Source: Solirubrobacter deserti
Lineage (GTDB): Bacteria > Actinomycetota > Thermoleophilia > Solirubrobacterales > Solirubrobacteraceae
Direction: 5' to 3'
Length of the DNA stretch: 64,000 nucleotides
Assembly (NCBI RefSeq): GCF_027587175.1
Contig: NZ_JAPCID010000012.1
Location: 1-64,000, forward strand
The position numbers and the translations under genes are program-made. Each line of letters opens with the position of its first letter. The stretch's first letter is position 1. Below the pieces are notes generated by a model. The model searched no databases. It was not told where the DNA came from and saw only the letters and a list, made by a program, of their open reading frames with translations. Shown here piece by piece: positions 1 to 64,000 of the stretch.

Positions 1-2
1 CG

Positions 3-791
3 GCGGGCGGCGAGGTCGCCGCGGCCGGCGGGCAGCTCGCGGCGCGCGACGGCGCGGCCGTCTCCGTGCGCGACTTGCGCGGCGGGTACGTGCGCGGCAC
101 GGACGTGCTCGGCGGCGCGGAGTTCTCCGTCGCGCCCGGCGAGATCGTCGCGGTGCTCGGCCCCAACGGCGGCGGCAAGACGACGTTGTTCCGCGCGCTG
201 CTGGGCGAGCTGCCGTTCCGGTCGGGCGAAGTGCACCTCGACGGGCGGCCCGCGTACGTGCCGCAGACCGAGCGGGCGCGGCTCGACTTCCCCGTCAGCG
301 CGCACGACGTCGCGCTGATGGGCGCGTACGGCCGGACGCCGTGGTTCAAGCGCGTCTCCAAGGCCGATCGTGCTGCCGCGGAGGCCGCGCTGGAGCGCGT
401 CGGGCTCGGCGACCGCGTGCACGCGCGGTTCGGGACGCTCTCGGGCGGCCAGCGCCAGCGCGTCCTGATCGCCCGTGCGCTCGTGCAGGACGCGCGCGTG
501 CTGCTGCTCGACGAGCCGCTGTCGGGCGTCGACCGGCCGAGCGCCGTCCAGATCGAGCGCGTCTTCGCCGAGCTCCAGGCCGAGGGCCGCACGCTGCTGG
601 TCGCCACGCACGACGTCGCGCAGGCGCGCGCGTGGAGCCGCGTGCTGTGCCTGCACGCCGGCCAGGTCGCGTTCGGCTCGCCCGACACATGCCTGAGCAC
701 CGAGGTCCTGGCGCGCACCTACGGCGACGAGCTCGTGATCCTCGACGGCTCCGGCCAGGCCGTCACCGTCTCGCACCATCACCACCACTGA
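3..791 (+). CDS. Metal ABC transporter ATP-binding protein (5' end probably outside window)
   Basis: ATPase subunit of an ABC importer of the Mn/Zn/Fe (ZnuC/MntA-like) class, acting on the inner face of the membrane with the permease at 1111-1863. Counting from the GTG at 66, Walker A GPNGGGKT is residues 32-39, the Q-loop Gln is 67, the signature LSGGQ is 125-129, Walker B VLLLDEP is 145-151 and the H-loop His is 182. The frame is open to the left edge, and AVSVRDL just before GTG66 looks like the first beta strand, so the true start is probably upstream of the window. The protein ends in five consecutive histidines, which could bind the transported metal (inference). The metal specificity is inferred from the neighbouring MntH and cannot be fixed from sequence. 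Confidence 0.88.
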   Translation, partial: AGGEVAAAGGQLAARDGAAVSVRDLRGGYVRGTDVLGGAEFSVAPGEIVAVLGPNGGGKTTLFRALLGELPFRSGEVHLDGRPAYVPQTERARLDFPVSAHDVALMGAYGRTPWFKRVSKADRAAAEAALERVGLGDRVHARFGTLSGGQRQRVLIARALVQDARVLLLDEPLSGVDRPSAVQIERVFAELQAEGRTLLVATHDVAQARAWSRVLCLHAGQVAFGSPDTCLSTEVLARTYGDELVILDGSGQAVTVSHHHHH

Positions 792-910
792 TGGGGGCCC
801 GCGAGATCGGCGCAGGCGGGGCGGGCGCGGTCCGAGTACGACCACGACGGGCGCGGGGTGCCACGGCGATGGCGCCCCCGTCAGCGTGGCGGCTCCAGGC
901 CGCGGACGCG

Positions 911-975
911 CGACCCCCCTCCGCGCGAAACATCCCCCTCCTCGGGCGAAGCCCGGTTTCGCGCGAGGGGGGTCG
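911..975. repeat. Large imperfect inverted repeat (nested hairpin) in the 792-1110 gap
   Basis: Arms 911-931 and 956-975 are complementary over about 20 bp with one bulged base (left arm CGACCCCCCT then CCGCGCGAAAC; right arm GTTTCGCGCG then AGGGGGGTCG). A second hairpin, CGGGC-GAA-GCCCG (943-955), sits in the loop. It follows the stop of the ATPase gene by about 120 bases and could terminate or attenuate read-through into the permease gene. No T-run follows. The function is unknown. Confidence 0.6.
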
Positions 976-982
976 CGCGGCC

Positions 983-1090
983 GCGGCCCACCACGGGGCC
1001 GGCCTCACCGCGGCCCACCACGGGGCCGGCCTCACCGCGGCCCACCACCGGGCCGGCCTCATCACGGCCCACCACGGGGCCGGTCCGATC
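983..1090. repeat. Four tandem 27-bp repeats before the metal permease gene
   Basis: Four head-to-tail 27-bp units lie at 983-1009, 1010-1036, 1037-1063 and 1064-1090. The first two are identical and the last two carry a few substitutions. Each contains GGCCCACCACGGGGCC or a near copy, whose ends GGCCC/GGGCC can pair, so the array can form four small hairpins. It stops 20 bases before the permease ATG. With the hairpin at 911-975 it accounts for most of the 319-base gap 792-1110, in which I see no gene. Confidence 0.8.
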
Positions 1091-1110
1091 CGCCGGGACT
1101 CCAACTGCTG

Positions 1111-1863
1111 ATGTTCTCGTCCGGCATCATGCAGCGCGCCTTCGTGGAGACGATCGTGCTCGGGCTCGCGTGCGGGCCGCTCGGCGTCTGGATCCTGCTG
1201 CTGCGGCGCTCGTACGCGGCGGAGTCGCTCAGCCACGCGATGCTGCCGGGCCTCGTGATCGCCGCGCTCGCGGGGTTGCCGCTGATCTTCGGGGCGGCGG
1301 CCGGGGTGCTCGTCGCCGCGATCCTGATCGCGGCCGTCCGCGGGGACGTCGGCGTGGCCGTCGTGGTGAGCGGGCTGTTCGGGCTCGGTGGCATCCTCGC
1401 GCTCTCGCCGGAGACGCCGCCGCGGCTCGGAGAGCTGCTGTTCGGGGACCTGCTGGGCGTCACCACCGGCGACCTGCTCGTGGCGGTCGCGCTCACCGTG
1501 GGCGTCTTGGTCGCGCTCGCGCTCGCCTATCGCAGCCTGGCGGTCGCCGGCTTCGAGCAGCGCGGCGGCCGCGCGGACCTGGCGCTGCTCGCGATCCTCG
1601 GCGTGACGACCGTCGCCGCCGTCCAGGGCCTCGGGAACCTGCTGCTGGTCGCGCTGATCCTCGCGCCCGCGGCGGCCGCGCTCAACCTCGCGCAGCGGCT
1701 GCCGAGCATCCTCACGCTGGCGGCGGTACTCGCGGTGGTGTCCGGGGTAGCCGGACTCGTCATCAGCTACCAACTCGAGCTGGCGGCCGGGGCGAGCATC
1801 GCTCTGTGCGCCACAGCACTCTCGGGTGTGGCGCTATTGAAGCCGAAGTTAGCCACACCATAA
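1111..1863 (+). CDS. Metal ABC transporter permease (ABC-3 / ZnuB family)
   Basis: Membrane subunit of about 250 residues forming the metal channel for the ATPase at 3-791. It is almost entirely hydrophobic, with some seven to eight predicted membrane segments. The family pattern is visible: a basic turn LLLRRSYAAESLSHAMLPGL near residues 28-47, and the segment GLGNLLLVALILAPAAAALN near the C-terminus. I chose the ATG at 1111 because it begins directly at the first conserved segment. The frame is open upstream through the tandem repeats, but that stretch codes only for Arg/Pro/Gly-rich sequence. No substrate-binding subunit lies downstream, so it may be encoded left of the window. Confidence 0.88.
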   Translation: MFSSGIMQRAFVETIVLGLACGPLGVWILLLRRSYAAESLSHAMLPGLVIAALAGLPLIFGAAAGVLVAAILIAAVRGDVGVAVVVSGLFGLGGILALSPETPPRLGELLFGDLLGVTTGDLLVAVALTVGVLVALALAYRSLAVAGFEQRGGRADLALLAILGVTTVAAVQGLGNLLLVALILAPAAAALNLAQRLPSILTLAAVLAVVSGVAGLVISYQLELAAGASIALCATALSGVALLKPKLATP

Positions 1864-1870
1864 TCGGACT

Positions 1871-3136
1871 GTGCAGACCGCCTCGCCCGCCGCGCCGCTG
1901 ACGCCGCTGCAGACCGCGCGCCGGCGCGGGCGCGTGAAGGGCGTCCTGGCCCTGTTCGGACCGGCGTTCGTCGCGGCCGTCGCGTACATCGATCCGGGCA
2001 ACTTCGCCACGAACATCTCCGGCGGCGCGCAGTTCGGCTACCTGCTCGTCTGGGTGATCGTCGGGGCGAACCTGATGGCGATGCTCGTGCAGTACCTCTC
2101 CGCCAAGACGGGCATCGCGACGGGGAGGAGCCTGCCGGAGCTGTGCCGCGAGCACTTCCGCAGGCCCGTGACCTTCGGGCTGTGGCTGCAGGCCGAGGCG
2201 ATCGCGATCGCCACCGACCTCGCCGAGTTCGTCGGCGCGGCGATCGCGCTCAACCTGCTGTTCGGCGTGCCGCCGTTCGCCGCGGGGCTGATGACCGCGG
2301 TCGTCGCGTTCGCGATCCTCGAGCTGCAGTCGCGCGGCTACCGCCGGTTCGAGCTCGCGATCGCGGGCTTTCTGATGATCGTGTTCTTCGGCTTCATGTA
2401 CGACCTGAGCCAGGTCGGCGTGGACCCCGGCGACTTCGCCCAAGGGCTCATCCCGAGCTTCGACGGCACGGACTCCGTGCTGCTCGCCGTCGGCATCCTC
2501 GGCGCGACCGTGATGCCGCACGTCGTGTACCTGCACTCGGCGCTCACGTCCAACCGGATCGCGCCGAAGACCACCGAGGAGCGCCGGGAGCTCCTGAAGT
2601 TCCAGCGCCTCGACGTGATCGTCGCGCTCGGCCTGGCCGGGATCATCAACCTGACGATGCTGGTCGTCGCCGCGCAGCTGTTCCACGACAGCGGCAACAC
2701 CACGGTCGAGTCGATCGAGGACGCGCACGCCGGCTTCGACACGCTGCTCGGCGGTGGCGCGGCGCTCGCGTTCGCCGTCGCGCTGCTCGCCTCCGGCCTG
2801 AGCAGCTCCAGCGTCGGCACCTTCGCCGGCCAGGTCGTGATGCAGGGCTTCATCAACCGCCGCATCAACCTCTTCCTGCGCCGCGCGATCACGATGGCGC
2901 CGAGCCTGATCGTGCTCGCGATCGGCGTGGACCCGTCGACGACGCTCGTGATCTCTCAGGTCGTGCTGTCGTTCGGCATCCCGTTCGCGCTGATCCCCAT
3001 GGTCCTGTTGACCCGCCGTCGCGACATCATGGGCGCGCTCGTCAACCGCCGGCAGACGACCGCCATCGCCGGACTTGTCGCAACATTGATCGTTGCGCTC
3101 AACGCTTTCCTCGTGTATCAAACCTTCTTCGGCTAG
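1871..3136 (+). CDS. mntH: NRAMP-family divalent metal/proton symporter
   Basis: Proton-driven importer of Mn2+ (and possibly Fe2+) in the NRAMP/SLC11 family, 421 residues, the usual length for bacterial MntH. The metal-binding DPGN motif is at residues 41-44 (AYIDPGNFATNI) and the second metal motif, MPH, is near 215-217 (TVMPHVVYLHSAL); about eleven membrane segments can be followed. The GTG start at 1871 lies 7 bases after the permease stop, so it is probably co-transcribed with the metal ABC genes. An ABC importer and an NRAMP carrier side by side suggest a Mn-scarcity locus. I see no MntR or Fur gene nearby. Near the permease stop, GTGTGGC and GCCACAC form a 7-bp inverted repeat that could be an operator. 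Confidence 0.93.
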   Translation: MQTASPAAPLTPLQTARRRGRVKGVLALFGPAFVAAVAYIDPGNFATNISGGAQFGYLLVWVIVGANLMAMLVQYLSAKTGIATGRSLPELCREHFRRPVTFGLWLQAEAIAIATDLAEFVGAAIALNLLFGVPPFAAGLMTAVVAFAILELQSRGYRRFELAIAGFLMIVFFGFMYDLSQVGVDPGDFAQGLIPSFDGTDSVLLAVGILGATVMPHVVYLHSALTSNRIAPKTTEERRELLKFQRLDVIVALGLAGIINLTMLVVAAQLFHDSGNTTVESIEDAHAGFDTLLGGGAALAFAVALLASGLSSSSVGTFAGQVVMQGFINRRINLFLRRAITMAPSLIVLAIGVDPSTTLVISQVVLSFGIPFALIPMVLLTRRRDIMGALVNRRQTTAIAGLVATLIVALNAFLVYQTFFG

Positions 3137-3163
3137 TCAGTCGTTCAAAAGGGGAGAGGGAAG

Positions 3164-5815
3164 TTGCGTTGGACGCTGCGATTTGCGTGTCTGTTGTTCG
3201 TAATGGTGTTCGCGGGTGCCGAGGCGGCGCACGCGCAAAAGGTGCTCGTGTTCTCGAAGACCGCGGGCTTCCGGCACGACTCCATCCCGCAGGGGATCGC
3301 CGCGATCCAGGCCATCGGCCAGGCCAACAACTTCGCGGTCGACGCGACCGAGGACGCGACGAAGTTCACCACCGCGAACCTCGACCAGTACGACGCGGTC
3401 GTCTGGCTGTCGACCACCGGTGACGTGCTCAACGACGCCCAGCAGGCGGCGTTCGAGAGCTACATCCGCGCGGGCGGCGGCTACGTCGGCGTCCACGCCG
3501 CGGCCGACACCGAGTACTCGTGGCCCTGGTACGGCGAGCTGGTCGGCGCGTACTTCAACAGCCACCCGAACAACCAGGACGCGAAGGTCGACGTGATCGA
3601 CCGCGCGCACCCCTCGACGAGCCACCTGCCCGCCGCCTGGACGCGCTACGACGAGTGGTACAACTACCGCGAGTCGCCGTCCAGCAAGGTCCACGTCCTG
3701 GCCAAGCTCGACGAGACGTCCTACAACGCCGGCAACGGCGCGATGGGCGCCGACCACCCGATCGCGTGGTGCCGCAGCTTCGAAGGCGGCCGCTCCTGGT
3801 ACACCGGCGGCGGGCACACGCAGGAGTCCTACTCGGAGGCCAACTTCCGCCAGCACCTCGCCGGCGGCATCCGCTGGGCCGCGGGCTACGTGAGCGGCGA
3901 CTGCTCGGTGCCCGAGCCCGAGCCGTGCACCGCGACCTCGGACGAGTTCGAGGGCACAGCCCTCGGCTGCCAGTGGTCGATCGTGCGCTCGACCAACCAG
4001 CACACCGTCTCCGGCGGCGTCCTGAAGGTCCCGACCGCGCCGGGCGACCTCTACGGCGGGGGCGGCGACGCGCCGAACCTGATCCTCCAGAAGGCCCCGA
4101 GCGGCGCCTGGGAGGCGACCACCAAGGTCACCATCAACGCGCAGGCCGGCAGCCAGCAGGCGGGCCTGATCCTCTACCAGAACGACGACAACTACATCAA
4201 GGCCGTGCTGCTCGCCCGCAGCTCGAGCGAGAAGTTCATGGAGATCGTCCAGGAGATCAACGGCTCGCCGCGCTACGACGCCAGCCAGGACCGCCTGAAC
4301 ATCCCGTCGGACTGGCCGACCACGTTCTACGTCCGCTTCACGCATCAGAACGGCACCATCACGGCGGCCGCCTCGCGTGACGGCAGCACCTGGCAGCAGA
4401 TCGGGCGCACGGCGACCTCGTCGTCGTTCACCTCCCCGCGCATCGGCCTGACCGCCGTCACCAACGACGGCAACCAGCGCACCGACGCGAGCTTCGACTT
4501 CTTCCGCATCACCGGCGGCGGGACGGGCGGCCCGGACACGACGCCGCCCAGCGTCACCTCCTCCGTCGACGGCATCCCGACCGCGGCCGGCGCGTACCTG
4601 AACCGCGCCAAGGTCACGGTCAGCGCGACCGACTTCGACTCGGGCGTGGAGAAGATCGAGTGGTCGCACGGCGACGGTGCCTGGCAGACCTACACCGGGC
4701 CGATCGAGGTCGCGCAGACTGGACAGGTCCGGTTCCGCGCGACCGACAAGGCGGGCAACACGTCCGACTTCAGCACGGTCGACGTGCAGGTCGCAGCCGC
4801 ACCGACGTGCTCGCCGGTCACCCCCGAGCCCGGCTTCCAGGCGCTCTACGACGGGACGATCCAGAGCCTGAAGGACTGGACGATGGCCGGCCCGGGCGGC
4901 TTCCAGCCGCGTACGGGTGACTGCGTGATCGACGCCTGGGGCGGCATGGGCCTGCTGTGGTACTCCAAGCAGCAGCTCGTCGCCCCGTACACGATCCGTG
5001 CCGAGTGGCGCATCTACGGCGACGACGACAACTCGGGCGTGTTCATCGGCTTCCCGGACCCGATGGACGACCCGTGGAAGCCGGTCAGCCAGGGCTACGA
5101 GATCCAGATCGACCCGACCGACGGCGACCCGACGCGCCGCACCGCCTCGATCTACTCCTTCCAGGCCGCCAATGCGGGCCAGCTCGCGCTCGCGCTCAAG
5201 CCGCACGGCCAGTGGAACGTGATGGAGGTCGAGGTCACCGATCAGCTGATCGTCGTCCGGATCAACGGGGTGGAGGTCAACCGCTACACCTCTCCGCACC
5301 CGGAGCGTGACCCGAGCGCCGGCTTCTTCGGCATCCAGAACGACGGTGCGGGCGCGGACGTCAGCTACCGCAGCGTGCAGGTCAAGGGCGGGGGGCTCCC
5401 GACCCCGACGCCGACCCCGACGCCCGAGCCCGGGGACAGCACCTCGGTCGACACCGACGTCGTCGCCAGCGTGGTGCCGCGGGCGCTGGGGCTGTCGTTC
5501 GTCGGCGGCCCCGTGGATCTCGGCACGTTCGTGCCGGGCGTGGAGAAGGAGTACTCGGTGAACGCCACGCTGAAGGTGCTCTCCACGCTGCAGGGCACGG
5601 CGAAGCTCAGCGTGACCTCCGGGCGCATGTCCAACGCGGAGTTCGAGCTGCCCGAGCCGCTGCGCGTCGAGCCGGCCAAGACGTCCTGGACCGGCCCGGT
5701 GGCCAACGAGGACGTCGCCGTCGCGTTCAAGCAGCTGATCAAGCGCACGGACCGGATCCTGGAGGGCACCTACTCCGAGACGGTCACGTTCACGCTGTCG
5801 GCCGGCACCCCGTAG
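3164..5815 (+). CDS. Secreted multidomain ThuA / DUF1080 carbohydrate-active protein
   Basis: Large exported protein (883 aa). The TTG start at 3164 follows a good ribosome site (GGGGAGAGGG) and encodes a signal peptide ending AEAAHA, with cleavage near residue 24. Domains in order: ThuA-like (trehalose-utilisation fold, about 25-245); a concanavalin-like beta domain as in xylosidase C-termini (about 262-450); an Ig-like domain starting DTTPPSVTS (about 463-545); a DUF1080/3-keto-glycoside hydrolase-like jelly roll (about 555-745); a PTPTPTPTPEP linker; and a C-terminal beta domain. ThuA and DUF1080 often accompany 3-keto-sugar metabolism, so extracellular glycoside processing is likely but inferred. 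A perfect hairpin follows the stop. Confidence 0.88.
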   Translation: MRWTLRFACLLFVMVFAGAEAAHAQKVLVFSKTAGFRHDSIPQGIAAIQAIGQANNFAVDATEDATKFTTANLDQYDAVVWLSTTGDVLNDAQQAAFESYIRAGGGYVGVHAAADTEYSWPWYGELVGAYFNSHPNNQDAKVDVIDRAHPSTSHLPAAWTRYDEWYNYRESPSSKVHVLAKLDETSYNAGNGAMGADHPIAWCRSFEGGRSWYTGGGHTQESYSEANFRQHLAGGIRWAAGYVSGDCSVPEPEPCTATSDEFEGTALGCQWSIVRSTNQHTVSGGVLKVPTAPGDLYGGGGDAPNLILQKAPSGAWEATTKVTINAQAGSQQAGLILYQNDDNYIKAVLLARSSSEKFMEIVQEINGSPRYDASQDRLNIPSDWPTTFYVRFTHQNGTITAAASRDGSTWQQIGRTATSSSFTSPRIGLTAVTNDGNQRTDASFDFFRITGGGTGGPDTTPPSVTSSVDGIPTAAGAYLNRAKVTVSATDFDSGVEKIEWSHGDGAWQTYTGPIEVAQTGQVRFRATDKAGNTSDFSTVDVQVAAAPTCSPVTPEPGFQALYDGTIQSLKDWTMAGPGGFQPRTGDCVIDAWGGMGLLWYSKQQLVAPYTIRAEWRIYGDDDNSGVFIGFPDPMDDPWKPVSQGYEIQIDPTDGDPTRRTASIYSFQAANAGQLALALKPHGQWNVMEVEVTDQLIVVRINGVEVNRYTSPHPERDPSAGFFGIQNDGAGADVSYRSVQVKGGGLPTPTPTPTPEPGDSTSVDTDVVASVVPRALGLSFVGGPVDLGTFVPGVEKEYSVNATLKVLSTLQGTAKLSVTSGRMSNAEFELPEPLRVEPAKTSWTGPVANEDVAVAFKQLIKRTDRILEGTYSETVTFTLSAGTP

Positions 5816-5825
5816 GCGGACCGTC

Positions 5826-5856
5826 GCGCTCCCCGGCGAACCTCGCCGGGGAGCGC
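5826..5856 (+). terminator. Hairpin terminator after the ThuA gene
   Basis: A perfect 14-bp stem (GCGCTCCCCGGCGA pairing with TCGCCGGGGAGCGC) with a 3-base ACC loop, starting 10 bases after the stop codon. No U-run follows, as is common for actinobacterial terminators. Confidence 0.75.
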
Positions 5857-5911
5857 ATAGGTTCTCCCACCCATTGACGGCGCGCTCCGTTTCGTGGACC
5901 ATGCCGCGCGG

Positions 5912-6550
5912 ATGGACTCGAAGGCGCGGAGGGAGCGGAACCGGCGGAGGCTGCCGCCCAAGAGCCCGTGGGTGGTGTGGACGCAACGGGTCGCGGGCGT
6001 GCTGGCGACGGTGGCGCTGTTCGGCGTCGGCGTCGCGGTCTTCAACCTCGTGCGGCCCGACGACGGCGCGGCGGTGGTCGCGTCCGAGACGGCGGCCACG
6101 CCCACCGCGACGCCGAAGCAGTCCTCCAAGAAGAAGTCCAAGAAGGCCAAGCCGCTGACGGCGCGCGAGAAGCAGGCCCGTGCGGACGCCGTCGACGACG
6201 TGCGCATGCAGGGCGACACGACCGTGCGCGAGGCCGACTACGACCCGCGTGCGCGGCTGCGCGTGCTGATCGGCCGCCCGGTCGGCGACTCGACCGGCGG
6301 CTACCGCGCGTACTTCTTCACCAAGGACGGCTTCGTCGGCAAGGACTCGGACTTCCGCAGCACCGAGCTCGAGGTCGCCAAGCAGGGCAAGGCGACGGTC
6401 ACGCTGCGTTACGGCGTCTACAAGGACGGCGACCGCGCGGGCGAGCCCACCGGCACCAAGCGCGTGCGCTTCCGCCTCGACGGCACGGCGCTCACCGCGC
6501 TGGACGTCGTCCCCTCCGCGGACGAACGCTTCCAGCGCTCCTCCGGTTAG
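5912..6550 (+). CDS. Hypothetical single-pass membrane protein
   Basis: Not recognised. From the ATG at 5912 (MDSKARRERN) the protein has a very basic cytoplasmic tail and one membrane segment (WVVWTQRVAGVLATVALFGV). A Thr/Pro/Lys-rich linker (TPTATPKQ, KKKSKKAK) follows, then an external domain of about 130 residues with short beta-rich stretches (ARLRVLIGRPV, ATVTLRYGVYKDG). The frame also allows a GTG at 5894, but the ATG gives the more typical positive-inside N-terminus. It stands alone between a terminator and the acyl-CoA synthetase gene. A cell-envelope role is a guess from topology. Confidence 0.7.
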   Translation: MDSKARRERNRRRLPPKSPWVVWTQRVAGVLATVALFGVGVAVFNLVRPDDGAAVVASETAATPTATPKQSSKKKSKKAKPLTAREKQARADAVDDVRMQGDTTVREADYDPRARLRVLIGRPVGDSTGGYRAYFFTKDGFVGKDSDFRSTELEVAKQGKATVTLRYGVYKDGDRAGEPTGTKRVRFRLDGTALTALDVVPSADERFQRSSG

Positions 6551-6568
6551 TCTCTCCCTACGGAGAGA
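6551..6568 (+). terminator. Small hairpin between the membrane-protein and synthetase genes
   Basis: TCTCTCC-CTAC-GGAGAGA forms a 7-bp stem immediately after the stop at 6550. It ends just before the GAGGAGGG ribosome site of the next gene, so it may be a weak terminator or may shape access to that site. Confidence 0.35.
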
Positions 6569-6580
6569 CCGAGGAGGGCC

Positions 6581-8212
6581 GTGATGGAGCTGTCGTACGC
6601 ATCCGGAACGTCGACCACGCCGCTGCTGGGCGACACGATCGGCGACAACCTCGACCGCACGATCGCGCGCTTCGGCGACCGCGAGGCGCTCGTCTCCGTC
6701 CACCAGGATCTGCGGTACACGTACGCGCAGTTCGGCGAGACCGTCGACCGCTGCGCACGGGCGCTCATCGCGGCAGGGATCGAGGCGGGCGACCGCGTCG
6801 GCATCTGGAGCCCGAACTGCGCCGAGTGGGCGCTCGTCCAGTACGCGACCGCCAAGGCCGGGATCATCCTGGTCAACATCAACCCGGCCTACCGGACGTC
6901 CGAGCTGGCGTACGTGCTCAACCAGTCCGGCGTGCGGATGCTGGTCGCGGCGACGTCGTTCAAGACCAGCGACTACGTGAAGATGGTCGACGACGTCCGC
7001 GCGGACTGCCAGAAGCTCGAGCAGGTCGTGTTCATCGGGCGCGACTGGGAGGAGTTCATCGCGCGCGCCGAGCGGGTGAGCGCGGACGAGCTGCGGCAGC
7101 GGCAGGCCGCGACCCAGTTCGACGACCCGATCAACATCCAATACACGAGCGGCACGACCGGCTTCCCGAAGGGCGCGACGCTCAGCCACCACAACATCCT
7201 CAACAACGGCTTCTTCGTCGGCGAGGGCTGCCGCTACACCGAACAGGACCGGGTCTGCATCCCGGTGCCCTACTACCACTGCTTCGGCATGGTGATGGGC
7301 AACCTCGCGTGCACCTCGCACGGCGCGTGCATGGTCATCCCGGCGCCGGCGTTCGACCCGATCGCGACGCTTCAGGCCGTCCAGGACGAGCGCTGCACGT
7401 CGCTGTACGGCGTCCCGACGATGTTCATCGCCGAGCTCGAGCACCCGGAGTTCGGCGAGTACGACCTCACCAGCCTGCGCACCGGGATCATGGCCGGCTC
7501 GCCCTGCCCGATCGAGACGATGAAGCGCTGTGTCGAGCAGATGCACATGGAGGAGGTGACCATCTGCTACGGCATGACCGAGACCTCGCCGGTGTCCACG
7601 CAGACCGGCGCCGACGACCCGCTGGAGAAGCGTGTCGCGACCGTGGGCCGCGTCCATCCGCACGTCGAGGTCAAGATCGTCTCGCCGGAGAGCGGGGCCG
7701 TGGTCGCGCGCGGTGAGCCGGGCGAGCTGTGCACGCGCGCCTACTCCGTGATGCTGGGCTACTGGGATGAGCCGGAGAAGACCGCCGACGCGATCGACCG
7801 GGCGCGCTGGATGCACACGGGCGACCTGGCGCAGATGGACGACGAGGGCTACATCAAGATCGTCGGGCGCATCAAGGACATGGTCATCCGCGGCGGCGAG
7901 AACGTCTACCCGCGCGAGATCGAGGAGTTCCTGATGGGGCATCCGGACATCGCGGACGTCCAGGTCATCGGGGTGCCGGACCCGCGCTACGGCGAGGAGC
8001 TGATGGCCTACGTGCGCCTCCGCGGCGGCGCTGCGCTCGACCGCGAAGCGGTGGCCGAGTTCTGCCAGGGCAAGATCGCCCACTACAAGGTGCCGCGTTA
8101 TGTTCAGGTGGTGGATGAGTTCCCGATGACCGTGACCGGCAAGATCCAGAAGTACAAGCTGCGCGAGGCGGCGATCGAGTCGCTGGGGCTCGCGGAAGTG
8201 GAGACGGCGTAG
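6581..8212 (+). CDS. AMP-binding acyl-CoA synthetase (FadD-like)
   Basis: Activates a carboxylic acid with ATP and joins it to CoA (fatty-acid or short-chain acyl-CoA ligase). It is 543 aa, normal for the ANL superfamily. The P-loop-like motif [11 protein letters not shown] is near residues 188-198, the adenine/acid motif [12 protein letters not shown] is mid-protein, the hinge motif [22 protein letters not shown] is near 430-450, and the C-terminal catalytic Lys is in TGKIQKYK. A strong ribosome site GAGGAGGG precedes GTG6581/ATG6584. The SRAP gene follows after 3 bases, suggesting co-transcription but no obvious functional link. Substrate chain length cannot be read from sequence; a medium- or long-chain acid is the usual assignment. 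Confidence 0.92.
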
Positions 8213-8215
8213 CGC

Positions 8216-8878
8216 GTGTGCGGCCGATACACGCTCTCGACCGTCGACGGTCCTGAGATCGCGCAGCGCTTCAGCCTGATCGACCCGCCGTCCGAGGAGA
8301 CGCTCGGGCGCTTCAACGTGTGCCCGACCGAGACGGTCGCGGCCGTTCTGCAGCCGGGCCAGGCCAGCGCGGTCGCGTGGGGCCTGCGGCCGTTCCGCAA
8401 CCAGAACTACGCGCCGATCAACGTGCGCTCGGAGACCGCCGCCTCCCGCTTCAAGCGGCTGATGGACGGCGGCCGCTGCCTCGTGCTCGCCGACGGCTGG
8501 TACGAGTGGCTCAAGGCGGAGAAGAAGGGCCAGCCGCGCCTGCCGTTCCGCTACACGGTCGACGAAGGGTCGCTGTTCGCGTTCGCCGGCGTCTACGACG
8601 GCACGGGCGTCGCGATCCTCACCACCGAGGCGAACGAGATCTGTGCGCCCGTGCACGACCGGATGCCGGTGATCCTCGACGGGCCCGAGGCCGAGGCGAT
8701 GTGGCTGTCGGACAGCGTCGAGATCCCCGAGGCCGAAGGGCTGCTGATCCCGTTCCCGAGTGAGCGCGTGTCCGTAGCACCCGCCAATCCGGCCGTCAAT
8801 AGGGCGGGAGTAGAAGGCCCGGAGCTGCTGACGCCGCCGGACGAGCCGGTGGCGCCCCCGTCGGACACGCTGTTCTGA
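8216..8878 (+). CDS. SOS response-associated peptidase (SRAP / HMCES-YedK family)
   Basis: Senses abasic sites in single-stranded DNA and forms a protective thiazolidine crosslink through its N-terminal cysteine. The GTG start is fixed by the required MCGRY N-terminus: after removal of Met, Cys2 becomes the reactive residue. Other family active-site residues are visible: Asn69 in INVRSET, Glu97 in GWYEW and His147 in HDRMPV. Length (220 aa) is standard. The C-terminal tail (from about 195, PVAPPSDTLF) is low complexity. The short spacing to the acyl-CoA synthetase (3 bases) and the antiporter (12 bases) suggests a shared transcript. No LexA box was found. Confidence 0.93.
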   Translation: MCGRYTLSTVDGPEIAQRFSLIDPPSEETLGRFNVCPTETVAAVLQPGQASAVAWGLRPFRNQNYAPINVRSETAASRFKRLMDGGRCLVLADGWYEWLKAEKKGQPRLPFRYTVDEGSLFAFAGVYDGTGVAILTTEANEICAPVHDRMPVILDGPEAEAMWLSDSVEIPEAEGLLIPFPSERVSVAPANPAVNRAGVEGPELLTPPDEPVAPPSDTLF

Positions 8879-8890
8879 AAAGGTCCGCGG

Positions 8891-10669
8891 GTGGACGTCG
8901 GTTTCCTCGCTCTGGCGGTGGGCTCGCTGCTCGCCGCGGGTATCGCCGCCTCGCTGCTCGCGGGCCGGTTGCGCCTGCCCGGCCTGGTGCTGGTGCTCGT
9001 GCTGGGCATGGTCATCGGCACCGACGGCCTGACGCTGATCGACTTCCAGGACTACGAGGTCGCGCAGTCGGCCGCCGTGCTCGCGCTCGCGCTGATCCTG
9101 TACGAGGGCGGCCTGTCCTCGGGCTGGGCGGAGATCAAGCCCGTCGTCGGCCCCTCGATCATGCTGGCGACGCTCGGGACGCTGCTCACCGCCGGGCTCA
9201 CCGCGGTCGCGGCGCTGTGGCTGTTCGACGAGCTCACCGGGCTGGAGGCGTTCGTGCTCGGCTCGACCGTCGCGGCGACCGACGCCGCGGCCGTGTTCGC
9301 GGTCCTGCGCGGATCCACGCTGCGACGCAGGCTCGCGCGGACGCTGGAGGGTGAGTCCGGCGTCAACGACCCGATCGCGATCCTGCTCGTGATCGGCGGC
9401 ATCGAGGCCATCAACCACGCGGACTTCGGGCTCGTCGACGCGCTGTGGCTGGCCGCGAGCGAGCTGGCGATCGGCGCGGCGGTCGGGCTCGCGGTCGGCG
9501 CGCTCGGGGTGATCGTCCTGCGCCAGGTGACGCTGCCGTCCGCCGGCCTGTACCCCGTCGCGTCCATCGCGTTCGCGGCGATCGCCTACGGCGGCGCGCA
9601 GACCGCGCACGGCACGGGGTTCCTCGCGGTCTTCCTGGCCGGCCTCGTGATCGGCTCGGCGTCCTCGCCCGCCCGGCGCACGGTCATCACGTTCCACGAA
9701 GGGCTTGCGTGGGTCGCGCAGCTCGCGTTGTTCCTGCTGCTCGGCCTGCTCGTGAACCCGGCCGAGCTGATCGAGTTCATCCCGGAGGGCGCGGCGATCG
9801 CCATCGTGACCGCGGTGATCGCGCGGCCGCTCGCCGCGCTGCTCGTGGCCTACGGGTTCACGCTGCCGGAGCGGTTGATCCTCGGCTGGGCGGGCCTGCG
9901 CGGCGCGACCCCGATCGTGTTCGCCACCTTCCCCGTGACCGAGGGCCTCCCGCACGGCGAGACGATCTTCAAGGTCGCGTTCTTCGTCGTGCTGCTCTCG
10001 ACCGTCCTGCAGGGGTTGACGATCGAGCCCGTCGCGCGCTGGCTGGGCGTGACCTCCGACGAGGCGGCGCTGCCCGTGCCGCTGGTCGAGCCGGTGATCC
10101 TCAACCGCCTGGGCGCGGAGACGATGCAGTTCCCGGTGCGTCACGGTGACGCCATCGAGGGCCGTCTGGTGCGCGATCTGGGCCTCCCGCGCGAGGCGCT
10201 GCTGAACGTGATCGTGCGCGGCGACCGCGCGATCCCGCCCCGCGGCTCGACCGCGATCCAAGAAGGCGACCAGCTGCACGTGCTGGTCCGCCAGGAGGTC
10301 GCGATGGACTTCCGCGACCTGATGCGCCGCTGGCGCACCGGCCCGGTCGGCCCGCCCGAGCGCCCGCGCCGGCAGCCGCGCTCGCGTCCGTCGGTCACGA
10401 CGATCCGCCCGTGGGCGGAGGCCGACGGCGACCCGCAGCGCCCGAAGACGCTCGCCGGCCAGCCCGTCGTCGAGCAGCTGCGCACGCGCCGGGATGAGCC
10501 GGGCGCGCTGGTCGCGCTCGAGGACGGGCGCTACGGCGTTTCCGGGCCGCTGCTCGCGATCGGCCCGTCCGGCGAGCTGCAGGCGTTCGCGCGCCGCCGG
10601 CTGGCCAACGCCAAGTCGCCCGCGGAGCGCGCGTGGTGGCAGGAAGTGGTCGGCGCGCTCGCTCGCTGA
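8891..10669 (+). CDS. Monovalent cation/proton antiporter (CPA1, NhaP2-like) with TrkA-C domain
   Basis: Exchanges K+ or Na+ for H+ across the membrane. Residues 1 to about 390 form a Na_H_exchanger domain with roughly 12 segments; the [13 protein letters not shown] stretch near 155 carries the conserved acidic ion-binding Asp. A TrkA-C (RCK C-terminal) domain at about 405-480 ([27 protein letters not shown]) is a ligand-binding regulatory module. The last 110 residues are a less familiar Arg-rich extension ending in a small domain of the NhaP2 type. The start is GTG8891, just after the SRAP stop. The most likely role is cytoplasmic K+/pH homeostasis. Confidence 0.9.
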
Positions 10670-10713
10670 CACGTCCGCTGAATCTTCGTCAGGATCTGTC
10701 GAATAGACATGGC

Positions 10714-12531
10714 ATGAAGCTGTCGCTCCGTGCGAAGCTGCTCGGCCTCGCCGGTCTGCTGCTCGCCCTCATGACCGTGGTCGGCGTCGTGTCGATCATC
10801 AACCTGTCCTCCGTCGGTGAGAAGGGCGGGTCGATGTACGCCGACCGGGTCGTGCCGATCCGCGACATCGCGCAGGCACGCGCGCTGCTCGGCGACATCG
10901 ACAGCCAGGTGCTGCGCTCGTTCGGCACGACCGCCGACGACGACGAGCTGGCGCGCACCGCCGCCGCGGACGTCGCCGGCATCGACGCCCTCGTCAAGGC
11001 CTATGAGGCGACGTTCCTCGTCGAAGCGGAGAAGGAAGGGCTCGAGCGGTTCCACAGCCGCTGGGACGCCTATCAGAAGGTCCTCCCGCAACTCGAAGCG
11101 CTCGGCCGGGCCGAGCGCGACGCCGAGGCGTCCGCGCTCTACCTCGACCAGGCCGCGCCCCTGTACGCCGAGGTCGACAAGGAGCTCGCCGGGCTGGTGA
11201 CCGTCAACGACGCCGTGGCCAAGGAGCTCAACGCGCAGATCAACGCCACGGGCCGGACGGGCCGGATCGTCACGCTCACGCTGCTCGTGGCCGCGTTTGC
11301 GCTGGGCCTCGGCGTGGCGCTGCTGGTCGCGCGCGGCATCGTGCGCGGCGTCACGCAGATGCTCAACGCCGCCGAGGGCATCGCCCGCGGCGACGTCGAT
11401 CAGCACATCGACGTCCGCTCCCGGGACGAGATCGGCGCCATGGCCACCGCGTTCGGGCGCATGCTCGAGTACCTGCGTTCGATGGCGGGCGCCGCCGACC
11501 GGATCGCCGACGGCGACCTCAGCGCCGACGTCACCCCCGCGTCCGAGCGCGACGCGCTGGGCACGGCCTTCGCGCGCATGATCGGCACGCTCCGCAACGC
11601 CGTCGGCCGCATGGCGGCCGGCGCGGGCACCGTCTCGGCCGCGTCCCAGGAGATGGCCGCCACCTCCGAGGAAGCCGGCCGCGCCGTGGGCGAGATCGCC
11701 TCCGCCGTCACCGAGGTCGCACACGGCTCCGAGCGTCAGGTGCGGATGGTCGAGTCCACGCGCGCCGCCGTCCAGCAGGCCGCGGAAGCCGCCGCGGAGA
11801 CCACGGTCGCCGCCGACGCCACCGCCATGGCCGCCGAGGCCGCCGGTCGGACCGCCCGCGAGGGCGTCGACGCCGCCACGCGCGCCACGGACGCCATCCA
11901 GCGTGTCGCGGATTCCTCCCAGCAGGTCGCCACCGCGATCGAGGACCTCGCCGACCGCTCCGAGCGCATCGGCGGCATCGTCACGACGATCACCGGCCTG
12001 GCCGAGCAGACGAACCTGCTCGCGCTCAACGCCGCGATCGAGGCCGCCCGCGCCGGCGAGCAGGGCAAGGGCTTCGCCGTTGTGGCCGAGGAGGTCCGCA
12101 AGCTCGCCGAGGAGTCGCAGTCCGCGGCGGGCGAGATCTCGACCCTGATCGGCGAGATCCAGGCGCGGACGGGCGAGGTCGTGGCCGTGGTCAGCGACAG
12201 CGCGGAGCGCACGCGCGACGGCGTGTCGACCGTGGAGACCGCCCGGGACGCGTTCGCGCGCATCGACGCCGACGTGGACGACATGCGCAGCAAGGTGGCC
12301 GAGATCGCCTCGGCCGTCGGCCGCATCTCCTCCGAGGCCGAGCGCGCCGAGGCCGACATCACCGAAGTCGCCGCCGTGGCCGAGGAGTCCTCGGCGTCCG
12401 CGGAGCAGGTCAGCGCCTCTACGCAGCAGACCAGCGCCAGCGCGCAGGAGATCGCGGCGTCGGCCGCGACCCTGGCGGGCACGGCGCAGGAGCTCGACGA
12501 GATCGTGCGCGGCTTCCGCCTGACGGCCTAG
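10714..12531 (+). CDS. Methyl-accepting chemotaxis-type receptor
   Basis: Transmembrane sensor of 605 aa. The ATG at 10714 starts a typical N-terminal segment ([20 protein letters not shown]). An extracytoplasmic four-helix-bundle-like sensor domain follows (about 35-185), then TM2 near 190-210, HAMP units ([20 protein letters not shown], with a second ADGDLSADV repeat), and a long signalling hairpin whose tip [20 protein letters not shown] (near 430) would bind CheA/CheW. The 3' end overlaps the convergent phosphoesterase gene by 4 bases. No che or flagellar gene is in the window. The second receptor at 39744-41594 has nearly the same tip, so the two could share one array. Confidence 0.93.
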
Positions 12532-13097
12532 GTGAGGTCCAGGACCTTCGCGCCGTTGACGTAGACGACGCGGGTGTCGCCGATCCGGGTGAGGATCTCG
12601 CCCGGGTGGGGGTGGACGTGGCCGTGGAGCAGGTACTTCGGGTGGTACTTGTCCACCCAGGCGCGCAGGCCCTCGTAGCCGATGTGGGCGGGATCGTCGG
12701 GGTCGTCGTTGACACCGCGCGGGGGGCAATGGCAGCACAGCACGTCGGCGGCGGGGAGCTTGCGGACGAGCTTCTTGGCCTGCTTCTGGGTGTAGGACGG
12801 GCCGACGCGGCCGTGCCCGCTGCGCTTGTAGGAGACGCAGCCCTCGAAGCCGGCGAACGTGAGCGCGCCGAGATCGAGCTGGTTGAGGTGCAGGTTGTCG
12901 ATCCCGAAGTAGGTCATGTACGGCTCGTCGTCGTGGTTGCCGTACACGCCGAGCTTGGGCTGGCAGCACTTGTCCAGCGACTCGAGCCAGCTGGGCTGGA
13001 GGTCGCCGAGGGTGACGATCGCGTCCACGTCGTAGTTGGCCGCGAGCTTGGCGACGTCGGCGTGGAACGGGCGATCGGCCAGTGCCAGGACCCGCAT
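12528..13097 (-). CDS. Calcineurin-like metallophosphoesterase
   Basis: Small (189 aa) two-metal phosphoesterase. The metal ligands typical of the fold appear in order: [24 protein letters not shown] and HGHVHPHPG. The N-terminus [12 protein letters not shown] resembles the usual first beta strand with a D-x-H motif but reads ADRPFH, so the first His is displaced or replaced. The substrate cannot be told: relatives hydrolyse cyclic nucleotides, nucleotides or phosphoproteins. It is transcribed toward the chemoreceptor and diverges from the J-domain gene, with 28 bases between the start codons. Confidence 0.85.
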
Positions 13098-13125
13098 GCT
13101 CTCGACGGTAGCTCACAATGGGCGG

Positions 13126-13704
13126 ATGGACCCCTACGAGGTGCTCGGCGTGCGCCCCGGCTCCGCGGAAGCCGAGGTGGTCGCTGCATACCGCGAGCAG
13201 GCCAAGCGCTACCACCCCGACACGGCGGGCGCCGAGGGGGCGCAGCGGATGGCCGAGATCAACGCCGCGTACGACCTGTGGCGCGCGGCCGAGCAGCAGA
13301 CGCTGTCGGGGCTGGCGGAAGAGATGGCGCGCACCCGCGCCACATCCGCCTCGCCCAAGCGCCCCGGGCACTGGCTCGCCCCCGCGCTGCGCGCCGCGCT
13401 CGGCCGTGAGCTGCTCACGCACCTGGTGCCCGACGAGGACGTCCGGCTCGTCACGCCGACCTCCACCTGGGCGTCCCCGCGCGCGATCCTCGCCGTCACC
13501 GACCGGCGGCTGCTGTGGCTGCTCGACGACGCGCCCGTCGCGCGCGTGCACAGCCTGACGTTCCGCAACGTCGCCCAGATCTCCCACCAGGTCCGCCGCA
13601 AGCGCGCACGGCTGACCATCCGCACGCTCGCCGGCCGCCGTCACGTGTTCCACGATCTTCGCCCGCATACTGCGGCGACGATCGAACGCCACGTGCTCGC
13701 CTAG
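13126..13704 (+). CDS. J-domain protein with PH-like C-terminal domain
   Basis: 192 aa. Residues 1-60 form a J domain (MDPYEVLGV; the HPD motif essential for stimulating DnaK is at 30-32; helix IV MAEINAAYDLW). There is no Gly/Phe-rich region or zinc domain, so it is a type III J protein. Residues about 100-190 (VRLVTPTSTW, AVTDRRLLWLLDD) look like a bacterial PH-like domain, which often binds membranes or partners. I chose ATG13126 because upstream residues do not fit the J domain. The helicase gene starts 14 bases after its stop, so the two may be expressed together. It probably recruits DnaK to a specific client (inference). Confidence 0.82.
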   Translation: MDPYEVLGVRPGSAEAEVVAAYREQAKRYHPDTAGAEGAQRMAEINAAYDLWRAAEQQTLSGLAEEMARTRATSASPKRPGHWLAPALRAALGRELLTHLVPDEDVRLVTPTSTWASPRAILAVTDRRLLWLLDDAPVARVHSLTFRNVAQISHQVRRKRARLTIRTLAGRRHVFHDLRPHTAATIERHVLA

Positions 13705-13717
13705 GTACCGTGGACGG

Positions 13718-15874
13718 GTGCGTCTCGCCGATCCCGTGCACAACGTCGAGCTCCGCCAGAACCCGCAGGGTCAGGACGGCGTCGTGTTCTCGTTTCCGTA
13801 CCGGGCGGACATCGTCGACGCGGTGCGGTCGATCCCGGGACGGCGCTTCGACTGGCAGGCGAAGGAGTGGTGGGCGCCGCAGGCGGAGGCGACCGCGCCG
13901 TACGTGCAGGGCGTGCTGGAGCGCTTCCCCGAGCTGGAGGTCCAACCGGCCGTCAGCGAGTGGCTGGCGCGCGCCGTCAAGGGCTGGGTCGGGCGCGTCA
14001 CGACCGCGCGCCGCGACGGCAAGGGCTGGTTCGTCCTGGACGGGATCGCGGGCGACCTGACCGAGGAGCTGGAGGCGGCCGCCGACGCCCGCGGCGACCG
14101 GCGCTGGCTGCCGTTCACGCAGGCGGTCGCGGAGGCGCTGCTCGAGCTGCCGGGCGCGCGGCTGGACCAGCGGGCGCTGCGCTGCGCGTCGAACCTGCAG
14201 GTCGGGCTCGACCCGGCGCCCGCGACCCTGATGCTGGTCGAGAGCTACGGCGAGTCGCGGTTCAAGCTGGAGGTCAACTGGGACCCGGACACGGTCGGCG
14301 CGTTCAACGAGCTGCCCGCGGCCGAGGCGCACGGCCGCACGCTGCCGATCGACCCGTACCTGCTGGAGCCGCTGGAGCACTTCATCCGCGTCTACAGCAT
14401 CGACGTCGGCGCCAACGCGCGCGAGGCGCTCGACCGGCTGCGCAAAGAGCACGACGCCGCCATCGACGACGTCCGTCGCTCACGCGCCGCGGAAGCCGAC
14501 GCGCTCGACTGCGAACCCCGCCTGGGCGGCGAGCTGCGGCCGTTCCAGCGCGCGGGCGTGCGCTACGCGCTGCAGTCGCGGCGGCTGTTCATCGCCGACG
14601 AGCAGGGCCTGGGCAAGACGGTCGAGGCGCTGGCGACGCTCGAGGAGGACGACGCGTACCCGGCCGTGATCATCTGCCCGGCCTCGCTGAAGCTCAACTG
14701 GCAGCGCGAGGCCGCGCACTGGCTGCCGCATCGCACGGTGCACGTCGTCTCGGGCACGGGCAAGACGATCCCCAGGGCCGAGATCACGGTGCTCAACTAC
14801 GAGATCGTGCACGCGCACCGCGAGCGCCTGCACATCAGCCGCCCGAAGGCGCTGATCCTCGACGAGTCCCACTACGTCAAGAACCCGGCCGCCAAGCGCA
14901 CCCGCGCGGTGCGCAAGCTCGCGGAGGGGTTGCCGGAGAACGCGCTGCGGCTGTGCCTGACCGGCACGCCGGTGATGAACCACCCCGACGAGCTGATCGC
15001 GCAGCTGCGGATCCTCGGCCGGCTGGAGGAGTTCGGGTCCGGCGCGCGCTTCAAGCGGCGCTTCCAGGGCGCGGGCGCCGAGGAGCGCATCCACTGGCAC
15101 CTGCGCCGCACATGCTTCGTGCGCCGCCTCAAGAAGGACGTGCTCCCGCAGCTGCCCGAGAAGCGCCAGGTGGTGGTGCCGGTCGCGCTCGAGAACGAGA
15201 AGGAGTACCGGCTGGCCGAGCGCGACGTGATCGCGTGGCTGCAGGAGCAGCCGATCGAGCTCGGCGAGCTGGAGGCGAAGGTCCAGGCGACGCTGCGCGC
15301 CGAGCGCCTCGCGCAGCTCAACACGCTGCGCCAGCTCGCCGGCCGGGGGAAGCTCGGGGCGGCGCTGGCGTGGATCGACGACTTCCTCGAGTCCGAGGAG
15401 CCCCTCGTCGTCTTCGCCTCCCACCGCGAGCTGCAGGAGCGCGTGATCGCGCGCTTCCCGGACGCGCTGCACGTGATCGGCCAGGACAGCGCCGAGCAGC
15501 GCGAAGCCGCCGTGCGGGCGTTCCAGGAGCCCGACGGGCCGCAGCTGATCGTGTGCTCGACGCGCGTCGCCGGGCAGGGCATCACGCTCACCCGCGCGTC
15601 CAACGTCGCGTTCCTGGATCTCGAGTGGTCGCCGGCCATGCACGACCAGGCCGAGGACCGCACGCACCGCATCGGCCAGCGCGACGCCGTCACGGCGTGG
15701 TACCTGCTCGCCGCCGAGACGATCGACGAGCAGATGTCCGAGGTGCTCGCGCGCAAGCGCGGGATCGTCGGCGCCGTCACCGACGGCCGGGCGGACGAGT
15801 CCGAGGCCGTGCTGCAGTCCGTCGTCCGGGCGCTGCGCGGCAAGCCGCTGCGGCGGTTGCGCGCCGTCGCCTAG
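13718..15874 (+). CDS. SNF2-family helicase, SMARCAL1-like
   Basis: DNA-dependent ATPase of 718 aa. The N-terminal 250 residues contain a region resembling HARP-type sequence (GRRFDWQAKEWWAPQ). The SNF2 motor follows: Q-loop region LRPFQRAGVRYAL, Walker A DEQGLGKT near 294-301, Walker B DESH near 381, LTGTPVMN, then the second RecA lobe with CSTRVAGQGITLT and the arginine-finger motif EDRTHRIGQ near 646-654. This motor belongs to the SMARCAL1/ZRANB3 branch, which in eukaryotes anneals RPA-coated DNA and reverses forks. A fork-repair role here is inference. The GTG start is close behind the J-domain gene. Confidence 0.88.
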   Translation: MRLADPVHNVELRQNPQGQDGVVFSFPYRADIVDAVRSIPGRRFDWQAKEWWAPQAEATAPYVQGVLERFPELEVQPAVSEWLARAVKGWVGRVTTARRDGKGWFVLDGIAGDLTEELEAAADARGDRRWLPFTQAVAEALLELPGARLDQRALRCASNLQVGLDPAPATLMLVESYGESRFKLEVNWDPDTVGAFNELPAAEAHGRTLPIDPYLLEPLEHFIRVYSIDVGANAREALDRLRKEHDAAIDDVRRSRAAEADALDCEPRLGGELRPFQRAGVRYALQSRRLFIADEQGLGKTVEALATLEEDDAYPAVIICPASLKLNWQREAAHWLPHRTVHVVSGTGKTIPRAEITVLNYEIVHAHRERLHISRPKALILDESHYVKNPAAKRTRAVRKLAEGLPENALRLCLTGTPVMNHPDELIAQLRILGRLEEFGSGARFKRRFQGAGAEERIHWHLRRTCFVRRLKKDVLPQLPEKRQVVVPVALENEKEYRLAERDVIAWLQEQPIELGELEAKVQATLRAERLAQLNTLRQLAGRGKLGAALAWIDDFLESEEPLVVFASHRELQERVIARFPDALHVIGQDSAEQREAAVRAFQEPDGPQLIVCSTRVAGQGITLTRASNVAFLDLEWSPAMHDQAEDRTHRIGQRDAVTAWYLLAAETIDEQMSEVLARKRGIVGAVTDGRADESEAVLQSVVRALRGKPLRRLRAVA

Positions 15875-15914
15875 AACGCGCTGCGGGTTGACGGCGCTGC
15901 CGCGTCCGTGCTAT

Positions 15915-15940
15915 TTAACCGTTTGGCTAATTAACCGAAT
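15915..15940 (+). promoter_or_regulatory. Putative ArsR-family operator
   Basis: An AT-rich island just before the ArsR ATG holds TTAACC-GTTT-GGCTAA (15915-15930), an imperfect dyad, followed at once by another half-site, TTAACCGAAT. ArsR-type repressors typically bind such 12-2-12-like dyads over their own promoter, so autoregulation is likely. Confidence 0.6.
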
Positions 15941-15946
15941 CGTCAA

Positions 15947-16288
15947 ATGCCGACCGACCAACTCAGCCTCACGTTCTCCGCCCTCGCCGACCCGACGCGC
16001 CGCGCGATCCTCACCCGGCTCGCCGAGGGCGAGGCCACCGTGGGCGAGCTCGCCGCGCCCCTGCCGATCACGCTTCCGGCGGTCTCGCGCCACCTGAAGG
16101 TGCTCGAGCGCGCCGGCCTGATCGTCCGCGGCCGGGACGCCCAGTGGCGGCCCACCCGCATGCAGGCCGAGCCGCTCGACGAGGCGGTGGCGTGGATGCA
16201 GGCGCGGCGGCGAACGTGGGAGGGTCGGATGGACCGGCTGGACGCACACCTGCGCAGCAAGGGAGACCGAGATGACCGTGACCGCTGA
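15947..16288 (+). CDS. ArsR-family winged-helix repressor
   Basis: 113-aa DNA-binding regulator (FSALADPTRRAILTRLAEGE, then recognition helix ITLPAVSRHLKVLERAGLI). No cysteine metal site is visible, so it is of the metal-independent type usually paired with an SRPBCC/AHSA1 protein, which is encoded directly downstream and overlaps it by 17 bases. It probably represses the two-gene unit from the dyad at 15915-15940; the signal is unknown. Confidence 0.9.
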   Translation: MPTDQLSLTFSALADPTRRAILTRLAEGEATVGELAAPLPITLPAVSRHLKVLERAGLIVRGRDAQWRPTRMQAEPLDEAVAWMQARRRTWEGRMDRLDAHLRSKGDRDDRDR

Positions 16289-16724
16289 CTCGTTCGTCAT
16301 CACCCGCGTGTTCGAGGCGCCGCGCGCGGAGGTCTTCCGCGCCTGGACCGAGCCGGAGGAGATCGCCGCGTGGTACGGGCCCGAGCACTTCGACACGCCC
16401 GCCGAGAAGATCCGCGTCGACCTGCGCGTCGGCGGCCGCTACGAGCTGACGATGATCCAGCGCAGCTCCGGCGACGAGTTCCCGGCGAGCTACGAGATCA
16501 TCGAGCTCGTCGAGCCCGAGCTGCTCGTCCTGCGCTCGGACCCGATGCCGCAGTTCGGCATGCCCGAGCCGACGGTCACGCGCCTCGAGCTGCACGAGGA
16601 GGGCCCCGGCCGCACGCGGATGACGCTCACGGACGGGCCGTACCCCACAAACGCCGGGCACGCCGAAGCGGGGTGGAAGTCGGCGTTCGAGAAGCTCGCC
16701 CGGGCACTGTCAGCCCGAGCGTGA
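16272..16724 (+). CDS. SRPBCC (AHSA1-type) domain protein
   Basis: 150 aa START-like fold (TADSFVITRVFEAPRAEVFRAW, then YGPEHFDTP, RVGGRYELTM, GWKSAFEKLARAL). These proteins bind hydrophobic ligands in a helix-grip pocket. The translation start lies inside the ArsR gene, so the two are translationally linked, a very common actinobacterial pair. Its 3' end overlaps the convergent EamA gene by 98 bases, unusually long. The ligand is unknown. Confidence 0.88.
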   Translation: MTVTADSFVITRVFEAPRAEVFRAWTEPEEIAAWYGPEHFDTPAEKIRVDLRVGGRYELTMIQRSSGDEFPASYEIIELVEPELLVLRSDPMPQFGMPEPTVTRLELHEEGPGRTRMTLTDGPYPTNAGHAEAGWKSAFEKLARALSARA

Positions 16725-17538
16725 ACGCGATGCCGACGAGCACGACGCCGGCGCCGAGCAGCTCGCTCGCGCTCGGCGTCTCGCTCAGCAGCAGCCAGGC
16801 GGAGGCGATGCCGAACACGGGCACCAGCAGCGTGAACGGCGCGACCGTCGAGGCCGGGTGCTGGCGCAGCAGCCACACCCAGGCCCCGAACCCGCCCACG
16901 GTCGACAGCACCACGACGTAGGCGAGGGCGAGCAGGCCCGACGTATCGAGCGCGACCACCTCGCCGCGCTCGAAGATCGCCGAGAGCGAGAACAGTGGGA
17001 GCGGCGGGACCAGGCTCGACCACACGAGCAGCCCGAGCGGGTTGGGGGAGGTGGCCCGGCGCGCGGCGACGTTGCCGACGCCCCACGAGCACGCGCCGCC
17101 GATCGTCAGCAGCAGCGCGCCGAGCGGGATGTGCGAGCCGCGGCCCGCGGCGATGATCGCGATCCCGCCGAGCGCGATCGCGCCCCCGAGCAGCTGCGCG
17201 CGGCGCGGGCGCTCGCCCAGCAGCAGCACGGCGAAGCCGATCGTGAACGCGGCCTGCAACTGCAGCACGAGCGAGGCGAGCCCGGCGGGCATGCCCTCGT
17301 GCAGGCCGAGCGTGACGAACGCGTGCTGGCCGGCGGACATGAACAGCCCGACGGCGATCACCCACTTGACCGCCACGCCCGGGCGCGGCACGAACGGGAT
17401 CAGCAGCGCGACGAGCGCGAAGCGCAGCCCGGTGAACAGCAGAGGAGGGAACGACTCCAGGCCGACGTGCAGGACGACGAAGTTCACGCCCCATGTCAGC
17501 GCGACGAGGACGGCGATGGCGACATGGCGGCGGGGCAT
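16627..17538 (-). CDS. EamA-family (DMT) transporter
   Basis: 303-aa carrier with two EamA repeats and ten membrane segments (WGVNFVVLHVG at the start of repeat 1; GACSWGVGNVAARRA at the start of repeat 2). EamA proteins generally export amino acids or other small metabolites. The last 27 residues (from about 277, GRASRTPTSTPLRRARRLW) form a basic tail beyond the tenth segment and are encoded by the antisense of the SRPBCC gene. It diverges from the LysR gene at 17610, its probable regulator. A second LysR/EamA pair is at 54293-56176. Confidence 0.88.
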   Translation of the reverse strand: MPRRHVAIAVLVALTWGVNFVVLHVGLESFPPLLFTGLRFALVALLIPFVPRPGVAVKWVIAVGLFMSAGQHAFVTLGLHEGMPAGLASLVLQLQAAFTIGFAVLLLGERPRRAQLLGGAIALGGIAIIAAGRGSHIPLGALLLTIGGACSWGVGNVAARRATSPNPLGLLVWSSLVPPLPLFSLSAIFERGEVVALDTSGLLALAYVVVLSTVGGFGAWVWLLRQHPASTVAPFTLLVPVFGIASAWLLLSETPSASELLGAGVVLVGIAFTLGLTVPGRASRTPTSTPLRRARRLWGTARP

Positions 17539-17573
17539 GCGCCAACGGTGACGAGCGCGACCGGGAAGAGCGA

Positions 17574-17602
17574 TTGGACTTTCTGAATGGAACCCGTAAG
17601 AT
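17574..17602 (+). promoter_or_regulatory. Putative leaderless promoter for the LysR gene
   Basis: TTGGAC (17574-17579), a 17-base spacer, then TAAGAT (17597-17602), 7 bases before the ATG at 17610. This places the transcription start at or next to the start codon. No ribosome site is visible, consistent with a leaderless mRNA. Confidence 0.5.
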
Positions 17603-17609
17603 CGCCTTG

Positions 17610-18509
17610 ATGGTCGATCTGCGCAAGCTCCGCACCCTGCGCGCCGTCGCCGACCATGGCACGCTGGCCGCGGCCGCCGACGCCCTGCATCTCACCTCCA
17701 GCGCCGTCTCGCAGCAGCTGTCCGGCCTCGAGCGCGAGATCGGGCAGCCGCTGCTGGAGCCGAACGGGCGCTCCGTGCGGTTGACGGGCGCGGCGCAGGT
17801 GCTGCTGGGCCACGCCGACACGCTGTTCGCGCAGCTGGAGCGGATGGAGGGCGAGCTCGCGGCGCAGGACCACACGCCGCGCGGGGAGGTGCGCGTGAGC
17901 GGGTTCCCGACGTCGCTCGCGGGCCTGCTGGCACCCGCCGCGCGGACCCTGCGCGAGCGCGCTCCCGAGCTCAAGCTGCGCGTGCTCGAGGCCGAGACGG
18001 ACGAGTCGGTCGCGCTGCTCTCCACCCGCGCGGTGGACGTGATCCTGTCGATGGAATGCCGCGCGGCGCCACGCCGGGACGACCCGCGCTACCACCGCGA
18101 GGAGCTGCTCGGCGACATCCTGGACGCCGTGCTGCCGGTCGATCACGAGCTGGCGGGCCGTTCCTCGATCGACCTCGCCGAGCTGCGGGACGCCGAGTGG
18201 GTCGCGCCGCCGGTCGGCTGGTCGTGCGACGAGGTATTCATGGCCGGCTGCCAGCGCGCGGGCTACACGCCGCGGATCGCGCACCGCTCCGGCGACTGGC
18301 AGGCCGTGATGGGGCTCGTCGCCGCCGACCTCGGGGTGTCGCTGGTGCCGCGGCTCGCCCACAGTGTCACGCCGCCGGGTGTCACCATCGTTCCCTTGAC
18401 CGGAGATCCGCCCAAGCGCCACGTGTTCGCCGCCTGCCGCGGCGGCGCGCAGTCCAATCCCGCCGTCCGTGCCGTGCTCGACGCGGTCGTGGAAGTGGCC
18501 GCCGCATGA
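17610..18509 (+). CDS. LysR-family transcriptional regulator
   Basis: 299 aa. The N-terminal winged helix ([20 protein letters not shown], helix-turn-helix SSAVSQQLSGLEREIG) binds DNA; residues about 90-295 form the periplasmic-binding-like effector domain. The ATG at 17610 gives the standard LysR N-terminus and has a good -10 just before it. It diverges from the EamA exporter gene, so it probably activates that gene in response to an exported metabolite. Its stop overlaps the HAD gene start (ATGA), so the phosphatase is translationally linked to it. Confidence 0.92.
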   Translation: MVDLRKLRTLRAVADHGTLAAAADALHLTSSAVSQQLSGLEREIGQPLLEPNGRSVRLTGAAQVLLGHADTLFAQLERMEGELAAQDHTPRGEVRVSGFPTSLAGLLAPAARTLRERAPELKLRVLEAETDESVALLSTRAVDVILSMECRAAPRRDDPRYHREELLGDILDAVLPVDHELAGRSSIDLAELRDAEWVAPPVGWSCDEVFMAGCQRAGYTPRIAHRSGDWQAVMGLVAADLGVSLVPRLAHSVTPPGVTIVPLTGDPPKRHVFAACRGGAQSNPAVRAVLDAVVEVAAA

Positions 18510-19144
18510 GCTTCGTGGTGTTCGACCTCGACGGCGTGCTCGTCGACTCCGAGCAGGTCTGGGACCAGTCCCGCAAGGACGTCGTGAGCCAGCACGGCGG
18601 CACCTGGACCGACTCGGCCACCACCGACATGCTGGGCATGAGCTCGAAGGAGTGGCCCGTCTACCTGATCGAGCAGCTCGGCGTGCCGCTCACCGTCGAC
18701 GAGATCAACGAGGCCGTCGTGGCCGCGATGCTGCGCGAGTACGGCGAGCACCTGCCGCTGCTGCCGGGGGCGCGCGAGGCGGTGGAGCGGATGGCCGGGG
18801 CGTTCACGCTCGGGCTCGCCTCCTCCTCCAACCGCCCGATCATCGACCTCGTGCTGCGCGAGATGGGCGTGACGGACCGCTTCGCCGCCACGGTCTCCTC
18901 CGAGGAGGTCGCGCGCGGCAAGCCGGCGCCGGACGTCTACCAGGAGGCGCTGCGGCGCCTCGGCGCCGGGACGGCGACCGCGATCGAGGACTCCGACGCC
19001 GGCATCCGCTCCGCGCATGCGGCCGGGTTGTACGTGATCGCGATCCCGAACCCGCATTTCCCGCCCTCCGACGAGGCGCTCGCGCTCGCCGACCTGCGCC
19101 TGCCGGACCTCGACGCGCTCACCACGGATGCCGTCCGCCGCTGA
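18506..19144 (+). CDS. HAD-superfamily phosphatase (beta-phosphoglucomutase-like)
   Basis: 212-aa haloacid dehalogenase-type hydrolase. Motif I FDLDGVLVDS (nucleophile Asp7, acid/base Asp9), motif II in ASSSN near 109-113, the motif III Lys in GKPAPDVYQEAL and motif IV AIEDSDAGI are all intact. The cap domain is of the small helical type seen in phosphoglycolate phosphatase and beta-phosphoglucomutase relatives. The substrate is probably a sugar or glycolate phosphate, not decidable here. The start overlaps the LysR stop and the 3' end overlaps the TPR gene by 17 bases. Confidence 0.9.
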   Translation: MSFVVFDLDGVLVDSEQVWDQSRKDVVSQHGGTWTDSATTDMLGMSSKEWPVYLIEQLGVPLTVDEINEAVVAAMLREYGEHLPLLPGAREAVERMAGAFTLGLASSSNRPIIDLVLREMGVTDRFAATVSSEEVARGKPAPDVYQEALRRLGAGTATAIEDSDAGIRSAHAAGLYVIAIPNPHFPPSDEALALADLRLPDLDALTTDAVRR

Positions 19145-20273
19145 CGCGCTGTTCGCCCGCGCCTACGCCGCCGACGGCGCCGGGCGCTTCGAGGACGCCG
19201 AGCCGCTCTACCGGGAGGCCGCCGCGGCCGGGCACGCGACCGCGGCGTACAACCTGGCGGAGCTGCTCACGCGCCTGCCCGGTCGCGCGGCGGACGCGGA
19301 AGCCGCCTGCCACGCCGCGGTCGCCGCGGGCGATCCCGACGGCTGGTGGTTGCTCGGCTGGCTGCTGGAGGATCTCGACGGCCGCGACGCCGACGCCGAG
19401 CACGCGTGGCGGGAGGCCGTCGCGGCGGGCTCGCGCGGCGCCCGCACGGCGCTCGGCCGCTTCCTGGCCGCACGACGCCGGCTCGACGAGGCCGGCGAGG
19501 AGCTCGAGCGGGCGCTCGAGGACGACGTCGACGCGCTGTACGGGCTCGGCGCCGTGCGCGAGCAGCAGGGACGCGAGGGTGAGGCCGAGCTTCTGTACCG
19601 GCGCGCGATCAACGCCGGCAACACGGACGCGGTCGGGGCGCTCGGTGAGCTGCTCGCCGGCCAGCGGCGGGTGCAGGAGGCCGAAGGGCGGCTGCGGGCC
19701 GCCGTCGAGGCCGGGGAGGCGCAGCACCTGCTGACGCTGTACGGCGTGCTGGTCGGCGCGGGTCGCGCCGACGAGATCGAAGGCCTCGGCGGCGACTCCA
19801 TGGAGGCGCGGGTGCTGATCGCGACGCACCTGATGGACCGGGCGGGTCGCGAGGAGGACGCGGAGGCCGCGCTGCGGGCGCTGATCGACGACGGGCACGG
19901 CTTCCATCGTCACCTCGGCGACCTGCTCGCTCGCCAACCCGGCCGCGAGGACGACGCGGAAGCCGCGTACCGCGCCGCGCTCGCGGACGGTGCCCGCCAC
20001 ACCGAGCGCCGGCTCGGGCGCCTGCTGGCGCGGATCCCGGGCCGTGAGGCGGACGCCGAGGTTGCGCTGCGCGCCGCGCTCGCCGAGTACGAGCACGGCG
20101 ACGTGGAGCCGTTTGCGACCGACCACGTCCGGCTGGGCTCCGAGCGCGGGGGCGAGCTCGCCCGCAGCGACATGCTCGCCCGCGTCTGGCGCCAGCTCGG
20201 GGAGCTGCTCGCGCGCCTGCCCGGCCGTGAGGCGGACGCGCAGGCGGCGTTCCGGGCGGCTGAGGGGCGCTAG
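19128..20273 (+). CDS. Tetratricopeptide/Sel1-type repeat protein
   Basis: 381 aa built almost wholly of helical repeats of about 35 residues. Many contain a PGREADAEAA-like helix followed by a small-residue helix (LPGRAADAEAACHAAVAAGD; QPGREDDAEAAYRAALADG; IPGREADAEVALRAALAEY). Such solenoids are protein-interaction scaffolds. It has no signal peptide or membrane segment, so it is cytoplasmic. The gene starts inside the HAD gene, suggesting a joint transcript LysR-HAD-TPR. The partner is unknown. Confidence 0.82.
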   Translation: MPSAADALFARAYAADGAGRFEDAEPLYREAAAAGHATAAYNLAELLTRLPGRAADAEAACHAAVAAGDPDGWWLLGWLLEDLDGRDADAEHAWREAVAAGSRGARTALGRFLAARRRLDEAGEELERALEDDVDALYGLGAVREQQGREGEAELLYRRAINAGNTDAVGALGELLAGQRRVQEAEGRLRAAVEAGEAQHLLTLYGVLVGAGRADEIEGLGGDSMEARVLIATHLMDRAGREEDAEAALRALIDDGHGFHRHLGDLLARQPGREDDAEAAYRAALADGARHTERRLGRLLARIPGREADAEVALRAALAEYEHGDVEPFATDHVRLGSERGGELARSDMLARVWRQLGELLARLPGREADAQAAFRAAEGR

Positions 20274-20605
20274 GCGGCCGCGAACGCGTCGTCGCGCGTC
20301 GCGTGGAGGCTGAAGCGCGAAGCGGTGCCGGTGATCTCCAGGAGGCGCCGCACGGGGCCTTCGGGCGCGACGACGTGCAGGCGCTTGCCGGAGGCCTCCA
20401 GCGACTGGGCGGCGCGGAGGATCGTGCCGAGCGCGCTGGAGTCGATGAAGTCGACGCCGACGAGGTCGAGGACCACGGCATCCTGCGGGCCGGCGGCGGC
20501 CATGGCGAAGATCGCGCTCATCTCAGAGGTGGCGGCGAGATCGAGCTCGCCGCCGGCGACGATCAGGTGGCTGCCGTCGACGGGGTCGTGGTCGAGGGTG
20601 AACAT
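20270..20605 (-). CDS. STAS-domain anti-anti-sigma-like protein
   Basis: 111 aa from ATG20605 (a TTG at 20614 is also possible). The whole protein is one STAS domain: DLDLVGVDFIDSSALGTI-type core, here VVLDLVGVDFIDSSALGTIL, with the Ser of DSSALG as the likely phosphorylation site. Proteins of this type release a sigma factor from an RsbW-like kinase. No kinase, phosphatase or sigma gene is adjacent, so its partners must be elsewhere. It overlaps the convergent TPR gene by 4 bases. Confidence 0.86.
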   Translation of the reverse strand: MFTLDHDPVDGSHLIVAGGELDLAATSEMSAIFAMAAAGPQDAVVLDLVGVDFIDSSALGTILRAAQSLEASGKRLHVVAPEGPVRRLLEITGTASRFSLHATRDDAFAAA

Positions 20606-20620
20606 GGTTCGCAACCTATC

Positions 20621-21229
20621 TCAGCTTCGGTCCTGCATGCTCCGGAAGAGGCCCGGCATGCGTCGGATCATGGTCGGAATGTCACGTCGTGAACGGTGAA
20701 GGGCTTCGCGCAGGGCGGTGGCCGCGTCCGGGCCGTGGATCGGCGGGCCGTGGCCGACGAGCAGGTGGTCGGGCAGGAACGTCCTGAGATTGCCGGGCGG
20801 GAACGCGCGGCGGAACATGTGCACGCCGGCCGGGCCGGGCCCGACCGCGTAGTGCGTCGCGGTGCCGATCGACTCGGCGACCACGAGGCCCTTGGGCCCG
20901 GGCCACCACAGCGCGCGCTCCTTCCAGATCAGCTGGTCGAGCGCGATGACCGTGAACGGGGCGTCCGGGACGTGGTCGGGCAGCTTGTGGAACGGGGCGC
21001 CGAGGCGCTGCGCGAGGGCGGCGCCGTCCCGCCCGTGGGCGACGAACAGCTGCAGCACGCCGGCGATCTCGCCGAGCGCGGCAGCGCGCGTGAGCGCCTC
21101 CTCGTCCTCGAACGGGTCCACGAGCCAGACGCGGCCGTCGTGGGCGAGGGCGTGCGCGGCGCGTTGCAGCGGGTCCTCGGCGACCCAGGTCAGCCCGAGC
21201 GGATGTTCTTCAAGCGGCACCGTGCGCAC
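20621..21229 (-). CDS. Hypothetical protein, possibly degenerate metallo-beta-lactamase fold
   Basis: About 202 aa from the GTG at 21229, preceded by a GGAGGG ribosome site. I do not recognise the family firmly. The order of elements (DGRVWLVDPFED, QLFVAHGRDGAALAQRLGAP, VAESIGTATHYAVGPG, and the end LLVGHGPPIHGPDAATALREAL) resembles a metallo-beta-lactamase-like hydrolase. The HxHxDH metal motif is absent, so it is probably catalytically dead or a different enzyme. It lies 15 bases upstream of the STAS gene on the same strand and may share its transcript. Confidence 0.62.
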   Translation of the reverse strand: MRTVPLEEHPLGLTWVAEDPLQRAAHALAHDGRVWLVDPFEDEEALTRAAALGEIAGVLQLFVAHGRDGAALAQRLGAPFHKLPDHVPDAPFTVIALDQLIWKERALWWPGPKGLVVAESIGTATHYAVGPGPAGVHMFRRAFPPGNLRTFLPDHLLVGHGPPIHGPDAATALREALHRSRRDIPTMIRRMPGLFRSMQDRS

Positions 21230-21258
21230 GCTACCCTCCGCCTCAGTGGAGTGAACGG

Positions 21259-21308
21259 CCACCGCACCTGTTTCTCTCCGGCCAACCCCTGGGCCGGGCG
21301 TGCGGTGG
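21259..21308 (+). promoter_or_regulatory. Nested hairpin in the ABC-F leader
   Basis: CCACCGCAC (21259-21267) pairs perfectly with GTGCGGTGG (21300-21308). Inside, CCGGCC (21278-21283) pairs with GGCCGG (21292-21297). Located 75-124 bases before the ABC-F start, it could be part of an attenuator together with the hairpin at 21356-21377. Confidence 0.4.
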
Positions 21309-21355
21309 CGTGGTGTCGGTTCGACTCCTCGTTCGTCCGCGCGCGCCCGCAGGCC

Positions 21356-21377
21356 CGGTCCTCATCCGAAAGGACCG
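21356..21377 (+). promoter_or_regulatory. Hairpin sequestering the ABC-F ribosome-binding site
   Basis: CGGTCCT (21356-21362) can pair with AGGACCG (21371-21377). The AAAGGA ribosome site of the ABC-F gene (21369-21374) lies mostly in the right arm, 8-9 bases before the ATG at 21383, so closing this hairpin would block translation. Confidence 0.45.
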
Positions 21378-21382
21378 CACCC

Positions 21383-22993
21383 ATGCTCAAGGGCACCGAC
21401 CTCACGATCACCCCGCTCTTCGACGGGATCTCGCTGACGCTCGACGACGGCGCACGCGCCGGGCTCGTCGGCGCGAACGGCATCGGCAAGACGACGCTGC
21501 TGCGGCTGCTGGCGGGCGTCGCTCGTCCTGATCGCGGCGCGGTCGCGGCGGGCGTCGGCGACCGCGTCGGCTACCTGCCGCAGGACGTGCTGGACCCACG
21601 CGCGACGATCGACGACCTGCTCCGACGAGCCCTCGGGGAGGTGTGGGAGGTCCGGCTCGAGCTCGACGCGCACGAGCGGGACCTCGTCGACCTCGACGCG
21701 TACGGCGCGGCGCAGGAGCGCTTCGAGGCGCTCGGCGGCTGGGCGCTGGAGGCGCGGCTGGACGAGGCGCGCCGGCGGCTCGGGATCGAGGCGCTGGACC
21801 GTGGCGCCCGCCTCGGCGAACTGAGTGGGGGCGAGGCGGCGCGCTGCCTGCTCGCGTCCGTGCTGCTCGGCGACCCGACCGTGCTGCTGCTCGACGAGCC
21901 GACGAACCACCTCGACGCGGACGGCCGCGCCTGGCTGGCGGAGTGGCTCGCGGGCTTCTCCGGCACGCTGCTCACGGTCTCACACGACCGCGACTTCCTC
22001 GACGCGACCGTGGACCGCGTCTACGAGCTCTCGGCCGACGGGCTGGAGGTCTATGAGGGCGGCTACACGGCCTACCGCGAGGAGAAGGAACGCCGGCGCG
22101 AGCGGCTGGCGCTGCTCGTCGAGGCGCAGGACAAGAAGCGGCGCCGGCTGGAAGCCGACATCGCGATGACGGCGCGCCAGGCCCAATGGACCGAGCGCAC
22201 CGTCAGCCGCCGCGAGGCGCCCAAGCTCAAGCGCTACGCCAAGAAGGTGGCGCAGAAGTCCAAGGCGCGCGAGCACCGGCTCCGGCGCGAGATGGCGTCC
22301 GAGGACTGGGTGCGCGCGCCGCGCGAGCCGGCCGCGTTCAAGGTGCGGCTGGAGAGCGAGGACGGCGGGCGGCGGCTGGTCGCGGCGCTGCGCGGCGTGA
22401 CCGTTCCGGGCGTGCTCGAGGACGTGTCGCTGACGCTGCACGCGGGCGATCGCGTGGCGTTGATCGGGCCGAACGGGTCGGGCAAGTCCACGCTCCTGCA
22501 CGTGCTGAGCGGGCGGCTGGTGCCGGCGGCCGGCGAGGTGGACGTGCGCGGCGGGACGCGCCTGCTCCCGCAGGTGGGCGTCGCGGCGCTGCCCGGCGAC
22601 TCCGCGCGCACGGCCGCCGACGTCGCTCTGCTGGCCTGGTTCCGCGCCCAAACGGCCTTGCCGGAGTCCGAGGCGCGGACACTGCTCGCGCACTACCGGC
22701 TCGGCGTGGACGCGATCGACCGGCCGCTCGCGACGCTCTCGCCGGGCGAGCGGGCGCGCGTGCACGTGGCGGCGATCGTCGGCGCGGGCGCGGACCTGAT
22801 CCTGCTCGACGAGCCGACCAACCACCTCGACTTCGACACGCTCGAGATCATCGAGGCGGCGCTGCGCGCGTACCGCGGGACGCTCGTCGTGGCCACGCAC
22901 GACCGGCGCCTGATCGAGGCCGTCGAGTGCGATCAGGTGCTGGAGGTGCGCGACAAGGGGCTGAGGGCGAACGCCTCCGCGATCAGCTCGTAG
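21383..22993 (+). CDS. ABC-F family ribosome-associated ATPase
   Basis: 536 aa with two ABC domains and no membrane segment. Domain 1: GANGIGKTT near 32-40, signature LSGGE, Walker B LLLDEPTNHLD. Between them is a basic linker with the charged helix REEKERRRERLALLVEAQDK (the P-site tRNA interaction motif region). Domain 2: GPNGSGKST, signature LSPGE, and a second LLLDEPTNHLDF. ABC-F proteins act on the ribosome; some confer antibiotic resistance, others tune translation. The structured leader (21259-21377) favours an inducible, resistance-type role, but this is inference. The 3' end overlaps the convergent oxidoreductase gene by 61 bases. Confidence 0.9.
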   Translation: MLKGTDLTITPLFDGISLTLDDGARAGLVGANGIGKTTLLRLLAGVARPDRGAVAAGVGDRVGYLPQDVLDPRATIDDLLRRALGEVWEVRLELDAHERDLVDLDAYGAAQERFEALGGWALEARLDEARRRLGIEALDRGARLGELSGGEAARCLLASVLLGDPTVLLLDEPTNHLDADGRAWLAEWLAGFSGTLLTVSHDRDFLDATVDRVYELSADGLEVYEGGYTAYREEKERRRERLALLVEAQDKKRRRLEADIAMTARQAQWTERTVSRREAPKLKRYAKKVAQKSKAREHRLRREMASEDWVRAPREPAAFKVRLESEDGGRRLVAALRGVTVPGVLEDVSLTLHAGDRVALIGPNGSGKSTLLHVLSGRLVPAAGEVDVRGGTRLLPQVGVAALPGDSARTAADVALLAWFRAQTALPESEARTLLAHYRLGVDAIDRPLATLSPGERARVHVAAIVGAGADLILLDEPTNHLDFDTLEIIEAALRAYRGTLVVATHDRRLIEAVECDQVLEVRDKGLRANASAISS

Positions 22994-23958
22994 GAGCGGC
23001 GCCGGACCTCGTGGTCGTGGGTGATCGTGACGACGATCACCTCCTGCGCGCCGTACTCGGCGGCGACGGCCTCGATCCCGTCGCGCACCTGGTCCGGCGT
23101 GCCGAGGATGGAGCGGCGCCCGCGAGCCTTGCGGGCGTCCGCCTCGTCCAGCGTCTCCAGGAAGCGGACGGCGGTGTCGGGCGGCGGGACCTCGATCAGC
23201 CGCCCGCGGCGCAGCATCGCGAACGCCATCTGGCTGGAGGCGGCGAGCCGCGCGGCCTCCTCCTCGGAGTCGGCGGCGAGCGCCCAGACGGCGACGGCCG
23301 TCTGCGGCGTGTCCAGCCGCACTCCGTCGCGGAACTCGCGCGCGTACAGCTGGGCGATGTCGGCGCCCTTGGGATTGATGAAGTCCGCGAACGCGTAGGG
23401 GAGACCCATCTCGGCCGCCCAGACGGCGGACTGCGGCGAGGAACCGAGCAGCCACGGCTCCGGCGTCTCGGGGCGGCCGGGGAGGACCTTCTGCAGTCGC
23501 GCGAGCGGGTTGGAGACCGTGATCGTGCCCTCGAAGTAGGCCAGCAGCTCCTGCAGCTGCTCGGGGAAGTCGTCCGGGAGCGCGTGGTTGCGGTCGCGCT
23601 GCAGCGCGTGCGTGGTCATCGGGTCGGTGCCGGCGGCGCGGCCGAGACCGAGGTCGATCCGGCCCGGGTACAGGCCCGCGAGCACGCTGAAGGTCTCGGC
23701 CACCTTGAACGGGCTGTAGTGCGGGAGCATCACGCCGCCGCTGCCGACGCGGATACGCTCGGTCGCGGCCGCGATCGGGCCGATCAGCGCCTCCGGCGAC
23801 GGGCCGGCGAGCATCGGCCCGCCGTGGTGCTCGGCCACCCAATAGCGGTGGTAGCCGAGGTCGTCCGCGAGGCGCGCGAGGTCGAGCGTGTTGTGCAGCG
23901 CCTGGGAGCCGGTGGACCCTTCCGCGATCGGTGACTGATCGAGGACGCTGAGCAGCAT
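22933..23958 (-). CDS. LLM-class flavin-dependent oxidoreductase
   Basis: 341-aa luciferase-like monooxygenase (MLLSVLDQSPIAEGSTGSQA start, YHRYWVAEHHGGPMLAGPSP, IRVGSGGVMLPHYSPFKVAE, the pattern of the MsnO8/LLM group). It uses reduced FMN or F420; which one is not evident. The ATG at 23958 is followed directly by the conserved N-terminal motif and preceded by a -10-like TATCCT 7 bases upstream, suggesting a leaderless start. It diverges from the SMP-30 gene with only 24 bases between start codons. The substrate is unknown. Confidence 0.9.
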   Translation of the reverse strand: MLLSVLDQSPIAEGSTGSQALHNTLDLARLADDLGYHRYWVAEHHGGPMLAGPSPEALIGPIAAATERIRVGSGGVMLPHYSPFKVAETFSVLAGLYPGRIDLGLGRAAGTDPMTTHALQRDRNHALPDDFPEQLQELLAYFEGTITVSNPLARLQKVLPGRPETPEPWLLGSSPQSAVWAAEMGLPYAFADFINPKGADIAQLYAREFRDGVRLDTPQTAVAVWALAADSEEEAARLAASSQMAFAMLRRGRLIEVPPPDTAVRFLETLDEADARKARGRRSILGTPDQVRDGIEAVAAEYGAQEVIVVTITHDHEVRRRSYELIAEAFALSPLSRTSST

Positions 23959-23965
23959 GCGTTCC

Positions 23966-23975
23966 AGGATAGGGT
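23966..23975. promoter_or_regulatory. Overlapping divergent -10 elements (symmetric promoter)
   Basis: On the + strand TAGGGT (23970-23975) lies 7 bases before the SMP-30 ATG. On the - strand TATCCT (23971-23966) lies 7 bases before the oxidoreductase ATG. The two hexamers share the central TA, so one sequence can place leaderless starts in both directions. No clear -35 is visible for either. Confidence 0.5.
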
Positions 23976-23982
23976 CCGGCCC

Positions 23983-24873
23983 ATGGGAGCTCGTGAGTTG
24001 CGCACGCTGGTCGAGGGCGGGTCCTTCTTCGAAGGGCCGCGGTGGCACGAAGGACGCTGGTTCGTGTCGGACTTCTACACCGGGACGGTGCGCACGGTCG
24101 ACCCGGCAACGGGCGCGCAAGAGGTCGTGATGGAGGTGCCGGGGCAGCCGTCCGGGCTCGGCTGGATGCCGGACGGGTCGATGCTCGTCGTCTCCATGAA
24201 CGACCACACGCTGCTGCGGCGGTCGCCCTCGGGGGAGGTGACCGTGCACGCCGACGTGACCGAGTACTGCGGCGGGCACCTGAACGACCTGATCGTCGAC
24301 GGCCAGGGCCGCGCGTACGTGGGCAACTTCGGCTTCGACCTGATGGAGATGGCCGACCCGGCGCCGACCACGCTCGTGCGTGTGGACCCCGACGGGACCG
24401 CGCGTCCCGAGGGCCAGGACCTGTGGTTCCCGAACGCGATGATGATCGACGGCGACACGCTGATCGTCGCCGAGACGTTCGGCGGCGGCTTCAGCGCCTT
24501 CACCATCGCTGCGGACGGCTCCTTGACCGACCAGCGGGTGTGGGGGCAGATCGCGCCGCGCGTGGCGCCCGGCTCGGTCGCGGAGATGCTCCCGAACCTC
24601 GGCTACGCGCCCGACGGCGCGACGCTCGACGCCGAGGGCCACATCTGGGCGGCCGACGGGATCGGCGGGCCGACCTGCCGGATCGCGCCGGGCGGCGAGA
24701 TCGTCGACGAGATCGAGCTGCCCGAGGACCTCGCGGTGTTCGCCTGCCAGCTCGGTGGGGAGGATGGTCACACGCTGCTGCTGTGCGCCGCGCCCGACTT
24801 CCTGGAGGTCAACCGGCGTGACGCCCGCGAAGCCGTCCTGCTCACCACCACCGTGGAGGTGCCCGCCGCATGA
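23983..24873 (+). CDS. SMP-30/gluconolactonase/LRE family protein
   Basis: 296-aa six-bladed beta-propeller hydrolase of the gluconolactonase family (SFFEGPRWHEGRWFVSDFYT with the metal-binding Glu, then LNDLIVDGQGRAYVGNFGFD, WFPNAMMIDGDTLIVAETFG with the metal-site Asn). Family members open sugar lactones or related esters using Ca2+ or Zn2+. The stop overlaps the GlcG-like gene start (ATGA), a coupling that implies a shared pathway, perhaps oxidation of a sugar acid. Expression may come from the shared promoter at 23966-23975. Confidence 0.9.
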   Translation: MGARELRTLVEGGSFFEGPRWHEGRWFVSDFYTGTVRTVDPATGAQEVVMEVPGQPSGLGWMPDGSMLVVSMNDHTLLRRSPSGEVTVHADVTEYCGGHLNDLIVDGQGRAYVGNFGFDLMEMADPAPTTLVRVDPDGTARPEGQDLWFPNAMMIDGDTLIVAETFGGGFSAFTIAADGSLTDQRVWGQIAPRVAPGSVAEMLPNLGYAPDGATLDAEGHIWAADGIGGPTCRIAPGGEIVDEIELPEDLAVFACQLGGEDGHTLLLCAAPDFLEVNRRDAREAVLLTTTVEVPAA

Positions 24874-25265
24874 TTTCGTTGGAACGCGCCCAGGCCCTGA
24901 TCTCGTCGGGCATCGAGGAGGCGGGGCGCCAGGGGTTCAAGCTCGCGTTCGCGGTCGTCGACGCGTCCGGGCACCTCGTCGCTTCCGCCCGGATGGACGG
25001 TGCGCCCTGGATCGCGCCGGACGTCGCGCTCGGCAAGGCCTGGACGGCCGCCGCCTACGGCGCGCCGAGCGCCGCCCAGGGCGAGAAGATGAAGGAGCTG
25101 CACGCGTTCTCGGCGTCGATCTCCGCCGCGACCGGCGGCCGCTTCACGCCCCAGATCGGCGGGTTGCCGGTGACGGACGGGGACACCGTGATCGGCGCGA
25201 TGGGCGCGAGCGGCGGCACGGGCCAGCAGGACGAGGACGTCGTGCGGGCCGCTATCGGGTCCTGA
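24870..25265 (+). CDS. GlcG/HbpS-family protein
   Basis: 131 aa, a single GlcG/HbpS-like domain (MISLERAQALISSGIEEAGR; FAVVDASGHLVASARMDGAP; GGLPVTDGDTVIGAMGASGG). In glycolate operons GlcG is of unknown function, while HbpS relatives bind haem and interact with a sensor kinase. There is no signal peptide. Translational coupling to the SMP-30 gene suggests it assists that lactonase pathway. The 3' end overlaps the convergent DUF559 gene by 14 bases. Confidence 0.9.
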   Translation: MISLERAQALISSGIEEAGRQGFKLAFAVVDASGHLVASARMDGAPWIAPDVALGKAWTAAAYGAPSAAQGEKMKELHAFSASISAATGGRFTPQIGGLPVTDGDTVIGAMGASGGTGQQDEDVVRAAIGS

Positions 25266-26091
25266 CGCGCGTCACGTCCCAGCCGTCCGCCGCCAGCAGC
25301 GCGTCGCGGCGCTGATCGTCGCGGCGCGTGGGCGGGCGGTCGTGGTGCGGCCCGTCGACCTCGACGATGCGCTGCTCGTCGGGCCAGTGGAAGTCCACCT
25401 CGATCTTCACGTTGACCAAGGGCTCGCGGTCCTGCGCGGCCAGGAACGCGTCCTCCTTGGCGCTGCGCGTGCCCGCCGAGCCCTGCGCGCGCAGCTCGAG
25501 CGCGCGTTCGAGCACGTGCAGATGGCGGCGGCCGTTCGCGCGCTCCATCGCGTCCTCGGTCGCGGTGAGGCTGAAGATGTGGCGGTACTCGGCCTGGTGG
25601 ATGACGTAGGCGAGCTGGTGCGGCGCGAGCTCGTCGGTGAGGTCGACGCACATGCGCGCGACGGTGGTCACGCGAATGCCGTTGTGAACGAGCACATCCC
25701 GCGGATCCAGGTTGCGGACGGTGTGCACCTCGACGCCGTCGAGCCTCCGGCGCTTCGTGGATACCACGTGGACCCTGTGCGTGCGCCAGCGCGAGACGTC
25801 CCAAAATCGCGCCGCCGACAGGCCGCTCAGCGCGGCGTCGTCGCCGGCCGCGAGCACCGCGGCCGACCACCGTCCCTCACGCGAGAGCCCGGGATGGCCG
25901 ACCGCGTACACCCCGCGATGGACCCGGTGCAGTCTTCCCGTGCCCACAGCGCGCGTGACGGCCGGTCCGCTCATGCCGGCCGCGAGCAGCTGCGCGATCG
26001 TCACGACGCCGTGCTGCCGCGCGGCGACGGTGCTGATCTCGACCGGGGGTGCCGCAGGGAGCTTTCGCTGAGCGGAAGTGGATTGCGGCAC
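25252..26091 (-). CDS. AbiEi-like N-domain plus DUF559 nuclease-fold protein
   Basis: 279 aa. The N-terminal part (VAARQHGVVTIAQLLAAGMS, GRLHRVHRGVYAVGHP) looks like the winged-helix domain of AbiEi antitoxins. The C-terminal part (FHWPDEQRIVEVDGPHHD, then DALLAADGWDVTRVR) is a DUF559/Vsr-like endonuclease fold with an acidic/His active-site-like stretch. No partner toxin lies next to it; this architecture is often multicopy and stand-alone in actinobacteria. No other plausible start precedes the conserved region, so GTG26091, which lies inside the dispersed repeat 26045-26095, appears to be the start. The first 16 residues (MPQSTSAQRKLPAAPP) therefore come from the repeat. Confidence 0.8.
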   Translation of the reverse strand: MPQSTSAQRKLPAAPPVEISTVAARQHGVVTIAQLLAAGMSGPAVTRAVGTGRLHRVHRGVYAVGHPGLSREGRWSAAVLAAGDDAALSGLSAARFWDVSRWRTHRVHVVSTKRRRLDGVEVHTVRNLDPRDVLVHNGIRVTTVARMCVDLTDELAPHQLAYVIHQAEYRHIFSLTATEDAMERANGRRHLHVLERALELRAQGSAGTRSAKEDAFLAAQDREPLVNVKIEVDFHWPDEQRIVEVDGPHHDRPPTRRDDQRRDALLAADGWDVTRVRTR

Positions 26092-26095
26092 CCCC
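26045..26095 (-). repeat. Dispersed 51-bp double palindrome, copy A
   Basis: The outer arms GGGGGTGCCGCA (26045-26056) and TGCGGCACCCCC (26084-26095) are perfectly complementary; an inner stem CTTTCGCT/AGCGGAAG also pairs. On the - strand it matches copy B (32844-32894) at about 45 of 51 positions by my count. It begins 57 bases beyond the reductase stop and contains the start codon of the DUF559-type gene. Confidence 0.85.
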
Positions 26096-26151
26096 GGATC
26101 TTTACGCCGCCCGCTGTGACGGATCTACACGCGTTCGCAAGAATTCCGTGC

Positions 26152-26748
26152 CTACTTGCGCACGCGATACCGCAGGTGCGTCACGCGATTCCCCTGCACG
26201 GACGAGATCGGCCCCTCGAGCAGGTACGGGCCGTGCTCGAGCGGACGGAAGAACGGGCGTCCACCGCCGAGGATCACCGGGACCAGATCCACGTCGATCT
26301 CGTCCACGAGGCCGGCCTCGAGCGCCTGGCTGACGATCGTGCCGCCGTTGAGGCCGACGTTCTTGTCGCCCGCGCGCCGTCGCGCGGCCGCGATCGCGTC
26401 CTCCAGACCGGTGGTGACGAACTCGTACCACTCGGTCGAGCGCTCCCACCCGTCCGGGACCGAGTGGGTGAGGACGACGTACGGGATGCCCAGCGTGTGC
26501 TTGCCGCCCCAGCCGTTGGTGATGTCGAACAGGTGGCGGCCGACGACGAAGCAGCCCGTGTCGTCGATCATCGCGCGGATGTGCGCGGCGCTCGGCTCGG
26601 TGACGTTGAGCGGGAGGTCCGGATCGGCGGTCTCGATCGTGATGTCGCCGTTGCCGTACCAGGCGAACAGGTGCTCGAAGCCGGACTCGTCCGGACCGGA
26701 GATGTAGCCGTCGATGGAGACGCTCGCGCCTGCGGTGATCTTGGTCAT
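26152..26748 (-). CDS. Dihydrofolate reductase / RibD C-terminal domain family protein
   Basis: 198 aa NADPH-dependent reductase fold (MTKITAGASVSIDGYISGPD, then CFVVGRHLFD, NVGLNGGTIVSQALEAGLVD, VPVILGGGRPFF). This actinobacterial clade is related to YyaP/RibD-C and is not a housekeeping DHFR; the substrate is unknown. It stands alone, downstream of the S9 peptidase gene on the same strand with 29 bases between, so a joint transcript is possible. Confidence 0.9.
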   Translation of the reverse strand: MTKITAGASVSIDGYISGPDESGFEHLFAWYGNGDITIETADPDLPLNVTEPSAAHIRAMIDDTGCFVVGRHLFDITNGWGGKHTLGIPYVVLTHSVPDGWERSTEWYEFVTTGLEDAIAAARRRAGDKNVGLNGGTIVSQALEAGLVDEIDVDLVPVILGGGRPFFRPLEHGPYLLEGPISSVQGNRVTHLRYRVRK

Positions 26749-26777
26749 GCCGCTACAACGACGGGCGCCTCACGAAC

Positions 26778-28637
26778 TCATCGCTGGACCGCGAACCCGA
26801 GCACGCGCCCGTAGAACGCGAGCTCGGCCTCGGCGGCGCGCCGCAGGTTCTCGGCCTTGCGGAAGCCGTGCTGCTCGCCCTCGAACACCAGGTACTCGTG
26901 GTCGATGCCCTTGCGCCGCAGCGCCTCGACGATCACCTCGGACTGCGAGGGCGGGACGACCCGGTCCTCGTCGCCCTGCAGCACGATCACCGGGACGCGG
27001 ATCTTGTCGGCGTGCGTGAGCGGCGCGCGCTCGACCCACTCGGAGCGGTCGATCAGCCAGTCCAGGTAGCGCGACTCGAACTTGTGCGTGTCCTCGGCGA
27101 ACGCACTGAGGTCCGCGACCCCGTAGTAATCGGCGCCGCACGCGAACACGTCCGGGTAGCGCGTCAACGCGCTCAGCACCGTCCAGCCGCCGGCGCTGCC
27201 GCCGGTGATCGTCATGCGCGCCCCGTCCACCTCGCCGGACTCGGCGAGGAAGCGCGCCGCGTTGACGGCGTCGTCGGTGTCGACGATGCCCCACTGGCCG
27301 CGCAGGCGGTCGCGGTACTCGCGCCCGTAGCCGGTCGAGCCGCCGTAGTTGACGTCGACGACGGCGAACCCGCGCGTGGTGAAGAACTGGATCTCCGGGC
27401 GCAGGATCGCGCTCACGTGCGCGGTCGGACCGCCGTGCACGCGCACGACGAGCGGCGGCCGCTCGCCCTCCGGCCCGCGGTAGGAGGGGTGGTGCGGGGG
27501 ATAGAACAGCGCGTACGCGGTCCGGCAGCCGGTCGTCGGGTACTCGACCGCGCGCGGGACCGACACGTACTCGGCGGGTACGAGCGCTTCGCCGTCCGGG
27601 CTGAGCGGCTCGACGGCGCCGGAGTCGACGTCCAGCGCGACCACGCGCAGCCCGCGCACCGGCGAAGCGCCGATGAACAGCGCGCGCCGCCCGTCCGAGA
27701 CCACGTCGACGATCCGCGTGAACTCGAGCTCCACGTCGCGCAGCGACCCGTCCTCGACGACCGCGAGGTGATCCGCGCCCGCGCTGGAGTAGACGACCAC
27801 GATCCGTCCGTCGTCCAGGAACGCGTAGTAGGACTCGCCGAACACCCACAGCGGGCCGCCGACCTCGGCCTCCAGCGCGGTCACCGCCGTCCCGTTCTCG
27901 CGATAGAGGTTCCACCAGCCGGTCCGGTCGGAGGAGTAGTGCAGCTCGCCGGACGGGCTCCACGCCGGCTGGACGATCGCCTCGGCCGCACCGCCCGCGA
28001 CCCGCCGTTTCCTAAAGAGGGACAGTCCCTCTTTAAGTTCGGCCACGTAGAGCTCGGAGCCCTCCCACGGCATCCGCGGGTGGTCCCACGCGAGCCACGC
28101 GATCCGGGACCCGTCCGGCGACACCCGTGGCGCGGCGTAGAAGTCGTGCCCGGCCTCCAGCACGACCGGCTCGCCGCCCGCCAGCGGCACGGCGACGAGC
28201 TCGTTGACGTGCTCGGGCTCCGCGACGCGCTCGCGCACGCACACGAGCCAGTCGCCCGCGACCTGCAGGTCCGCGTAGCGCAGGCCGTGCTCGACCCCCG
28301 GCTCCGGCGTCAGCGGCACCGGCGCACCGTCGCGGATCGCATAGACGCGCTGGTCGGCGTCGCGGCAGAAGTACACCGTCCCGCCGGCCACCGTGTAGGC
28401 GCCGCCGCCGTACTCGTGCACGCGCGTGCGGGCGCTCCAGCCGGCGGGGATCGCGTCCTCGCACGCGCCGTTCGGCCCGCGCGCGACGATCACGTCCCGC
28501 CCGCCCTCGAGCGAGCGCGCCTCCGACCAGTACACGTGGTCACCGTCCACCAACACGAGCGAGTGCGTCCAGCCGGGGTCGCGCGCGACGACGTCGCCGT
28601 CGACCGGTGAGGGCCAAGAGCCGAACGGAGCGTCCAT
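26778..28637 (-). CDS. S9-family serine peptidase (prolyl oligopeptidase type)
   Basis: 619 aa. Residues 1 to about 370 form a beta-propeller of repeated WSPDG-like strands; the C-terminal 250 residues are an alpha/beta hydrolase with Ser481 in GGSAGGW, Asp558 in GDEDRVV and His590 in GEQHGF. No signal peptide, so it is a cytoplasmic oligopeptidase or dipeptidyl/acylaminoacyl peptidase. The ATG at 28637 (MDAPFGSWPS) matches the usual N-terminus. The codons at 28013-28035 (residues about 201-209, KEGLSLF) consist of a dispersed palindrome inserted in frame between propeller strands. Confidence 0.9.
   Translation of the reverse strand: MDAPFGSWPSPVDGDVVARDPGWTHSLVLVDGDHVYWSEARSLEGGRDVIVARGPNGACEDAIPAGWSARTRVHEYGGGAYTVAGGTVYFCRDADQRVYAIRDGAPVPLTPEPGVEHGLRYADLQVAGDWLVCVRERVAEPEHVNELVAVPLAGGEPVVLEAGHDFYAAPRVSPDGSRIAWLAWDHPRMPWEGSELYVAELKEGLSLFRKRRVAGGAAEAIVQPAWSPSGELHYSSDRTGWWNLYRENGTAVTALEAEVGGPLWVFGESYYAFLDDGRIVVVYSSAGADHLAVVEDGSLRDVELEFTRIVDVVSDGRRALFIGASPVRGLRVVALDVDSGAVEPLSPDGEALVPAEYVSVPRAVEYPTTGCRTAYALFYPPHHPSYRGPEGERPPLVVRVHGGPTAHVSAILRPEIQFFTTRGFAVVDVNYGGSTGYGREYRDRLRGQWGIVDTDDAVNAARFLAESGEVDGARMTITGGSAGGWTVLSALTRYPDVFACGADYYGVADLSAFAEDTHKFESRYLDWLIDRSEWVERAPLTHADKIRVPVIVLQGDEDRVVPPSQSEVIVEALRRKGIDHEYLVFEGEQHGFRKAENLRRAAEAELAFYGRVLGFAVQR
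28013..28035. repeat. Dispersed palindrome (AAGAGGGACAGTCCCTCTT core), intragenic copy
   Basis: A perfect 23-bp palindrome of two 11-base arms around a central A, inside the S9 peptidase gene. The 19-bp core is identical to that at 53215-53235. It reads through in frame as part of KEGLSLF. Such palindromes resemble REP/RAYT-mobilised elements, but no transposase gene is in the window. Confidence 0.85.
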
Positions 28638-28787
28638 GACACCACCGTAAGGGGTGTCGACAGCGTGTGTAAGGAACGCGACAGCGCACGTGCGCTCCAT
28701 CCGCCCGATGTGGACGGGAGGCAACCGCACCACGATGGTCGCGTGTCCCCCTCCCCAGCCGTCAGCCCCGTTCGCGATACTGAGGTC

Positions 28788-31724
28788 GTGGCGTCCCGTG
28801 TGACCAGCACGACCTTCGTCGGCCGGGCCGCAGAGCTCGCCGAGTTGCGGGCGGGGCTGACGGAAGCTGCCCAGGGCCGCCCGGCGATCGCGTTCATCGC
28901 GGGTGAGTCCGGGCTCGGCAAGACGCGGCTGGTGGCCGAGCTCGAGCGCCTGGCGCGCGAGGACGGCATGCGCGTGATCGGCGGCGACTGCGTCGAGCTG
29001 GGCGAGAGCGAGCTGCCGTACGCCCCGATCGTCGGCGCGCTGCGCCCGCTGGCGCGCTCCGGCCACGAGGCGTTCGCCGCGCTCACCGATCCCGCGCGGG
29101 CCGCGCTCGCGCAGATCCTGCCGGGGCTCGGCGCCGCGGAGACGCGCACCGACGACGAGGCCACGGCCCAGGCGCGGCTGTTCGACGGGCTGCTGGAGCT
29201 GCTCGAGCTGCTCGCCCGCGACGACGGCCTGCTGCTCACGATCGAGGACCTGCACTGGGCGGACCGCTCGACCCGCGCGTTCCTCGTCTACCTCGCTTCC
29301 TCACTGTGCCGCGAGCGCGTACTCGTGGTCACCACCTACCGGCCGGACGAGCTGCACCGTCGCCACCCGTTGCGCCCGCTGCTGGCCGAGCTGGAGCGCG
29401 ACGCCCGCGCCCGGCGCGTCGAACTGCGCCCGCTCACCCGCGCCGAGCTGGGCGAGCAGCTCGCCGACATCCTCGGCGCGGCTCCGCGGCCCGACCTGCT
29501 GGACCGCCTGTTCTCGCGCTCGGAGGGCAATCCGCTCTTCGCCGAGGAGCTGCTCGCGGCCGGGCTGGACGGCCGCGGCGCGCTCCCGCCGACGCTGCGC
29601 GACGCGCTCATGCTGCGGATCGAGCGGCTCTCGCCCGACGCGCAGGAGCTGCTGCGCGTGATCGCCGCCGGCCGCCGGCTGGATCACCAGATCCTGTCCG
29701 CCGCCTGCGACTTCGACCCGCGCGGCCCCGCCCGCGAGGCCGTCGCCGCGCAGCTGGTCGTGGCCGACGAGGAGGGCTTCTACTCGTTCCGGCACGCACT
29801 GCTGCGCGAGGTCGTCGTGGACGATCTGCTGCCGGGCGAGCGCGCCTCGCTGCACCTCGCGCTCGCGCGGGCGCTCGAGGAGCGTGCGGCGTCCCTGCCC
29901 AACGGCGGCGGCGCGTACCTGGCGACCGGCATCGCTCACCACTACCTGGAGTCCGGCGACCAGCCCGCGGCGCTCGCGGCCAGCGTCCGGGCGGGTGCGG
30001 CGGCCGAGAGCGTCCACGCCAACGGCGAGGCCGCGGCGTTGTACTCCCGTGCGCTGCAGCTGTGGGACCGCGTGCCCAACGCGGAGGAGCTGACCGGGCT
30101 CGACCACGTCGAGCTGCTGCGCAACGCGGCCTGGACCAACGACCGCGAGCACGAGCCCGCGCGGGCCGAGTCCTACCTGCGCGCCGCGATCGCCGAGCTC
30201 GGCGACTCCGACCCGGTCCGCACCGCTCAGCTGCTGGAGCTGACGGCGCGCCAGCAGTTCAACCAGGGCCGCTCGGCCGCCGCCGCCGAGACGCGGCGCG
30301 AGGCGCTGGCGCTGCTGCCCGAGGGGCCGAGCGGCACGCGCGCGACGCTGCTCGCCGGCATGGCGAAGGAGCTCATGCTCGAGTCGCGCCTGCACGAGAC
30401 GCTGGAGGTCGCCGACGAGGCGATCGAGGTCGCGCGCGCGGCCGGCGACCAGGTGTCCGAGCTGCGCGCGCTGGACGCCAAGGGCGTCGTGCTGTTCGGC
30501 ATGGCGCGCTACGAGGAGGGCGAGGCCGCGCTGCGCGAGGCGATGCAGCGCTCCCAACAGAACGACATCTTCTACTTCCTGAGCACGCACGTGAACATGG
30601 CCGACGCGCTCGCGGGCGCGGGGCGCCTGGCGGATGCGCGCAAGATCGCCGCCGAAGGCCTCGAGCTGGCCGCCGCCCGCGGCACGCCGCGCCGCTGGCT
30701 GATGCTGCTGTGCGCCGAGCTCGCGTTCGAAGCGGGGGAATGGGACGTGGCCGAGGCCGCGCTGCCCTCACCCGGCCGGCCCGCCCAGGGCACGACGTTC
30801 ATCAACGACGCGCTGCGCCGGATCGAGCTCGCGCTCGGTCGCGGTGATCACGACACGGCGCGGACGCTGCTCGACGCCGCCGAGGACGTGGCCGCGGACA
30901 CGCGCGAGCCGCAGTGGATCGGGCCGCTCGGCGCGCTCCGGGCCGAGCTCGAGCGCCGCGCCGGCGACCTGGAAGCCGCCGTGGCCGCGATCGACAACGC
31001 GCTCGACCGGCTGGACTTCTGCTCGCAGGACGTCGCGCGCATGGCCCGCGTGGCCGCCTCGGGCGTGCGCGTGCACGCCGACGCGGCCGTCCGGGCGCGC
31101 GATCTCGGCGAGGACCCGGAGCTCGCGATCATGATGGCCGAGGGCCTGCTGGCGCGCGTCGAGGCCTGCGCGGAGGGCGAGCGGCCGGTCGAGCGCGCGT
31201 TCCTCACGCTGGCCCACGCCGAGCTCGCGCGCGCCCGTGACGAGGACGACCCGGAGCTGTGGGCCGCGGCGGTCTCCGCCTGGCAGGCGCTGGGCCGCCC
31301 GTACCGTGCGGCGCAGGCGCAGCGGCGGCGCGCCGAGGCACTGCTGGCCGGCGGCAACCGCGAGGGCGCGGCGGTCGCCGCCGCCGAGGCCCTGGCCGCG
31401 GCCTCGGCGGTCGGCGCCACGTGGCTCGCCTCGGAGATCGAGGGCTTCGCGCTGCGGGCCCGGCTGCGGCTGGACGCGGACGAGCCTTCGCCGCCTTCCG
31501 CGCCGACTGCCACGGAAGACGGCGAAGACCCGTTCGGCCTCACGCCGCGCGAGAAGCAGGTCCTGGCCCTGCTCGCCGCCGGGCGCACCAACCGGGAGAT
31601 CGGCGCCGCGTTGTACATGGCCGAGAAGACCGCGAGCGTCCACGTCTCGCGCATCCTCTCCAAGCTCGACGTGCGTTCCCGCACGGAGGCCGCAGCGGTC
31701 GCCCACCGCGTGGGGTTGGTCTAG
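28788..31724 (+). CDS. Large ATP-binding LuxR-family transcriptional regulator (LAL type)
   Basis: About 978 aa from GTG28788 (GTG28800 is an alternative). The N-terminal AAA/NTPase domain begins STTFVGRAAELAEL, with Walker A GESGLGKT at 39-46 and Walker B LLLTIEDLHWAD. The middle 500 residues are helical TPR-like repeats. The C-terminal 65 residues (about 910-978) are a LuxR helix-turn-helix (LTPREKQVLALLAAGRTNREIG). These MalT-like switches bind an inducer and ATP to activate catabolic or secondary-metabolite genes. The nearest candidate target is the acetamidase gene downstream (inference). A roughly 20-bp direct repeat (GTAAGG...CGACAGCG twice, 28648-28690) lies upstream. Confidence 0.88.
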   Translation: MASRVTSTTFVGRAAELAELRAGLTEAAQGRPAIAFIAGESGLGKTRLVAELERLAREDGMRVIGGDCVELGESELPYAPIVGALRPLARSGHEAFAALTDPARAALAQILPGLGAAETRTDDEATAQARLFDGLLELLELLARDDGLLLTIEDLHWADRSTRAFLVYLASSLCRERVLVVTTYRPDELHRRHPLRPLLAELERDARARRVELRPLTRAELGEQLADILGAAPRPDLLDRLFSRSEGNPLFAEELLAAGLDGRGALPPTLRDALMLRIERLSPDAQELLRVIAAGRRLDHQILSAACDFDPRGPAREAVAAQLVVADEEGFYSFRHALLREVVVDDLLPGERASLHLALARALEERAASLPNGGGAYLATGIAHHYLESGDQPAALAASVRAGAAAESVHANGEAAALYSRALQLWDRVPNAEELTGLDHVELLRNAAWTNDREHEPARAESYLRAAIAELGDSDPVRTAQLLELTARQQFNQGRSAAAAETRREALALLPEGPSGTRATLLAGMAKELMLESRLHETLEVADEAIEVARAAGDQVSELRALDAKGVVLFGMARYEEGEAALREAMQRSQQNDIFYFLSTHVNMADALAGAGRLADARKIAAEGLELAAARGTPRRWLMLLCAELAFEAGEWDVAEAALPSPGRPAQGTTFINDALRRIELALGRGDHDTARTLLDAAEDVAADTREPQWIGPLGALRAELERRAGDLEAAVAAIDNALDRLDFCSQDVARMARVAASGVRVHADAAVRARDLGEDPELAIMMAEGLLARVEACAEGERPVERAFLTLAHAELARARDEDDPELWAAAVSAWQALGRPYRAAQAQRRRAEALLAGGNREGAAVAAAEALAAASAVGATWLASEIEGFALRARLRLDADEPSPPSAPTATEDGEDPFGLTPREKQVLALLAAGRTNREIGAALYMAEKTASVHVSRILSKLDVRSRTEAAAVAHRVGLV

Positions 31725-31816
31725 AACACGCGCTGGAGCGCCCCGAGCGCCTTCGCGGTGCCGCGCGTGCCCACGTAGATGGAGAGGAGCGTGGCCGTGA
31801 TGAGAGGTTCCCGCAT
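31721..31816 (-). CDS. Possible 31-residue peptide
   Basis: A short frame (start MREPLITATLLSIYVGTRGT, end ALGALQRVF) begins at an ATG within an 8-bp inverted repeat (31807-31836) and ends overlapping the LuxR stop. It has a short hydrophobic stretch. No ribosome site is clear and I do not recognise it. It could be a leader or a small membrane peptide, or chance. Confidence 0.22.
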   Translation of the reverse strand: MREPLITATLLSIYVGTRGTAKALGALQRVF

Positions 31817-31864
31817 GAGAAGAATTGTGCGGGAACGTTGACCGTGCGGACATGGCCCACGGTC
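31807..31864. promoter_or_regulatory. Two inverted repeats upstream of the acetamidase gene
   Basis: GTTCCCGC (31807-31814) pairs with GCGGGAAC (31829-31836) across 14 bases. GACCGTG (31840-31846) pairs with CACGGTC (31858-31864) across 11 bases. Both lie within 91 bases before ATG31898 and are good operator candidates, perhaps for the LuxR-type regulator just upstream. Confidence 0.4.
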
Positions 31865-31897
31865 CAAACCCGGTTCGACCGTGAGTAGGGTGCGCGA

Positions 31898-32839
31898 ATG
31901 GCCACGCACTACTTCCCGACGGACCGGGTCCACTTCACGTGGGACGCGGGCAACGAGCCGGTCCTGACGATCGCCGACGGCGACACCGTCGTCTACGAGA
32001 CCCGTGACGTGTCCGACAACCAGATCGGGCCGGGGTCCGACACGAGCGTGATCGCGACGCTCGACTGGGACCGCGTGTACCCGTTGAGCGGGCCGGTGTA
32101 CGTCGAGGGCGCCGAGCCGGGCGACACGCTCGCGATCGAGGTCCTGGACATCCACACCAAGGGCTGGGGCTGGGCCGCGATCCTGCCCGGGCTCGGCCTG
32201 CTGGCCGACGACTTCACCGAGCCCTACCTGCGCATCTTCGACCTCACCGAGGGCGACGTCACCCACTTCCGCGAGGACATCACCGTCCCGCTGGACCCGT
32301 TCATGGGGACGATGGGCGTCTGCCCGGCGGGCGCGAGCGGGACGCCGATCATGCCCCCGGGCGTGTTCGGCGGCAACCTCGACACCCGCCACCTCGTGAA
32401 GGGCACGACGCTGTACCTGCCGGTGCAGGAGCGTGGCGCGCTGTTCTCGACCGGCGACGCGCACGGCTGCCAGGGCGACGGCGAGATCTGCGTCACCGGC
32501 CTCGAGGCCCCGATGTACGCGACGATGCGGTTCAGCGTCGAGAAGCGCTCGATCCCCGCGCCGCAGTACCGCACGGCGCCCGGCCCGCTCACTCCCGCCG
32601 TCGACGACGGCTCGTTCTTCGCCACCACGGGCGTCGGTCCGGACCTGTTCGAGAACGCGCAGAACGCGACGCGAGCGATGATCGACCACCTGGTGTCCGA
32701 GCACGGGCTCTCGCGCGAGGACGCCTACGTCCTGTGCTCGCTCGTCGTGGACCTCAAGATCTCGGAGATCGTGGACGCGGGGCAGTTCGTCGTCTCGGCG
32801 GTGCTGCCGGAGGCCATCTTCGCGCTGGAGCTGATCTAG
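31898..32839 (+). CDS. Acetamidase/formamidase family protein
   Basis: 313-aa amidase of the FmdA/AmdA family, hydrolysing a short amide to carboxylate and ammonia. Conserved segments: HFTWDAGNEPVLTIADGDTV, PLSGPVYVEGAEPGDTLAIE, VPLDPFMGTMGVCPAG, the metal/active-site region FSTGDAHGCQGDGEICVTGLE, and the C-terminal DAYVLCSLVVDLKISEIVD. Cytoplasmic, with no signal peptide. It is monocistronic; the promoter region carries two inverted repeats. The 51-bp palindrome copy B follows 5 bases after the stop. The substrate could be formamide, acetamide or a related amide. Confidence 0.92.
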   Translation: MATHYFPTDRVHFTWDAGNEPVLTIADGDTVVYETRDVSDNQIGPGSDTSVIATLDWDRVYPLSGPVYVEGAEPGDTLAIEVLDIHTKGWGWAAILPGLGLLADDFTEPYLRIFDLTEGDVTHFREDITVPLDPFMGTMGVCPAGASGTPIMPPGVFGGNLDTRHLVKGTTLYLPVQERGALFSTGDAHGCQGDGEICVTGLEAPMYATMRFSVEKRSIPAPQYRTAPGPLTPAVDDGSFFATTGVGPDLFENAQNATRAMIDHLVSEHGLSREDAYVLCSLVVDLKISEIVDAGQFVVSAVLPEAIFALELI

Positions 32840-32843
32840 GGAG

Positions 32844-32894
32844 GGGGGTGCCGCAATCTCCTTCCGCTCAGCGGAAGCTCCTTGCTGCACCCCT
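32844..32894 (+). repeat. Dispersed 51-bp double palindrome, copy B
   Basis: Outer arms GGGGGTGCCGCA (32844-32855) and TGCTGCACCCCT (32883-32894) pair with two exceptions; an inner stem CTTCCGCT/AGCGGAAG (32861-32877) is perfect. It is about 88% identical to copy A on the opposite strand and lies between convergent genes, where it could terminate both. Its + strand reads MPQSPSAQRKLLAAP, like the N-terminus of the DUF559 gene. Confidence 0.85.
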
Positions 32895-32929
32895 CGAGCG
32901 GTTCGTGAGTTACGCCGGGCGGCGCGCTT

Positions 32930-34606
32930 CTAGAGGGCGGCCTGCAGGACCCGCTTGGCGACCGGGGCGGCATTCGTGCCGCCCTGGCCCTGGTTCGGGA
33001 GCATCACGGCGATCGCGACCTTCGGGTTCTGCGCGGGGGCGAAGGCCACGAACCAGGCGGTCGTGTTCTTCGCGTTCTGGGCGATGTCGCCGGTGGAGAC
33101 GAGCTCGGCCGTGCCGGTCTTGCCCGCCACGGTCACGCCCGGGACCTGCGCCGCCGTGCCGGTGCCCGAGGCCACGTTGGCGATCATCATCGTGCGGACG
33201 TTGGCGGCGACCTTCGCGCTGACGACCCTCGTCCGCTTGCGCTTGGTGCCCGCCAGCCACGGCTTGATCCGCACGCCCTTGTTGGCGATCGTCGCGGCCA
33301 CCGACGCCATCTGCAGCGGCGTCGCCTGATCGGTGTTCTGGCCGATCGCGGCCGAGCCGACGGCGATCGCGTCCTTCATCTCTGCGGCCTCGGGGATCGT
33401 CGAGATCTTCGCCGCGGGGATGTCCGGCTGCTCGAAGAAGCCGAACTTCTTCGAGATGGCGACCATCCGCTTCGCGCCCACCTTGGCGCCCAGCGGCCCG
33501 AACACGCTGTTGCAGGACTTCGCGAACGAGGTCGTCAACGACCCGCCGCACGCGGAGTCGCCGGCGTTGCGCAGCTTCGCGCCCGACAGCGTCGCGAAGG
33601 AGCGCGCGGGATACGACGAGCCCATGGTGGCCTTCTTGTAGTGCAGCGCCGCCGCGGCGGTGACGACCTTAAACACGGACCCGGGCGGCTGGGGAGCGCT
33701 CACCGCGAGCCCCGCCAGCGCGAGCACCGACCCGTCGCTCGGCTTGATGATCGCGATGCCGCCCAGCTGGCCGCCGAGCGCGTCGTTGGCCTGCCGCTGC
33801 AGCCCCAGCCGGATCGTGGTGGTCACCGACTTGCCGGGCGTGCCCTTCACGCGGGCGATCACGCGGTCCCCGAAGCGCAGCGTCGAGCTGCGCTTGCCCG
33901 CCAGGCGCTCTTCGTAGATGCGGTTCAGGCCGGTCGGCTTGTCGCCAGCGACGCCCGCGATCGACGCACCCAGCTCGTCGGAGTCGAGCAGCTTGCCGCC
34001 CGCGGCGTAGATGTTCCCGCGCCTGGGGGGCGCGCCCGAACGGCGGCGCACGTCCTCGCCCTCGCGCAGGCCGGGGAGCCGCAGCGCGGGCGTCCAGGCC
34101 ACGCGGCCCTCGCCCTGCTCGTTCTCGGACGCCGTGAACTCGATCTCGCGGTCGGGCAGCCGGCCGAAGTCCTTGGTCTCCACCGTCACCGGCACGACGA
34201 CCTTCCCGCCGCTGAGCAGCGGGCCGGCCCGGCCCACACGCACCTTCTCCACCGTTGCCGCCCGGTTGGCGCGCCGGTAGTCGGCGAGGAACGAGATCTT
34301 CGGGTTCGCGCGCTGGCTCTTCACGTCCAGGAGCCGGTACATCGCCTCGTAGTCCTGGCGCTCCCACGCCTGCGTGAACGCGACCACCGCCGGCAGGCGC
34401 TCGTCCTCGTCCAGGTACGCGCGCACGCCCGCGTACCCGGCCGCGGCCAGCCCGCCGAGCAGCACGATCGCCGTGAAGACGATGCTCAGCGACGGCCCGC
34501 GCCGGCGCCGGCGGCGGGCGTGCTTGGGCGGGGACAGGAACGGCGAGCCCGCTCGGGGCACGTACCCGAGTCCCCCGGAACGGCGTCGACGTCGACGGGC
34601 CACCAC
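32930..34606 (-). CDS. Penicillin-binding transpeptidase (MecA/PBP2-like class B)
   Basis: 558-aa membrane-anchored peptidoglycan crosslinking enzyme. A basic cytoplasmic N-tail (RRRRRRSGGL) precedes a single membrane helix (SLSIVFTAIVLLGGLAAAGY, about 39-58). An NTF2-like MecA_N domain (about 70-165) and a short dimerisation region follow, then the transpeptidase domain with Ser310-x-x-Lys313 (PGSVFK), Ser364-Cys-Asn366 and Lys496-Thr-Gly. The MecA-type N-domain suggests a class B PBP with an auxiliary or elongation role and possibly low beta-lactam affinity (inference). Start GTG34606 follows an AAAGGG ribosome site. It diverges from the ECF sigma factor gene at 34647. Confidence 0.92.
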   Translation of the reverse strand: MVARRRRRRSGGLGYVPRAGSPFLSPPKHARRRRRRGPSLSIVFTAIVLLGGLAAAGYAGVRAYLDEDERLPAVVAFTQAWERQDYEAMYRLLDVKSQRANPKISFLADYRRANRAATVEKVRVGRAGPLLSGGKVVVPVTVETKDFGRLPDREIEFTASENEQGEGRVAWTPALRLPGLREGEDVRRRSGAPPRRGNIYAAGGKLLDSDELGASIAGVAGDKPTGLNRIYEERLAGKRSSTLRFGDRVIARVKGTPGKSVTTTIRLGLQRQANDALGGQLGGIAIIKPSDGSVLALAGLAVSAPQPPGSVFKVVTAAAALHYKKATMGSSYPARSFATLSGAKLRNAGDSACGGSLTTSFAKSCNSVFGPLGAKVGAKRMVAISKKFGFFEQPDIPAAKISTIPEAAEMKDAIAVGSAAIGQNTDQATPLQMASVAATIANKGVRIKPWLAGTKRKRTRVVSAKVAANVRTMMIANVASGTGTAAQVPGVTVAGKTGTAELVSTGDIAQNAKNTTAWFVAFAPAQNPKVAIAVMLPNQGQGGTNAAPVAKRVLQAAL

Positions 34607-34646
34607 CCTTTTCTAGCGGGTCGCTCGGACTGTTTACCCTGAGCGG

Positions 34647-35597
34647 ATGAGCACCGCCGCGTACGAGCACGCCTACCAGGAGCTCATCGAGCCGCACCGG
34701 CGCGAGCTGCACGCGCATTGCTACCGGATGCTCGGCTCCGTGCAGGACGCGGAGGACGCGCTGCAAGAGGCGTTGCTGCGCGCGTGGAAGGCGTTCGACC
34801 GCTTCGAGGGCCGCGCGCAGCCGAAGACGTGGCTGTACCGGATCGCGACCAACACGTGCCTGGACGCGATCGCGCGCCGCAAGGGCAAGCGCGAGCTGCC
34901 GATCGACCGCGGCCCCGACGAGGCGCCGCTGACCGAGATCGCCTACCTGGAGCCGTATCCGGACGACCCCGGCGCCTCCTACGAGCGGCGCGAGAGCGTC
35001 GAGCTGGCGTTCATCGCCGCGCTCCAGCACCTGCCGGCCACCCAGCGCGCGGTGCTGATCCTGCGCGAGGTCCTGGGCTTCAGCGCCAAGGAGACCGCCG
35101 AGCTGCTCGACACCACGCCGGCGTCCGTGAACAGCGCGATGCAGCGCGCCCGCGCGGCGGTCGACGAGCGGCTCCCGGACCAATCCCAGCAGGCGACGCT
35201 CCAGCGGCTCGGCGATCGAGCGGTCGCGGACATCGTGGAGCGCTACGTCGAGGCCTGGAACCGCGGCGACGTCGACGCCGTGGTGCACATGCTGGCCGAA
35301 GACGCCACGTTCAGCATGCCGCCGAACTCCGAGTGGTTCCGCGGCCACGACGCCATCCGCGCGTTCCTGCCCACCGGCCCGCTGTCGATCCCGCGCATCT
35401 TCGTGCCCACGCGGGCCAACGGCCAGCCCGCGTTCGGCACCTACAAGCTGATCGACGGCGAGTGGCTGCCGAACGCCATCCACGTGATCACGCTGGATGA
35501 CCGCGGCGCGATCGTCGACGCGGTCGCGTTCCTCGATCCGGCGCTGTTCGACGTGTTCGGGTTGCCGGGTAGGCCTCCGACATGGCGAACCCACTGA
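34647..35597 (+). CDS. ECF-type RNA polymerase sigma factor with SnoaL-like C-terminal domain (SigG-like)
   Basis: 316 aa. Sigma region 2 (HCYRMLGSVQDAEDALQEAL, AFDRFEGRAQPKTWLYRIAT) and region 4 (LPATQRAVLILREVLGFSAK, TPASVNSAMQRARAAVDE) are complete. A C-terminal extension of about 120 residues (ERYVEAWNRGDVDAVVHMLA) is a SnoaL/NTF2-like domain, as in SigG/SigJ-type sigma factors, where it regulates activity in place of an anti-sigma factor. No anti-sigma gene is adjacent. It diverges from the PBP gene with 40 bases between starts, which may link it to envelope stress (inference). Confidence 0.9.
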   Translation: MSTAAYEHAYQELIEPHRRELHAHCYRMLGSVQDAEDALQEALLRAWKAFDRFEGRAQPKTWLYRIATNTCLDAIARRKGKRELPIDRGPDEAPLTEIAYLEPYPDDPGASYERRESVELAFIAALQHLPATQRAVLILREVLGFSAKETAELLDTTPASVNSAMQRARAAVDERLPDQSQQATLQRLGDRAVADIVERYVEAWNRGDVDAVVHMLAEDATFSMPPNSEWFRGHDAIRAFLPTGPLSIPRIFVPTRANGQPAFGTYKLIDGEWLPNAIHVITLDDRGAIVDAVAFLDPALFDVFGLPGRPPTWRTH

Positions 35598-35746
35598 AGG
35601 ACGACGATCGCCGCGAGCCGGACGCAGAGCCCGAGCGCGGCGAGCACAACCGCATCGGCTACTACAACGCCGACGAGCAGCGCGAGCACGACGAGCGCGG
35701 CAGCCAGAGCCCCGGGCCGGGAGAGCCGCCGCCCGAGGACGCATAG
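35582..35746 (+). CDS. Small acidic hypothetical protein (54 aa)
   Basis: Starts MANPLKDDDRREPDAEPERG and ends PGEPPPEDA; highly charged and probably disordered. It overlaps the 3' end of the sigma-factor gene by 16 bases, so it would be translated by coupling. I do not recognise it; composition and frame are consistent with a real small gene, and a second small acidic protein (37116-37253) occurs nearby. Confidence 0.55.
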   Translation: MANPLKDDDRREPDAEPERGEHNRIGYYNADEQREHDERGSQSPGPGEPPPEDA

Positions 35747-35777
35747 GGGGACGTTGACGGACCTCCACGAGAAAGCG

Positions 35778-35807
35778 TGGACATCCGAGCATCTGAAGCC
35801 GTACCAT
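35778..35807 (+). promoter_or_regulatory. Promoter of the aminotransferase leader
   Basis: -35 TGGACA (35778-35783, five of six to consensus), 18-base spacer, -10 TACCAT (35802-35807). The -10 ends 8 bases before the ATG of the leader ORF at 35816, implying a leaderless transcript. A 6-bp hairpin TCCACG/CGTGGA (35764-35781) overlaps the -35. Confidence 0.55.
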
Positions 35808-35815
35808 TGACCCAG

Positions 35816-35848
35816 ATGAGGCGAGTAGCCCGCTCCGTCGCTCCGTAA
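35816..35848 (+). CDS. Short leader ORF (MRRVARSVAP) before the aminotransferase gene
   Basis: Ten codons, ATG to TAA: MRRVARSVAP. It uses AGG, CGA, GTA and TAA, all rare in this GC-rich window. It starts 8 bases after a good -10 and ends 2 bases before a 6-bp GC hairpin, with the aminotransferase ATG 58 bases further on. The layout is that of an attenuation leader, with Arg or Val as possible sensed residues. It could also be chance. Confidence 0.38.
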   Translation: MRRVARSVAP

Positions 35849-35850
35849 GA

Positions 35851-35865
35851 CCCGGCCCGGCCGGG
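35851..35865 (+). terminator. GC hairpin after the leader ORF
   Basis: CCCGGC-CCG-GCCGGG, a perfect 6-bp stem. The sequences GACCC (35809-35813) and GGGTC (35874-35878) can also pair around it, giving an alternative longer structure. It may act as an attenuator. No U-run follows. Confidence 0.4.
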
Positions 35866-35906
35866 AGAGCGGCGGGTCCACGTCCACTCAACCCGGAGCT
35901 TCACCC

Positions 35907-37106
35907 ATGGCCATCTCGCCTCCCGCGCCGCTTGCCGGCGCCCCCCTGTCGGACCGTCTCGCCTCCACGCAGTCCTCGCCCGTGCGCGAGCTGCTGCAGA
36001 TCGCGATGCGGCCGGAGATCATCTCGCTCGCCGGCGGGCTGCCCGCGCCGGACACGTTCGACGTGCCCGGCCTGCGCGCCGCGTTCGACGAGGTTCTTGC
36101 CGGCCCAGATGCGATCCGCGCGCTGCAGTACTCCACCACCGAGGGCGACCCCGGCTTACGGGCCCGCCTCGCGGCCTTCATGTCCACGCGCGGGCTCGAT
36201 GTCGCCGGCGACGACCTGCTGATCACGACCGGCTCCCAGCAGGCGCTGGGCCTGATCGCGAGCGCGCTGCTGAACCCCGGCGACGTCGTGCTCGTCGAGG
36301 ACCCGACCTACCTCGCGGCGCTGCAGGCCTTCCAGCTGGCGGACCTGCAGGCGGTGCCGATCCCGTGCGACGACCACGGCCCGGACCCCGAGGGCCTGCT
36401 TGAGCTCGCCCGCCGCCACGGCGCGAAGGTCGCCTATCTGATCCCGACCTTCCAGAACCCGACCGGTCGCACGATGCCTGCCGCGCGGCGCGCCGCGATC
36501 GCCGACGCAGCCGCCCAGGCCGGGCTGTGGCTGGTGGAGGACGACCCGTACAGCGCGCTGCGCCTGGAGGGAGAGGACGCGCCGCTGCTGGCGTCCTACG
36601 CGCCGGAGCGCACGCTCGTCATCCAGACGCTGTCCAAGGTCCTCTCGCCGGGCCTGCGGATCGGCTACGTGCGCGCCCCCGAGTCCCTGCACGGCCCGCT
36701 CGCGGTGGCCAAGCAGGCGGCGGACCTGCACACGTCGACCGTCAACCAGCTCGCCGCCGAGCGCTGGCTGGCCACGCACGACCTCGGCGACCACATCGCC
36801 TCGCTCGCCGCGCACTACCGCCCGCGCCGCGACGCGCTGCGCTCCGGGCTGCGCGAGCACCTGCCCGCCGGCGCGCGCATGACCGAGCCCGAGGGCGGCC
36901 TGTTCATCTGGGTCGAGCTGCCGGCCGGCCACGACGCCGAGGTGATCCTCCCGCGCGCGCTGGACCGCGGCGTGGCCTTCGTTCCGGGCAAGTACTTCTA
37001 CGCGGGGGAGCCGCGTCCGGAGACGCTGCGCGTGTCGTTCGCGACCGCCACGCCGGAGGAGCTGCGCGAGGGCGCCGCCCGTCTCGGAGTGGCCTGCAGG
37101 GGGTAG
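35907..37106 (+). CDS. PLP-dependent aminotransferase (fold type I, AAT-I / 2-aminoadipate-type)
   Basis: 399-aa class I/II aminotransferase of the group that includes LysN/2-aminoadipate and related MocR-catalytic enzymes. Visible signatures: PEIISLAGGLPAPDTF near the N-terminus, ITTGSQQALGLI, TFQNPTGRTM, VEDDPYSALRL and the PLP lysine in VIQTLSKVLSPGLRIGYV; the substrate-carboxylate Arg is in PETLRVSFAT. A GGAG ribosome site lies 8 bases before ATG35907. The transcript appears to start at a leader ORF (35816-35848). The amino donor is not fixed by sequence; lysine/aminoadipate or branched-chain substrates are likely. Confidence 0.9.
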   Translation: MAISPPAPLAGAPLSDRLASTQSSPVRELLQIAMRPEIISLAGGLPAPDTFDVPGLRAAFDEVLAGPDAIRALQYSTTEGDPGLRARLAAFMSTRGLDVAGDDLLITTGSQQALGLIASALLNPGDVVLVEDPTYLAALQAFQLADLQAVPIPCDDHGPDPEGLLELARRHGAKVAYLIPTFQNPTGRTMPAARRAAIADAAAQAGLWLVEDDPYSALRLEGEDAPLLASYAPERTLVIQTLSKVLSPGLRIGYVRAPESLHGPLAVAKQAADLHTSTVNQLAAERWLATHDLGDHIASLAAHYRPRRDALRSGLREHLPAGARMTEPEGGLFIWVELPAGHDAEVILPRALDRGVAFVPGKYFYAGEPRPETLRVSFATATPEELREGAARLGVACRG

Positions 37107-37115
37107 GCACCTGGC

Positions 37116-37253
37116 ATGACGGAACGGCCCCGCCCTGACATGGACAAGGTGCGCGACGCCATGCGCGAGCACGACGAGCGCGAGGACACTGCGCCCGAGC
37201 CGGAGCCCGAAGAAGCCGGAACGGACGAACCAGACGACGATGGAGACACGTGA
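37116..37253 (+). CDS. Small acidic hypothetical protein (45 aa)
   Basis: Begins MTERPRPDMDKVRDAMREHD and ends DEPDDDGDT. Strongly acidic C-terminal half with a short predicted helix near the start. It sits between the aminotransferase and the aldo/keto reductase and overlaps the latter's start by 14 bases, so it is likely translated in the same operon. Function unknown. Confidence 0.55.
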   Translation: MTERPRPDMDKVRDAMREHDEREDTAPEPEPEEAGTDEPDDDGDT

Positions 37254-37983
37254 GCTCGGCCGCGGCGGGCCGCGCGTGCCCGTCGTCGGCATGGGCACGT
37301 GGCAGACGCTCGACGTCTCCGGCACACGGGACGAGGTCGTGCACACGGCGCTCGACAGCGGCGCCACCTTCCTCGACACCTCGCCGATGTACGGCGAAGC
37401 CCAGCGCGTGCTCGCGCACGGGCTCGAAGGGCGCCGCGACGAGGCGTTCGTCGCCGACAAGCTGTGGACGCCCGACGAAGGCAAGGCCGAGCGCCAGGCC
37501 CGCCGCTCGCTCGACCTCTACGGGCGCGTCGATCTCTTCCAGATCCACAACCTGGTCGCCTGGCGCGCCCGCTTGGACCTGCTCGAGCGCCTCCAGCACC
37601 GCGGCCTGGTGGGCGTGATCGGCGCGACGCACTACTCACCGTCCGCGTTCGACGAGCTCGAGACCGTGATGAAGACGGGCCGGATCGGCGCGATCCAGAT
37701 TCCGTACAACCCGCTCGAGCGCGAGGTCGAGCAGCGGATCCTGCCGCTCGCGGAGGAGCTCGGTCTCGGCGTGGTGGTCATGCGCCCGCTCGGCGCGGGC
37801 CGCCTGACCGCGCGCGTCCCCGCCGAGGAGCTCCTCAAGTGGGTGCTCAGCGACCCGCGCGTGACCGTCGCGATCCCCGCCTCGTCCAAGCCCGAGCGGG
37901 TCCGGAGCAACGCCGCGGCGGGCGACGGCCCGTGGCTGAACCCCGACGAGCGCGAGCGCATCGCCCGCCAGGCGACCGGGTAA
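37240..37983 (+). CDS. Aldo/keto reductase
   Basis: 247-aa NADPH-dependent TIM-barrel reductase. Catalytic residues are recognisable: Asp and Tyr in FLDTSPMYGEAQR, Lys in FVADKLWTP, His in DLFQIHNLV; the cofactor-binding end is TVAIPASSKPERVRSN. It is shorter than the 300-330 aa norm because the C-terminal loop is reduced. Located 3' of the small acidic gene in the aminotransferase unit. The substrate is unknown. Confidence 0.88.
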   Translation: METRELGRGGPRVPVVGMGTWQTLDVSGTRDEVVHTALDSGATFLDTSPMYGEAQRVLAHGLEGRRDEAFVADKLWTPDEGKAERQARRSLDLYGRVDLFQIHNLVAWRARLDLLERLQHRGLVGVIGATHYSPSAFDELETVMKTGRIGAIQIPYNPLEREVEQRILPLAEELGLGVVVMRPLGAGRLTARVPAEELLKWVLSDPRVTVAIPASSKPERVRSNAAAGDGPWLNPDERERIARQATG

Positions 37984-37992
37984 CCGGATCCC

Positions 37993-38205
37993 GTGACCGC
38001 GCTTCTCGTCGGCGTCGCCGCGCTCGTCCTGGCCTTGGTCGGGCTGACGTTCCCGGGCGTGATCGCCGGCGCCGGCGCCGCCATGCTCGCCGGCCGCGCC
38101 TGGTCGGAGGCGAACCGCGACGTGCTGCTCGTCGCTCTCGGGTGCGGCGGCGCGGCCCTCGCGATCGGCTTCATCGCGCTGGTCGAAGTCGCGTACGCGG
38201 GTTAG
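37993..38205 (+). CDS. Small membrane protein (70 aa)
   Basis: Two hydrophobic segments (VGVAALVLALVGLTFPGVIAG; VLLVALGCGGAALAIGFIAL) joined by a short loop with AGRAWSEANRD. GTG start 9 bases after the reductase stop; 4-base convergent overlap with the regulator gene. Not recognised. Confidence 0.6.
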   Translation: MTALLVGVAALVLALVGLTFPGVIAGAGAAMLAGRAWSEANRDVLLVALGCGGAALAIGFIALVEVAYAG

Positions 38206-39260
38206 GCCGCGAGCAGGCCGAGCTCGTCCGCCCGTGCAACCGCCTCCGCGCGGTTGCGCACGCCGAGCTTGCGGAAGATCGAGGAGGCGTGCTGCTTGAC
38301 CGTGTTCGGCGACAGCCCGAGGTCTCGCGCGATCACCGGGTTGGTCGCGCCCGCGGCGAACGCGAACAGCACGTCCCGCTCGCGCGGGGAGACGCCGGCG
38401 CTCGGCTCGGTGCCGACGGGCTGGGCGATGGTGCCGTCGTCGCGCAGCGCGAGCGTCGGGACGCCGGGGAGGGCGAGCTCGGGCGCGCCGGCCAGGATCA
38501 GCTCTGGTGTCAGGCGCGCGGCCATGGCACGCGTGTCCTCGAGCGTGCGCGCGCCCGCGCAGGCCGCCACCCACGGGCGGCCGTGCAGCCACAGCAGGAT
38601 GCCGGCGCGGCGCACGTCCACCGGGTCGGCGACGAGCACCCGCAGCGGCTCGGCGGGCTCGGCGAACGGCTCGTGCGCTTCCGCGACGATCCCGAGGCGG
38701 CGTGCGGCGTGGACCGCTCCGGCGCGGTTGCGCGCGCCGAGCTTGTCGTAGATGCCGAGCATGTGGTGCTTGACCGTGCCCGGCGCGAGGAACATGTGCG
38801 CGCCGATCTCCGCGTTCGTGAGCCCTGCGCCGACCTGGCGCAGGATCTCGCGCTCGCGCGGCGTGAAGCGCACCGCGTCGTGCGGGGCGGGCGCCGGCTC
38901 CGGGGTGCCGCCGCGGGCGAGCTCCCGCACGGCGTTCAGGATGTCCCGCGCCGGAGCCTCGCGCGCGATCACGCCGTGCGCGCCCGCCGCGCGAGCGGTG
39001 CGCAGCGGCACGTCGTCCCACCGCGACGCCAGCAGCGCGGTCCGCGCGCCGGTCGCCGCGATCCGCTCGCACAGCGGCAGGCCCAGCCCGACGTCCACGA
39101 GCGCGAGGTCGTAGCCGGCCACGGGCTCGTCGCGCAGCGCACACCGTTCCACCCAGGGCACGCGCGTCAGCAGCCAGCGCAGACCGTTGCCCAGCACCTC
39201 ATTCGAGTCGACCACCAGCACGCGCACGTGGCGCGCTCTGGTGCCTTCCGCGACCAACAT
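38202..39260 (-). CDS. Tandem REC-HTH regulator (two receiver-LuxR modules in one protein)
   Basis: 352 aa. Module 1: receiver-like residues about 12-115 (VRVLVVDSNEVLGNGLRW, phosphoacceptor-like Asp in LALVDVGLG), then a LuxR helix-turn-helix at about 130-190 (FTPREREILRQVGAGLTNAE). Module 2: a degenerate receiver at about 207-285 (LRVLVADPVDVRRAGILLWL, with ELILAGAP where the Asp-bearing strand should be), then a second helix-turn-helix at about 290-350 (VSPRERDVLFAFAAGATNPV). The duplication in one chain is unusual. Start ATG39260 has GGAG directly adjacent, so GTG39227 is also possible. The ACT-domain gene lies 57 bases upstream on the same strand. Confidence 0.85.
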   Translation of the reverse strand: MLVAEGTRARHVRVLVVDSNEVLGNGLRWLLTRVPWVERCALRDEPVAGYDLALVDVGLGLPLCERIAATGARTALLASRWDDVPLRTARAAGAHGVIAREAPARDILNAVRELARGGTPEPAPAPHDAVRFTPREREILRQVGAGLTNAEIGAHMFLAPGTVKHHMLGIYDKLGARNRAGAVHAARRLGIVAEAHEPFAEPAEPLRVLVADPVDVRRAGILLWLHGRPWVAACAGARTLEDTRAMAARLTPELILAGAPELALPGVPTLALRDDGTIAQPVGTEPSAGVSPRERDVLFAFAAGATNPVIARDLGLSPNTVKQHASSIFRKLGVRNRAEAVARADELGLLAA

Positions 39261-39317
39261 CTCCAGATTCGTAGCCCTTCAGCACGCCGGACGCCAATCA
39301 GCGGGCGCGGATTCTTC

Positions 39318-39563
39318 TCAACGGCTGCTCACACCGAGCACGTCGATCGCCCCCTCCAGACGCCCCCGGAGCAGCTGCAGATGGCGTTCGTCGGCGCTCA
39401 CGGCGAGCTCGATCCGGTCGTGCGCGTACGTCATGGCCAGGACGCGCGCGCCGCGGCGCTGGCAGATTCCGAGCACGCGCAGCAGAACTCCGGGGCGGTC
39501 GAGGACCTGCACGGACAGCCGCGTGACGGAGGAGGGGGCGACGCCGGGGGGAAGGAGCAGCAT
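39318..39563 (-). CDS. ACT-domain protein (IlvM-like)
   Basis: 81 aa from ATG39563, preceded by an AGAAAGG ribosome site. A single ACT domain (VTRLSVQVLDRPGVLLRVLG, then RRGARVLAMTYAHDRIELAV) like the small IlvM regulatory subunit of acetohydroxyacid synthase, which binds valine or isoleucine. No ilvB, ilvN or ilvC is in the window, so it is an orphan. The upstream leader peptide (39664-39732) has four Ile codons before a terminator hairpin, which fits control by isoleucine supply. The downstream gene is the tandem REC-HTH regulator, probably on the same transcript. Confidence 0.78.
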   Translation of the reverse strand: MLLLPPGVAPSSVTRLSVQVLDRPGVLLRVLGICQRRGARVLAMTYAHDRIELAVSADERHLQLLRGRLEGAIDVLGVSSR

Positions 39564-39638
39564 GGGAGACCTTTCTCGTCCCCGAAGAGAAGCTGCCCGC
39601 GCGCGCACCACCCGCCGACGTTCCCCCAGGAACGACAG

Positions 39639-39665
39639 AGGCCCGCGGTGGAGTTCCGCGGGCCT
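39639..39665 (-). terminator. Attenuator hairpin before the ACT gene
   Basis: AGGCCCGCGG and CCGCGGGCCT form a perfect 10-bp stem around a 7-base loop. The stem overlaps the last bases of the leader-peptide stop codon and lies 76 bases before the ACT start. A ribosome paused on the Ile codons would cover its first arm. Confidence 0.7.
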
Positions 39666-39732
39666 AGCGAATGATGATGGCGATGGAGCAGGCGAAGCCG
39701 TTCGACACGAGATCTGTGGCGAACGGCTCCAT
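39664..39732 (-). CDS. Isoleucine-rich leader peptide (22 aa)
   Basis: Short ORF starting MEPFATDL and ending SIAIIIR, with the codons ATC-GCC-ATC-ATC-ATT just before the TAG. A -10 hexamer (TAGAGT) lies 8 bases before the ATG with a -35 17 bases further, so the mRNA is probably leaderless. Within it, AGCCGTTCG (39720-39728) can pair with CGAACGGCT (39696-39704), giving an alternative hairpin. Classic leader-peptide attenuation of branched-chain amino-acid genes is the best interpretation. Confidence 0.62.
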   Translation of the reverse strand: MEPFATDLVSNGFACSIAIIIR

Positions 39733-39740
39733 TGCGTCTG

Positions 39741-39769
39741 ACTCTACACGGTCAGCTTGAAGCGGCCAA
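39741..39769 (-). promoter_or_regulatory. Promoter for the Ile leader/ACT unit
   Basis: -35 TTGGCC (39769-39764), exactly 17 bases, -10 TAGAGT (39746-39741), then 8 bases to the leader ATG at 39732. It overlaps the last codons of the chemoreceptor gene. Confidence 0.5.
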
Positions 39770-41594
39770 CCAGGCCGTTGAGCGTCTCGGCCGTGGACGC
39801 GAGCGTCTGGGCCGAAGCGGCGATCTCCTGCGTGGAGGCGCTCGTCTGCTGCGTGGACGCCGACACCTGCTCGGCCGAAGCCGACGACTGCTCGGCGACC
39901 GCGGCCACCTCGGCGATGTCCGTCGCGGCGCGCTGCGCCTCGGCGGAGATCTGGTGGACGGCCGTGGCGATCTCGCCGACGCGGCTCGTGACGTCCTCGA
40001 CGGCCGTGCCGATCGCCTCGAACGCCTCGCGGGTCTGCTCGACCGTGGCGACGCCGTCGGCCGTGCGGCGGCCGCCCTCGGCGACGACGCCCACGACGTT
40101 CTGCGTCTCGGCCTGGATCTCGCCGATCAGGCTCGAGATCTGGCCCGCGGCGGCCTGGGACTCCTCGGCCAGCTTGCGGACCTCCTCGGCCACGACGGCG
40201 AAGCCCTTGCCCTGCTCGCCGGCGCGGGCGGCCTCGATCGCGGCGTTGAGCGCCAGCAGGTTGGTCTGCTCGGCCAGGCCGGTGATCGTGGTCACGATTC
40301 CGCCGATCTGGGCGGACTTGCTGGCCAGGTCCTCCATCGCGGTGCCGACGTTGGCCGACGACTCCGCGACCTGACGGATCGCGTCCGTGGCCTGCGCGGC
40401 CGCGGTGACGCCCTGCTCGGCGACGCTGCGGGCCTCCTTGGCCGCCTCGGCCGTGACCGTCGCGCTCTCGGCGCTGACGGTGGCGGCGCGCGCGGCCTCC
40501 TGGACGGCCTCACGGGTGGACTCGACCATGCGCACCTGGCGCTCGGCGCCCTGCGCGACGTCGGTGACGGCGGACGCGATCTCGCCCACGGCGCGACCGG
40601 CCTCGTCGGACGTGGCAGCCATCTCCTGGGAGGCGGATGCGACCGTGCCGGCGCCCGCGGCGACCTCGCTGATGACGCCGCTGAGCTGCGCGCGCATGGC
40701 CTCGTAGCCGCGGACGGAGTGCTGCGCCTTGCCCAGCATCGTGTTGAAGGTGCTGGAGAGGCGGCCGAGCTCGTCGGTCGACTTGACCTCGATCGGGGTC
40801 GTCACGGGGGTGACGCCGAAGGTCAGGTCGCCCTCGGCCATGCGGTCCATCGCGGTCGCGAGGTCGTTGAGGCAGTGGTTGTCGAGGCTCGTCATGCGGT
40901 CGTTGAGGTCACGGACCGGGCGCACGACGGAGCGCGTGACCCAGACGGCGAGCCCGATGGCGGCGAGGATGGCGAGGATGGCGACGATCAGCATCAGGCG
41001 CGAGCCGCTCGCGTGCTCGTGGTGCGCGTCCTTGATACCGGCGGCGGCGAACTCGGTGGTGGCGGCTTCGAGCTTCGCGCCGATCTTCTCCATCTCGGTG
41101 TCGAGCACGAGCAACTGCCCCTCGAACAGGGTGCGCGACGCGCTGCGGTCCTCCGCGTTGCGCACCGTCTCGGCGCGCGAGGCCTCGAGCGTCTGCTTCT
41201 GGATGTCGAGGACCTTGGCGCGGATGTCGGCCCAGGCGCTGAACTCCTGCTCGGCGGACGTGCCCTTGAAGAGCTGGTCGAGCCTGGCGCCGTCAGCCTT
41301 GCTGCGGGCCCAGTTGCCCTCGATTTCTTTCAGGTGCGCGTCCTGCTTGGCCAGGCTGCCGTCGTCGACGTAAAGATGCTGGCCGATGAGTGCGATGTTG
41401 TCCTTGGCGCGTTCCTGCATGAGGCCGAGCAGTTGCGCGGAGACGAGCTGGCGCTCGCCGAGGTTGTCCGTGTCCTCACGGAGGCCCGAGAGGGCATGCA
41501 TGCCCGTGAAGGCGACAATCGCCAACGCCAGGCAAAGAACGCCGAACGCGCCACCCAGGCGCGCGGCGATTGGCAGATTGCGGATCGGTTTCAT
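39744..41594 (-). CDS. Methyl-accepting chemotaxis-type receptor
   Basis: 616 aa. Start ATG41594 gives [22 protein letters not shown]1 and a four-helix-bundle sensor (about 35-195, with [20 protein letters not shown]). TM2 ([20 protein letters not shown]) follows, then HAMP ([13 protein letters not shown], ending [16 protein letters not shown]) and a long coiled coil with the conserved tip [20 protein letters not shown]. An extra helix-like insert after TM2 ([20 protein letters not shown]) lengthens the HAMP region. The signalling half is very similar to the receptor at 10714-12531. No chemotaxis kinase or flagellar gene is near. Confidence 0.93.
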
Positions 41595-41609
41595 ATGCGA
41601 GAGGTCGGC

Positions 41610-41626
41610 ATGAGAACTTCTCTCAT
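41610..41626. promoter_or_regulatory. Inverted repeat between chemoreceptor and monooxygenase genes
   Basis: ATGAGA-ACTTC-TCTCAT, perfect 6-bp arms, 16 bases from both start codons (41594 and 41643). Possible operator for one or both divergent genes. Confidence 0.35.
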
Positions 41627-41642
41627 AAAGGCGACGTGAGCT

Positions 41643-42782
41643 TTGCCGCCCCGATCGACAACTTTCAAGCGGACGGGTGTGGTAGGGGCAGGCACGGCCG
41701 GACTTGCTACGGCGATCCTGCTCGCGCGCGCGGGCGCTCACGTGGAGGTGCTCGAGCGGGCGCCCGAGCCCGGTCCGGTGGGCGCCGGCCTGCTGCTGCA
41801 GCCGACGGGCATGGGCGTGCTGGCGCGGCTGGGGGTGCTTGAGCGGGTCGAGGCGGGCGCCGCGCGCATCGACCGGATCGTCGGGACCACGGTGCGCGGC
41901 CGGCGGTTCATGGACATGGCGTACCGCGGTGAACACGGCCTCGGCGTGCACCGCGGGGCGCTGTTCTCCGCGCTGTGCGACGCCGCCGTCGACGCGGGCG
42001 TGCGGGTGATCGCGGGCGCGGAGATCGTCGACTACCGGCCGGAGGGTGTGCTCACCGACGCGCGCGGGCGCACGCACGGGCCGTACGACCTCGTCGTGGG
42101 CGCGGACGGCGCGCGCTCGACGATGCGGCGCTTCCTGGACGTGCGCGCGCGGGTCTACGAGCACCGCTGGGGAGCGCTGTGGGGCGTCTTCGACGATCCG
42201 GGCGGCGTGTTCGGGACCGAGCTGGACCAGTACTTCGACGGGGCCTCGCGGATGGCGGGCTTCCTGCCGACCGGCAGCGGCGCGGTGTCGCTGTTCTGGT
42301 CGGTCCGGCTGGACCGGGTGGCGCAGGTGCGCGCCGCCGGGATGGACGCGTTCCGGCGTGAGCTCGTCGCGCTCGCGCCCGTGGCCGAGACGCTCGACCT
42401 GGGCTCGATGGACACGCTGCTGGAGGCCTCCTACCGGCAGATCTCGCTGCCGCGCTGGCATGCGGGCCGGCTGGTGGTGCTGGGCGACGCCGCGCACGCG
42501 CTCTCACCGCAGCTCGGGCAGGGCGCGAACCTCGCGCTGATGGACGCGGCGGCGCTGGCCGACGCGGACTCGTTGGCCGCGTTCGAGGCGTCGCGGCGGG
42601 CGCAGGCGCGCTTCTACGCCTTCGGGGCGCGCTCGCTCAACACCGTCTTCCAGAGCGACTGCAACGCGATGGCACTTCCGCGCGATCTGCTGTTCCCGGT
42701 GTTCGCGCGGATGTTCCCGGGCCGAGCGCTCGCCGTGCTGTCAGGGCGCGCGACTGGTCCTTTCAGTTCAATCGGCGCTTGA
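41643..42782 (+). CDS. FAD-dependent monooxygenase (aromatic hydroxylase type)
   Basis: 379 aa group A flavin monooxygenase. The FAD Rossmann motif [20 protein letters not shown] is near the N-terminus, the DG motif is in [15 protein letters not shown], and the second FAD-pyrophosphate motif is [20 protein letters not shown]. Substrates in the family are usually phenols or salicylate-like aromatics. The start is uncertain: TTG41643 leaves a full first strand, while GTG41679 would begin right at VGAG. Its last 20 bases overlap the convergent glycosidase-like gene. Confidence 0.88.
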
Positions 42783-44166
42783 CATAAAGACCTACGGCGT
42801 GACGGGGTCCGAGCACGGCCTGCCAGGTAAGGGCGTCCGTGGTGCCGGTCACCGGCAGGCCGCGGGCAGCCTGGAACTCGCGCAGGCCCGCGTCGGTCGC
42901 GGCGTCGAACGTGCCCGTGCGCGCCACGGACGGCACCGCCGACGCGAGGCGCTGCTGCAGCCACAGCACCTGGTCGCCGCTGTTGCCGCGCGCGAGCGCG
43001 GGCCAGCCCGGGTCCGGCGGTGGCAGCGGCGGGGACGCGACCGCGGCGGCGAGCGCCGCCCAGCCGGGCTCGCTCGTCGCCTGCCAGGACCACCAGGACA
43101 CGCCGGCGCTTCCGTAGGCCGCCCACAGGGAGCGGAACTGCGCGATCTCGGCCGGCGGGGCGTTGTCGTAGGTCTGGCCGATCGGCGCGATCGGGACGCC
43201 GTACACGCGGTTCTGGGCGAGGGTACGGCCCGACACGGCCTCGACGGTGTTGCCGATGTCCTTCCAGTAGACCTGCGGCAGGTTCGCGTTCGCGCCGCCC
43301 GGGCCGAGGAAGACGGAGTAGGGCAGGCTGTCGTGGTAGTCGACGTACGGGAAGCTCGTGAACCCGATCGGGTACGCCGGGCCGACGGCCGCCCGCAGCG
43401 CGCCCATGTACTCGCGCGCGGCGTCGTACTTGCCCTTGTACTCGCTCTCGGCGTCGATCACGAGGCAGTCGGCGCCGTCCGCGACCGCGTCCGCGCCCAG
43501 CGCGGCCTCGCCCGCCGGATCGTTGCCGTACACGTACTGCCACGCGCAGACGCGCAGCCCCTGGGCCTTGAGCGCCGCGACCGACTCGGCGGAGAACTGG
43601 CCCCAGCGGCTGCTCGCGCCGTCCGAGCTCTTGACGAACACGGTCGAGATGCCGGACGCGCGCGCCCGGGCGCCGATCGCGGCCGCGTCGCCGCCCTCGG
43701 AGCTCGGCAGCTGCCAGATCCACATGCCGTTGCCGCGGAACACGTCGGGCAGCGCACCGGGTTGCTGCGGCGCCGGGCCGCCGACCCGCGGCGGTGCGGT
43801 GACCGTGATGCGGATCGCGTTCGAGCGCCGGCCGGCGCGGTCGGAGACCGTCACCTGCACCGTGCCCGCACGCGTGCCCGGCGGCACGCGGGCGACGTAC
43901 CCGACGCGGCTGCGGTCGAGCTTGGTCGCGAGCGCGCCGCGCGTCCACCGGAACGACACGCGCATGCCCTTGTAGACGCGCCGGCCACTGAGCTGCAGCT
44001 GGCGGCCGACGGTCACCTTGACACCGGACTTGCAGGTCGCCGACGCGGCCGGCACGCAGCGGATGCGGGTCAGCTCAGGCGCGCGTTTGCGCGCTGCGTC
44101 GGCGCTTGCGGGGGCCAGCAGCCCGGCGCTGCAGGCCGCCAGCGCGATCACGGAACACCGTCGCAT
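42763..44166 (-). CDS. Secreted glycoside hydrolase-like (DUF1906-type) protein with peptidoglycan-binding domain
   Basis: 467 aa with signal peptide (MRRCSVIALAACSAGLLAPA, cleavage near ADA). An Ig-like segment with a Cys pair (about 25-125) precedes a TIM-barrel-like domain (about 145-385: NGMWIWQLPSSEGG, VFVKSSDGASSRW, DCLVIDAESEYKG with acidic catalytic-type residues, VSWWSWQAT). A C-terminal peptidoglycan-binding type 1 domain (about 400-455: GNSGDQVLWLQQRL) follows. Likely a cell-wall-bound hydrolase acting on peptidoglycan or other glycans; the exact bond is unknown. Start ATG44166; GTG44190 would add eight residues. It diverges from the LCP gene. Confidence 0.82.
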   Translation of the reverse strand: MRRCSVIALAACSAGLLAPASADAARKRAPELTRIRCVPAASATCKSGVKVTVGRQLQLSGRRVYKGMRVSFRWTRGALATKLDRSRVGYVARVPPGTRAGTVQVTVSDRAGRRSNAIRITVTAPPRVGGPAPQQPGALPDVFRGNGMWIWQLPSSEGGDAAAIGARARASGISTVFVKSSDGASSRWGQFSAESVAALKAQGLRVCAWQYVYGNDPAGEAALGADAVADGADCLVIDAESEYKGKYDAAREYMGALRAAVGPAYPIGFTSFPYVDYHDSLPYSVFLGPGGANANLPQVYWKDIGNTVEAVSGRTLAQNRVYGVPIAPIGQTYDNAPPAEIAQFRSLWAAYGSAGVSWWSWQATSEPGWAALAAAVASPPLPPPDPGWPALARGNSGDQVLWLQQRLASAVPSVARTGTFDAATDAGLREFQAARGLPVTGTTDALTWQAVLGPRHAVGLYVKRRLN

Positions 44167-44228
44167 CACCGGCAGCAAACGCACATCCACGGTAGAAGTT
44201 CCGGTCCGGCCATTACGCTTTCCGACCA

Positions 44229-45782
44229 ATGCGCCGGAGGTACACCAACCAGGAGCGCCCTCCGCGCGTGGGGGCACGGGTCCTGGCGAAGGCCCTCGTG
44301 GGCGTGCTGCTGATCTTCATCTCGACCGGCGCGGGCGTGGCCATCGCGGGCTATCTGATGATCGCGCCGCCGATCCCCGACGACCCGGCGAAGCGCCAGG
44401 CGCCGATCCCGGACCTCCCCGAGGAGGTCATCGTGCCGGTCGAGCCCGGTGGCCCGCGCACGATCCTCGTGCTGGGCTCGGACCGGCGCGCGAAGACCTC
44501 CCGGGACGCCCAGCTCGGCCAGCGCGAGAAGCCGCACTCGGACACGATCGTGCTCGTCCGCCTGGACCCGAAGCGCCACCGCGTCGCCGTGCTCAGCCTC
44601 CCGCGCGACCTCGCGGTGACGATCCCGGGCTTCGCCGACAACACGAAGATCAACCAGGCCTACGACGAGGGCGGCGCCCGCTTGACGCTGGACACCGTCA
44701 AGCACTTCTTCGAGAGCGCCGTCGGCCGAACGTTCAACGTCAACGGCGTCATCGACGTCAACTTCGACGGCTTCCAGCGCGCGGTCAACCACGTCGGCGG
44801 CATCTACGTCGACGTCGACCGCGAGTACTACAACCCCGAGGGCACGGGCTTCGCGTCGATCGACATCGACCCCGGCTACCAGCGGCTCGTCGGCTCGGAC
44901 GCGCTGGACTACGTCCGCTTCCGGCACACCGACTCCGACCTGTTCCGCGGCGCGCGCCAGCAGGACTTCCTGCGCCAGGCGACGACCCAGCGCAGCGTCC
45001 GCGAGCTCAAGAGCGTCGGCGAGGCGAGCGAGCTGCTCGGGATCCTGCAGGAGTACTTCCGCTTCGACAAGAAGTTCCTCGGCCGCCGGAACCTCGCGGG
45101 TCTGCTCAAGACCGCGGTGCACCTCGCGATGAACGACACCGTCGTCAACCAGATCTCGTTGACCGGCATCACCGAGTCCGAGGACCCGGTGGCCGACACG
45201 CGCCTGTACATCAGCAACGAGAACATCCAGAAGGCCTACGACGCGTTCATGACCGGCGACGGCGCGCAGAACCCGGAGCGCAGCACGCAGCCGGTCCGCA
45301 CGCCCAAGCGCAAGAAGGGCAACGCGTCCACGGTCAGCGGCATGGTCGACGCGCGCCGCCTCGGCGAGGACATGGCCGTGCTGGCCGAGCCGCGCCTGAA
45401 GCGGCTCCCGTTCTACTTCCCGGGCAAGATCACCAGCCGCACCCGCTACACCAACGACACGCCGCGCATCTACTCGCTACGCGACGAGGACGGCCGGCTG
45501 CACCGCGCGTACCGGATGGTCGGGGCGATCGGCGAGTCGGGCGAGTACTGGGGCGTCCAGGGCCTGACGTGGCGCAACCCGCCGATCCTCGAGAACCCGG
45601 ACCGCATCCGCAAGACCGCCAGCGGACGCGAGCTGATGCTGTTCTACGACGGCAAGAAGATCCGCATGGTCGGCTGGCGCACGCCCCGCGCCGCGTACTG
45701 GATCTCGAACACGATCGGGCGCAAGATCTCCAACGCGCGCATGATCGAGATCGCGTCCTCGCTCCGTCGTCTCAAGCAGTAG
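44229..45782 (+). CDS. LytR-CpsA-Psr (LCP) family cell-wall ligase
   Basis: 517 aa, membrane-anchored (basic N-tail, then ARVLAKALVGVLLIFISTGA). The LCP catalytic domain (about 75-240) has the conserved residues TILVLGSDRR, HSDTIVLVRLDPKRHRVAVL, SLPRDL, TKINQAY and YVRFRHTDSDLFRGARQQDF. It attaches polyprenyl-linked glycopolymers (teichoic-acid-like or arabinogalactan) to peptidoglycan. A C-terminal 250-residue extension (from about 260) is less conserved. A -10-like TACGCT lies 9 bases before the ATG. It pairs divergently with a peptidoglycan-binding hydrolase, fitting a cell-wall locus. Confidence 0.92.
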   Translation: MRRRYTNQERPPRVGARVLAKALVGVLLIFISTGAGVAIAGYLMIAPPIPDDPAKRQAPIPDLPEEVIVPVEPGGPRTILVLGSDRRAKTSRDAQLGQREKPHSDTIVLVRLDPKRHRVAVLSLPRDLAVTIPGFADNTKINQAYDEGGARLTLDTVKHFFESAVGRTFNVNGVIDVNFDGFQRAVNHVGGIYVDVDREYYNPEGTGFASIDIDPGYQRLVGSDALDYVRFRHTDSDLFRGARQQDFLRQATTQRSVRELKSVGEASELLGILQEYFRFDKKFLGRRNLAGLLKTAVHLAMNDTVVNQISLTGITESEDPVADTRLYISNENIQKAYDAFMTGDGAQNPERSTQPVRTPKRKKGNASTVSGMVDARRLGEDMAVLAEPRLKRLPFYFPGKITSRTRYTNDTPRIYSLRDEDGRLHRAYRMVGAIGESGEYWGVQGLTWRNPPILENPDRIRKTASGRELMLFYDGKKIRMVGWRTPRAAYWISNTIGRKISNARMIEIASSLRRLKQ

Positions 45783-45819
45783 CGCGACTTCCCGGTCCGG
45801 TTGGGGTTGGGTGCCCTTG

Positions 45820-47997
45820 ATGCCGCGTCTCGTCATCGTGCTCCTGGCCGCGCTGTTCGCGCTGCCCGCCACTCCCGCCACCGCCGCCGAGCCCTGCCTC
45901 GGCGCTGATCCCTGTCCCTATTCCGCGTCCTCGGTCGTCGGCAACCGCACCGGCGGCGTGCTGCGCTTCCCGCAGGCCACCGCGGTCGGGCCCGACGGCT
46001 CCGTCTACGTCGCCGACCAGTACTCGCATGCCATCCAGGTCTTCGGCCCCGACGGCCGCTTCGTGCGCGAGATCGGCGATCCCGAGCGGCTGACGTCGGT
46101 CGGCGGCGTCGCGATCGGCCCGGACAACTCAATCTACGTCGCCGACGGCCGCGACCGCATCGACCGCTTCGCCGCCGACGGCACGTTCCTGGCCGAGTGG
46201 GGCAGGACGGGCGACGGCGTGGGCGAGTTCCGCTTCGGGCAGGGCGGCGGGAACGACTCGGGCGCCGGCGGCGGCCTCGCGATCGCGGACGGGTACCTGT
46301 TCGTCGCCGACACGCGCAACGACCGCATCCAGCGCTTCGCGCTCGACGGCACCGGAGCGACCGTGATCGTCCCCAAGGGCGCCGTCAAGCGCCCGCAGGG
46401 CCTGGCGGCACGCGGCGGGCGGTTGATCGTCGCCGACGACAACGGCCACCGGATGGTCGTCTACGACTACAACGGCGCCCAGCTGACGACGTTCGGCTCC
46501 GGCCCCGGCCCGCGGCCGGGCCAGCTCAGCTTCCCCTACGACGTCGGCATCGACGCGCTCGGCCGCGTGTTCGTGGCCGACAACATCAACCACCGCGTCG
46601 TCCGTTACGGGCCCGCGCCGGGGTACGTCTACCGCGGGCGCTGGGGCTCGTACGGCTCGCGGCTCGGCCAGCTGCAGTATCCGCGCGGGCTCGCCGTTGC
46701 CCCGAACGGCGACCAGTTCGTCGCCGACCCGGGCGGCAACCGGATCGACGTCTTCGACTTCCAGGGCAAGCCCAAGGACTTCTTCGGCGACTCCGGGCGC
46801 GTGACCGGCCAGTTCATCCGGCCGCTCGGCGTCGCCTCCGACGTGAGCGGCATGCGCGCCGTCGCCGACTCGGTCAACGGCCGCGTGCAGCTGCTGGACC
46901 CGAGCGGGAAGGTCGTCGCCGCGTTCGGCGCGCCCGCGCCCGGCCCGACGCTCCTCCCTGACCCCGTGTCCGTCGCCTTCGACGGCCGCGGCCTGCTGTA
47001 CGTGCTCGACCAGCGGCGCTCGCGCGTGCTCGTCTTCGATCGCGGGGGCAAGATCGTGCGGGAGATCGGCAGCCGCGGCCGACGCGCCGGCCAGCTGCTG
47101 TCCCCGAGCGCGATCGCGGTCTCGGGCGGCGGCACGGTGTACGTCGCCGACACCGGCAACGGCCGGATCGTGCGCTTCTCGACCGCCGGGCAGCACATCG
47201 GCTCGGTCGGGCGCTTCCGCAACGTCCGCGGCGTGGCCGTCTCGCCCGACGGCAGCCGCATCTACGCGACCGACGCCGGCACGAACCGGATCACGATCAT
47301 GACCGCCTCGGGCGGCGACGTGGGGGAGATCGGCGTGGGCGAGCTGCGCTCACCGGCCGAGGTCGCGCTCGACGCGGCGGGGAACGTGTTCGTCGCCGAC
47401 CGCGGCAACCACCGCGTCGCCTTCTACTCGCCCGACGGACAGCCGCTCGGCGCCTGGGGCTCGCGCGGCACGGGGCCGGGGCAGCTGTGGGAGCCGACCG
47501 GCATCTCGGTCTCCTGCAACGGGCTGGTCACGGTGTCCGAGGCCGACAACAACCGCGTCCAGCAGTTCCAGCTGCCCGCGACCGGCGGCTGCGGCTCGCT
47601 GCCCGCGATCACGCCGCCGCCGAACCCGATCCTGGCCACGCAGCCGGACCCGGTCCCGCCCGAGGTGTTCCTGGAGCCGACGCGCACGAGCGGCATCCTC
47701 GGCATCCGCCAGTTCCCGTTGCGCGTGCGCTGCGACGTGCGCTGCCGGCTGACCGCGGTCGTGACGCTGACGCCCCGCGGCAAGAAGTCACCGGCGGTGA
47801 AGCTCGCCTTCACACCGCAGACGCTGCCCGCGGGCAACACGGTGACGATCCGGCCCCGGCTGAGCGTCGCGGGCGTGCGCTCGCTGGCGAGGGCGCTGAA
47901 GGGCAAGCGCGCGCTGACCGCCACCGTTCAGGTGACGGCGTCGACCGAGGACAGCTCGCCGACGACCGTCACCCGGCGGGTCAGCATCAGCGGTTGA
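45820..47997 (+). CDS. Secreted NHL-repeat beta-propeller protein
   Basis: 725 aa from ATG45820 with a signal peptide (PRLVIVLLAALFALPATPAT). About twelve NHL-type repeats follow (PQATAVGPDGSVYVADQYSH; FVADTRNDRIQRFALDGTG; LFVADNINHRVVRYG; YVADTGNGRIVRFSTAGQ; VFVADRGNHRVAFYSPDGQ), enough for two six-bladed propellers. A C-terminal beta domain of about 120 residues (RCDVRCRLTAVVTLTP) completes it. Such proteins bind surface ligands or act as lyases; the function here is unknown. The GTG at 45811 is a weaker start. It is 37 bases after the LCP gene and possibly co-transcribed. Confidence 0.88.
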   Translation: MPRLVIVLLAALFALPATPATAAEPCLGADPCPYSASSVVGNRTGGVLRFPQATAVGPDGSVYVADQYSHAIQVFGPDGRFVREIGDPERLTSVGGVAIGPDNSIYVADGRDRIDRFAADGTFLAEWGRTGDGVGEFRFGQGGGNDSGAGGGLAIADGYLFVADTRNDRIQRFALDGTGATVIVPKGAVKRPQGLAARGGRLIVADDNGHRMVVYDYNGAQLTTFGSGPGPRPGQLSFPYDVGIDALGRVFVADNINHRVVRYGPAPGYVYRGRWGSYGSRLGQLQYPRGLAVAPNGDQFVADPGGNRIDVFDFQGKPKDFFGDSGRVTGQFIRPLGVASDVSGMRAVADSVNGRVQLLDPSGKVVAAFGAPAPGPTLLPDPVSVAFDGRGLLYVLDQRRSRVLVFDRGGKIVREIGSRGRRAGQLLSPSAIAVSGGGTVYVADTGNGRIVRFSTAGQHIGSVGRFRNVRGVAVSPDGSRIYATDAGTNRITIMTASGGDVGEIGVGELRSPAEVALDAAGNVFVADRGNHRVAFYSPDGQPLGAWGSRGTGPGQLWEPTGISVSCNGLVTVSEADNNRVQQFQLPATGGCGSLPAITPPPNPILATQPDPVPPEVFLEPTRTSGILGIRQFPLRVRCDVRCRLTAVVTLTPRGKKSPAVKLAFTPQTLPAGNTVTIRPRLSVAGVRSLARALKGKRALTATVQVTASTEDSSPTTVTRRVSISG

Positions 47998-48634
47998 ACA
48001 GGTTCAGCAGCGACAGGAAGATGTTGATGATCGACACGAAGATGCCGGTCGCCAGCCAGACGACGTCGTCCTCGGTGGCGTGCTTGCGCACGTAGTTGAA
48101 GTCGACCAGGATCAGCAGCGCGGACGCGGCCAGGATGATGATCGAGAGGAACGGCGAGAGCGTGCCCAGGCCGCCGAAGATCAGCGCGCCGAGCGACACC
48201 ACGACGGCGCCGAGGACGACGAACGACAGCGGCCGCATCCAGCGGACGGTGTCCTTGCTCATCACGAACCCGATCGCGCCCATGCCGAGCACGGTGAGCG
48301 CGGTGAGGCCGGCCGCGCTCGTCACGCTGCTGGGGTTCGTGCTCACGTAGAAGTCGAGCACCGGGCCGAGGCCGTAGCCGATCGCGGACGCGATCAGCAT
48401 GAGCCAGAAGATGCCGAGCGCGCCGAACCGCAGGCGCGCGACGAACCAGGTCGCCACGAGCATCACCATGCCGGCGATGGAGAAGATCCGGGCCGTCTCG
48501 GGGGCGAGGTCGCGGCCGAGATACGTGCACAGCGCGGCCAAGCCGATCGCCGCGGCGACCAGGCTGAGAACCTGGCCCATGATCAGGGAGGTGTCGCGCT
48601 CCCGTACGCCAGATGAGACCTCGATGAAACTCAT
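47987..48634 (-). CDS. Bax inhibitor-1/YccA family membrane protein
   Basis: 215 aa with seven hydrophobic segments, the TMBIM/UPF0005 fold (QVLSLVAAAIGLAALCTYLG; FGALGIFWLMLIASAIGYG; the conserved end IFVSIINIFLSLLNLFNR). Relatives form pH-sensitive Ca2+ leak channels. ATG48634 (MSFIEVSSGVRERD) chosen; upstream residues are not family-like. Overlaps the convergent NHL gene by 11 bases. Confidence 0.88.
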   Translation of the reverse strand: MSFIEVSSGVRERDTSLIMGQVLSLVAAAIGLAALCTYLGRDLAPETARIFSIAGMVMLVATWFVARLRFGALGIFWLMLIASAIGYGLGPVLDFYVSTNPSSVTSAAGLTALTVLGMGAIGFVMSKDTVRWMRPLSFVVLGAVVVSLGALIFGGLGTLSPFLSIIILAASALLILVDFNYVRKHATEDDVVWLATGIFVSIINIFLSLLNLFNR

Positions 48635-48648
48635 AGTGGGAATCCTAT

Positions 48649-49476
48649 TTACCCGCCGGCCACGTCGCGCCGTAAAAAGTGAATGAACGCCCATAGAAGG
48701 GCGGGCACGGCGTAAAGCGCGGACACCCAGGCGGCGCGGAGGATCGGCGCCCAGTCGATCGGGTCGCGCAACAGTCCCTGCCAGGCGTTGAACTGGCGCG
48801 GGAGCAGGTACGGCTGGATCGCCTCCAGCGCGGACACGATCCCGAGCAGCTGCATGATCAGCGACAGCATGAGCGTGCTGACCACGGCCGCCGCGCTGTT
48901 GCGGGTGACGGTGGAAAGCAGCACGGCGATCGACGCGACCGCGAACGTCGGCAGCGCGTAGGCGAGCGTCGCGCCGCCGAGCAGCAGCAGCGAGCGCTCC
49001 ATGGAGATCTCGGTGCCCGACAGCGAGACGAGCGGATCGAAGCCCCAGAAGACGCCGCCCAGCCCGAGCCCGACCAGGACGAACAGGGCGAGCGCGCCGA
49101 ACGCGTAGGTCAAGGCCGCGAGCACCTTGGCCAGGAAGATCTGCCAGCGGTCGACGGAGCGCGTGAGGATCGTCTTCAGTGTCCCGTTGCCGTCCTCGGT
49201 CGCGACGATGTCGCCCGCGACGAGCGCGGTGACGAGCGGGAAGAACCAGAACGCGCCGAAGAACAGCCCCACGAGCGGGATCGCCAGGCCGGACTCGCGC
49301 ACGTAGTCGCCGAACGGGATCCCTTCCGGCCCCCCGTCGTCGGCGAGCAGGCTGGCGATGAAGATCAACGGGACCAGCAGCGCGCAGCCGAGCCCGATGT
49401 AGGTGCGCTTCTGCGCGGCGAGCTTGCGGACCTCCCAGGCGTAGACCGTGCGCGTGGAGACGGCGACTGCGCTCAC
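48649..49476 (-). CDS. ABC-2 type transporter permease
   Basis: 275 aa with six membrane segments. N-terminal MSAVAVSTRTVYAWEVRKLA is typical of ABC-2/NatB permeases, followed by ATEDGNGTLKTILTRSVDRW in the first cytoplasmic loop. It partners the ATPase whose gene it overlaps by 4 bases (GTGA), third in an operon with the LolA-like gene. Substrate unknown. Confidence 0.88.
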   Translation of the reverse strand: MSAVAVSTRTVYAWEVRKLAAQKRTYIGLGCALLVPLIFIASLLADDGGPEGIPFGDYVRESGLAIPLVGLFFGAFWFFPLVTALVAGDIVATEDGNGTLKTILTRSVDRWQIFLAKVLAALTYAFGALALFVLVGLGLGGVFWGFDPLVSLSGTEISMERSLLLLGGATLAYALPTFAVASIAVLLSTVTRNSAAAVVSTLMLSLIMQLLGIVSALEAIQPYLLPRQFNAWQGLLRDPIDWAPILRAAWVSALYAVPALLWAFIHFLRRDVAGG

Positions 49477-50414
49477 GCGGGCACCAGCGGCTGCGAGCCG
49501 TTCTGCTCCGGCGTGCCTTCGGTCATGCGGAAGAACAGCTCCTCGAGGGTCGCGGTGCGGGGGACGAGCGCCCGCAGGCCGATGCCGGCCTGCGCGAGCT
49601 CGAGCGTGAGGTGCGCGACGGCGACCTCGTCGCCCTCGAACGCGATGCCGGCGTTGGAGACCGTCACGCCGGCGATGCCGTGCGCGCGGCGGGCGATCAT
49701 CGCCGCCTCCGCGTCGTTGGTCGTCCTGAGGTCGTAGCGCCCGGCGGTGGTCGCGATCAGCTCGTCCAGCGCGCCCTCGTAGACGACGCGCCCGCGCGTG
49801 ACGATCGCGACCCGGTCACACAGATCCTCGACCTCGCTCATCAGGTGGCTGGAGAGCAGGACGGTGAGGCCGTCCTCCGCCAGCCGGTGGACGAGCGCGC
49901 GCATGTCGCGCATGCCGGCGGGATCGAGGCCCGTGGTGGGCTCGTCGAGCAGCAGCAGCTTCGGGTCGCGCAGCAGCGCGCCGGCGATGCCGAGGCGCTG
50001 CTTCATGCCGTGCGAGTAGCCGCGCACCTTGTCGTGCTGGCGCTTGGTCAGGTCCACGGTGTCGAGCGCCTCGTCGATGCGCTCGGCCGCGTCGCCGCCG
50101 TCGAGCGCGGCGACGAACTCGAGGTTCTTGCGCGCGCTCATGTACGGGTAAAAGCGCGGCGCCTCGACGAACCCGGCCACCCCGTCGAGGGCGCGGGCAC
50201 CCTCGACGAGCGGATCGTGGCCGAACAGCCTCGCGCTGCCCTCGTCCGGGCGGATCAGGCCGAGGAGCATCCGCAGCGACGTCGTCTTCCCGGCCCCGTT
50301 CGGGCCGAGATAGCCGTAGACGTCGCCGCTGCGGACGGTCAGGTCGACGTGGTCGACCGCCGTGATCTCGCCGTAGCGCTTGACGAGGCCGCGAGCCTCG
50401 ATCGCTGCGGTCAC
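49473..50414 (-). CDS. ABC transporter ATP-binding protein (exporter type)
   Basis: 313 aa. Walker A GPNGAGKTTSL near 38-48, signature YSHGMKQRL, Walker B LLLLDEPTTGLDP, H-loop SSHLMSEVEDL; C-terminal 90 residues are the DrrA/NatA-like extension. It powers the permease at 48649-49476. The start overlaps the LolA-like gene stop by 4 bases. Probably an exporter of a lipid or peptide (inference). Confidence 0.92.
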   Translation of the reverse strand: MTAAIEARGLVKRYGEITAVDHVDLTVRSGDVYGYLGPNGAGKTTSLRMLLGLIRPDEGSARLFGHDPLVEGARALDGVAGFVEAPRFYPYMSARKNLEFVAALDGGDAAERIDEALDTVDLTKRQHDKVRGYSHGMKQRLGIAGALLRDPKLLLLDEPTTGLDPAGMRDMRALVHRLAEDGLTVLLSSHLMSEVEDLCDRVAIVTRGRVVYEGALDELIATTAGRYDLRTTNDAEAAMIARRAHGIAGVTVSNAGIAFEGDEVAVAHLTLELAQAGIGLRALVPRTATLEELFFRMTEGTPEQNGSQPLVPA

Positions 50415-51577
50415 CTCAGGCCCCGTGCGGCGTTCTCGGCGGCGATCGGCGGGACGGAGCCGACGACGACGTACTGGACGCCTTCGCGCTGGAACGTGAG
50501 CAGCGTGCCGAGCGCGGTGGCGAGCTCGGAGCCCGTCGCGCCGTCGATGTTCACCTGGGGAAGCGTCAGGCCGCCCGGCGCGGTGTTCGACGACTTGGCG
50601 CCGGCGCGGGTCTGGAACACGAGGATCTGGCCGAGGCCCTGGCCGTACGTGCTGACGGCGCCGACCTGATCGTCGGTCTTGATCAGGCGCACGGCCTTGC
50701 GCGGGAGGCCGGCCAGCTCGGCGGGCGCGGCGAGCGGGAAGTCGAGCTCCTTCTGGACGGCGTCGACGCCCTCGACGGCGACCGGCTTGCCCTGCGCGTC
50801 CAGCTTGAAGCTCGGGTCGATCTCGGTGACCTTCGCGCCGGCGGGCGGCGTGGCGTCGACCTTGTCAGCCGGGATCTTGCCGTAGGAGATGTCGGTGGCC
50901 TCGAGCTCGAGCACCGGGTTGTCGTCGCCCTGGGCGTAGACCGCGGCGCGCAGCGGCACGCCGCGGACCGCGTCCCAGGCGACCTCGGCCGCGCCGAGCA
51001 GCCCGCCGTCGTCCTTGGGCGCGACGCGCACGGTGTAGCTTGGTCGCCCGGCAACATTGGAGGGTGTCGCCCCCGACAGCGTCCACGCCTGGCCGAGCCG
51101 GTCGAGTCCGGTCTGGATGGCGCCGAGGTTCGGCTTGTTGCCGTCCGGCTGCTTGGCCGGGGCGCCGTCGAGCTTGCCGGTGACGGCCTGCTTGATGGCC
51201 GCGTCGTAGATCAGGAAGCGCTCGCCGTCGGCCACGATCTGCGCGTCGCCGTTGGCCGACTGCAACTCGAGCCGGAGCCTGCCGTCGTTGGAGAGCCAGA
51301 TCCGGCCGGTCGCGCCGGTGAGCACGGGGGAGGCCGTGCCCTCGGGCAGCGAGCCGGAAGGGAGGAGGTTGTTCGTGAACTTGACCCGCGCGGTCACGCC
51401 CTCGACCGGCTTGGCGTTGGCGGCGTCGTAGAGCGCGCGGTCGAGCGGCTTGGGGGCCGGCGTCTCTTCGGTCTGGAGCGCGGCCTGGGCGATCCCGGCG
51501 CCGGCGACGGCGGCGACGAGTACGGCGACGATCGTCACCAGGCGGCGGGTGGAAGCGGTGCGGAGTCGTCTCATCAC
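50411..51577 (-). CDS. LolA-like exported protein linked to an ABC transporter
   Basis: 388 aa. GTG51577 or ATG51574 starts a signal/anchor (LVTIVAVLVAAVAGAGIAQA). The mature region is beta-rich and LolA/LppX-like (VKFTNNLLPSGSL; ATGRIWLSNDGRLRLELQSA; DAQIVADGERFLIYDAAIKQ). LolA proteins ferry lipoproteins; in a single-membrane actinobacterium a lipid-carrier role for the ABC exporter behind it is more plausible (inference). It heads a three-gene operon with 4-base overlaps. The divergent gene at 51619 starts 41 bases away. Confidence 0.8.
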   Translation of the reverse strand: MMRRLRTASTRRLVTIVAVLVAAVAGAGIAQAALQTEETPAPKPLDRALYDAANAKPVEGVTARVKFTNNLLPSGSLPEGTASPVLTGATGRIWLSNDGRLRLELQSANGDAQIVADGERFLIYDAAIKQAVTGKLDGAPAKQPDGNKPNLGAIQTGLDRLGQAWTLSGATPSNVAGRPSYTVRVAPKDDGGLLGAAEVAWDAVRGVPLRAAVYAQGDDNPVLELEATDISYGKIPADKVDATPPAGAKVTEIDPSFKLDAQGKPVAVEGVDAVQKELDFPLAAPAELAGLPRKAVRLIKTDDQVGAVSTYGQGLGQILVFQTRAGAKSSNTAPGGLTLPQVNIDGATGSELATALGTLLTFQREGVQYVVVGSVPPIAAENAARGLR

Positions 51578-51630
51578 GACGCAGTTCTACGGACGGTCTT
51601 TGAGAGTTCTTTGACAGAGTGCCACGCCTG

Positions 51631-51924
51631 ATGGCTCAGGTCTCCGACGCGATCCAGCGTGAACTCGACGACGCCCGCGAGGCGGACCGGCCGGTGGCCT
51701 CAGTCCGAGTCTCCGAGAGCGCGCTGCCCGGCGCGGTCGCCGCCGTCTCGCTGTCGCCGGAGCGTGCGGCGGCGCTCCGGCTCGACGCCGTGCTGGCCGA
51801 GCGCGCCGTCGAGGTGCTGCTGCACCCTGACGACTACGAGGAGCTGCTCGACGAGGACGTCGTGGTCGAAGGCGAGGTGCCGCGCGTGTTCGGCGTGCCG
51901 CTCATCGTCGATCAGTCGCTCTGA
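51631..51924 (+). CDS. Hypothetical protein (97 aa)
   Basis: Not recognised. From ATG51631 (MAQVSDAIQRELDDAREADR; GTG51619 also possible) the protein is acidic and mixed alpha/beta, with a C-terminal stretch LHPDDYEELLDEDVVVEGEV then FGVPLIVDQSL. The 3' end overlaps the sensor kinase gene by 23 bases. TTGACA (51611-51616) could be a -35. Confidence 0.6.
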   Translation: MAQVSDAIQRELDDAREADRPVASVRVSESALPGAVAAVSLSPERAAALRLDAVLAERAVEVLLHPDDYEELLDEDVVVEGEVPRVFGVPLIVDQSL

Positions 51925-53176
51925 GCACGAGCGTGAAGCGCGCGCCGTCGACCTCGACGCGGCCGCCGTGACGCTCGGCGATCGCCTTCACGATCGGCAG
52001 GCCGAGCCCCGAGCCGTCGCCGCGGGCGTCCGGGCCGCGGTGGAAGCGCTCGAAGATCTGGTGCACGTCGCTCGGGCCCGGGCCTTCGTCCTCGACGCGG
52101 ATCCACGCCTGCGTGCCGTCCCCGCCGACCGTGACCGTGACCGCGCCGGTGCCGTGCTTGTGCGCGTTGCGGACGAGGTTGTCGACGGCGCGCTGGAGGG
52201 CGTCGCGCTCGCCGCGCGTCCAGGCGTCGTGCTCGACGGTGGCGTCGGGGGCGAGATCGGCGAGCCGGACGGGCTGGGCCTGCAGCGGCGCCGCCGCGTC
52301 CTCGCGGGCGAGCGCGAGCAGGTCGTCGAGCAGGCGTGTCAGCCGCTCGGCGTCGTCGGCGATGTCCTGGACGACGGTCGGGTCCGGGCCGTGCTTGGCC
52401 AGGAAGGCCGCGTTGCCGCGCAGCGCGGTGAGCGGCGTGCGCAGCTCGTGCGAGGCGTCGCCGACGAAGCGGTGCTCGGCCTCCTGCGCGCGCTCGAGCG
52501 AGGCGAGCATGGCGTTGAGCGTGTGCGCGAGCTCGCCGACCTCGTCGCTGCGAGCAGGCTCCGGGAGGCGCTTGGAGGTGTCGCCGGCGCGGCCGATCTC
52601 GCGCGCGCCGGCGTTCAGCCGCGTCAGCGGTCGCAGAGCGCGGCGGGTGAGCCAGGTCGCGAACGCGGCGGCGATCAGCGCGGCGACGAGCGCGCACACG
52701 GCGATCAGCACGCGCGCTCGGTCCACGGTGCGGTCCACGGCCGCCAGCTCGGACCCGACGACCACCACGCCGCCGGCGGCCTCACCGGAGCCCAGTTCGC
52801 CCAGCGGCGCCGTGTACAGGCGCACCGGGTCCGTGCCGAGCCGGCCGTCGTCGAGCCGCGGCTGGCGCTCGCGAAGGACGGTTTGATCGATGGGAAGCAC
52901 GCGCCCACCGAGCGCGGAGGACCGGACTACGATCCGCCCGGAGCGATCGACGACCTGGACCAGCAGCCCGCCGCCCTCGATCGCGCCGACCTCGGTGAGC
53001 TGCCCGGGCGCGGTCGCGTTGAGCCGAGCGACGTCCGCGGCCCGCCGGCGCAGCGAGTCGTCGAGCTCGCCGCGCAGGTCATCCGCGAGCAGCTTGGGCA
53101 CCGTGACGACGAGCAGTGCGAGCGCGACGAAGATCGCGGCGGCGGCCGCCGCGGCGACGCGGGCGCGCAGCGTCAC
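51902..53176 (-). CDS. Two-component sensor histidine kinase
   Basis: 424 aa. TM1 near the N-terminus and TM2 (RVLIAVCALVAALIAAAFAT, about 160-180) flank an extracytoplasmic domain of about 130 residues. HAMP (RRALRPLTRLNAGAREIGRA), HisKA with phospho-His243 in GDASHELRTPL and an HATPase domain (NLVRNAHKHG; GPGPSDVHQIFERF; GDGSGLGLPIVKAI) follow. It phosphorylates the OmpR-type regulator encoded just upstream on the same strand. The stimulus is unknown. Confidence 0.92.
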   Translation of the reverse strand: MTLRARVAAAAAAAIFVALALLVVTVPKLLADDLRGELDDSLRRRAADVARLNATAPGQLTEVGAIEGGGLLVQVVDRSGRIVVRSSALGGRVLPIDQTVLRERQPRLDDGRLGTDPVRLYTAPLGELGSGEAAGGVVVVGSELAAVDRTVDRARVLIAVCALVAALIAAAFATWLTRRALRPLTRLNAGAREIGRAGDTSKRLPEPARSDEVGELAHTLNAMLASLERAQEAEHRFVGDASHELRTPLTALRGNAAFLAKHGPDPTVVQDIADDAERLTRLLDDLLALAREDAAAPLQAQPVRLADLAPDATVEHDAWTRGERDALQRAVDNLVRNAHKHGTGAVTVTVGGDGTQAWIRVEDEGPGPSDVHQIFERFHRGPDARGDGSGLGLPIVKAIAERHGGRVEVDGARFTLVLRATDRR

Positions 53177-53214
53177 GGGCGCCGCCCGCGGCCGGCGCGA
53201 CGGCGCGCGAACCT

Positions 53215-53235
53215 GAAGAGGGACAGTCCCTCTTC
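53215..53235. repeat. Dispersed palindrome (AAGAGGGACAGTCCCTCTT core), intergenic copy
   Basis: Perfect 21-bp palindrome (two 10-base arms, centre A) between the sensor kinase start (53176) and the response regulator stop (53241). Its 19-bp core is identical to 28013-28035. As RNA it would form a strong hairpin inside the regulator-kinase transcript and might reduce kinase expression. Confidence 0.85.
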
Positions 53236-53240
53236 TAGGG

Positions 53241-53906
53241 TCATCCCTCGCGGTCCAGGCGGAAGCCGACGCCGCGGACCGTGTGGATCAGCGGCGGCTC
53301 GCCGAGCTTGCGACGCAGGTAGCCGACGTAGCGGTCGACCGCGTTCGGGGTGGCCTCGTGCTCGCCGCCCCAGACCTCCTCGAGCGCGAGCTCGCGGGTC
53401 ACGACGCTGCGGGCGTTGCGCAGCAGCAGCTCGAGCAGCTCGGCCTCGCGGCGCGTGAGCTCGAGGTCGCGGCCCGCCCGCCGGGCGATGCCCTCGGCGA
53501 GCGTGAGGTCGGCGAAGGCCAGCGCGTCGCTCTCCGACGGCGGCGCGTTGCGGCGCAGCAGGGCGCGGACGCGCGCGGACAGCTCGTCGGGGTCGAACGG
53601 CTTGACCAGGTAGTCGTCGGCGCCCGCGTCCAGCCCGGCGACGCGCTCGGCCACGGCGTCGCGTGCGGTCAGCAGCAGGATCGGCACGCGCAGGCCCTTC
53701 GCGCGCAGCCGCCGCGTCACCGCGAGACCGTCCAGCCCGGGCATCGTCACGTCGAGGACGATCGCGTCGGGCACGGACCGCTCGACCGCGGCCAGCGCCG
53801 CTCCGCCGTCGGCCGCGGCCTCGACCGCATAGCCCTCGGCGCTCAGCGTGCGCTCGAGCATCCGGCGAATCGGTGCATCGTCATCGACCAAAAGGAGTGC
53901 GGCCAC
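53241..53906 (-). CDS. OmpR-family response regulator
   Basis: 221 aa. Receiver domain (AALLLVDDDAPIRRMLERTL; phosphoacceptor Asp in AIVLDVTMPGLDG; Lys in DDYLVKPFDPDEL) and winged-helix C-domain (LELTRREAELLELLLRNARS; NAVDRYVGYLRRKLG; IHTVRGVGFRLD). I chose GTG53906 because the receiver begins there; GTG53933 would add nine hydrophobic residues. First gene of the regulator-kinase operon. Targets unknown. Confidence 0.9.
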   Translation of the reverse strand: MAALLLVDDDAPIRRMLERTLSAEGYAVEAAADGGAALAAVERSVPDAIVLDVTMPGLDGLAVTRRLRAKGLRVPILLLTARDAVAERVAGLDAGADDYLVKPFDPDELSARVRALLRRNAPPSESDALAFADLTLAEGIARRAGRDLELTRREAELLELLLRNARSVVTRELALEEVWGGEHEATPNAVDRYVGYLRRKLGEPPLIHTVRGVGFRLDREG

Positions 53907-53985
53907 ACACGAAAAGATGACAAAGGCCGACACGTTCGCCGCTCGTCAGAGTCTTCTCAAAGAGGAGGCGTAGAAAGACCCACGG

Positions 53986-54363
53986 ATGGTGTGTGACATG
54001 GACAAGATCGAAACCCTGCTGGACGGCGCGCCGATGCCCGTGGCGCTCGACTGCAGCGGCGAGCCGCGGCACGTCCCGCCGGTCGTCTTCCGCTCCGCCT
54101 ACCGGGTGGTGCGCGACGCGCTCGACGCCGCCACCTGCGCGTCCGAGGCGTCGGTGGCGATCGAGTTCATGCCGGGTGCGCTCGTCGTGCAGGTCGAGGA
54201 CGACGGCGGCTCGGCGCGCGACTTCGACGAGCTGCGCGAGGTCGCGGCCGCGATCGGCGGCGGGCTGGCCGCCGCACCGGCGCCCGGCGGCTTCAGGGTC
54301 CGGGCGTGGCTGCCGACCGAAGGCCAGCCGCCGTCTCCCGTAGCGCCTCCAGCAGCGCATTGA
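53986..54363 (+). CDS. Stand-alone HATPase-like fragment protein
   Basis: 125 aa. The segment VVFRSAYRVVRDALDAATCA and the end GGFRVRAWLP match the ATPase domain of NarL-type kinases, but the N-box is altered and no G-box GxGL motif is complete, so ATP binding is doubtful. No phosphorylation domain. It may be a partner of the adjacent kinase pair, or a relic. Its last 71 bases overlap the convergent LysR gene. Confidence 0.6.
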   Translation: MVCDMDKIETLLDGAPMPVALDCSGEPRHVPPVVFRSAYRVVRDALDAATCASEASVAIEFMPGALVVQVEDDGGSARDFDELREVAAAIGGGLAAAPAPGGFRVRAWLPTEGQPPSPVAPPAAH

Positions 54364-55225
54364 CCGCCGGGCGGCGCTCGCTGCCCCGCCGGATCGCCCC
54401 GAAGACCGTGCGGGTGAGCGGGTCCTCGGCGACGTCGCGCGCCACCGCGCCCGGGTCGCGGTCCGGTCGCACCAGGTCCGGCAGCAGCGTCACCGCGAGC
54501 CCGTTCGCGACCAGCGCGAGCAGCATCAGCAGGTCGTTGGAGCGGTGCCGGACGTCGGGCTCGAAGCCGCCCAGGGCCCGGCAGGCGCGCAGCGCGAGCT
54601 CGCTGTAGTGCGTGTCGGGCTTGCCGACCGCCCAGGCGTCGGCCTTCAGCGCGCGCAGCGACACCGGCCCGCCGTGCGCGGCCTCCGGATGCTCGGCGGG
54701 CAGCACGAGCCGGAAGCGCTCGGTGAGCAAGGGCTCGCGGTGCAGGCGCGGGTCGGGCGGGCGCGGGTGGAACGGGTACTCGTCGCCGAGCACGAGGTCC
54801 AGGCCGCCGAGCGCCAGCGTCGGCATCGTCATCTCCGGCTCGGCGTCCGTCACCTCCACCCGCAGCGCGGGATGGTCGCGCGCCAGCCGTTGCAGCGCCG
54901 GCGCGAGCAGGTACAGCCCGGCCGACTGGAACGTCGCCACGCGCACGGTGCCGGTGATCTGCTCGGCCGCGGCCTGCAGGTCGGCCTCGGCCTCCTCCAC
55001 GCGTGCGAGCAGCGCGTCGGTGTGGCCGACGAGCGTGTGCGCGGCCGCCGTCAGCCGCACGTTGCGCCCCGCGCGCTCGAGCAGCGGAACGCCCGCCTCC
55101 TTCTCGAGCAGTGCGAGCTGCTGGGACACGGCGGAGGGCGAGTAGTCCAGCGCGGACGCGACCGCGCCGATCGTCCCGCGGTGGGCGAGCTCGCGCAGCA
55201 GGCGAAGGCGTCGGAGGTCGAGCAT
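54293..55225 (-). CDS. LysR-family transcriptional regulator
   Basis: 310 aa. Winged-helix N-terminus (MLDLRRLRLLRELAHRGTIG; PSAVSQQLALLEKEAGVPL) and an effector domain (about 90-290). ATG55225 gives the family start. It diverges from an EamA exporter gene, repeating the arrangement at 16627-18509; the two regulators are paralogues by N-terminal similarity. It probably controls that exporter. Confidence 0.9.
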   Translation of the reverse strand: MLDLRRLRLLRELAHRGTIGAVASALDYSPSAVSQQLALLEKEAGVPLLERAGRNVRLTAAAHTLVGHTDALLARVEEAEADLQAAAEQITGTVRVATFQSAGLYLLAPALQRLARDHPALRVEVTDAEPEMTMPTLALGGLDLVLGDEYPFHPRPPDPRLHREPLLTERFRLVLPAEHPEAAHGGPVSLRALKADAWAVGKPDTHYSELALRACRALGGFEPDVRHRSNDLLMLLALVANGLAVTLLPDLVRPDRDPGAVARDVAEDPLTRTVFGAIRRGSERRPAVNALLEALRETAAGLRSAATPGP

Positions 55226-55300
55226 CGTGAAGAAGAATCGCACGATATCCCTCAGAACTTCCAGTGGATACGGACGATCGGCGCTGCTTTCCTCCCGACC

Positions 55301-56176
55301 ATGAAGCAGCGAACTGGAGCCCTACTGGTGCTGGCGTCGGCGGTCGCGTTCGGCGTCATGCCGATCTTCGGCAAGCTCTCGTTCGAGGCGGGGGTCGGCG
55401 TCGCGACGCTGCTCTTCGTCCGCTTCGCGATCGCGACGCCGGTCCTGTGGGCCGCCGTCGCCGTCAAGCGCGCCGTGCCGCGCGACCGCGGCCCGGTGCT
55501 GCGGGCGCTGGCCCTCGGCGCCGTCGGCTACGCGATGCAGGCCGGGCTGTACTTCCTCGCGCTCGAGCGCATGGACGCGTCGGTCCTCTCGCTGATCCTC
55601 TACAGCTACCCCGCACTGGTGACGGGGGCGGCGATCATCCTCAGGCGCGAGTCGGCCAGCCGGCGGCGTCTCGTCGCCCTCGTCACCGCGTCCGGCGGCC
55701 TCGTGCTCGTCCTCGCGGGCGCGGGCGTCGGCTCGCTCGATCTCGCCGGGTGCGCGCTGGGCGCCGGGGCCGCGCTCACGTACACGACCTACATCCTCGT
55801 GTCCGACGGGGTGACCAAGGCGCTGGACCCGATCCCGCTCGCCGCGCTCGTGTCGACCGGCGCGCTCGTCACGCTGGGCACCGTCGCCGCGTCGATGGGC
55901 GCGCTCGACTTCGGCTTCGACCCGGTCGGCTGGCTATGGCTCGGCCTGGCCGCGCTCGTGTCCACGGTCGCCGCCGTGGTGCTGTTCTTCAGCGGGATGA
56001 GCCGCGTCGGCCCCAGCACGGCGGCGATCCTCTCGACGCTCGAGCCGCCGGTGACGGTCGCGCTCGTGTTCGTCACCTTCGGCGAGGCGCTCGGCGCCGT
56101 CCAGCTGCTCGGGGCGCTCGCCGTCATAGGCGCCGCGATCATCGTCAACCTTCCCTCGCGGGTGAAGACCGTCTGA
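55301..56176 (+). CDS. EamA-family (DMT) transporter
   Basis: 291 aa, ten membrane segments in two EamA repeats (LLVLASAVAFGVMPIFGKLS; LGAGAALTYTTYILVSDGVT). ATG55301 follows the intergenic region shared with the LysR gene (75 bases). Probably exports an amino acid or a related metabolite. Confidence 0.9.
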   Translation: MKQRTGALLVLASAVAFGVMPIFGKLSFEAGVGVATLLFVRFAIATPVLWAAVAVKRAVPRDRGPVLRALALGAVGYAMQAGLYFLALERMDASVLSLILYSYPALVTGAAIILRRESASRRRLVALVTASGGLVLVLAGAGVGSLDLAGCALGAGAALTYTTYILVSDGVTKALDPIPLAALVSTGALVTLGTVAASMGALDFGFDPVGWLWLGLAALVSTVAAVVLFFSGMSRVGPSTAAILSTLEPPVTVALVFVTFGEALGAVQLLGALAVIGAAIIVNLPSRVKTV

Positions 56177-56197
56177 AATCCGGGTAATCGAGGGGCC

Positions 56198-56635
56198 ATG
56201 ACCAGGCCCTTCGTCACCTGCGCGCTCAGCGCGCTGTTGCTTGCCGCTGTCCCGGCCGTCGCCGAAGCCAAGAACTACAAGGGACGAACCAGCCAGGGCC
56301 GTGTCGCCGAGCTGCGCACGGGCGCCGACGGGGTGGTGAACCGCGTCCGCCTCGGCTGGCGCGCACCCTGCGGCGAGGGCTACCGCTTCAACGAGCACAC
56401 CACGTTCCGGCCGCGGCTCGATGTCGCCACCGCCGACGCGGTCCAGGACGCCGGCACCTACCGGGTGCGCTACCGCGGCGGCCTGCGTGCGCGCATCACC
56501 GTCACGCTCGCCGGTGCGCGCGACCCCGCCACCGACCGCTGGTCCGGCACGCTCGCGGGCAAGGTCATGGTCACGCGTCGCGGCAAGGTGATCGACCGGT
56601 GCGAGGTCAAGCAGCTCACCTGGAACGCCAGATAG
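56198..56635 (+). CDS. Small secreted hypothetical protein
   Basis: 145 aa with signal peptide (VTCALSALLLAAVPAVAEAK, cleaved near AEA). The mature part is basic and beta-rich (NRVRLGWRAPCGEGYRFN; RARITVTLAGARDP; KVIDRCEVKQLTW) with two cysteines that may pair. This kind of small beta protein is frequent in Solirubrobacterales-like genomes but I know no function. Confidence 0.72.
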   Translation: MTRPFVTCALSALLLAAVPAVAEAKNYKGRTSQGRVAELRTGADGVVNRVRLGWRAPCGEGYRFNEHTTFRPRLDVATADAVQDAGTYRVRYRGGLRARITVTLAGARDPATDRWSGTLAGKVMVTRRGKVIDRCEVKQLTWNAR

Positions 56636-56645
56636 CCTGGGGGAC

Positions 56646-57275
56646 GTGCCGAAGCTCGTCTCCGTGAACGTCGGAACGCCCCAGCAGATCGCGATGCGTC
56701 GCGGGCGGCCGATGATGAGCGCCATCACCAAGCACCCGGTCGACGCCCGCGTGCGGGTGGAGGGCGTCAACGTGGCCGGGGACGCGCAGGCCGACCTGCG
56801 CGTCCACGGCGGGCCGGACAAGGCCGTCTACGCGTACGCGCGCGAGGACGCGGACTGGTGGGCGGCCGAGCTGGGCCGCGAGATCCCGGCGGGCATGTTC
56901 GGGGAGAACCTCACGACCGAGGGCATCGACGTCTCCGGCGCGCTGATCGGCGAGCGCTGGCGGATCGGGACCGTCGAGCTCGAGGTCTGCCAGCCGCGCC
57001 AGCCGTGCTCGAAGCTCGGCCTGCGCTTCCAGGACCTCAAGATGGTCAAGCGCTTCTCGCAGGCCAGCCGGCCGGGCGCCTACCTGCGGATCGTCACCGA
57101 GGGCGAGCTCGGCGCGGGCGACGCGATCGAGGTCACGCACCGCCCTTCCCACGACGTCACGATCGCGCTCGTCTCCGACGCCATCCTGCTCGACGACTCA
57201 CTGCTGCCGCGCGCCGCGGTCGCGACGGAGCTGCCCGTGCCGCTGCGCGAGTGGATGCTCGCTCAGGCGGCCTGA
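56646..57275 (+). CDS. MOSC-domain protein (YiiM-like)
   Basis: 209 aa. MOSC fold (KLVSVNVGTPQQIAMRRG; VHGGPDKAVYAYAREDADWW; FGENLTTEGIDVSGALIGER) with the molybdenum-cofactor ligand cysteine in QPRQPCSKLGL. YiiM-type enzymes reduce N-hydroxylated compounds with Moco. GTG56646 start. The 3' end overlaps the convergent RNase HI gene by 13 bases. No Moco synthesis gene is nearby. Confidence 0.9.
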   Translation: MPKLVSVNVGTPQQIAMRRGRPMMSAITKHPVDARVRVEGVNVAGDAQADLRVHGGPDKAVYAYAREDADWWAAELGREIPAGMFGENLTTEGIDVSGALIGERWRIGTVELEVCQPRQPCSKLGLRFQDLKMVKRFSQASRPGAYLRIVTEGELGAGDAIEVTHRPSHDVTIALVSDAILLDDSLLPRAAVATELPVPLREWMLAQAA

Positions 57276-57760
57276 CGCGCGGCCGCGACGGCCAGCTGGT
57301 CGGCGCGGTCGTTGAGCGCCTTGTAGTCGAAGCCGGCGCCGGTCTCGTGCCCGCGCACCCAGTGCCAGCGGACGTTGCCGAGCCGTGCGACCTCCGCCTC
57401 CAGCGCCATCAGCAGGTCCTGGTTCTTGACCGCGGACCCCGAAGCGGTCTTCCAGCCCTTCTTCTTCCAGCCGGGCAGCCACTTGGTCATCGAGTTGAGC
57501 ATCAGCTGCGAGTCGGTGACCACGACCACGTCCTGGCCGTCCGGCAGCGCGCGCAGGCCGTTCAGCGCCGCGGAGAGCTCCATCCGGTTGTTGGTGGTGA
57601 GCTTCTCCCCGCCGGAGAGCTCGACGTTCTCGCCCCCGTCGGCCGGGATCACGATGGCCGCCCAGCCGCCGGGGCCGGGGTTGCCCGAGCAGGCGCCGTC
57701 GGTCCAGACAGCCGCTTCACCGGGGCGGATTTCTACGGGGGAGTCCTTGCGGGGTGGCAT
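57263..57760 (-). CDS. rnhA: Ribonuclease HI
   Basis: 165 aa. Degrades RNA in RNA-DNA hybrids. The catalytic carboxylates are in place: Asp21 (WTDGACSGNPGPGGWA), Glu61 (NNRMELSA), Asp83 (VVVTDSQ) and the last Asp in NDRADQLA. The basic handle KKKGWKTASGSAV is present, as in E. coli RNase HI. ATG57760. Confidence 0.95.
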   Translation of the reverse strand: MPPRKDSPVEIRPGEAAVWTDGACSGNPGPGGWAAIVIPADGGENVELSGGEKLTTNNRMELSAALNGLRALPDGQDVVVVTDSQLMLNSMTKWLPGWKKKGWKTASGSAVKNQDLLMALEAEVARLGNVRWHWVRGHETGAGFDYKALNDRADQLAVAAARQAA

Positions 57761-57839
57761 TGGGAGTAGGGATAGCCTCAGTCTCGGACGCCATCGCGCC
57801 CCATACGCAACGGGCGCTCAGAACGCGATCTTCTCTGTC

Positions 57840-58880
57840 ATGGACAATGAGTACATGGTGGACGAGCCCAAGAGCGAGATCGACTGGCGCGCGGTCCACA
57901 CGATGCAGCTCGGGGCCACCGGGTTCATCGTCTTCCTGATGGTGGTCATCTGGGCCGCGACCGGCCTGGGTGAATACTTCTGGCCGATCTGGGTGTGGTT
58001 CGGGCTGTCGATCCCGCTCGCCGTCCAGTACGCGGTCAAGCGGGCGCTGGACGGGCCACGACGATGGCGGGCGCTCTCGGTCCACGCGGCCCTGTCGTGC
58101 GTGAGCGGCGCGATCCTCACGTTCATCTGGCTGTTGACCGGCTTCGGCTTCTGGCTGTTCTGGCCGCTGTTCGGGATGTCCGCCGTGCTGATCCTGCACG
58201 CCTTCCTCACCGTCTGGTGGCGGGCGCTGCATCCCAAGCGCGAGAAGGAGCTGACCGAGCGCGTGGACGTGCTCACCCGCACCCGCCGCGGCGCCCTGGA
58301 CGCGCAGGCCGCGGAGCTGCGCCGCATCGAGCGTGACCTGCACGACGGGGCGCAGGCGCGCCTGGTCGCGCTGAGCATGCAGCTCGGCCGCGCCGAGGAC
58401 CGGCTCGACGACCACCCCGAGGCCGCCGAGCTCGTGCGCAACGCCCGTGTCGAGGCGTCCAACGCGATCAAGGAGCTGCGGGATCTGGCGCGCGGCATCG
58501 CCCCGCCGGTGCTGGCGGACCGTGGCCTGCCGGCGGCGGTGGAGGCGCTCGGCGAGCGCTCCGCGCTGCCGGTGAAGGTCGACGCGCGGCTGGGGCGCCG
58601 GCTCTCGCCGGTGGTCGAGTCCGCGGCCTACTTCGTGGTCGCCGAGTCACTGACCAACGCCGCCAAGTACGCCCGCGGGGCCGCCGCCAAGGTCTCCCTG
58701 TTCGAGGAGAGCGGGCGCCTGGTGGTCGAGGTCGACGACAACGGCCCGGGCGGCGCGAACCCCGAGGGCAACGGGCTGTCCGGGCTCAAGAGCCGTGTCG
58801 AGGCGCTGGATGGCATCCTGGTGGTGGTGAGTAACCCAGGGGAGGGCACGACCGTGCACGCCGAACTGCCGTGCGAGTAG
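57840..58880 (+). CDS. NarL-type histidine kinase with 2TM domain
   Basis: 346 aa. The N-terminal 110 residues hold four hydrophobic segments, the first two arranged as a 2TM domain (ATGFIVFLMVVIWAATG; PIWVWFGLSIPLAVQY). HisKA_3 follows with phospho-His168 in ERDLHDGAQARL, then the HATPase (ESLTNAAKYARG; VDDNGPGGANPEGNGLSGLK). ATG57840 selected. Its stop overlaps the GTG of the response regulator gene, so the pair is translationally coupled. The signal is unknown and probably membrane related. Confidence 0.9.
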   Translation: MDNEYMVDEPKSEIDWRAVHTMQLGATGFIVFLMVVIWAATGLGEYFWPIWVWFGLSIPLAVQYAVKRALDGPRRWRALSVHAALSCVSGAILTFIWLLTGFGFWLFWPLFGMSAVLILHAFLTVWWRALHPKREKELTERVDVLTRTRRGALDAQAAELRRIERDLHDGAQARLVALSMQLGRAEDRLDDHPEAAELVRNARVEASNAIKELRDLARGIAPPVLADRGLPAAVEALGERSALPVKVDARLGRRLSPVVESAAYFVVAESLTNAAKYARGAAAKVSLFEESGRLVVEVDDNGPGGANPEGNGLSGLKSRVEALDGILVVVSNPGEGTTVHAELPCE

Positions 58881-59530
58881 TCATCGCGGAGGACCAAGCG
58901 CTGTTGCGGGAGGGCATCGTCGCCCTCCTGCGCGAAAAGGGATTCGACGTCGTAGCCCAGGCCGAGGACGGACCTGGGCTGCTGCGCATCTTGAGCGGGC
59001 ACAAGCCGGACCTCGCGATCGTCGACGTCCGGCTTCCACCGACGTTCACCGACGAAGGCATCAGAGCGGCACTGGAGGCCCGGGCGAAATACCCGGGCCT
59101 CGGCGTGTTGATCCTGTCCGCGTACGTCGAGCCGGTCTACACGGCCGAGCTGCTCGACAGCGGCGGGGAGGGGGGCGTCGGCTACCTGCTCAAGGAGCGG
59201 GTGGGGGACGTGAAGGCGTTCGTCGCCGCCGTCGAGAGCGTGGCCCGCGGCGGCACCGCGCTCGACCGCGAGGTCGTGTCCGAGCTCGTGCGCCGGCGCG
59301 ACCCGGACGGCACCGACGGCGCCCTCGGCGCGCTGACGCCACGGGAGCGCGAGGTGCTGGGCCTGATGGCCGAGGGCCGCACCAACACCGCGATCGCCCG
59401 CGCGCTCGTGGTCACGCCCGGCGCGGTCGAGAAGCACATCTCCAACATCTTCAGCAAGCTCGACCTGCCCGCGTCCGACGAGGACCACCGGCGGGTCCTG
59501 GCCGTTCTGGCCTTCCTGCGGCAGGGGTAG
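58871..59530 (+). CDS. LuxR-family response regulator
   Basis: 219 aa. Receiver (MRVVIAEDQALLREGIVALL; phospho-Asp52 in LAIVDVRLPP; LLKERVGDV) and LuxR helix-turn-helix (LTPREREVLGLMAEGRTNTA; EKHISNIFSKLDL). GTG58871 overlaps the kinase 3' end by 10 bases. It is the partner of the 57840 kinase and may control the sensor-domain gene downstream. Confidence 0.93.
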   Translation: MRVVIAEDQALLREGIVALLREKGFDVVAQAEDGPGLLRILSGHKPDLAIVDVRLPPTFTDEGIRAALEARAKYPGLGVLILSAYVEPVYTAELLDSGGEGGVGYLLKERVGDVKAFVAAVESVARGGTALDREVVSELVRRRDPDGTDGALGALTPREREVLGLMAEGRTNTAIARALVVTPGAVEKHISNIFSKLDLPASDEDHRRVLAVLAFLRQG

Positions 59531-59563
59531 GGCTGACCTCAGTGCGGGACGCCCGCGCGCCGC

Positions 59564-60184
59564 ATGGATCGGCGCGCGCCGCGGACCGATGCTGTGAGCA
59601 TGCTCCCAACGCTCGATCGCACGGCCCGTGACGCGGCCTATCTGACCTTCACGCTGCTGACGTCGATCGCCGCGCTGGCGGTCTGGATCGTCGCCCTCAC
59701 GGTCTCCCTGACCTTCGGCATCCTCGTCATCGGCCTGCCGATCGTGCTCGCCTCGGTCTACCTGATGCGCTGGACGGCCGAGCTGGACCGCCAGAACGCG
59801 GCGCTCGTCTTCGGTCGACCCGTCCGCGGCCACTATCGCTCGCACCGGGCGCCCGGCCTGTTCTCGCGCGTGTTCGTGACCTTGCGCGACCCGCAGGTGT
59901 GGCGGGACCTCGCGTGGCTGATCACGCACTCGGTCGTCGGGATGGCGTTCGGCGCGCTGGCCGTGTCGCTGATCGTCGGCACGCTCGGCACCGCCACGCT
60001 TCCGCTCTGGTACTGGGCGGTGCCCGGCGGCTACGAGCTCGGCGCGTACACCGTGGACACGTTCACCGAGGCCGTGCTGACCATGCTGCTGGCGGTGCCG
60101 TTCGCGTTCATCACGGTGTGGGTGATGCGAGGCATGGCGAAGTTCCACGCCTCGCTCGCCGTCGAGCTGCTGGGCCGTTACTAG
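59564..60184 (+). CDS. Putative sensor-domain membrane protein
   Basis: 206 aa (ATG59600 would give 194). Four membrane segments (LTFTLLTSIAALAVWIVALT; FGILVIGLPIVLASVYLM; SVVGMAFGALAVSLIVGTLG; VLTMLLAVPFAFITVWVM) with the RPVRGHYR and DPQVWRDLAWL motifs of the Sensor family, normally the input part of NarL-type kinases. Here it is a separate gene 33 bases after a kinase-regulator pair. Perhaps it senses for that kinase. Overlaps the convergent gene by 4 bases. Confidence 0.78.
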   Translation: MDRRAPRTDAVSMLPTLDRTARDAAYLTFTLLTSIAALAVWIVALTVSLTFGILVIGLPIVLASVYLMRWTAELDRQNAALVFGRPVRGHYRSHRAPGLFSRVFVTLRDPQVWRDLAWLITHSVVGMAFGALAVSLIVGTLGTATLPLWYWAVPGGYELGAYTVDTFTEAVLTMLLAVPFAFITVWVMRGMAKFHASLAVELLGRY

Positions 60185-61137
60185 GGAAGCTCGCCGATCC
60201 TCGTGACCCGGCCGGCCGCGAGGAACGTCTCGGTCTGCCCGCGCTCGGACCACTCGAGCAGCTCGCTGGTGTCCGGGTCGAAGATGATCGTGACGCCGCC
60301 GATCGTGACGCCGCGGCCGCTGCGGCCGCGGCGGTCGACCGCCTCCGGCAGCGGCGTCGCGCCGTCGTAGTGGCTCAGAACGGTGATCAGCGCGGCGCGC
60401 TGGTCCGGGGTGACGTTCGCGCGGGCGAGCAGGAGCACGATGTCGCGCAGCACCTGGTACGCCGCCCGGTCCGCGGCCGGATCCCAGCCACCGCCGGGCG
60501 ACCAGCGGCCGTCCTCGTGCGCTTGGAAGAGCAGCTTTCCGAGCGCGTCGGGGTCGGTCGGGAGCTCGTTCAGCGGGACCTTCGCCAGCCCGGCGTCGCC
60601 GTACAGGTTCGGGATGTCCTCGGGCGTGTTGAACTCGCGCGGCTTGAGCACGCTCTGCGCGTAGCCGCGCCTGGACGCCTCCCACTGCGCGAGCTGCTCG
60701 GGCGTCATCCGCTCGCGCGCCTTGCGGGGGATCTCCGGGGCCGTGATCGTGCCTGAGACCAGCTTGGTGGTGGTCGTGCGGCGGCCCTGCCACTCGCTGT
60801 CGCTCCACCAGCGCTCCGTGGCCTCGATCGTGTGCGTCGCGGTCTCGCGGCGGTCGATCGACTCGAGGTAGCGATAGCCGGTCCACGGAGCCGGAGCGTC
60901 CTGCTCGGCGGCGGTCTGCGCGGTGGAGGTGAGGATGGCCGCGACGGTCGTCGGGGCCTGCTCGGACGGCAGCGCGGCGAACGTGATGCTCGCGGTGGCG
61001 GTGGCGGCGACGGCGATGCCCGCGATCCGCGTGCGACGACGGCGCGTGCGCCGGTCGGCGATCGTGAGCAGGCGCGCGATCTCCTCGTCCGTGGGCTCGT
61101 GCGGCTGCAGCGGTGAGAGGCGGTCTTCGAGCTTCAT
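60181..61137 (-). CDS. CU044_5270 family protein
   Basis: 318 aa with a membrane anchor (RIAGIAVAATATASITFAAL, about 40-60) and an extracytoplasmic domain (YRYLESIDRRETATHTIEAT; GWDPAADRAAYQVLRDIVLL; GVTIIFDPDTSELLEW). This family regularly follows ECF sigma genes in actinobacteria and is thought to modulate them. Here the start overlaps the sigma stop (ATGA), fitting that pattern. A role as a sigma-linked membrane sensor or anti-sigma-like partner is inference. Confidence 0.85.
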   Translation of the reverse strand: MKLEDRLSPLQPHEPTDEEIARLLTIADRRTRRRRTRIAGIAVAATATASITFAALPSEQAPTTVAAILTSTAQTAAEQDAPAPWTGYRYLESIDRRETATHTIEATERWWSDSEWQGRRTTTTKLVSGTITAPEIPRKARERMTPEQLAQWEASRRGYAQSVLKPREFNTPEDIPNLYGDAGLAKVPLNELPTDPDALGKLLFQAHEDGRWSPGGGWDPAADRAAYQVLRDIVLLLARANVTPDQRAALITVLSHYDGATPLPEAVDRRGRSGRGVTIGGVTIIFDPDTSELLEWSERGQTETFLAAGRVTRIGELP

Positions 61138-61658
61138 CGGTCGGTCTCCAGGGTCTCGCGCAGAGCTTCGCGGCCGCGGCTGAGCAGCGAGCGGACGGTC
61201 GCGGGGCGGCACCCGAGCGCGTGGGCGATCGCGGCGTCGGGCAGGTCGTGGACGTAGCGCAGCGTCAGCGCGGCTCGCTGGCGTGGGGGAAGGGGCGCGA
61301 GGAGCGCGAGCGCGTCGTCGAGGCTCGGCTGCTCGGCGTGCGGTTCGTGGTGCGGCTCGAGCAGCACGGTCGGGCGGCGCCTGCGCGCGAGGTCGATCGC
61401 CTTGCGCACCGCGACCTTGTGCAGCCACGCGTCGAGCTTGGCCGGGTCGCGGAGCTGGCGGGCGCGCTGGATGGCGACGATCGCCACCTCCTGCGCGACA
61501 TCCTCGGCGGCGGCGTGGTCGCCGAGCACGCCGAGCGCGGTCGCGCGTGCGATTGCGAGCGCGCGGGCGGCGAGCTCCGTGCGCGAGTCGGTGCGCGCCT
61601 TCGCTCTGGGGAGCGCGACGGCGATCACGCGGTTGGGATGGGGTTGACCATGCCCCAT
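61134..61658 (-). CDS. ECF-type sigma-70 factor
   Basis: 174 aa. Region 2 (LGVLGDHAAAEDVAQEVAIV, KLDAWLHKVAVRKAIDLARR) and region 4 (LPPRQRAALTLRYVHDLPDA, RPATVRSLLSRGREALRE). It is coupled to the CU044_5270 gene and lies 15 bases after the TetR gene on the same strand, so it is third in a four-gene unit. Its signal and targets are unknown. Confidence 0.92.
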   Translation of the reverse strand: MGHGQPHPNRVIAVALPRAKARTDSRTELAARALAIARATALGVLGDHAAAEDVAQEVAIVAIQRARQLRDPAKLDAWLHKVAVRKAIDLARRRRPTVLLEPHHEPHAEQPSLDDALALLAPLPPRQRAALTLRYVHDLPDAAIAHALGCRPATVRSLLSRGREALRETLETDR

Positions 61659-61673
61659 AGACGGCGCGAAGAC

Positions 61674-62180
61674 CTAGTTCTGTGGCAGCACGAGGTCGAG
61701 GATCCGGTCCAGGTCGCGCTCGATCTCCGGATCGGTCCACTCGTGCACGTGCGCGGGGTGGTGGAAGCGGGTCGTAGCCTGCAGCAGCGGGCGGCCCTTG
61801 TCGCCGACCATCGCCTCGAGTTGCTCGATCAGCCAGTTGACGTGCTCGTCGACGACGGCACTCTGCTCGTCGCACAGCGCCTGATAGGTGGCGAACAGCT
61901 CCGGGTCCACGCGCGCGGTGCCGCGCTTGGCCGCCGACAGCGTGCGGATCCACTCACGCGGGTCGTCGATCGGCTCCAGGGTCGCGTGGAACTCGTGCAG
62001 CCAGCGGCGGGTGACCGCCTCCCGCAGCGCCTGCTTGGACGGGAAGTGCCGGTAGACGGCGCCGTGGCTGACCCCGAGTGCGCGCGCCACGTCGACGACG
62101 TTGGCCTTCTGCGGCCCGTGGCGGCGGAGGACTTCCTCCGCCGCTTCCAGGATGCGCTCGGGGGTCAGCGGCTGCGTCAT
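61674..62180 (-). CDS. TetR-family transcriptional repressor
   Basis: 168 aa. Helix-turn-helix (RILEAAEEVLRRHGPQKANV; RALGVSHGAVYRHFPSKQAL) followed by a short ligand-binding domain with TTRFHHPAHVHEW. The start overlaps the aldo/keto reductase stop by 4 bases. It likely represses that gene through the dyad 63171-63194. Confidence 0.93.
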   Translation of the reverse strand: MTQPLTPERILEAAEEVLRRHGPQKANVVDVARALGVSHGAVYRHFPSKQALREAVTRRWLHEFHATLEPIDDPREWIRTLSAAKRGTARVDPELFATYQALCDEQSAVVDEHVNWLIEQLEAMVGDKGRPLLQATTRFHHPAHVHEWTDPEIERDLDRILDLVLPQN

Positions 62181-63160
62181 GCCGACAAATGTGACATCTG
62201 CGCCGCGGGGTAGCGCTCGCCGGCGGCGGCGTCGGCGGGCACGGCGGCCTCGATGCGCGCCGGGGTGTCGACGTCGAGCTCGAGCGCCTTCAGGGCCTCG
62301 GCGAGGCGCTCGCGGCGGCGCGCGCCGATCAGCGGCACGATGTCCTCGCCGCGGGACAGCGCCCAGGCGATCGCGGCCTGCGCGGGGGTCGCCCCGGCCT
62401 CCTCGGCCGTGGCGCGCAGGGTCTCGACGAGCGCGAGGTTGCGGTCCAGGTTCTCGCCCTGGAAGCGCGGGCTGAAGCCGCGGAAGTCGGTCGCGCTCAT
62501 CTCACGGTCCTTGCTCCAGTGGCCGGACAGCAGGCCGCGGCTGAGCACGCCGTACGCGGTGACGCCGATGCCGTTCGCGCGCGCGGCGGGCAGGATCTCC
62601 GTCTCGATCCCGCGGCTGATCAGGCTGTACTCGAACTGCAGGTCCGAGATCGGCGCGGTCTGCGCGGCACGGCTGACGACGTCCGCGCTGGACTCCGAGA
62701 GGCCGATGTGACGGACGTACCCGGCCTCGACGAGCTCCTGGATGGCGCCGACGGTCTCCTCGATCGGCACGTCCGGGTCCGTGCGCGCGAGCCGGTAGAT
62801 GTCGACGTGGTCGGTGCCGAGCCGGCTGAGCGTGTAGGCGAGGAAGTTCTTGACCGCCTGCGGGCGGCCGTCGTAGCCGATCCAGCCACCGGCCGGGTCG
62901 CGCAGCGCGCCGAACTTGACGCTGATCGTCATCGCGTCGCGGTCCTTGCCCGCGAGCGCCTCCCGGATCAGGAGCTCGTTGTGGCCCATGCCGTAGAAGT
63001 CGCCCGTGTCGATGAGCGTGATGCCTGCGTCGAGCGCGGCGTGGATGGTCGCGATCGACTCGGCGCGGTCGGCGGGGCCGTAGAGATCGGACATGCCCAT
63101 GGCGCCGAGACCGAGAGCGGAGACGGTGGGGCCGGTCTTTCCGAGCTGACGAGTAAACAT
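62177..63160 (-). CDS. Aldo/keto reductase
   Basis: 327 aa NADPH-dependent reductase, full length for the AKR13-like group (MFTRQLGKTGPTVSALGLGA; catalytic Asp-Tyr in LIDTGDFYGMGHN, Lys in ISVKFGALRD, the usual catalytic His position occupied by Arg-Leu in DIYRLARTD). The missing His is a point of interest. ATG63160; upstream codons are not conserved. It heads the AKR-TetR-sigma-CU044_5270 unit and lies 10 bases from a TetR-type operator. It probably detoxifies an aldehyde. Confidence 0.9.
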   Translation of the reverse strand: MFTRQLGKTGPTVSALGLGAMGMSDLYGPADRAESIATIHAALDAGITLIDTGDFYGMGHNELLIREALAGKDRDAMTISVKFGALRDPAGGWIGYDGRPQAVKNFLAYTLSRLGTDHVDIYRLARTDPDVPIEETVGAIQELVEAGYVRHIGLSESSADVVSRAAQTAPISDLQFEYSLISRGIETEILPAARANGIGVTAYGVLSRGLLSGHWSKDREMSATDFRGFSPRFQGENLDRNLALVETLRATAEEAGATPAQAAIAWALSRGEDIVPLIGARRRERLAEALKALELDVDTPARIEAAVPADAAAGERYPAAQMSHLSA

Positions 63161-63170
63161 GAGATGCAAG

Positions 63171-63194
63171 GTGACAGATTTCATATTCTGTCAC
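63171..63194. promoter_or_regulatory. TetR-type operator
   Basis: GTGACAG-N10-CTGTCAC, perfect 7-bp arms (63171-63177, 63188-63194), 10 bases before the aldo/keto reductase ATG. The spacer contains TATGAA on the - strand, a possible -10, so binding would block the promoter. Confidence 0.65.
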
Positions 63195-63236
63195 CGCGAC
63201 GATGTCATCTGCGTGCGGGGCTCAGCGCTGGCGCCT

Positions 63237-63605
63237 TCAATGCGCGCGCACGGCGGAGAACGCCAGGACGTCGGTCAGCGTCTCGAAGTGACGGTCGACG
63301 TGCAGGACGTCGGCGGCGTGCTGCTGCGCGCACGCTGCGATCAGCAGGTCCGGGAGCGACACGCGGTGCCGGCCACGGGAGGCGAGCTCGCGCTGGGCGG
63401 TCACCGCGATGCCGAACGTCTCGGCGTCCATGCGCAGGTCGCGGAACGCGGCCAGATCCTGCTCGAGCCGTGCGTAGCCGTCAGCGCTGCGGGCGCTGTA
63501 GAGCAGCTCCAGACGCGTCATCGCGCACAGGCAGAGCTCGTCCTCATCGGCGACGGTGAGCGCGCCGCGGACGTACGCGGACTTGTCGATCAGCAGCAGT
63601 CTCAA
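63237..63605 (-). CDS. vapC: PIN-domain toxin (VapC family)
   Basis: 122 aa ribonuclease toxin. PIN-domain acidic residues: Asp7 (LLLIDKSAY), Glu in MTRLELLYSA, Asp in SLPDLLIAA and Asp in VLHVDRHFE. The TTG start overlaps the antitoxin stop (TTGA), giving coupled translation. Such toxins cleave specific tRNAs or rRNA; the target is unknown. Confidence 0.88.
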   Translation of the reverse strand: MRLLLIDKSAYVRGALTVADEDELCLCAMTRLELLYSARSADGYARLEQDLAAFRDLRMDAETFGIAVTAQRELASRGRHRVSLPDLLIAACAQQHAADVLHVDRHFETLTDVLAFSAVRAH

Positions 63606-63865
63606 CGCCAGGCGGCGTCGGAGAGCAGCTCGTCGACGTCGACGAGCGAGCGCGCGCGGCTCAGCGCTTCGCGCTGGCGCTGGAGGCGGGCCGCGCGGTC
63701 GCGCGCGGCGGCGTCGGACGCGATCGCGTCATGGCCGGTGGCGGCGAGCCGCAGCAGCAGCTCGCGCCGGTCGTGCACGTCGGGCCACCGCTGCTGCGCG
63801 TCGTCGAGCATCCGAGCCATCTTCCCGGTGTCCGTGATCGCGTAGCGAGGACGGCTCGTCGGCAC
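63602..63865 (-). CDS. vapB: VapB-type antitoxin
   Basis: 87 aa from GTG63865 (MPTSRPRYAITDTGKMARML), with an acidic helical C-terminus (ARLQRQREALSRARSLVDVD) that would wrap the PIN toxin. A -10-like TACACT lies 7 bases before the GTG, supporting this start and a leaderless transcript. The direct repeats upstream are likely its operator. Confidence 0.78.
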   Translation of the reverse strand: MPTSRPRYAITDTGKMARMLDDAQQRWPDVHDRRELLLRLAATGHDAIASDAAARDRAARLQRQREALSRARSLVDVDELLSDAAWR

Positions 63866-63892
63866 CGGCGCCAGTGTAACACCGGCGCCGGT
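63863..63892. promoter_or_regulatory. Promoter/operator region of vapBC
   Basis: Direct repeats CACCGGCGCC (63863-63872 and 63880-63889) flank AGTGTAA, and GTGTAACAC is itself palindromic. The -10 TACACT (- strand, 63878-63873) lies between the repeats, so antitoxin binding could autoregulate. Confidence 0.45.
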
Positions 63893-63908
63893 AGGTGTCA
63901 CACCGCGG

Positions 63909-64000
63909 CTAGTTGCCGACGCCGACCGTGACGGAGATCGACGTGACCGGCGGGGGAGGGGTGGCGCCCGAGGCGATCAGGGCCTGGTACTGCGCGACGG
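63909..64000 (-). CDS. C-terminal end of an unidentified protein (partial)
   Basis: Only the last 30 codons are inside the window (VAQYQALIASGATPPPPVTS then ISVTVGVGN and stop). A Pro-rich stretch followed by a beta-like tail suggests a secreted or surface protein; nothing more can be said. Confidence 0.5.
   Translation of the reverse strand, partial: VAQYQALIASGATPPPPVTSISVTVGVGN

What the first reader, a model, noticed from the sequence alone, without database searches (positions are those of the whole stretch)
35778..35906. Second leaderless mini-ORF with hairpin, before an aminotransferase gene
A near-consensus promoter (TGGACA-N18-TACCAT) sits 8 bases before the 10-codon ORF MRRVARSVAP. 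That ORF uses AGG, CGA, GTA and TAA, rare in this window. A 6-bp hairpin and an enclosing GACCC/GGGTC pairing follow before the real start codon. The same geometry as the Ile leader suggests a shared type of attenuation; the sensed residue could be Arg or Val.
Basis: partly seen in the sequence, partly recalled or inferred. Interest (0 to 1): 0.6.

Follow-up and report, generated by a model that had tools for sequence, protein, structure and literature searches.

The report
Leaderless mini-ORF masks aminotransferase start
In this soil bacterium's genus, the messenger RNA of an aminotransferase gene appears to begin directly with a ten-codon mini-gene whose first codons are complementary to the aminotransferase's own start, so a ribosome sitting on the mini-gene probably decides whether the enzyme can be made.

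Summary
The mini-ORF is real and conserved. All six Solirubrobacter genomes held have it, single-copy, upstream of the orthologous aminotransferase. The ATG always lies 7-8 nt after a TAnnAT box, the stop is in register, and in the most divergent species promoter and ATG moved upstream together by three codons, in frame. A 9-bp hairpin (P1) overlapping mini-ORF codons 7-10 pairs in all six, with compensatory changes.

These arms are the two longest invariant blocks of the alignment and form the only other all-six helix of at least 5 bp; column shuffles reach it in 0.6-1%. In silico, a ribosome on mini-ORF codons 1-7 abolishes the helix, and at codons 8-10 it re-forms (five species; the sixth deviates).

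Best reading: a leaderless translational attenuator that hides the start codon. Inferred, not shown: that it regulates, and what it senses (Arg, Val or initiation itself). The long-range helix is invariant, so it has no covariation support.

The parts
35778..35783 (+). -35 element TGGACA
   Evidence: the block CGTGG is kept by eye in 5 of 6 congeners
35802..35807 (+). -10 element TACCAT
   Evidence: TACCAT or TAGGAT 7-8 nt before the mini-ORF ATG in 6 of 6 congeners
35816..35848 (+). leaderless mini-ORF MRRVARSVAP* (10 codons)
35818..35825 (+). arm A of the long-range helix (GAGGCGAG, mini-ORF nt 3-10), pairs with 35915-35922
35828..35830 (+). arm A, second part (GCC, mini-ORF nt 13-15), pairs with 35909-35911
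35835..35843 (+). P1 5' arm (CCGTCGCTC), inside mini-ORF codons 7-10
   Evidence: 54 of 54 cells paired, two pairs with changes on both sides
35867..35875 (+). P1 3' arm (GAGCGGCGG)
35851..35856 (+). P2 5' arm (CCCGGC)
   Evidence: 6-7 bp hairpin in each congener, alignment shifted in the two most divergent
35860..35865 (+). P2 3' arm (GCCGGG)
35894..35898 (+). likely Shine-Dalgarno of the aminotransferase (CGGAG, by eye)
   Evidence: sequence
35907..37106 (+). PLP-dependent aminotransferase (399 aa, PF00155)
35909..35911 (+). arm B, GGC: G of the start codon plus first two bases of codon 2
35915..35922 (+). arm B, CTCGCCTC: last base of codon 3 to first base of codon 6 of the aminotransferase

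Best explanation
This is a leaderless translational attenuator. The mRNA starts at (or within about 2 nt of) the ATG of a 10-codon mini-ORF. When no ribosome is on it, nt 3-15 of the transcript pair with the aminotransferase's start codon and following codons, 87-98 nt downstream; hairpin P1/P2 bridges the gap, and the gene cannot be initiated. A ribosome that initiates on the 5'-terminal AUG and lingers on codons 1-7 holds the antisense arm, so the aminotransferase start is free when it emerges from RNA polymerase. A ribosome that runs on to codons 8-10 or the stop uncovers the arm, the helix re-forms and the start is masked. Rare early codons (AGG, CGA, GTA) and P1, whose foot lies about where the leading edge of an early ribosome would be, would lengthen the open phase. 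Starvation for the early residues (Arg, perhaps Val) or slow elongation would then raise expression. Shown: conservation, P1 covariation, complementarity, and in-silico opening and closing with ribosome position. Inferred: transcription start, translation of the mini-ORF, regulation, and the sensed signal.
For: Mini-ORF in 6 of 6 congeners, same stop register, no indel from the invariant block to the stop; in L006 the -10 box and ATG are both shifted by three codons in frame. P1 paired in 54 of 54 cells, changes on both sides at two pairs; 0 of 300 column shuffles give a 9-bp all-six helix. Over the 146-column alignment only two all-six helices of at least 5 bp exist: P1 (9) and mini-ORF x start (6), whose arms are the two longest invariant runs; column shuffles reach 6 bp in 1.0% (mini-ORF x start) and 0.6% (leader x start). 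Duplex about -20 kcal/mol in 6 of 6; 19-66 of 1000 window shuffles and 12-36 of 1000 leader shuffles as good. Codon 5 CCT is the only codon-invariant one of 45 amino-acid-invariant columns with an A/T-ending codon, five species. Helix probability 0.76-1.0 in 6 of 6 with 25 or 40 nt of coding sequence. Ribosome at codons 1-7: arm pairing 0.00-0.05; codons 8-10: 0.41-1.0 in five species. Leaderless leader peptides are reported in S. lividans (PMC8079986, passages).
Against: The long-range helix shows no compensatory change: 9 of 11 pairs never vary and two are lost in L006. Single-sequence complementarity is only at the few-percent level, and against windows slid along the gene it is ordinary in L006 (308 of 1131 as good) and moderate elsewhere (21-91 of 1125). 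L006 shows no change in start opening energy with a ribosome at +40 (6.9 free; 6.6-7.6 with), and its helix fell to 0.02 with 120 nt of coding sequence. With 70 nt of coding sequence the energy gain shrinks, in L001 to 5.7 versus 4.1 kcal/mol. Whole-leader folding z-scores are unremarkable in five of six (-1.32 to +0.73; L005 -2.20). Only six species of one genus. The mini-ORF's later codons change mostly non-synonymously, so the peptide itself is not under visible selection.
Confidence: 0.5

Rival explanations
1. Classical transcription attenuation: a stalled ribosome on the mini-ORF prevents P1/P2, which would otherwise act as an intrinsic terminator.
For: P1 overlaps mini-ORF codons 7-10 and covaries; ilvB uORF attenuators of this sort occur in Actinobacteria (PMC10272879, abstract; PMC1262725, parts 1-2 of 3 read).
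Against: No T-run follows P1; the terminator scan found 0 sites in 35500-36100. It does not explain why the 12-nt block ahead of P1 and codon 5 of the gene are invariant.
Confidence: 0.1
2. Rho-dependent attenuation: translation of the mini-ORF keeps Rho off (or lets it on) the C-rich stretch between P1 and the gene.
For: The stretch after P1 is C-rich in all six by eye. Rho/uORF control is reported in M. tuberculosis (PMC12810186, PMC11260477: search listing only).
Against: C-richness is common in a 72% G+C genome and was not tested against a null. It does not explain the complementarity.
Confidence: 0.12
3. The two invariant blocks are an inverted pair of DNA sites for a transcription factor (with looping), and the complementarity in RNA is incidental.
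For: GGCGAG...CTCGCC is an inverted repeat, 87-98 bp apart (leader lengths).
Against: P1 between them covaries as RNA. The 12-mer elsewhere in the six genomes (16 other places) lies, by eye, in or at the ends of coding-like sequence with no TAnnAT-ATG context. The second site would lie inside the coding region.
Confidence: 0.12
4. A protein- or ligand-binding 5' UTR (riboswitch-like) in which the mini-ORF is accidental.
For: Compact structure with an invariant segment. No family is known, so nothing excludes a new one.
Against: No Rfam match at E up to 5 in the leader. ATG spacing to the -10 box and the stop register are kept in 6 of 6, with ATG and promoter co-shifted in L006. The invariant block has a pairing partner.
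Confidence: 0.1
5. Ordinary conserved 5' UTR: P1 stabilises the mRNA, and the rest is weak constraint or chance among six related genomes.
For: Only six genomes; the long-range helix is invariant, and shuffles reach it at the 0.6-7% level depending on the null.
Against: Invariance of A-ending rare codons in the mini-ORF (0 of 13 A/T-ending columns of the gene are codon-invariant over the same six) and of CCT at codon 5.
Confidence: 0.16

Closest known systems
Leaderless leader peptides of Streptomyces lividans TK24 (LeuL, IlvL, ThrL, TrpL; PMC8079986, passages read)
   Same: Mini-ORF of 12-29 codons transcribed without leader, followed by hairpins, some without a U-run; several begin MR/MK with Arg codons.
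   Different: Those carry codons of the regulated amino acid and sit before biosynthesis, tRNA-synthetase or transport genes. Here there is no codon run, and the passages read describe no pairing to the downstream start.
LEU element upstream of leuA in Actinobacteria (Seliverstov 2005, PMC1262725, parts 1-2 of 3 read)
   Same: Leader-peptide codons pair with the translation start site of the downstream gene and enclose further structure.
   Different: There, Leu codons pair with the Shine-Dalgarno box and a pseudoknot is proposed. Here the first codons of a leaderless ORF pair with the start codon and codons 2-6; no Leu run.
erm/cat-type translational attenuators (from general knowledge; PMC8274638 seen in a search listing only)
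   Same: A ribosome held on a leader ORF frees the downstream start from a masking helix.
   Different: erm leaders are, as I recall, SD-led and sense an antibiotic through the nascent peptide. Here the leader ORF starts at the 5' end, its peptide tail is not conserved, and the masking strand is its own start region.
Corynebacterium ilvB-II uORF (PMC10272879, abstract read)
   Same: Genus-restricted conserved RNA motif that turns out to carry a uORF.
   Different: Transcription attenuation with a BCAA-rich peptide.

Membership tests
Leaderless leader-peptide attenuator (actinobacterial) | Short ORF whose start codon is at or next to the transcription start | tested here: inconclusive
   ATG 7-8 nt after TAnnAT in 6 of 6, within the 4-9 nt range reported for S. 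lividans; no TSS data.
Leaderless leader-peptide attenuator (actinobacterial) | Run of codons for the regulated amino acid | tested here: not met
   MRRVARSVAP and relatives: Arg 2-4, Val 1-2, no run tied to a known product of the enzyme.
Translational attenuator (erm/cat type) | Helix that masks the downstream translation start | tested here: met
   Predicted in 6 of 6 with 25-40 nt of coding sequence; prediction only.
Translational attenuator (erm/cat type) | Ribosome held on the leader ORF opens that helix | tested here: met
   In silico in five species, deviating in L006; not tested at the bench.
Translational attenuator (erm/cat type) | Stalling signal (drug or amino acid) identified | not testable with these tools
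   Needs reporter or toeprint experiments.
Classical transcription attenuator | Intrinsic terminator before the gene | tested here: not met
   0 terminator-like sites in 35500-36100.
LEU element | Leucine codon run pairing with the Shine-Dalgarno box | tested here: not met
   No Leu run; pairing covers the start codon and codons 2-6, not the SD.
Known Rfam RNA family | Match to a covariance model | tested here: not met
   No match in the leader at E up to 5; none at gathering threshold in the window.

The most novel reading that the evidence does not exclude
A 'start-to-start lock': the 5'-terminal AUG region of a leaderless mini-ORF and the AUG region of the downstream gene mask each other, so both starts are closed together and both open when a ribosome takes the 5' end. 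The switch would then report leaderless (70S-type) initiation and early elongation speed itself, rather than one amino acid, and could behave as a memory: once closed, it hides the very start that could reopen it.
Probability: 0.2. Interest if true: 0.75.

Novelty: new variant of a known kind. Interest (0 to 1): 0.55.

Why it matters
Leaderless leader peptides are known ahead of actinobacterial amino-acid genes, but how those without a terminator act is mostly unclear (PMC1262725, PMC8079986, parts read). Here one is under visible selection, and its own start region is the antisense strand of the gene it precedes. If confirmed, it gives a simple, testable design in which leaderless initiation controls leadered initiation on one mRNA, in Thermoleophilia, where my library searches found no such leader described.

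Tried and rejected
Alternative pairing of mini-ORF GCUCC(G/U) with the Shine-Dalgarno: seen in folds of L001 and L004 and possible in L003 and L005, but not in L002 or L006, so not a conserved element. A regulon sharing the 12-mer GGCGAGTAGCCC: the 16 other places in the six genomes lie, by eye, in or at the ends of coding-like sequence, and the count in those genomes (22) is close to that of the reversed control pattern (17). A wider family: covariance model R1 hits the six congeners strongly (E 1.2e-15 or better) and ten other genomes weakly (E 0.005-0.05) of 231 in the order; the four weak ones whose alignments I saw are poor, and the others were not followed. It hits 1 of 396 phylum genomes (own) at E 0.001. 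The search scores only a few candidates per genome, so distant members could be missed. By eye, no such leader in the 24 non-genus ortholog upstream regions printed (two pairs identical) nor in the 70. The solved-structure search only says the enzyme resembles multi-substrate/2-aminoadipate aminotransferases; the substrate was not settled.

Caveats: in A4/A5 the P2 arms of L005 and L006 are shifted by one column, which lowers their pair count. L003 and L031, and L004 and L032, have the same leader, so the genus sample is six, not eight. One search's ORF list is unfiltered for spurious G+C-rich ORFs. and the shuffles are simple nulls. In one search the codon count is ungapped, so L005 may be out of register after an indel; the aligned count (45 columns, 1 invariant) is that.

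Full report
Where it is. The window lies in a Solirubrobacter genome (G000:C1:873841-937840; the closest named records are S. phytolaccae and S. taibaiensis). The gene after the leader, 35907-37106, is a PLP aminotransferase (PF00155), nearest among solved structures to archaeal multi-substrate aminotransferases and 2-aminoadipate aminotransferase. Ahead of it lie an ECF sigma factor (34647-35597) and a small acidic ORF; behind it an aldo/keto reductase.

The observation. Promoter, spacing, ten-codon ORF and rare codons are as described. A promoter of this quality with an ATG mini-ORF 6-9 nt after the -10 box occurs once in the window and in 0 of 30 randomised windows. The hairpin is there, but the enclosing GACCC/GGGTC pairing is not a credible element: it overlaps both real helices and is not conserved.

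Conservation. The aminotransferase has an ortholog (71-89% identical) in each of the five other congeners held, and each carries the leader directly upstream. The peptides are MRRVARSVAP, MRRVARTVAL, MRRVARSVAL (twice), MRRVAHTVAP and MSRIRRVARTTAP (read). The ATG follows TACCAT or TAGGAT by 7-8 nt in all six. In L005 the intervening bases are all pyrimidines, so the A of the ATG is the only purine available as a start; S. lividans TSSs are reported 4-9 nt from the -10 hexamer, and 97.1% of leaderless ones are purines (PMC8079986, passages). In L006 both the -10 box and the ATG are displaced upstream by three codons, in frame. The stop (TAA four times, TAG twice) is in register in all six. A covariance model of the leader finds these six strongly among 231 genomes of the order (ten more weakly, E 0.005-0.05) and only its own genome among 396 drawn from the phylum, so the element looks genus-specific. 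Family-level and Streptomyces orthologs do not show it by eye; several look leaderless themselves, with TAnnnT about 8 nt before their ATG.

Local hairpin. P1 (CCGTCGCTC / GAGCGGCGG) pairs in 54 of 54 cells, with pair types GC/AU, UG/UA/CG and CG/UA/UG at three positions and changes on both sides at two. No column-shuffled leader of 300 reaches a 9-bp all-six helix. P1's 5' arm is mini-ORF codons 7-10, and the stop codon sits in the joint between P1 and P2.

Long-range helix. The most conserved part of the leader is not in P1: GGCGAGTAGCCC is invariant in all six, third codon positions included, although CGA and GTA are rare (7 and 1 in 3211 codons) and none of 13 A/T-ending, amino-acid-invariant codons of the gene is identical in the same six species. 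Folding leader plus gene start explains it: mini-ORF nt 3-10 and 13-15 pair with CUCGCCUC in codons 3-6 and GGC at the start codon (RNAalifold consensus). Scanning all column pairs of the 146-column alignment finds two helices of at least 5 bp kept by all six, P1 and this one, and the two arms are the two longest invariant runs. Column shuffles give a 6-bp all-six helix in 1.0% (mini-ORF x start) or 0.6% (leader x start); duplex-energy shuffles give 1-7%. On the gene side, codon 5 (CCT) is the only one of 45 A/T-ending, amino-acid-invariant columns identical in five species; in L006, where it is CCC, the opposing mini-ORF base is also changed, so that pair is lost on both sides, while GCC to GCU at codon 2 lets the L006 arm pair through with one bulge. 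No pair of this helix shows a compensatory change, so its support is invariance plus complementarity, not covariation.

Switching in silico. With 40 nt of coding sequence, opening the start region (-5..+13) costs 12.2-14.7 kcal/mol in five species and 3.2-9.8 with a ribosome at codons 1-7. The arm's pairing falls to 0.00-0.05 for codons 1-7, rises to 0.66-0.83 at codon 8, and is 0.99-1.00 at codon 10; at codon 9 it is 0.99 except 0.41 in L005. With 70 nt the gains shrink (L001 5.7 free versus 4.1 at codon 1; L005 11.8 versus 4.8). L006 gives no gain at +40 (6.9 free) and a gain at +70 (10.3 versus 5.9-8.5). Helix probability without ribosome is 0.76-1.0 in all six at +25, +40, +70 and +200, but 0.02 in L006 at +120.

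Mechanism. I read this as a leaderless translational attenuator: an early or slow ribosome on the mini-ORF keeps the gene's start open, and a ribosome that has run on, or none at all, lets it close. The rare early codons and P1 would prolong the early phase. What sets ribosome speed there (Arg or Val supply, a drug, general initiation) is not known. Codon conservation cannot tell, because the same bases are needed for pairing.

Relation to known systems. The kind is known: leaderless leader peptides in Streptomyces (PMC8079986, passages), leader codons pairing with the start site in the LEU element (PMC1262725, parts 1-2 of 3), and erm-type masking helices (general knowledge). I did not find this element or this pairing in the searches made. 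The difference is that the 5'-terminal start region of a leaderless ORF is itself the antisense strand of the downstream start. I file it as a new variant of a known kind.

Side results. In Geodermatophilaceae the same aminotransferase gene has another, unrelated-looking leader with conserved blocks.

Noticed in passing
window 39560-39740, minus strand: Leaderless-looking mini-ORF MEPFATDLVSNGFACSIAIIIR* (ATG at 39732, 8 nt after TAGAGT), then hairpin GGCCCGCGGAACTCCACCGCGGGCC and an ACT-domain gene starting at 39566: looks like a classical Ile attenuator; DNA matched at length in four of five congeners.
   Followed up: partly
L060, L072, L099 (Modestobacter), L083 (Blastococcus), L078 (Geodermatophilus), weaker in L084 (Saccharopolyspora); about 120 nt before the gene: Conserved leader ahead of the orthologous aminotransferase: GGCYCCTYGACCAGGARGCCC...GCGGGACACCCCCCGC...TCCTGGAG then GTG, whose 5' part (CCAGGAGG) is complementary to the Shine-Dalgarno region in several; no Rfam match. 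Possibly an undescribed regulatory RNA.
   Followed up: partly
window 35582-35746 and about 37116-37254: Two small acidic ORFs flank the aminotransferase, one on each side; by eye both contain REHDER. The first has no Pfam or NCBIfam match; the second was not scanned (searches failed on it).
   Followed up: no
L010/L040, L020/L095, L037, L047 (Patulibacter) and many Streptomyces loci: Orthologous aminotransferase genes look leaderless themselves (TAnnnT about 7-9 nt before the ATG), so the Solirubrobacter leader may be a recent addition (by eye).
   Followed up: no

What the first reader, a model, noticed from the sequence alone, without database searches (positions are those of the whole stretch)
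39639..39769. Isoleucine-coding leader peptide with terminator hairpin upstream of an orphan ACT gene
Seen: a -35/-10 pair (TTGGCC-N17-TAGAGT), a leader ORF starting 8 bases later, four Ile codons in its last six sense codons, a TAG overlapping a perfect 10-bp hairpin, then an IlvM-like ACT gene with its own ribosome site. Known: ilv operons of many bacteria use such leaders. Unusual: the leader appears leaderless, starts inside the end of a chemoreceptor gene, and controls an orphan ACT gene instead of a synthase.
Basis: partly seen in the sequence, partly recalled or inferred. Interest (0 to 1): 0.75.

Follow-up and report, generated by a model that had tools for sequence, protein, structure and literature searches.

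The report
Isoleucine-sensing leader before orphan ACT gene
A short reading frame ending in isoleucine codons and a conserved RNA fold sit directly before a small regulatory-domain gene in Solirubrobacter and related soil bacteria, and probably turn that gene up when isoleucine runs short; this is a known kind of switch with an unusual target and layout.

Summary
On the minus strand a 22-codon ORF (39732-39664, MEPFATDLVSNGFACSIAIIIR*) starts 8 nt after a TANNNT box, has no Shine-Dalgarno sequence, and its stop overlaps a perfect 10-bp hairpin. An 81-aa IlvM/IlvN-like ACT gene (39563-39318) follows. The host is a Solirubrobacter.

All six Solirubrobacter genomes and seven genomes of other genera carry the same layout before a stand-alone ACT gene, at unrelated genomic sites. 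In a class sample of 398 genomes, the ten genomes with this ACT family were exactly the ten with the leader. An RNA model also found one leader not used to build it, and the next gene was again a stand-alone ACT. Shared by 13 of 13: TANNNT 7-10 nt before the start, no SD, a run of Ile/Val/Leu codons, and an ATT codon near the stop (ATT is 1 of 176 Ile codons in window genes). The last codons also pair with RNA downstream of the hairpins, with compensatory changes.

Best reading: a leaderless leader-peptide attenuator responding to isoleucine. The hairpin has no U-tract, so 'terminator' is unproven. Leaderless Ile/Val/Leu leaders before ilvB are known in Actinobacteria; new here are the target and the conserved RNA architecture, absent from Rfam.

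The parts
39741..39769 (-). Promoter-like boxes: TTGGCC (39769-39764), 17 nt, TAGAGT (39746-39741), overlapping the last codons and stop of the chemoreceptor gene
   Evidence: Sequence; TANNNT ending 7-10 nt before the leader start in 13 of 13 loci; -35 weak, no sigma-70 consensus hit
39664..39732 (-). Leader peptide ORF, 22 codons MEPFATDLVSNGFACSIAIIIR*, no SD, probably leaderless; Ile codons between 39684 and 39670, ATT at 39672-39670
   Evidence: homologous leaders in 12 other genomes
39694..39730 (-). Hairpin A: GGAGCCGTTCG (39730-39720) pairs with CGAACGGCTTC (39704-39694), joining the leader start region to the codons just before the Ile run
   Evidence: Fold; pairing kept across lineages, swap test p = 0.0014 with one sequence per lineage
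39639..39665 (-). Hairpin H1, perfect 10 bp, 5' arm begins inside the TAG stop; no U-tract after it
   Evidence: pairs kept with compensatory changes; no terminator hit
39619..39634 (-). Hairpin H2, CGTTCC/GGAACG, with compensatory changes in relatives
39667..39672 (-). Basal stem P0, 5' strand: last Ile codon and the following codon (ATTCGC)
   Evidence: Swap test p = 1.5e-4 (11 sequences), 0.006 (one per lineage); compensatory pairs
39610..39615 (-). Basal stem P0, 3' strand (GCGGGT), downstream of H2
39570..39576 (-). SD-like AGAAAGG of the ACT gene
   Evidence: Sequence, conserved in the five syntenic Solirubrobacter loci
39318..39563 (-). Stand-alone ACT-domain gene, 81 aa, like the AHAS small subunit (IlvM/IlvN)
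   Evidence: Pfam ACT_5; best NCBIfam hit PRK11152 (IlvM) below cut-off; best PDB fold match IlvN 5ypp

Best explanation
This is a cis-acting, ribosome-mediated attenuator. Transcription starts at or within a few bases of the leader AUG, and a ribosome loads on the leaderless end and translates the 22-codon peptide. With enough charged tRNA-Ile, the ribosome passes the Ile codons and leaves at the stop; the last codons then form basal stem P0 with the segment after H2, enclosing H1 and H2, and the ACT gene is kept low. When isoleucine is short, the ribosome stalls on the final Ile codons (one always the rare ATT), sits on the 5' strand of P0 and the foot of H1, the fold cannot close, and the ACT gene is expressed. 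Shown here: the ORF, the promoter spacing, the Ile/ATT conservation, the conserved pairings, and the one-to-one link with the ACT family. Inferred: the stall, the direction of control, and whether the closed fold stops transcription or translation. The ACT protein is probably a regulatory subunit for acetolactate synthase, which would close an isoleucine feedback loop.
For: All six genus genomes have the leader before a stand-alone ACT, including one at a non-syntenic site with a 33%-identical ACT. Seven more genomes in other genera, one of them in another family, have it. The RNA model found one leader it was not trained on (G203, E 5.5e-6) and its next gene is a stand-alone ACT. In a class sample, the ten genomes with a member of this ACT family (E < 1e-22; next-best hits at about 1e-11 or weaker) are the ten with the element. 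TANNNT 7-10 nt before the start and no SD, 13/13. Ile is 38 of 117 residues in the last nine positions against 4 of 179 elsewhere; ATT is 18 of 42 leader Ile codons but 1 of 176 in window genes. P0 and hairpin A pass swap tests. A modelled stall on ATT drops H1 formation from about 1.0 to 0.02-0.14 in the five syntenic Solirubrobacter loci.
Against: No expression data. No U-tract after H1 in any homologue. A modelled stall does not consistently change SD accessibility, so neither standard output is demonstrated. In the other lineages stalling weakens H1 only partly, and not at all in G002. One diverged single-ACT gene (G204) lacks the element. In S. coelicolor, mutating candidate regulatory codons of the ilvB leader had no effect (reported in PMC1262725).
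Confidence: 0.8

Rival explanations
1. Classical transcription attenuation: H1 is a true intrinsic terminator without a U-tract, and hairpin A and P0 are only pause or accessory structures.
For: H1 is strong, GC-rich and overlaps the leader stop like the ilvB leaders described in Actinobacteria (PMC1262725); a stalled ribosome would mask its 5' arm.
Against: No U-tract in 13 of 13, unlike those ilvB leaders; the Ile codons lie after, not inside, the first hairpin, so there is no 1-2-3-4 order.
Confidence: 0.4
2. Translational attenuation: the closed fold hides the ACT start, as reported for leaderless polycysteine ORFs in mycobacteria and proposed for the LEU element of leuA.
For: P0 pairs the regulatory codons with downstream RNA; in Solirubrobacter the H2 5' strand can also pair just upstream of the SD.
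Against: Pairing with the SD region fails the one-per-lineage swap test (p = 0.17); a modelled stall gives no consistent change in SD accessibility.
Confidence: 0.3
3. An RNA element read by a protein or small molecule, the ORF being decorative.
For: The folded core is conserved; in S. coelicolor ilvB the leader codons were dispensable (PMC1262725).
Against: Codon-level signals (Ile cluster, ATT, short distance to the stop, start codon 7-10 nt from the -10) would not be kept in an untranslated element.
Confidence: 0.08
4. Chance: a short ORF and a GC-rich hairpin in a 72% GC genome.
For: Short ORFs and GC hairpins are common in such genomes.
Against: Recurrence in 13 genomes, most at unrelated sites, before the same ACT family.
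Confidence: 0.02

Closest known systems
ilvB(N/H)C leader peptides of Actinobacteria (Corynebacterium, Mycobacterium, Streptomyces ilvL; PMC1262725, PMC8079986, PMC13236596)
   Same: Short ORF with Ile/Val/Leu codons overlapping a hairpin upstream of branched-chain synthesis genes; S. lividans ilvL is transcribed leaderless
   Different: Those precede the synthase operon and their terminators have poly-U runs; here the target is a stand-alone ACT gene, there is no U-tract, and the codons form a conserved basal stem. The genus's own ilvB1-ilvN operon shows no such leader
Leaderless polycysteine ORFs of mycobacteria (Canestrari et al. 2020, known here only through PMC9031893 and PMC13236596)
   Same: Leaderless short ORF whose run of regulatory codons controls a downstream gene
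   Different: Cysteine, not isoleucine; different target genes; no shared sequence tested
LEU element of actinobacterial leuA (PMC1262725)
   Same: Run of regulatory codons pairs with downstream RNA to form a basal stem
   Different: There the partner is the leuA SD; here it lies 46-63 nt after the stop and before the SD
E. coli ilvGMEDA leader (from general knowledge)
   Same: Branched-chain leader controlling an operon that includes the small ACT subunit IlvM
   Different: Classical terminator/antiterminator, SD-led leader, ACT gene cotranscribed with the catalytic subunit

Membership tests
Amino-acid leader-peptide attenuator | Short ORF upstream rich in codons of the relevant amino acid | tested here: met
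   Ile 38/117 in last nine positions over 13 leaders
Amino-acid leader-peptide attenuator | Conserved RNA structure that a ribosome on those codons would disrupt | tested here: met
   P0 and H1 conserved with compensatory changes; modelled stall removes H1 in the syntenic Solirubrobacter loci, partly elsewhere
Amino-acid leader-peptide attenuator | Downstream gene belongs to that amino acid's metabolism | tested here: inconclusive
   ACT resembles AHAS small subunits but is below family cut-offs and not next to a synthase
Amino-acid leader-peptide attenuator | Expression changes with amino-acid supply through leader translation | not testable with these tools
   Needs experiment
Classical transcription attenuator (trp/ilv type) | Intrinsic terminator: GC hairpin followed by U-tract | tested here: not met
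   No U-tract in 13/13; no terminator hit in the window
Leaderless leader ORF | -10 box placed so that transcription starts at the start codon, no SD | tested here: met
   TANNNT ends 7-10 nt before the start, no SD, 13/13; TSS not mapped
Any Rfam 15 family | Score above gathering threshold | tested here: not met
   No match
AHAS small subunit (IlvM, PRK11152 / TIGR00119) | Score above curated family cut-off | tested here: not met
   PRK11152 25.8 bits against 68; TIGR00119 23.2 against 56.9
AHAS small subunit (IlvM, PRK11152 / TIGR00119) | ACT fold closest to AHAS regulatory subunits | tested here: met
   Top PDB match IlvN 5ypp, E 1.2e-4, model pLDDT 91

The most novel reading that the evidence does not exclude
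A so far undescribed Ile-responsive RNA element of Solirubrobacterales in which the regulatory codons themselves close a three-helix junction, and whose only target is a free-standing acetolactate-synthase regulatory subunit. Isoleucine shortage would then change the feedback behaviour of the synthase rather than its amount.
Probability: 0.3. Interest if true: 0.65.

Novelty: new variant of a known kind. Interest (0 to 1): 0.52.

Why it matters
It extends leader-peptide attenuation to a deep, little-studied actinobacterial order and to an unusual target: a stand-alone regulatory domain rather than a biosynthetic operon. It gives the orphan ACT family a likely physiological context (isoleucine supply) and a clear experimental entry. 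The near-exclusive ATT codon in a 72% GC genome suggests that slow wobble decoding of one codon is selected as part of the sensor, which can be tested directly.

Tried and rejected
Partnership with the second acetolactate synthase (ilvB2): all six genus genomes carry ilvB2 and the orphan ACT, but four other genomes with the ACT have only one ilvB, so strict pairing is not supported. SD sequestration by the H2 5' strand: good in Solirubrobacter, fails across lineages. Known RNA family: none. A match of the RNA model outside the order (G317, E 7e-5) lies in unrelated sequence with no leader ORF and is taken as chance. Weak model hits (E > 0.002) that I read were mostly inside coding sequence. 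A single-ACT-length ORF in G420 follows a synthase-like reading frame and is taken as IlvN, not an orphan. The 'control by chemoreceptor context' idea fails because the element has other neighbours in other genera. MAFFT shifts H1 of G199, G200 and G203 by two columns, so the pair counts understate H1; hand pairing is.

Full report
Setting. The window comes from a Solirubrobacter genome (G000, 7.55 Mb). The finding lies on the minus strand between a chemoreceptor gene and a gene for a LuxR-type regulator with two HTH matches.

Observation. The leader ORF starts 11 nt after the chemoreceptor stop, so only the promoter boxes overlap that gene. And there is no U-tract behind the hairpin, so nothing in the sequence shows that it is a terminator.

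Conservation inside the genus. The ACT gene has orthologues 87-96% identical in four of five other Solirubrobacter genomes, in the same chemoreceptor-ACT-LuxR order. The leaders read MEPLPTHRALSGSPIAIIIIR, MKPFATPRVTNGFACIAIIIR, MEPFATPRVTNGFPCIIAIIR and MEPTATSAVTLGSACIAIIIR. The order of Ile and Ala codons is rearranged, while the Ile run, the stop codon and hairpin H1 stay put. The sixth genome (G002) lacks this orthologue but has a diverged stand-alone ACT gene (33% identity) elsewhere. That gene has its own leader MLRRRAIAISIASGTPCISIIAT*, a -10 box 8 nt before the ATG, and a GGCCTG/CAGGCC hairpin at the stop.

Conservation beyond the genus. Stand-alone ACT genes in G024, G220, G200, G013, G150 and G199 are preceded by leaders ending ...DIAIAT*...SIVIAIAT*...AIVLTITA*...QIAIAIRH*...SIAVITS* and ...AVVLSITT*. 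One diverged single-ACT gene, in G204, has no leader. A covariance model built on 11 of the elements (R1) found 13 strong hits in 231 genomes of the order. All are directly upstream of a stand-alone ACT gene, including G203, which was not in the model and whose ACT was not among the matches listed by the earlier protein search. In the window it gives one strong hit, E 1.9e-13; the next is E 0.19. In a class-wide sample of 398 genomes, a profile of the stand-alone ACT proteins gives ten hits at E < 1e-22 and then a gap to about 1e-11; the weaker hits I checked, or that sit beside ilvB, are IlvN. Those ten genomes are the ones in which the RNA model hits at E <= 5.5e-6. Element and ACT family therefore travel together.

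Signals of translation. In 13 of 13 a TANNNT box ends 7-10 nt before an ATG or GTG, and there is no SD in the last 15 nt, which is what a leaderless start needs. Ile makes up 38 of 117 residues in the last nine positions and 4 of 179 elsewhere. Every leader has an ATT codon within four codons of the stop, and ATT is 18 of 42 leader Ile codons, although only 1 of 176 Ile codons in nine window genes is ATT. ATT is presumably read by the same GAU anticodon through wobble (general knowledge), so slow decoding may be the reason; this is inference.

RNA structure. Four helices recur. Hairpin A joins the start-codon region to the codons just before the Ile run (swap-permutation p = 0.0014, one sequence per lineage). 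H1 starts at the stop codon. H2 follows H1. P0 pairs the last two codons (offset -6 from the stop in most species) with RNA 46-63 nt after the stop. P0 shows clear compensatory change: ATTCGCTAG/CTGGCGAAT, TACCAGCT/AGCTGGTA, ACCACCTG/CAGGTGGT, ACCGCC/GGCGGT, with swap-permutation p = 1.5e-4 on 11 sequences and 0.006 on one per lineage. P0 encloses H1 and H2. Regulatory codons that are themselves a strand of the closing helix mean that a stalled ribosome and the closed fold exclude each other.

Mechanism. I commit to an isoleucine-responsive, leaderless leader-peptide attenuator in which a stalled ribosome keeps P0 and H1 open. In simple occlusion modelling, a ribosome with ATT in the A site reduces H1 from about 1.0 to 0.02-0.14 in the five syntenic Solirubrobacter loci and partly in the others, not in G002. 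It does not consistently change SD accessibility, which argues mildly for an effect on transcription rather than on translation start. The lack of a U-tract argues the other way, so I leave the output step open.

Target. The ACT protein is predicted with confidence (pLDDT 91). Its closest solved fold is the E. coli AHAS regulatory subunit IlvN, and the best NCBIfam match for both proteins tested is IlvM, below cut-off. All six genus genomes also have an ordinary ilvB1-ilvN pair without leader and a second, unpaired large subunit ilvB2, but four genomes outside the genus have the ACT and only one ilvB. So it is probably an AHAS regulatory subunit, partner unknown.

Comparison. Leaders with Ile/Val/Leu codons overlapping hairpins are described before ilvB in Corynebacterium, Mycobacterium and Streptomyces (PMC1262725). 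The S. lividans ilvL is leaderless (PMC8079986), M. tuberculosis ilvB1 attenuation has experimental support (PMC13236596), and leaderless cysteine attenuators exist in mycobacteria (PMC9031893). Neither leaderlessness nor a branched-chain leader is new. New, as far as these searches show, are the stand-alone ACT target, the element's conserved P0/H1/H2 architecture without U-tract, its presence in Solirubrobacterales, and its absence from Rfam.

Noticed in passing
L024 (G000:C200:701687-703357, minus) and orthologues L022, L023, L025-L027, about 180 nt upstream: The unpaired second acetolactate synthase gene (ilvB2) is preceded by two short ORFs: one leaderless-looking with TTACGAGTA in most copies (MTTRALRVRVLGLTAARVAVL* in L023) and one with an SD and Leu/Val codons (MLLVVL...) whose end overlaps the ilvB2 start. 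They look like a double Leu/Val leader.
   Followed up: partly
38202-39260 (-): A LuxR-type regulator with two HTH matches begins 57 nt after the ACT stop and is syntenic in five Solirubrobacter genomes; it might be cotranscribed with the ACT gene and so fall under the same leader.
   Followed up: partly
39583-39564 (-): In four of the five syntenic Solirubrobacter loci, and more weakly in the window, the ACT SD lies in the loop of a small hairpin whose stem varies by paired changes (GGGGAAC/GTTCCCC, AGGGAC/GTCCCT, GGGGA/TCCCC).
   Followed up: partly
L091 (G204:C620): One diverged stand-alone ACT gene in the same genus as G199, G200 and G203 lacks the leader and directly follows the end of what looks like a dihydrolipoamide acyltransferase gene, a natural case of loss or of a different regulation.
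   Followed up: no
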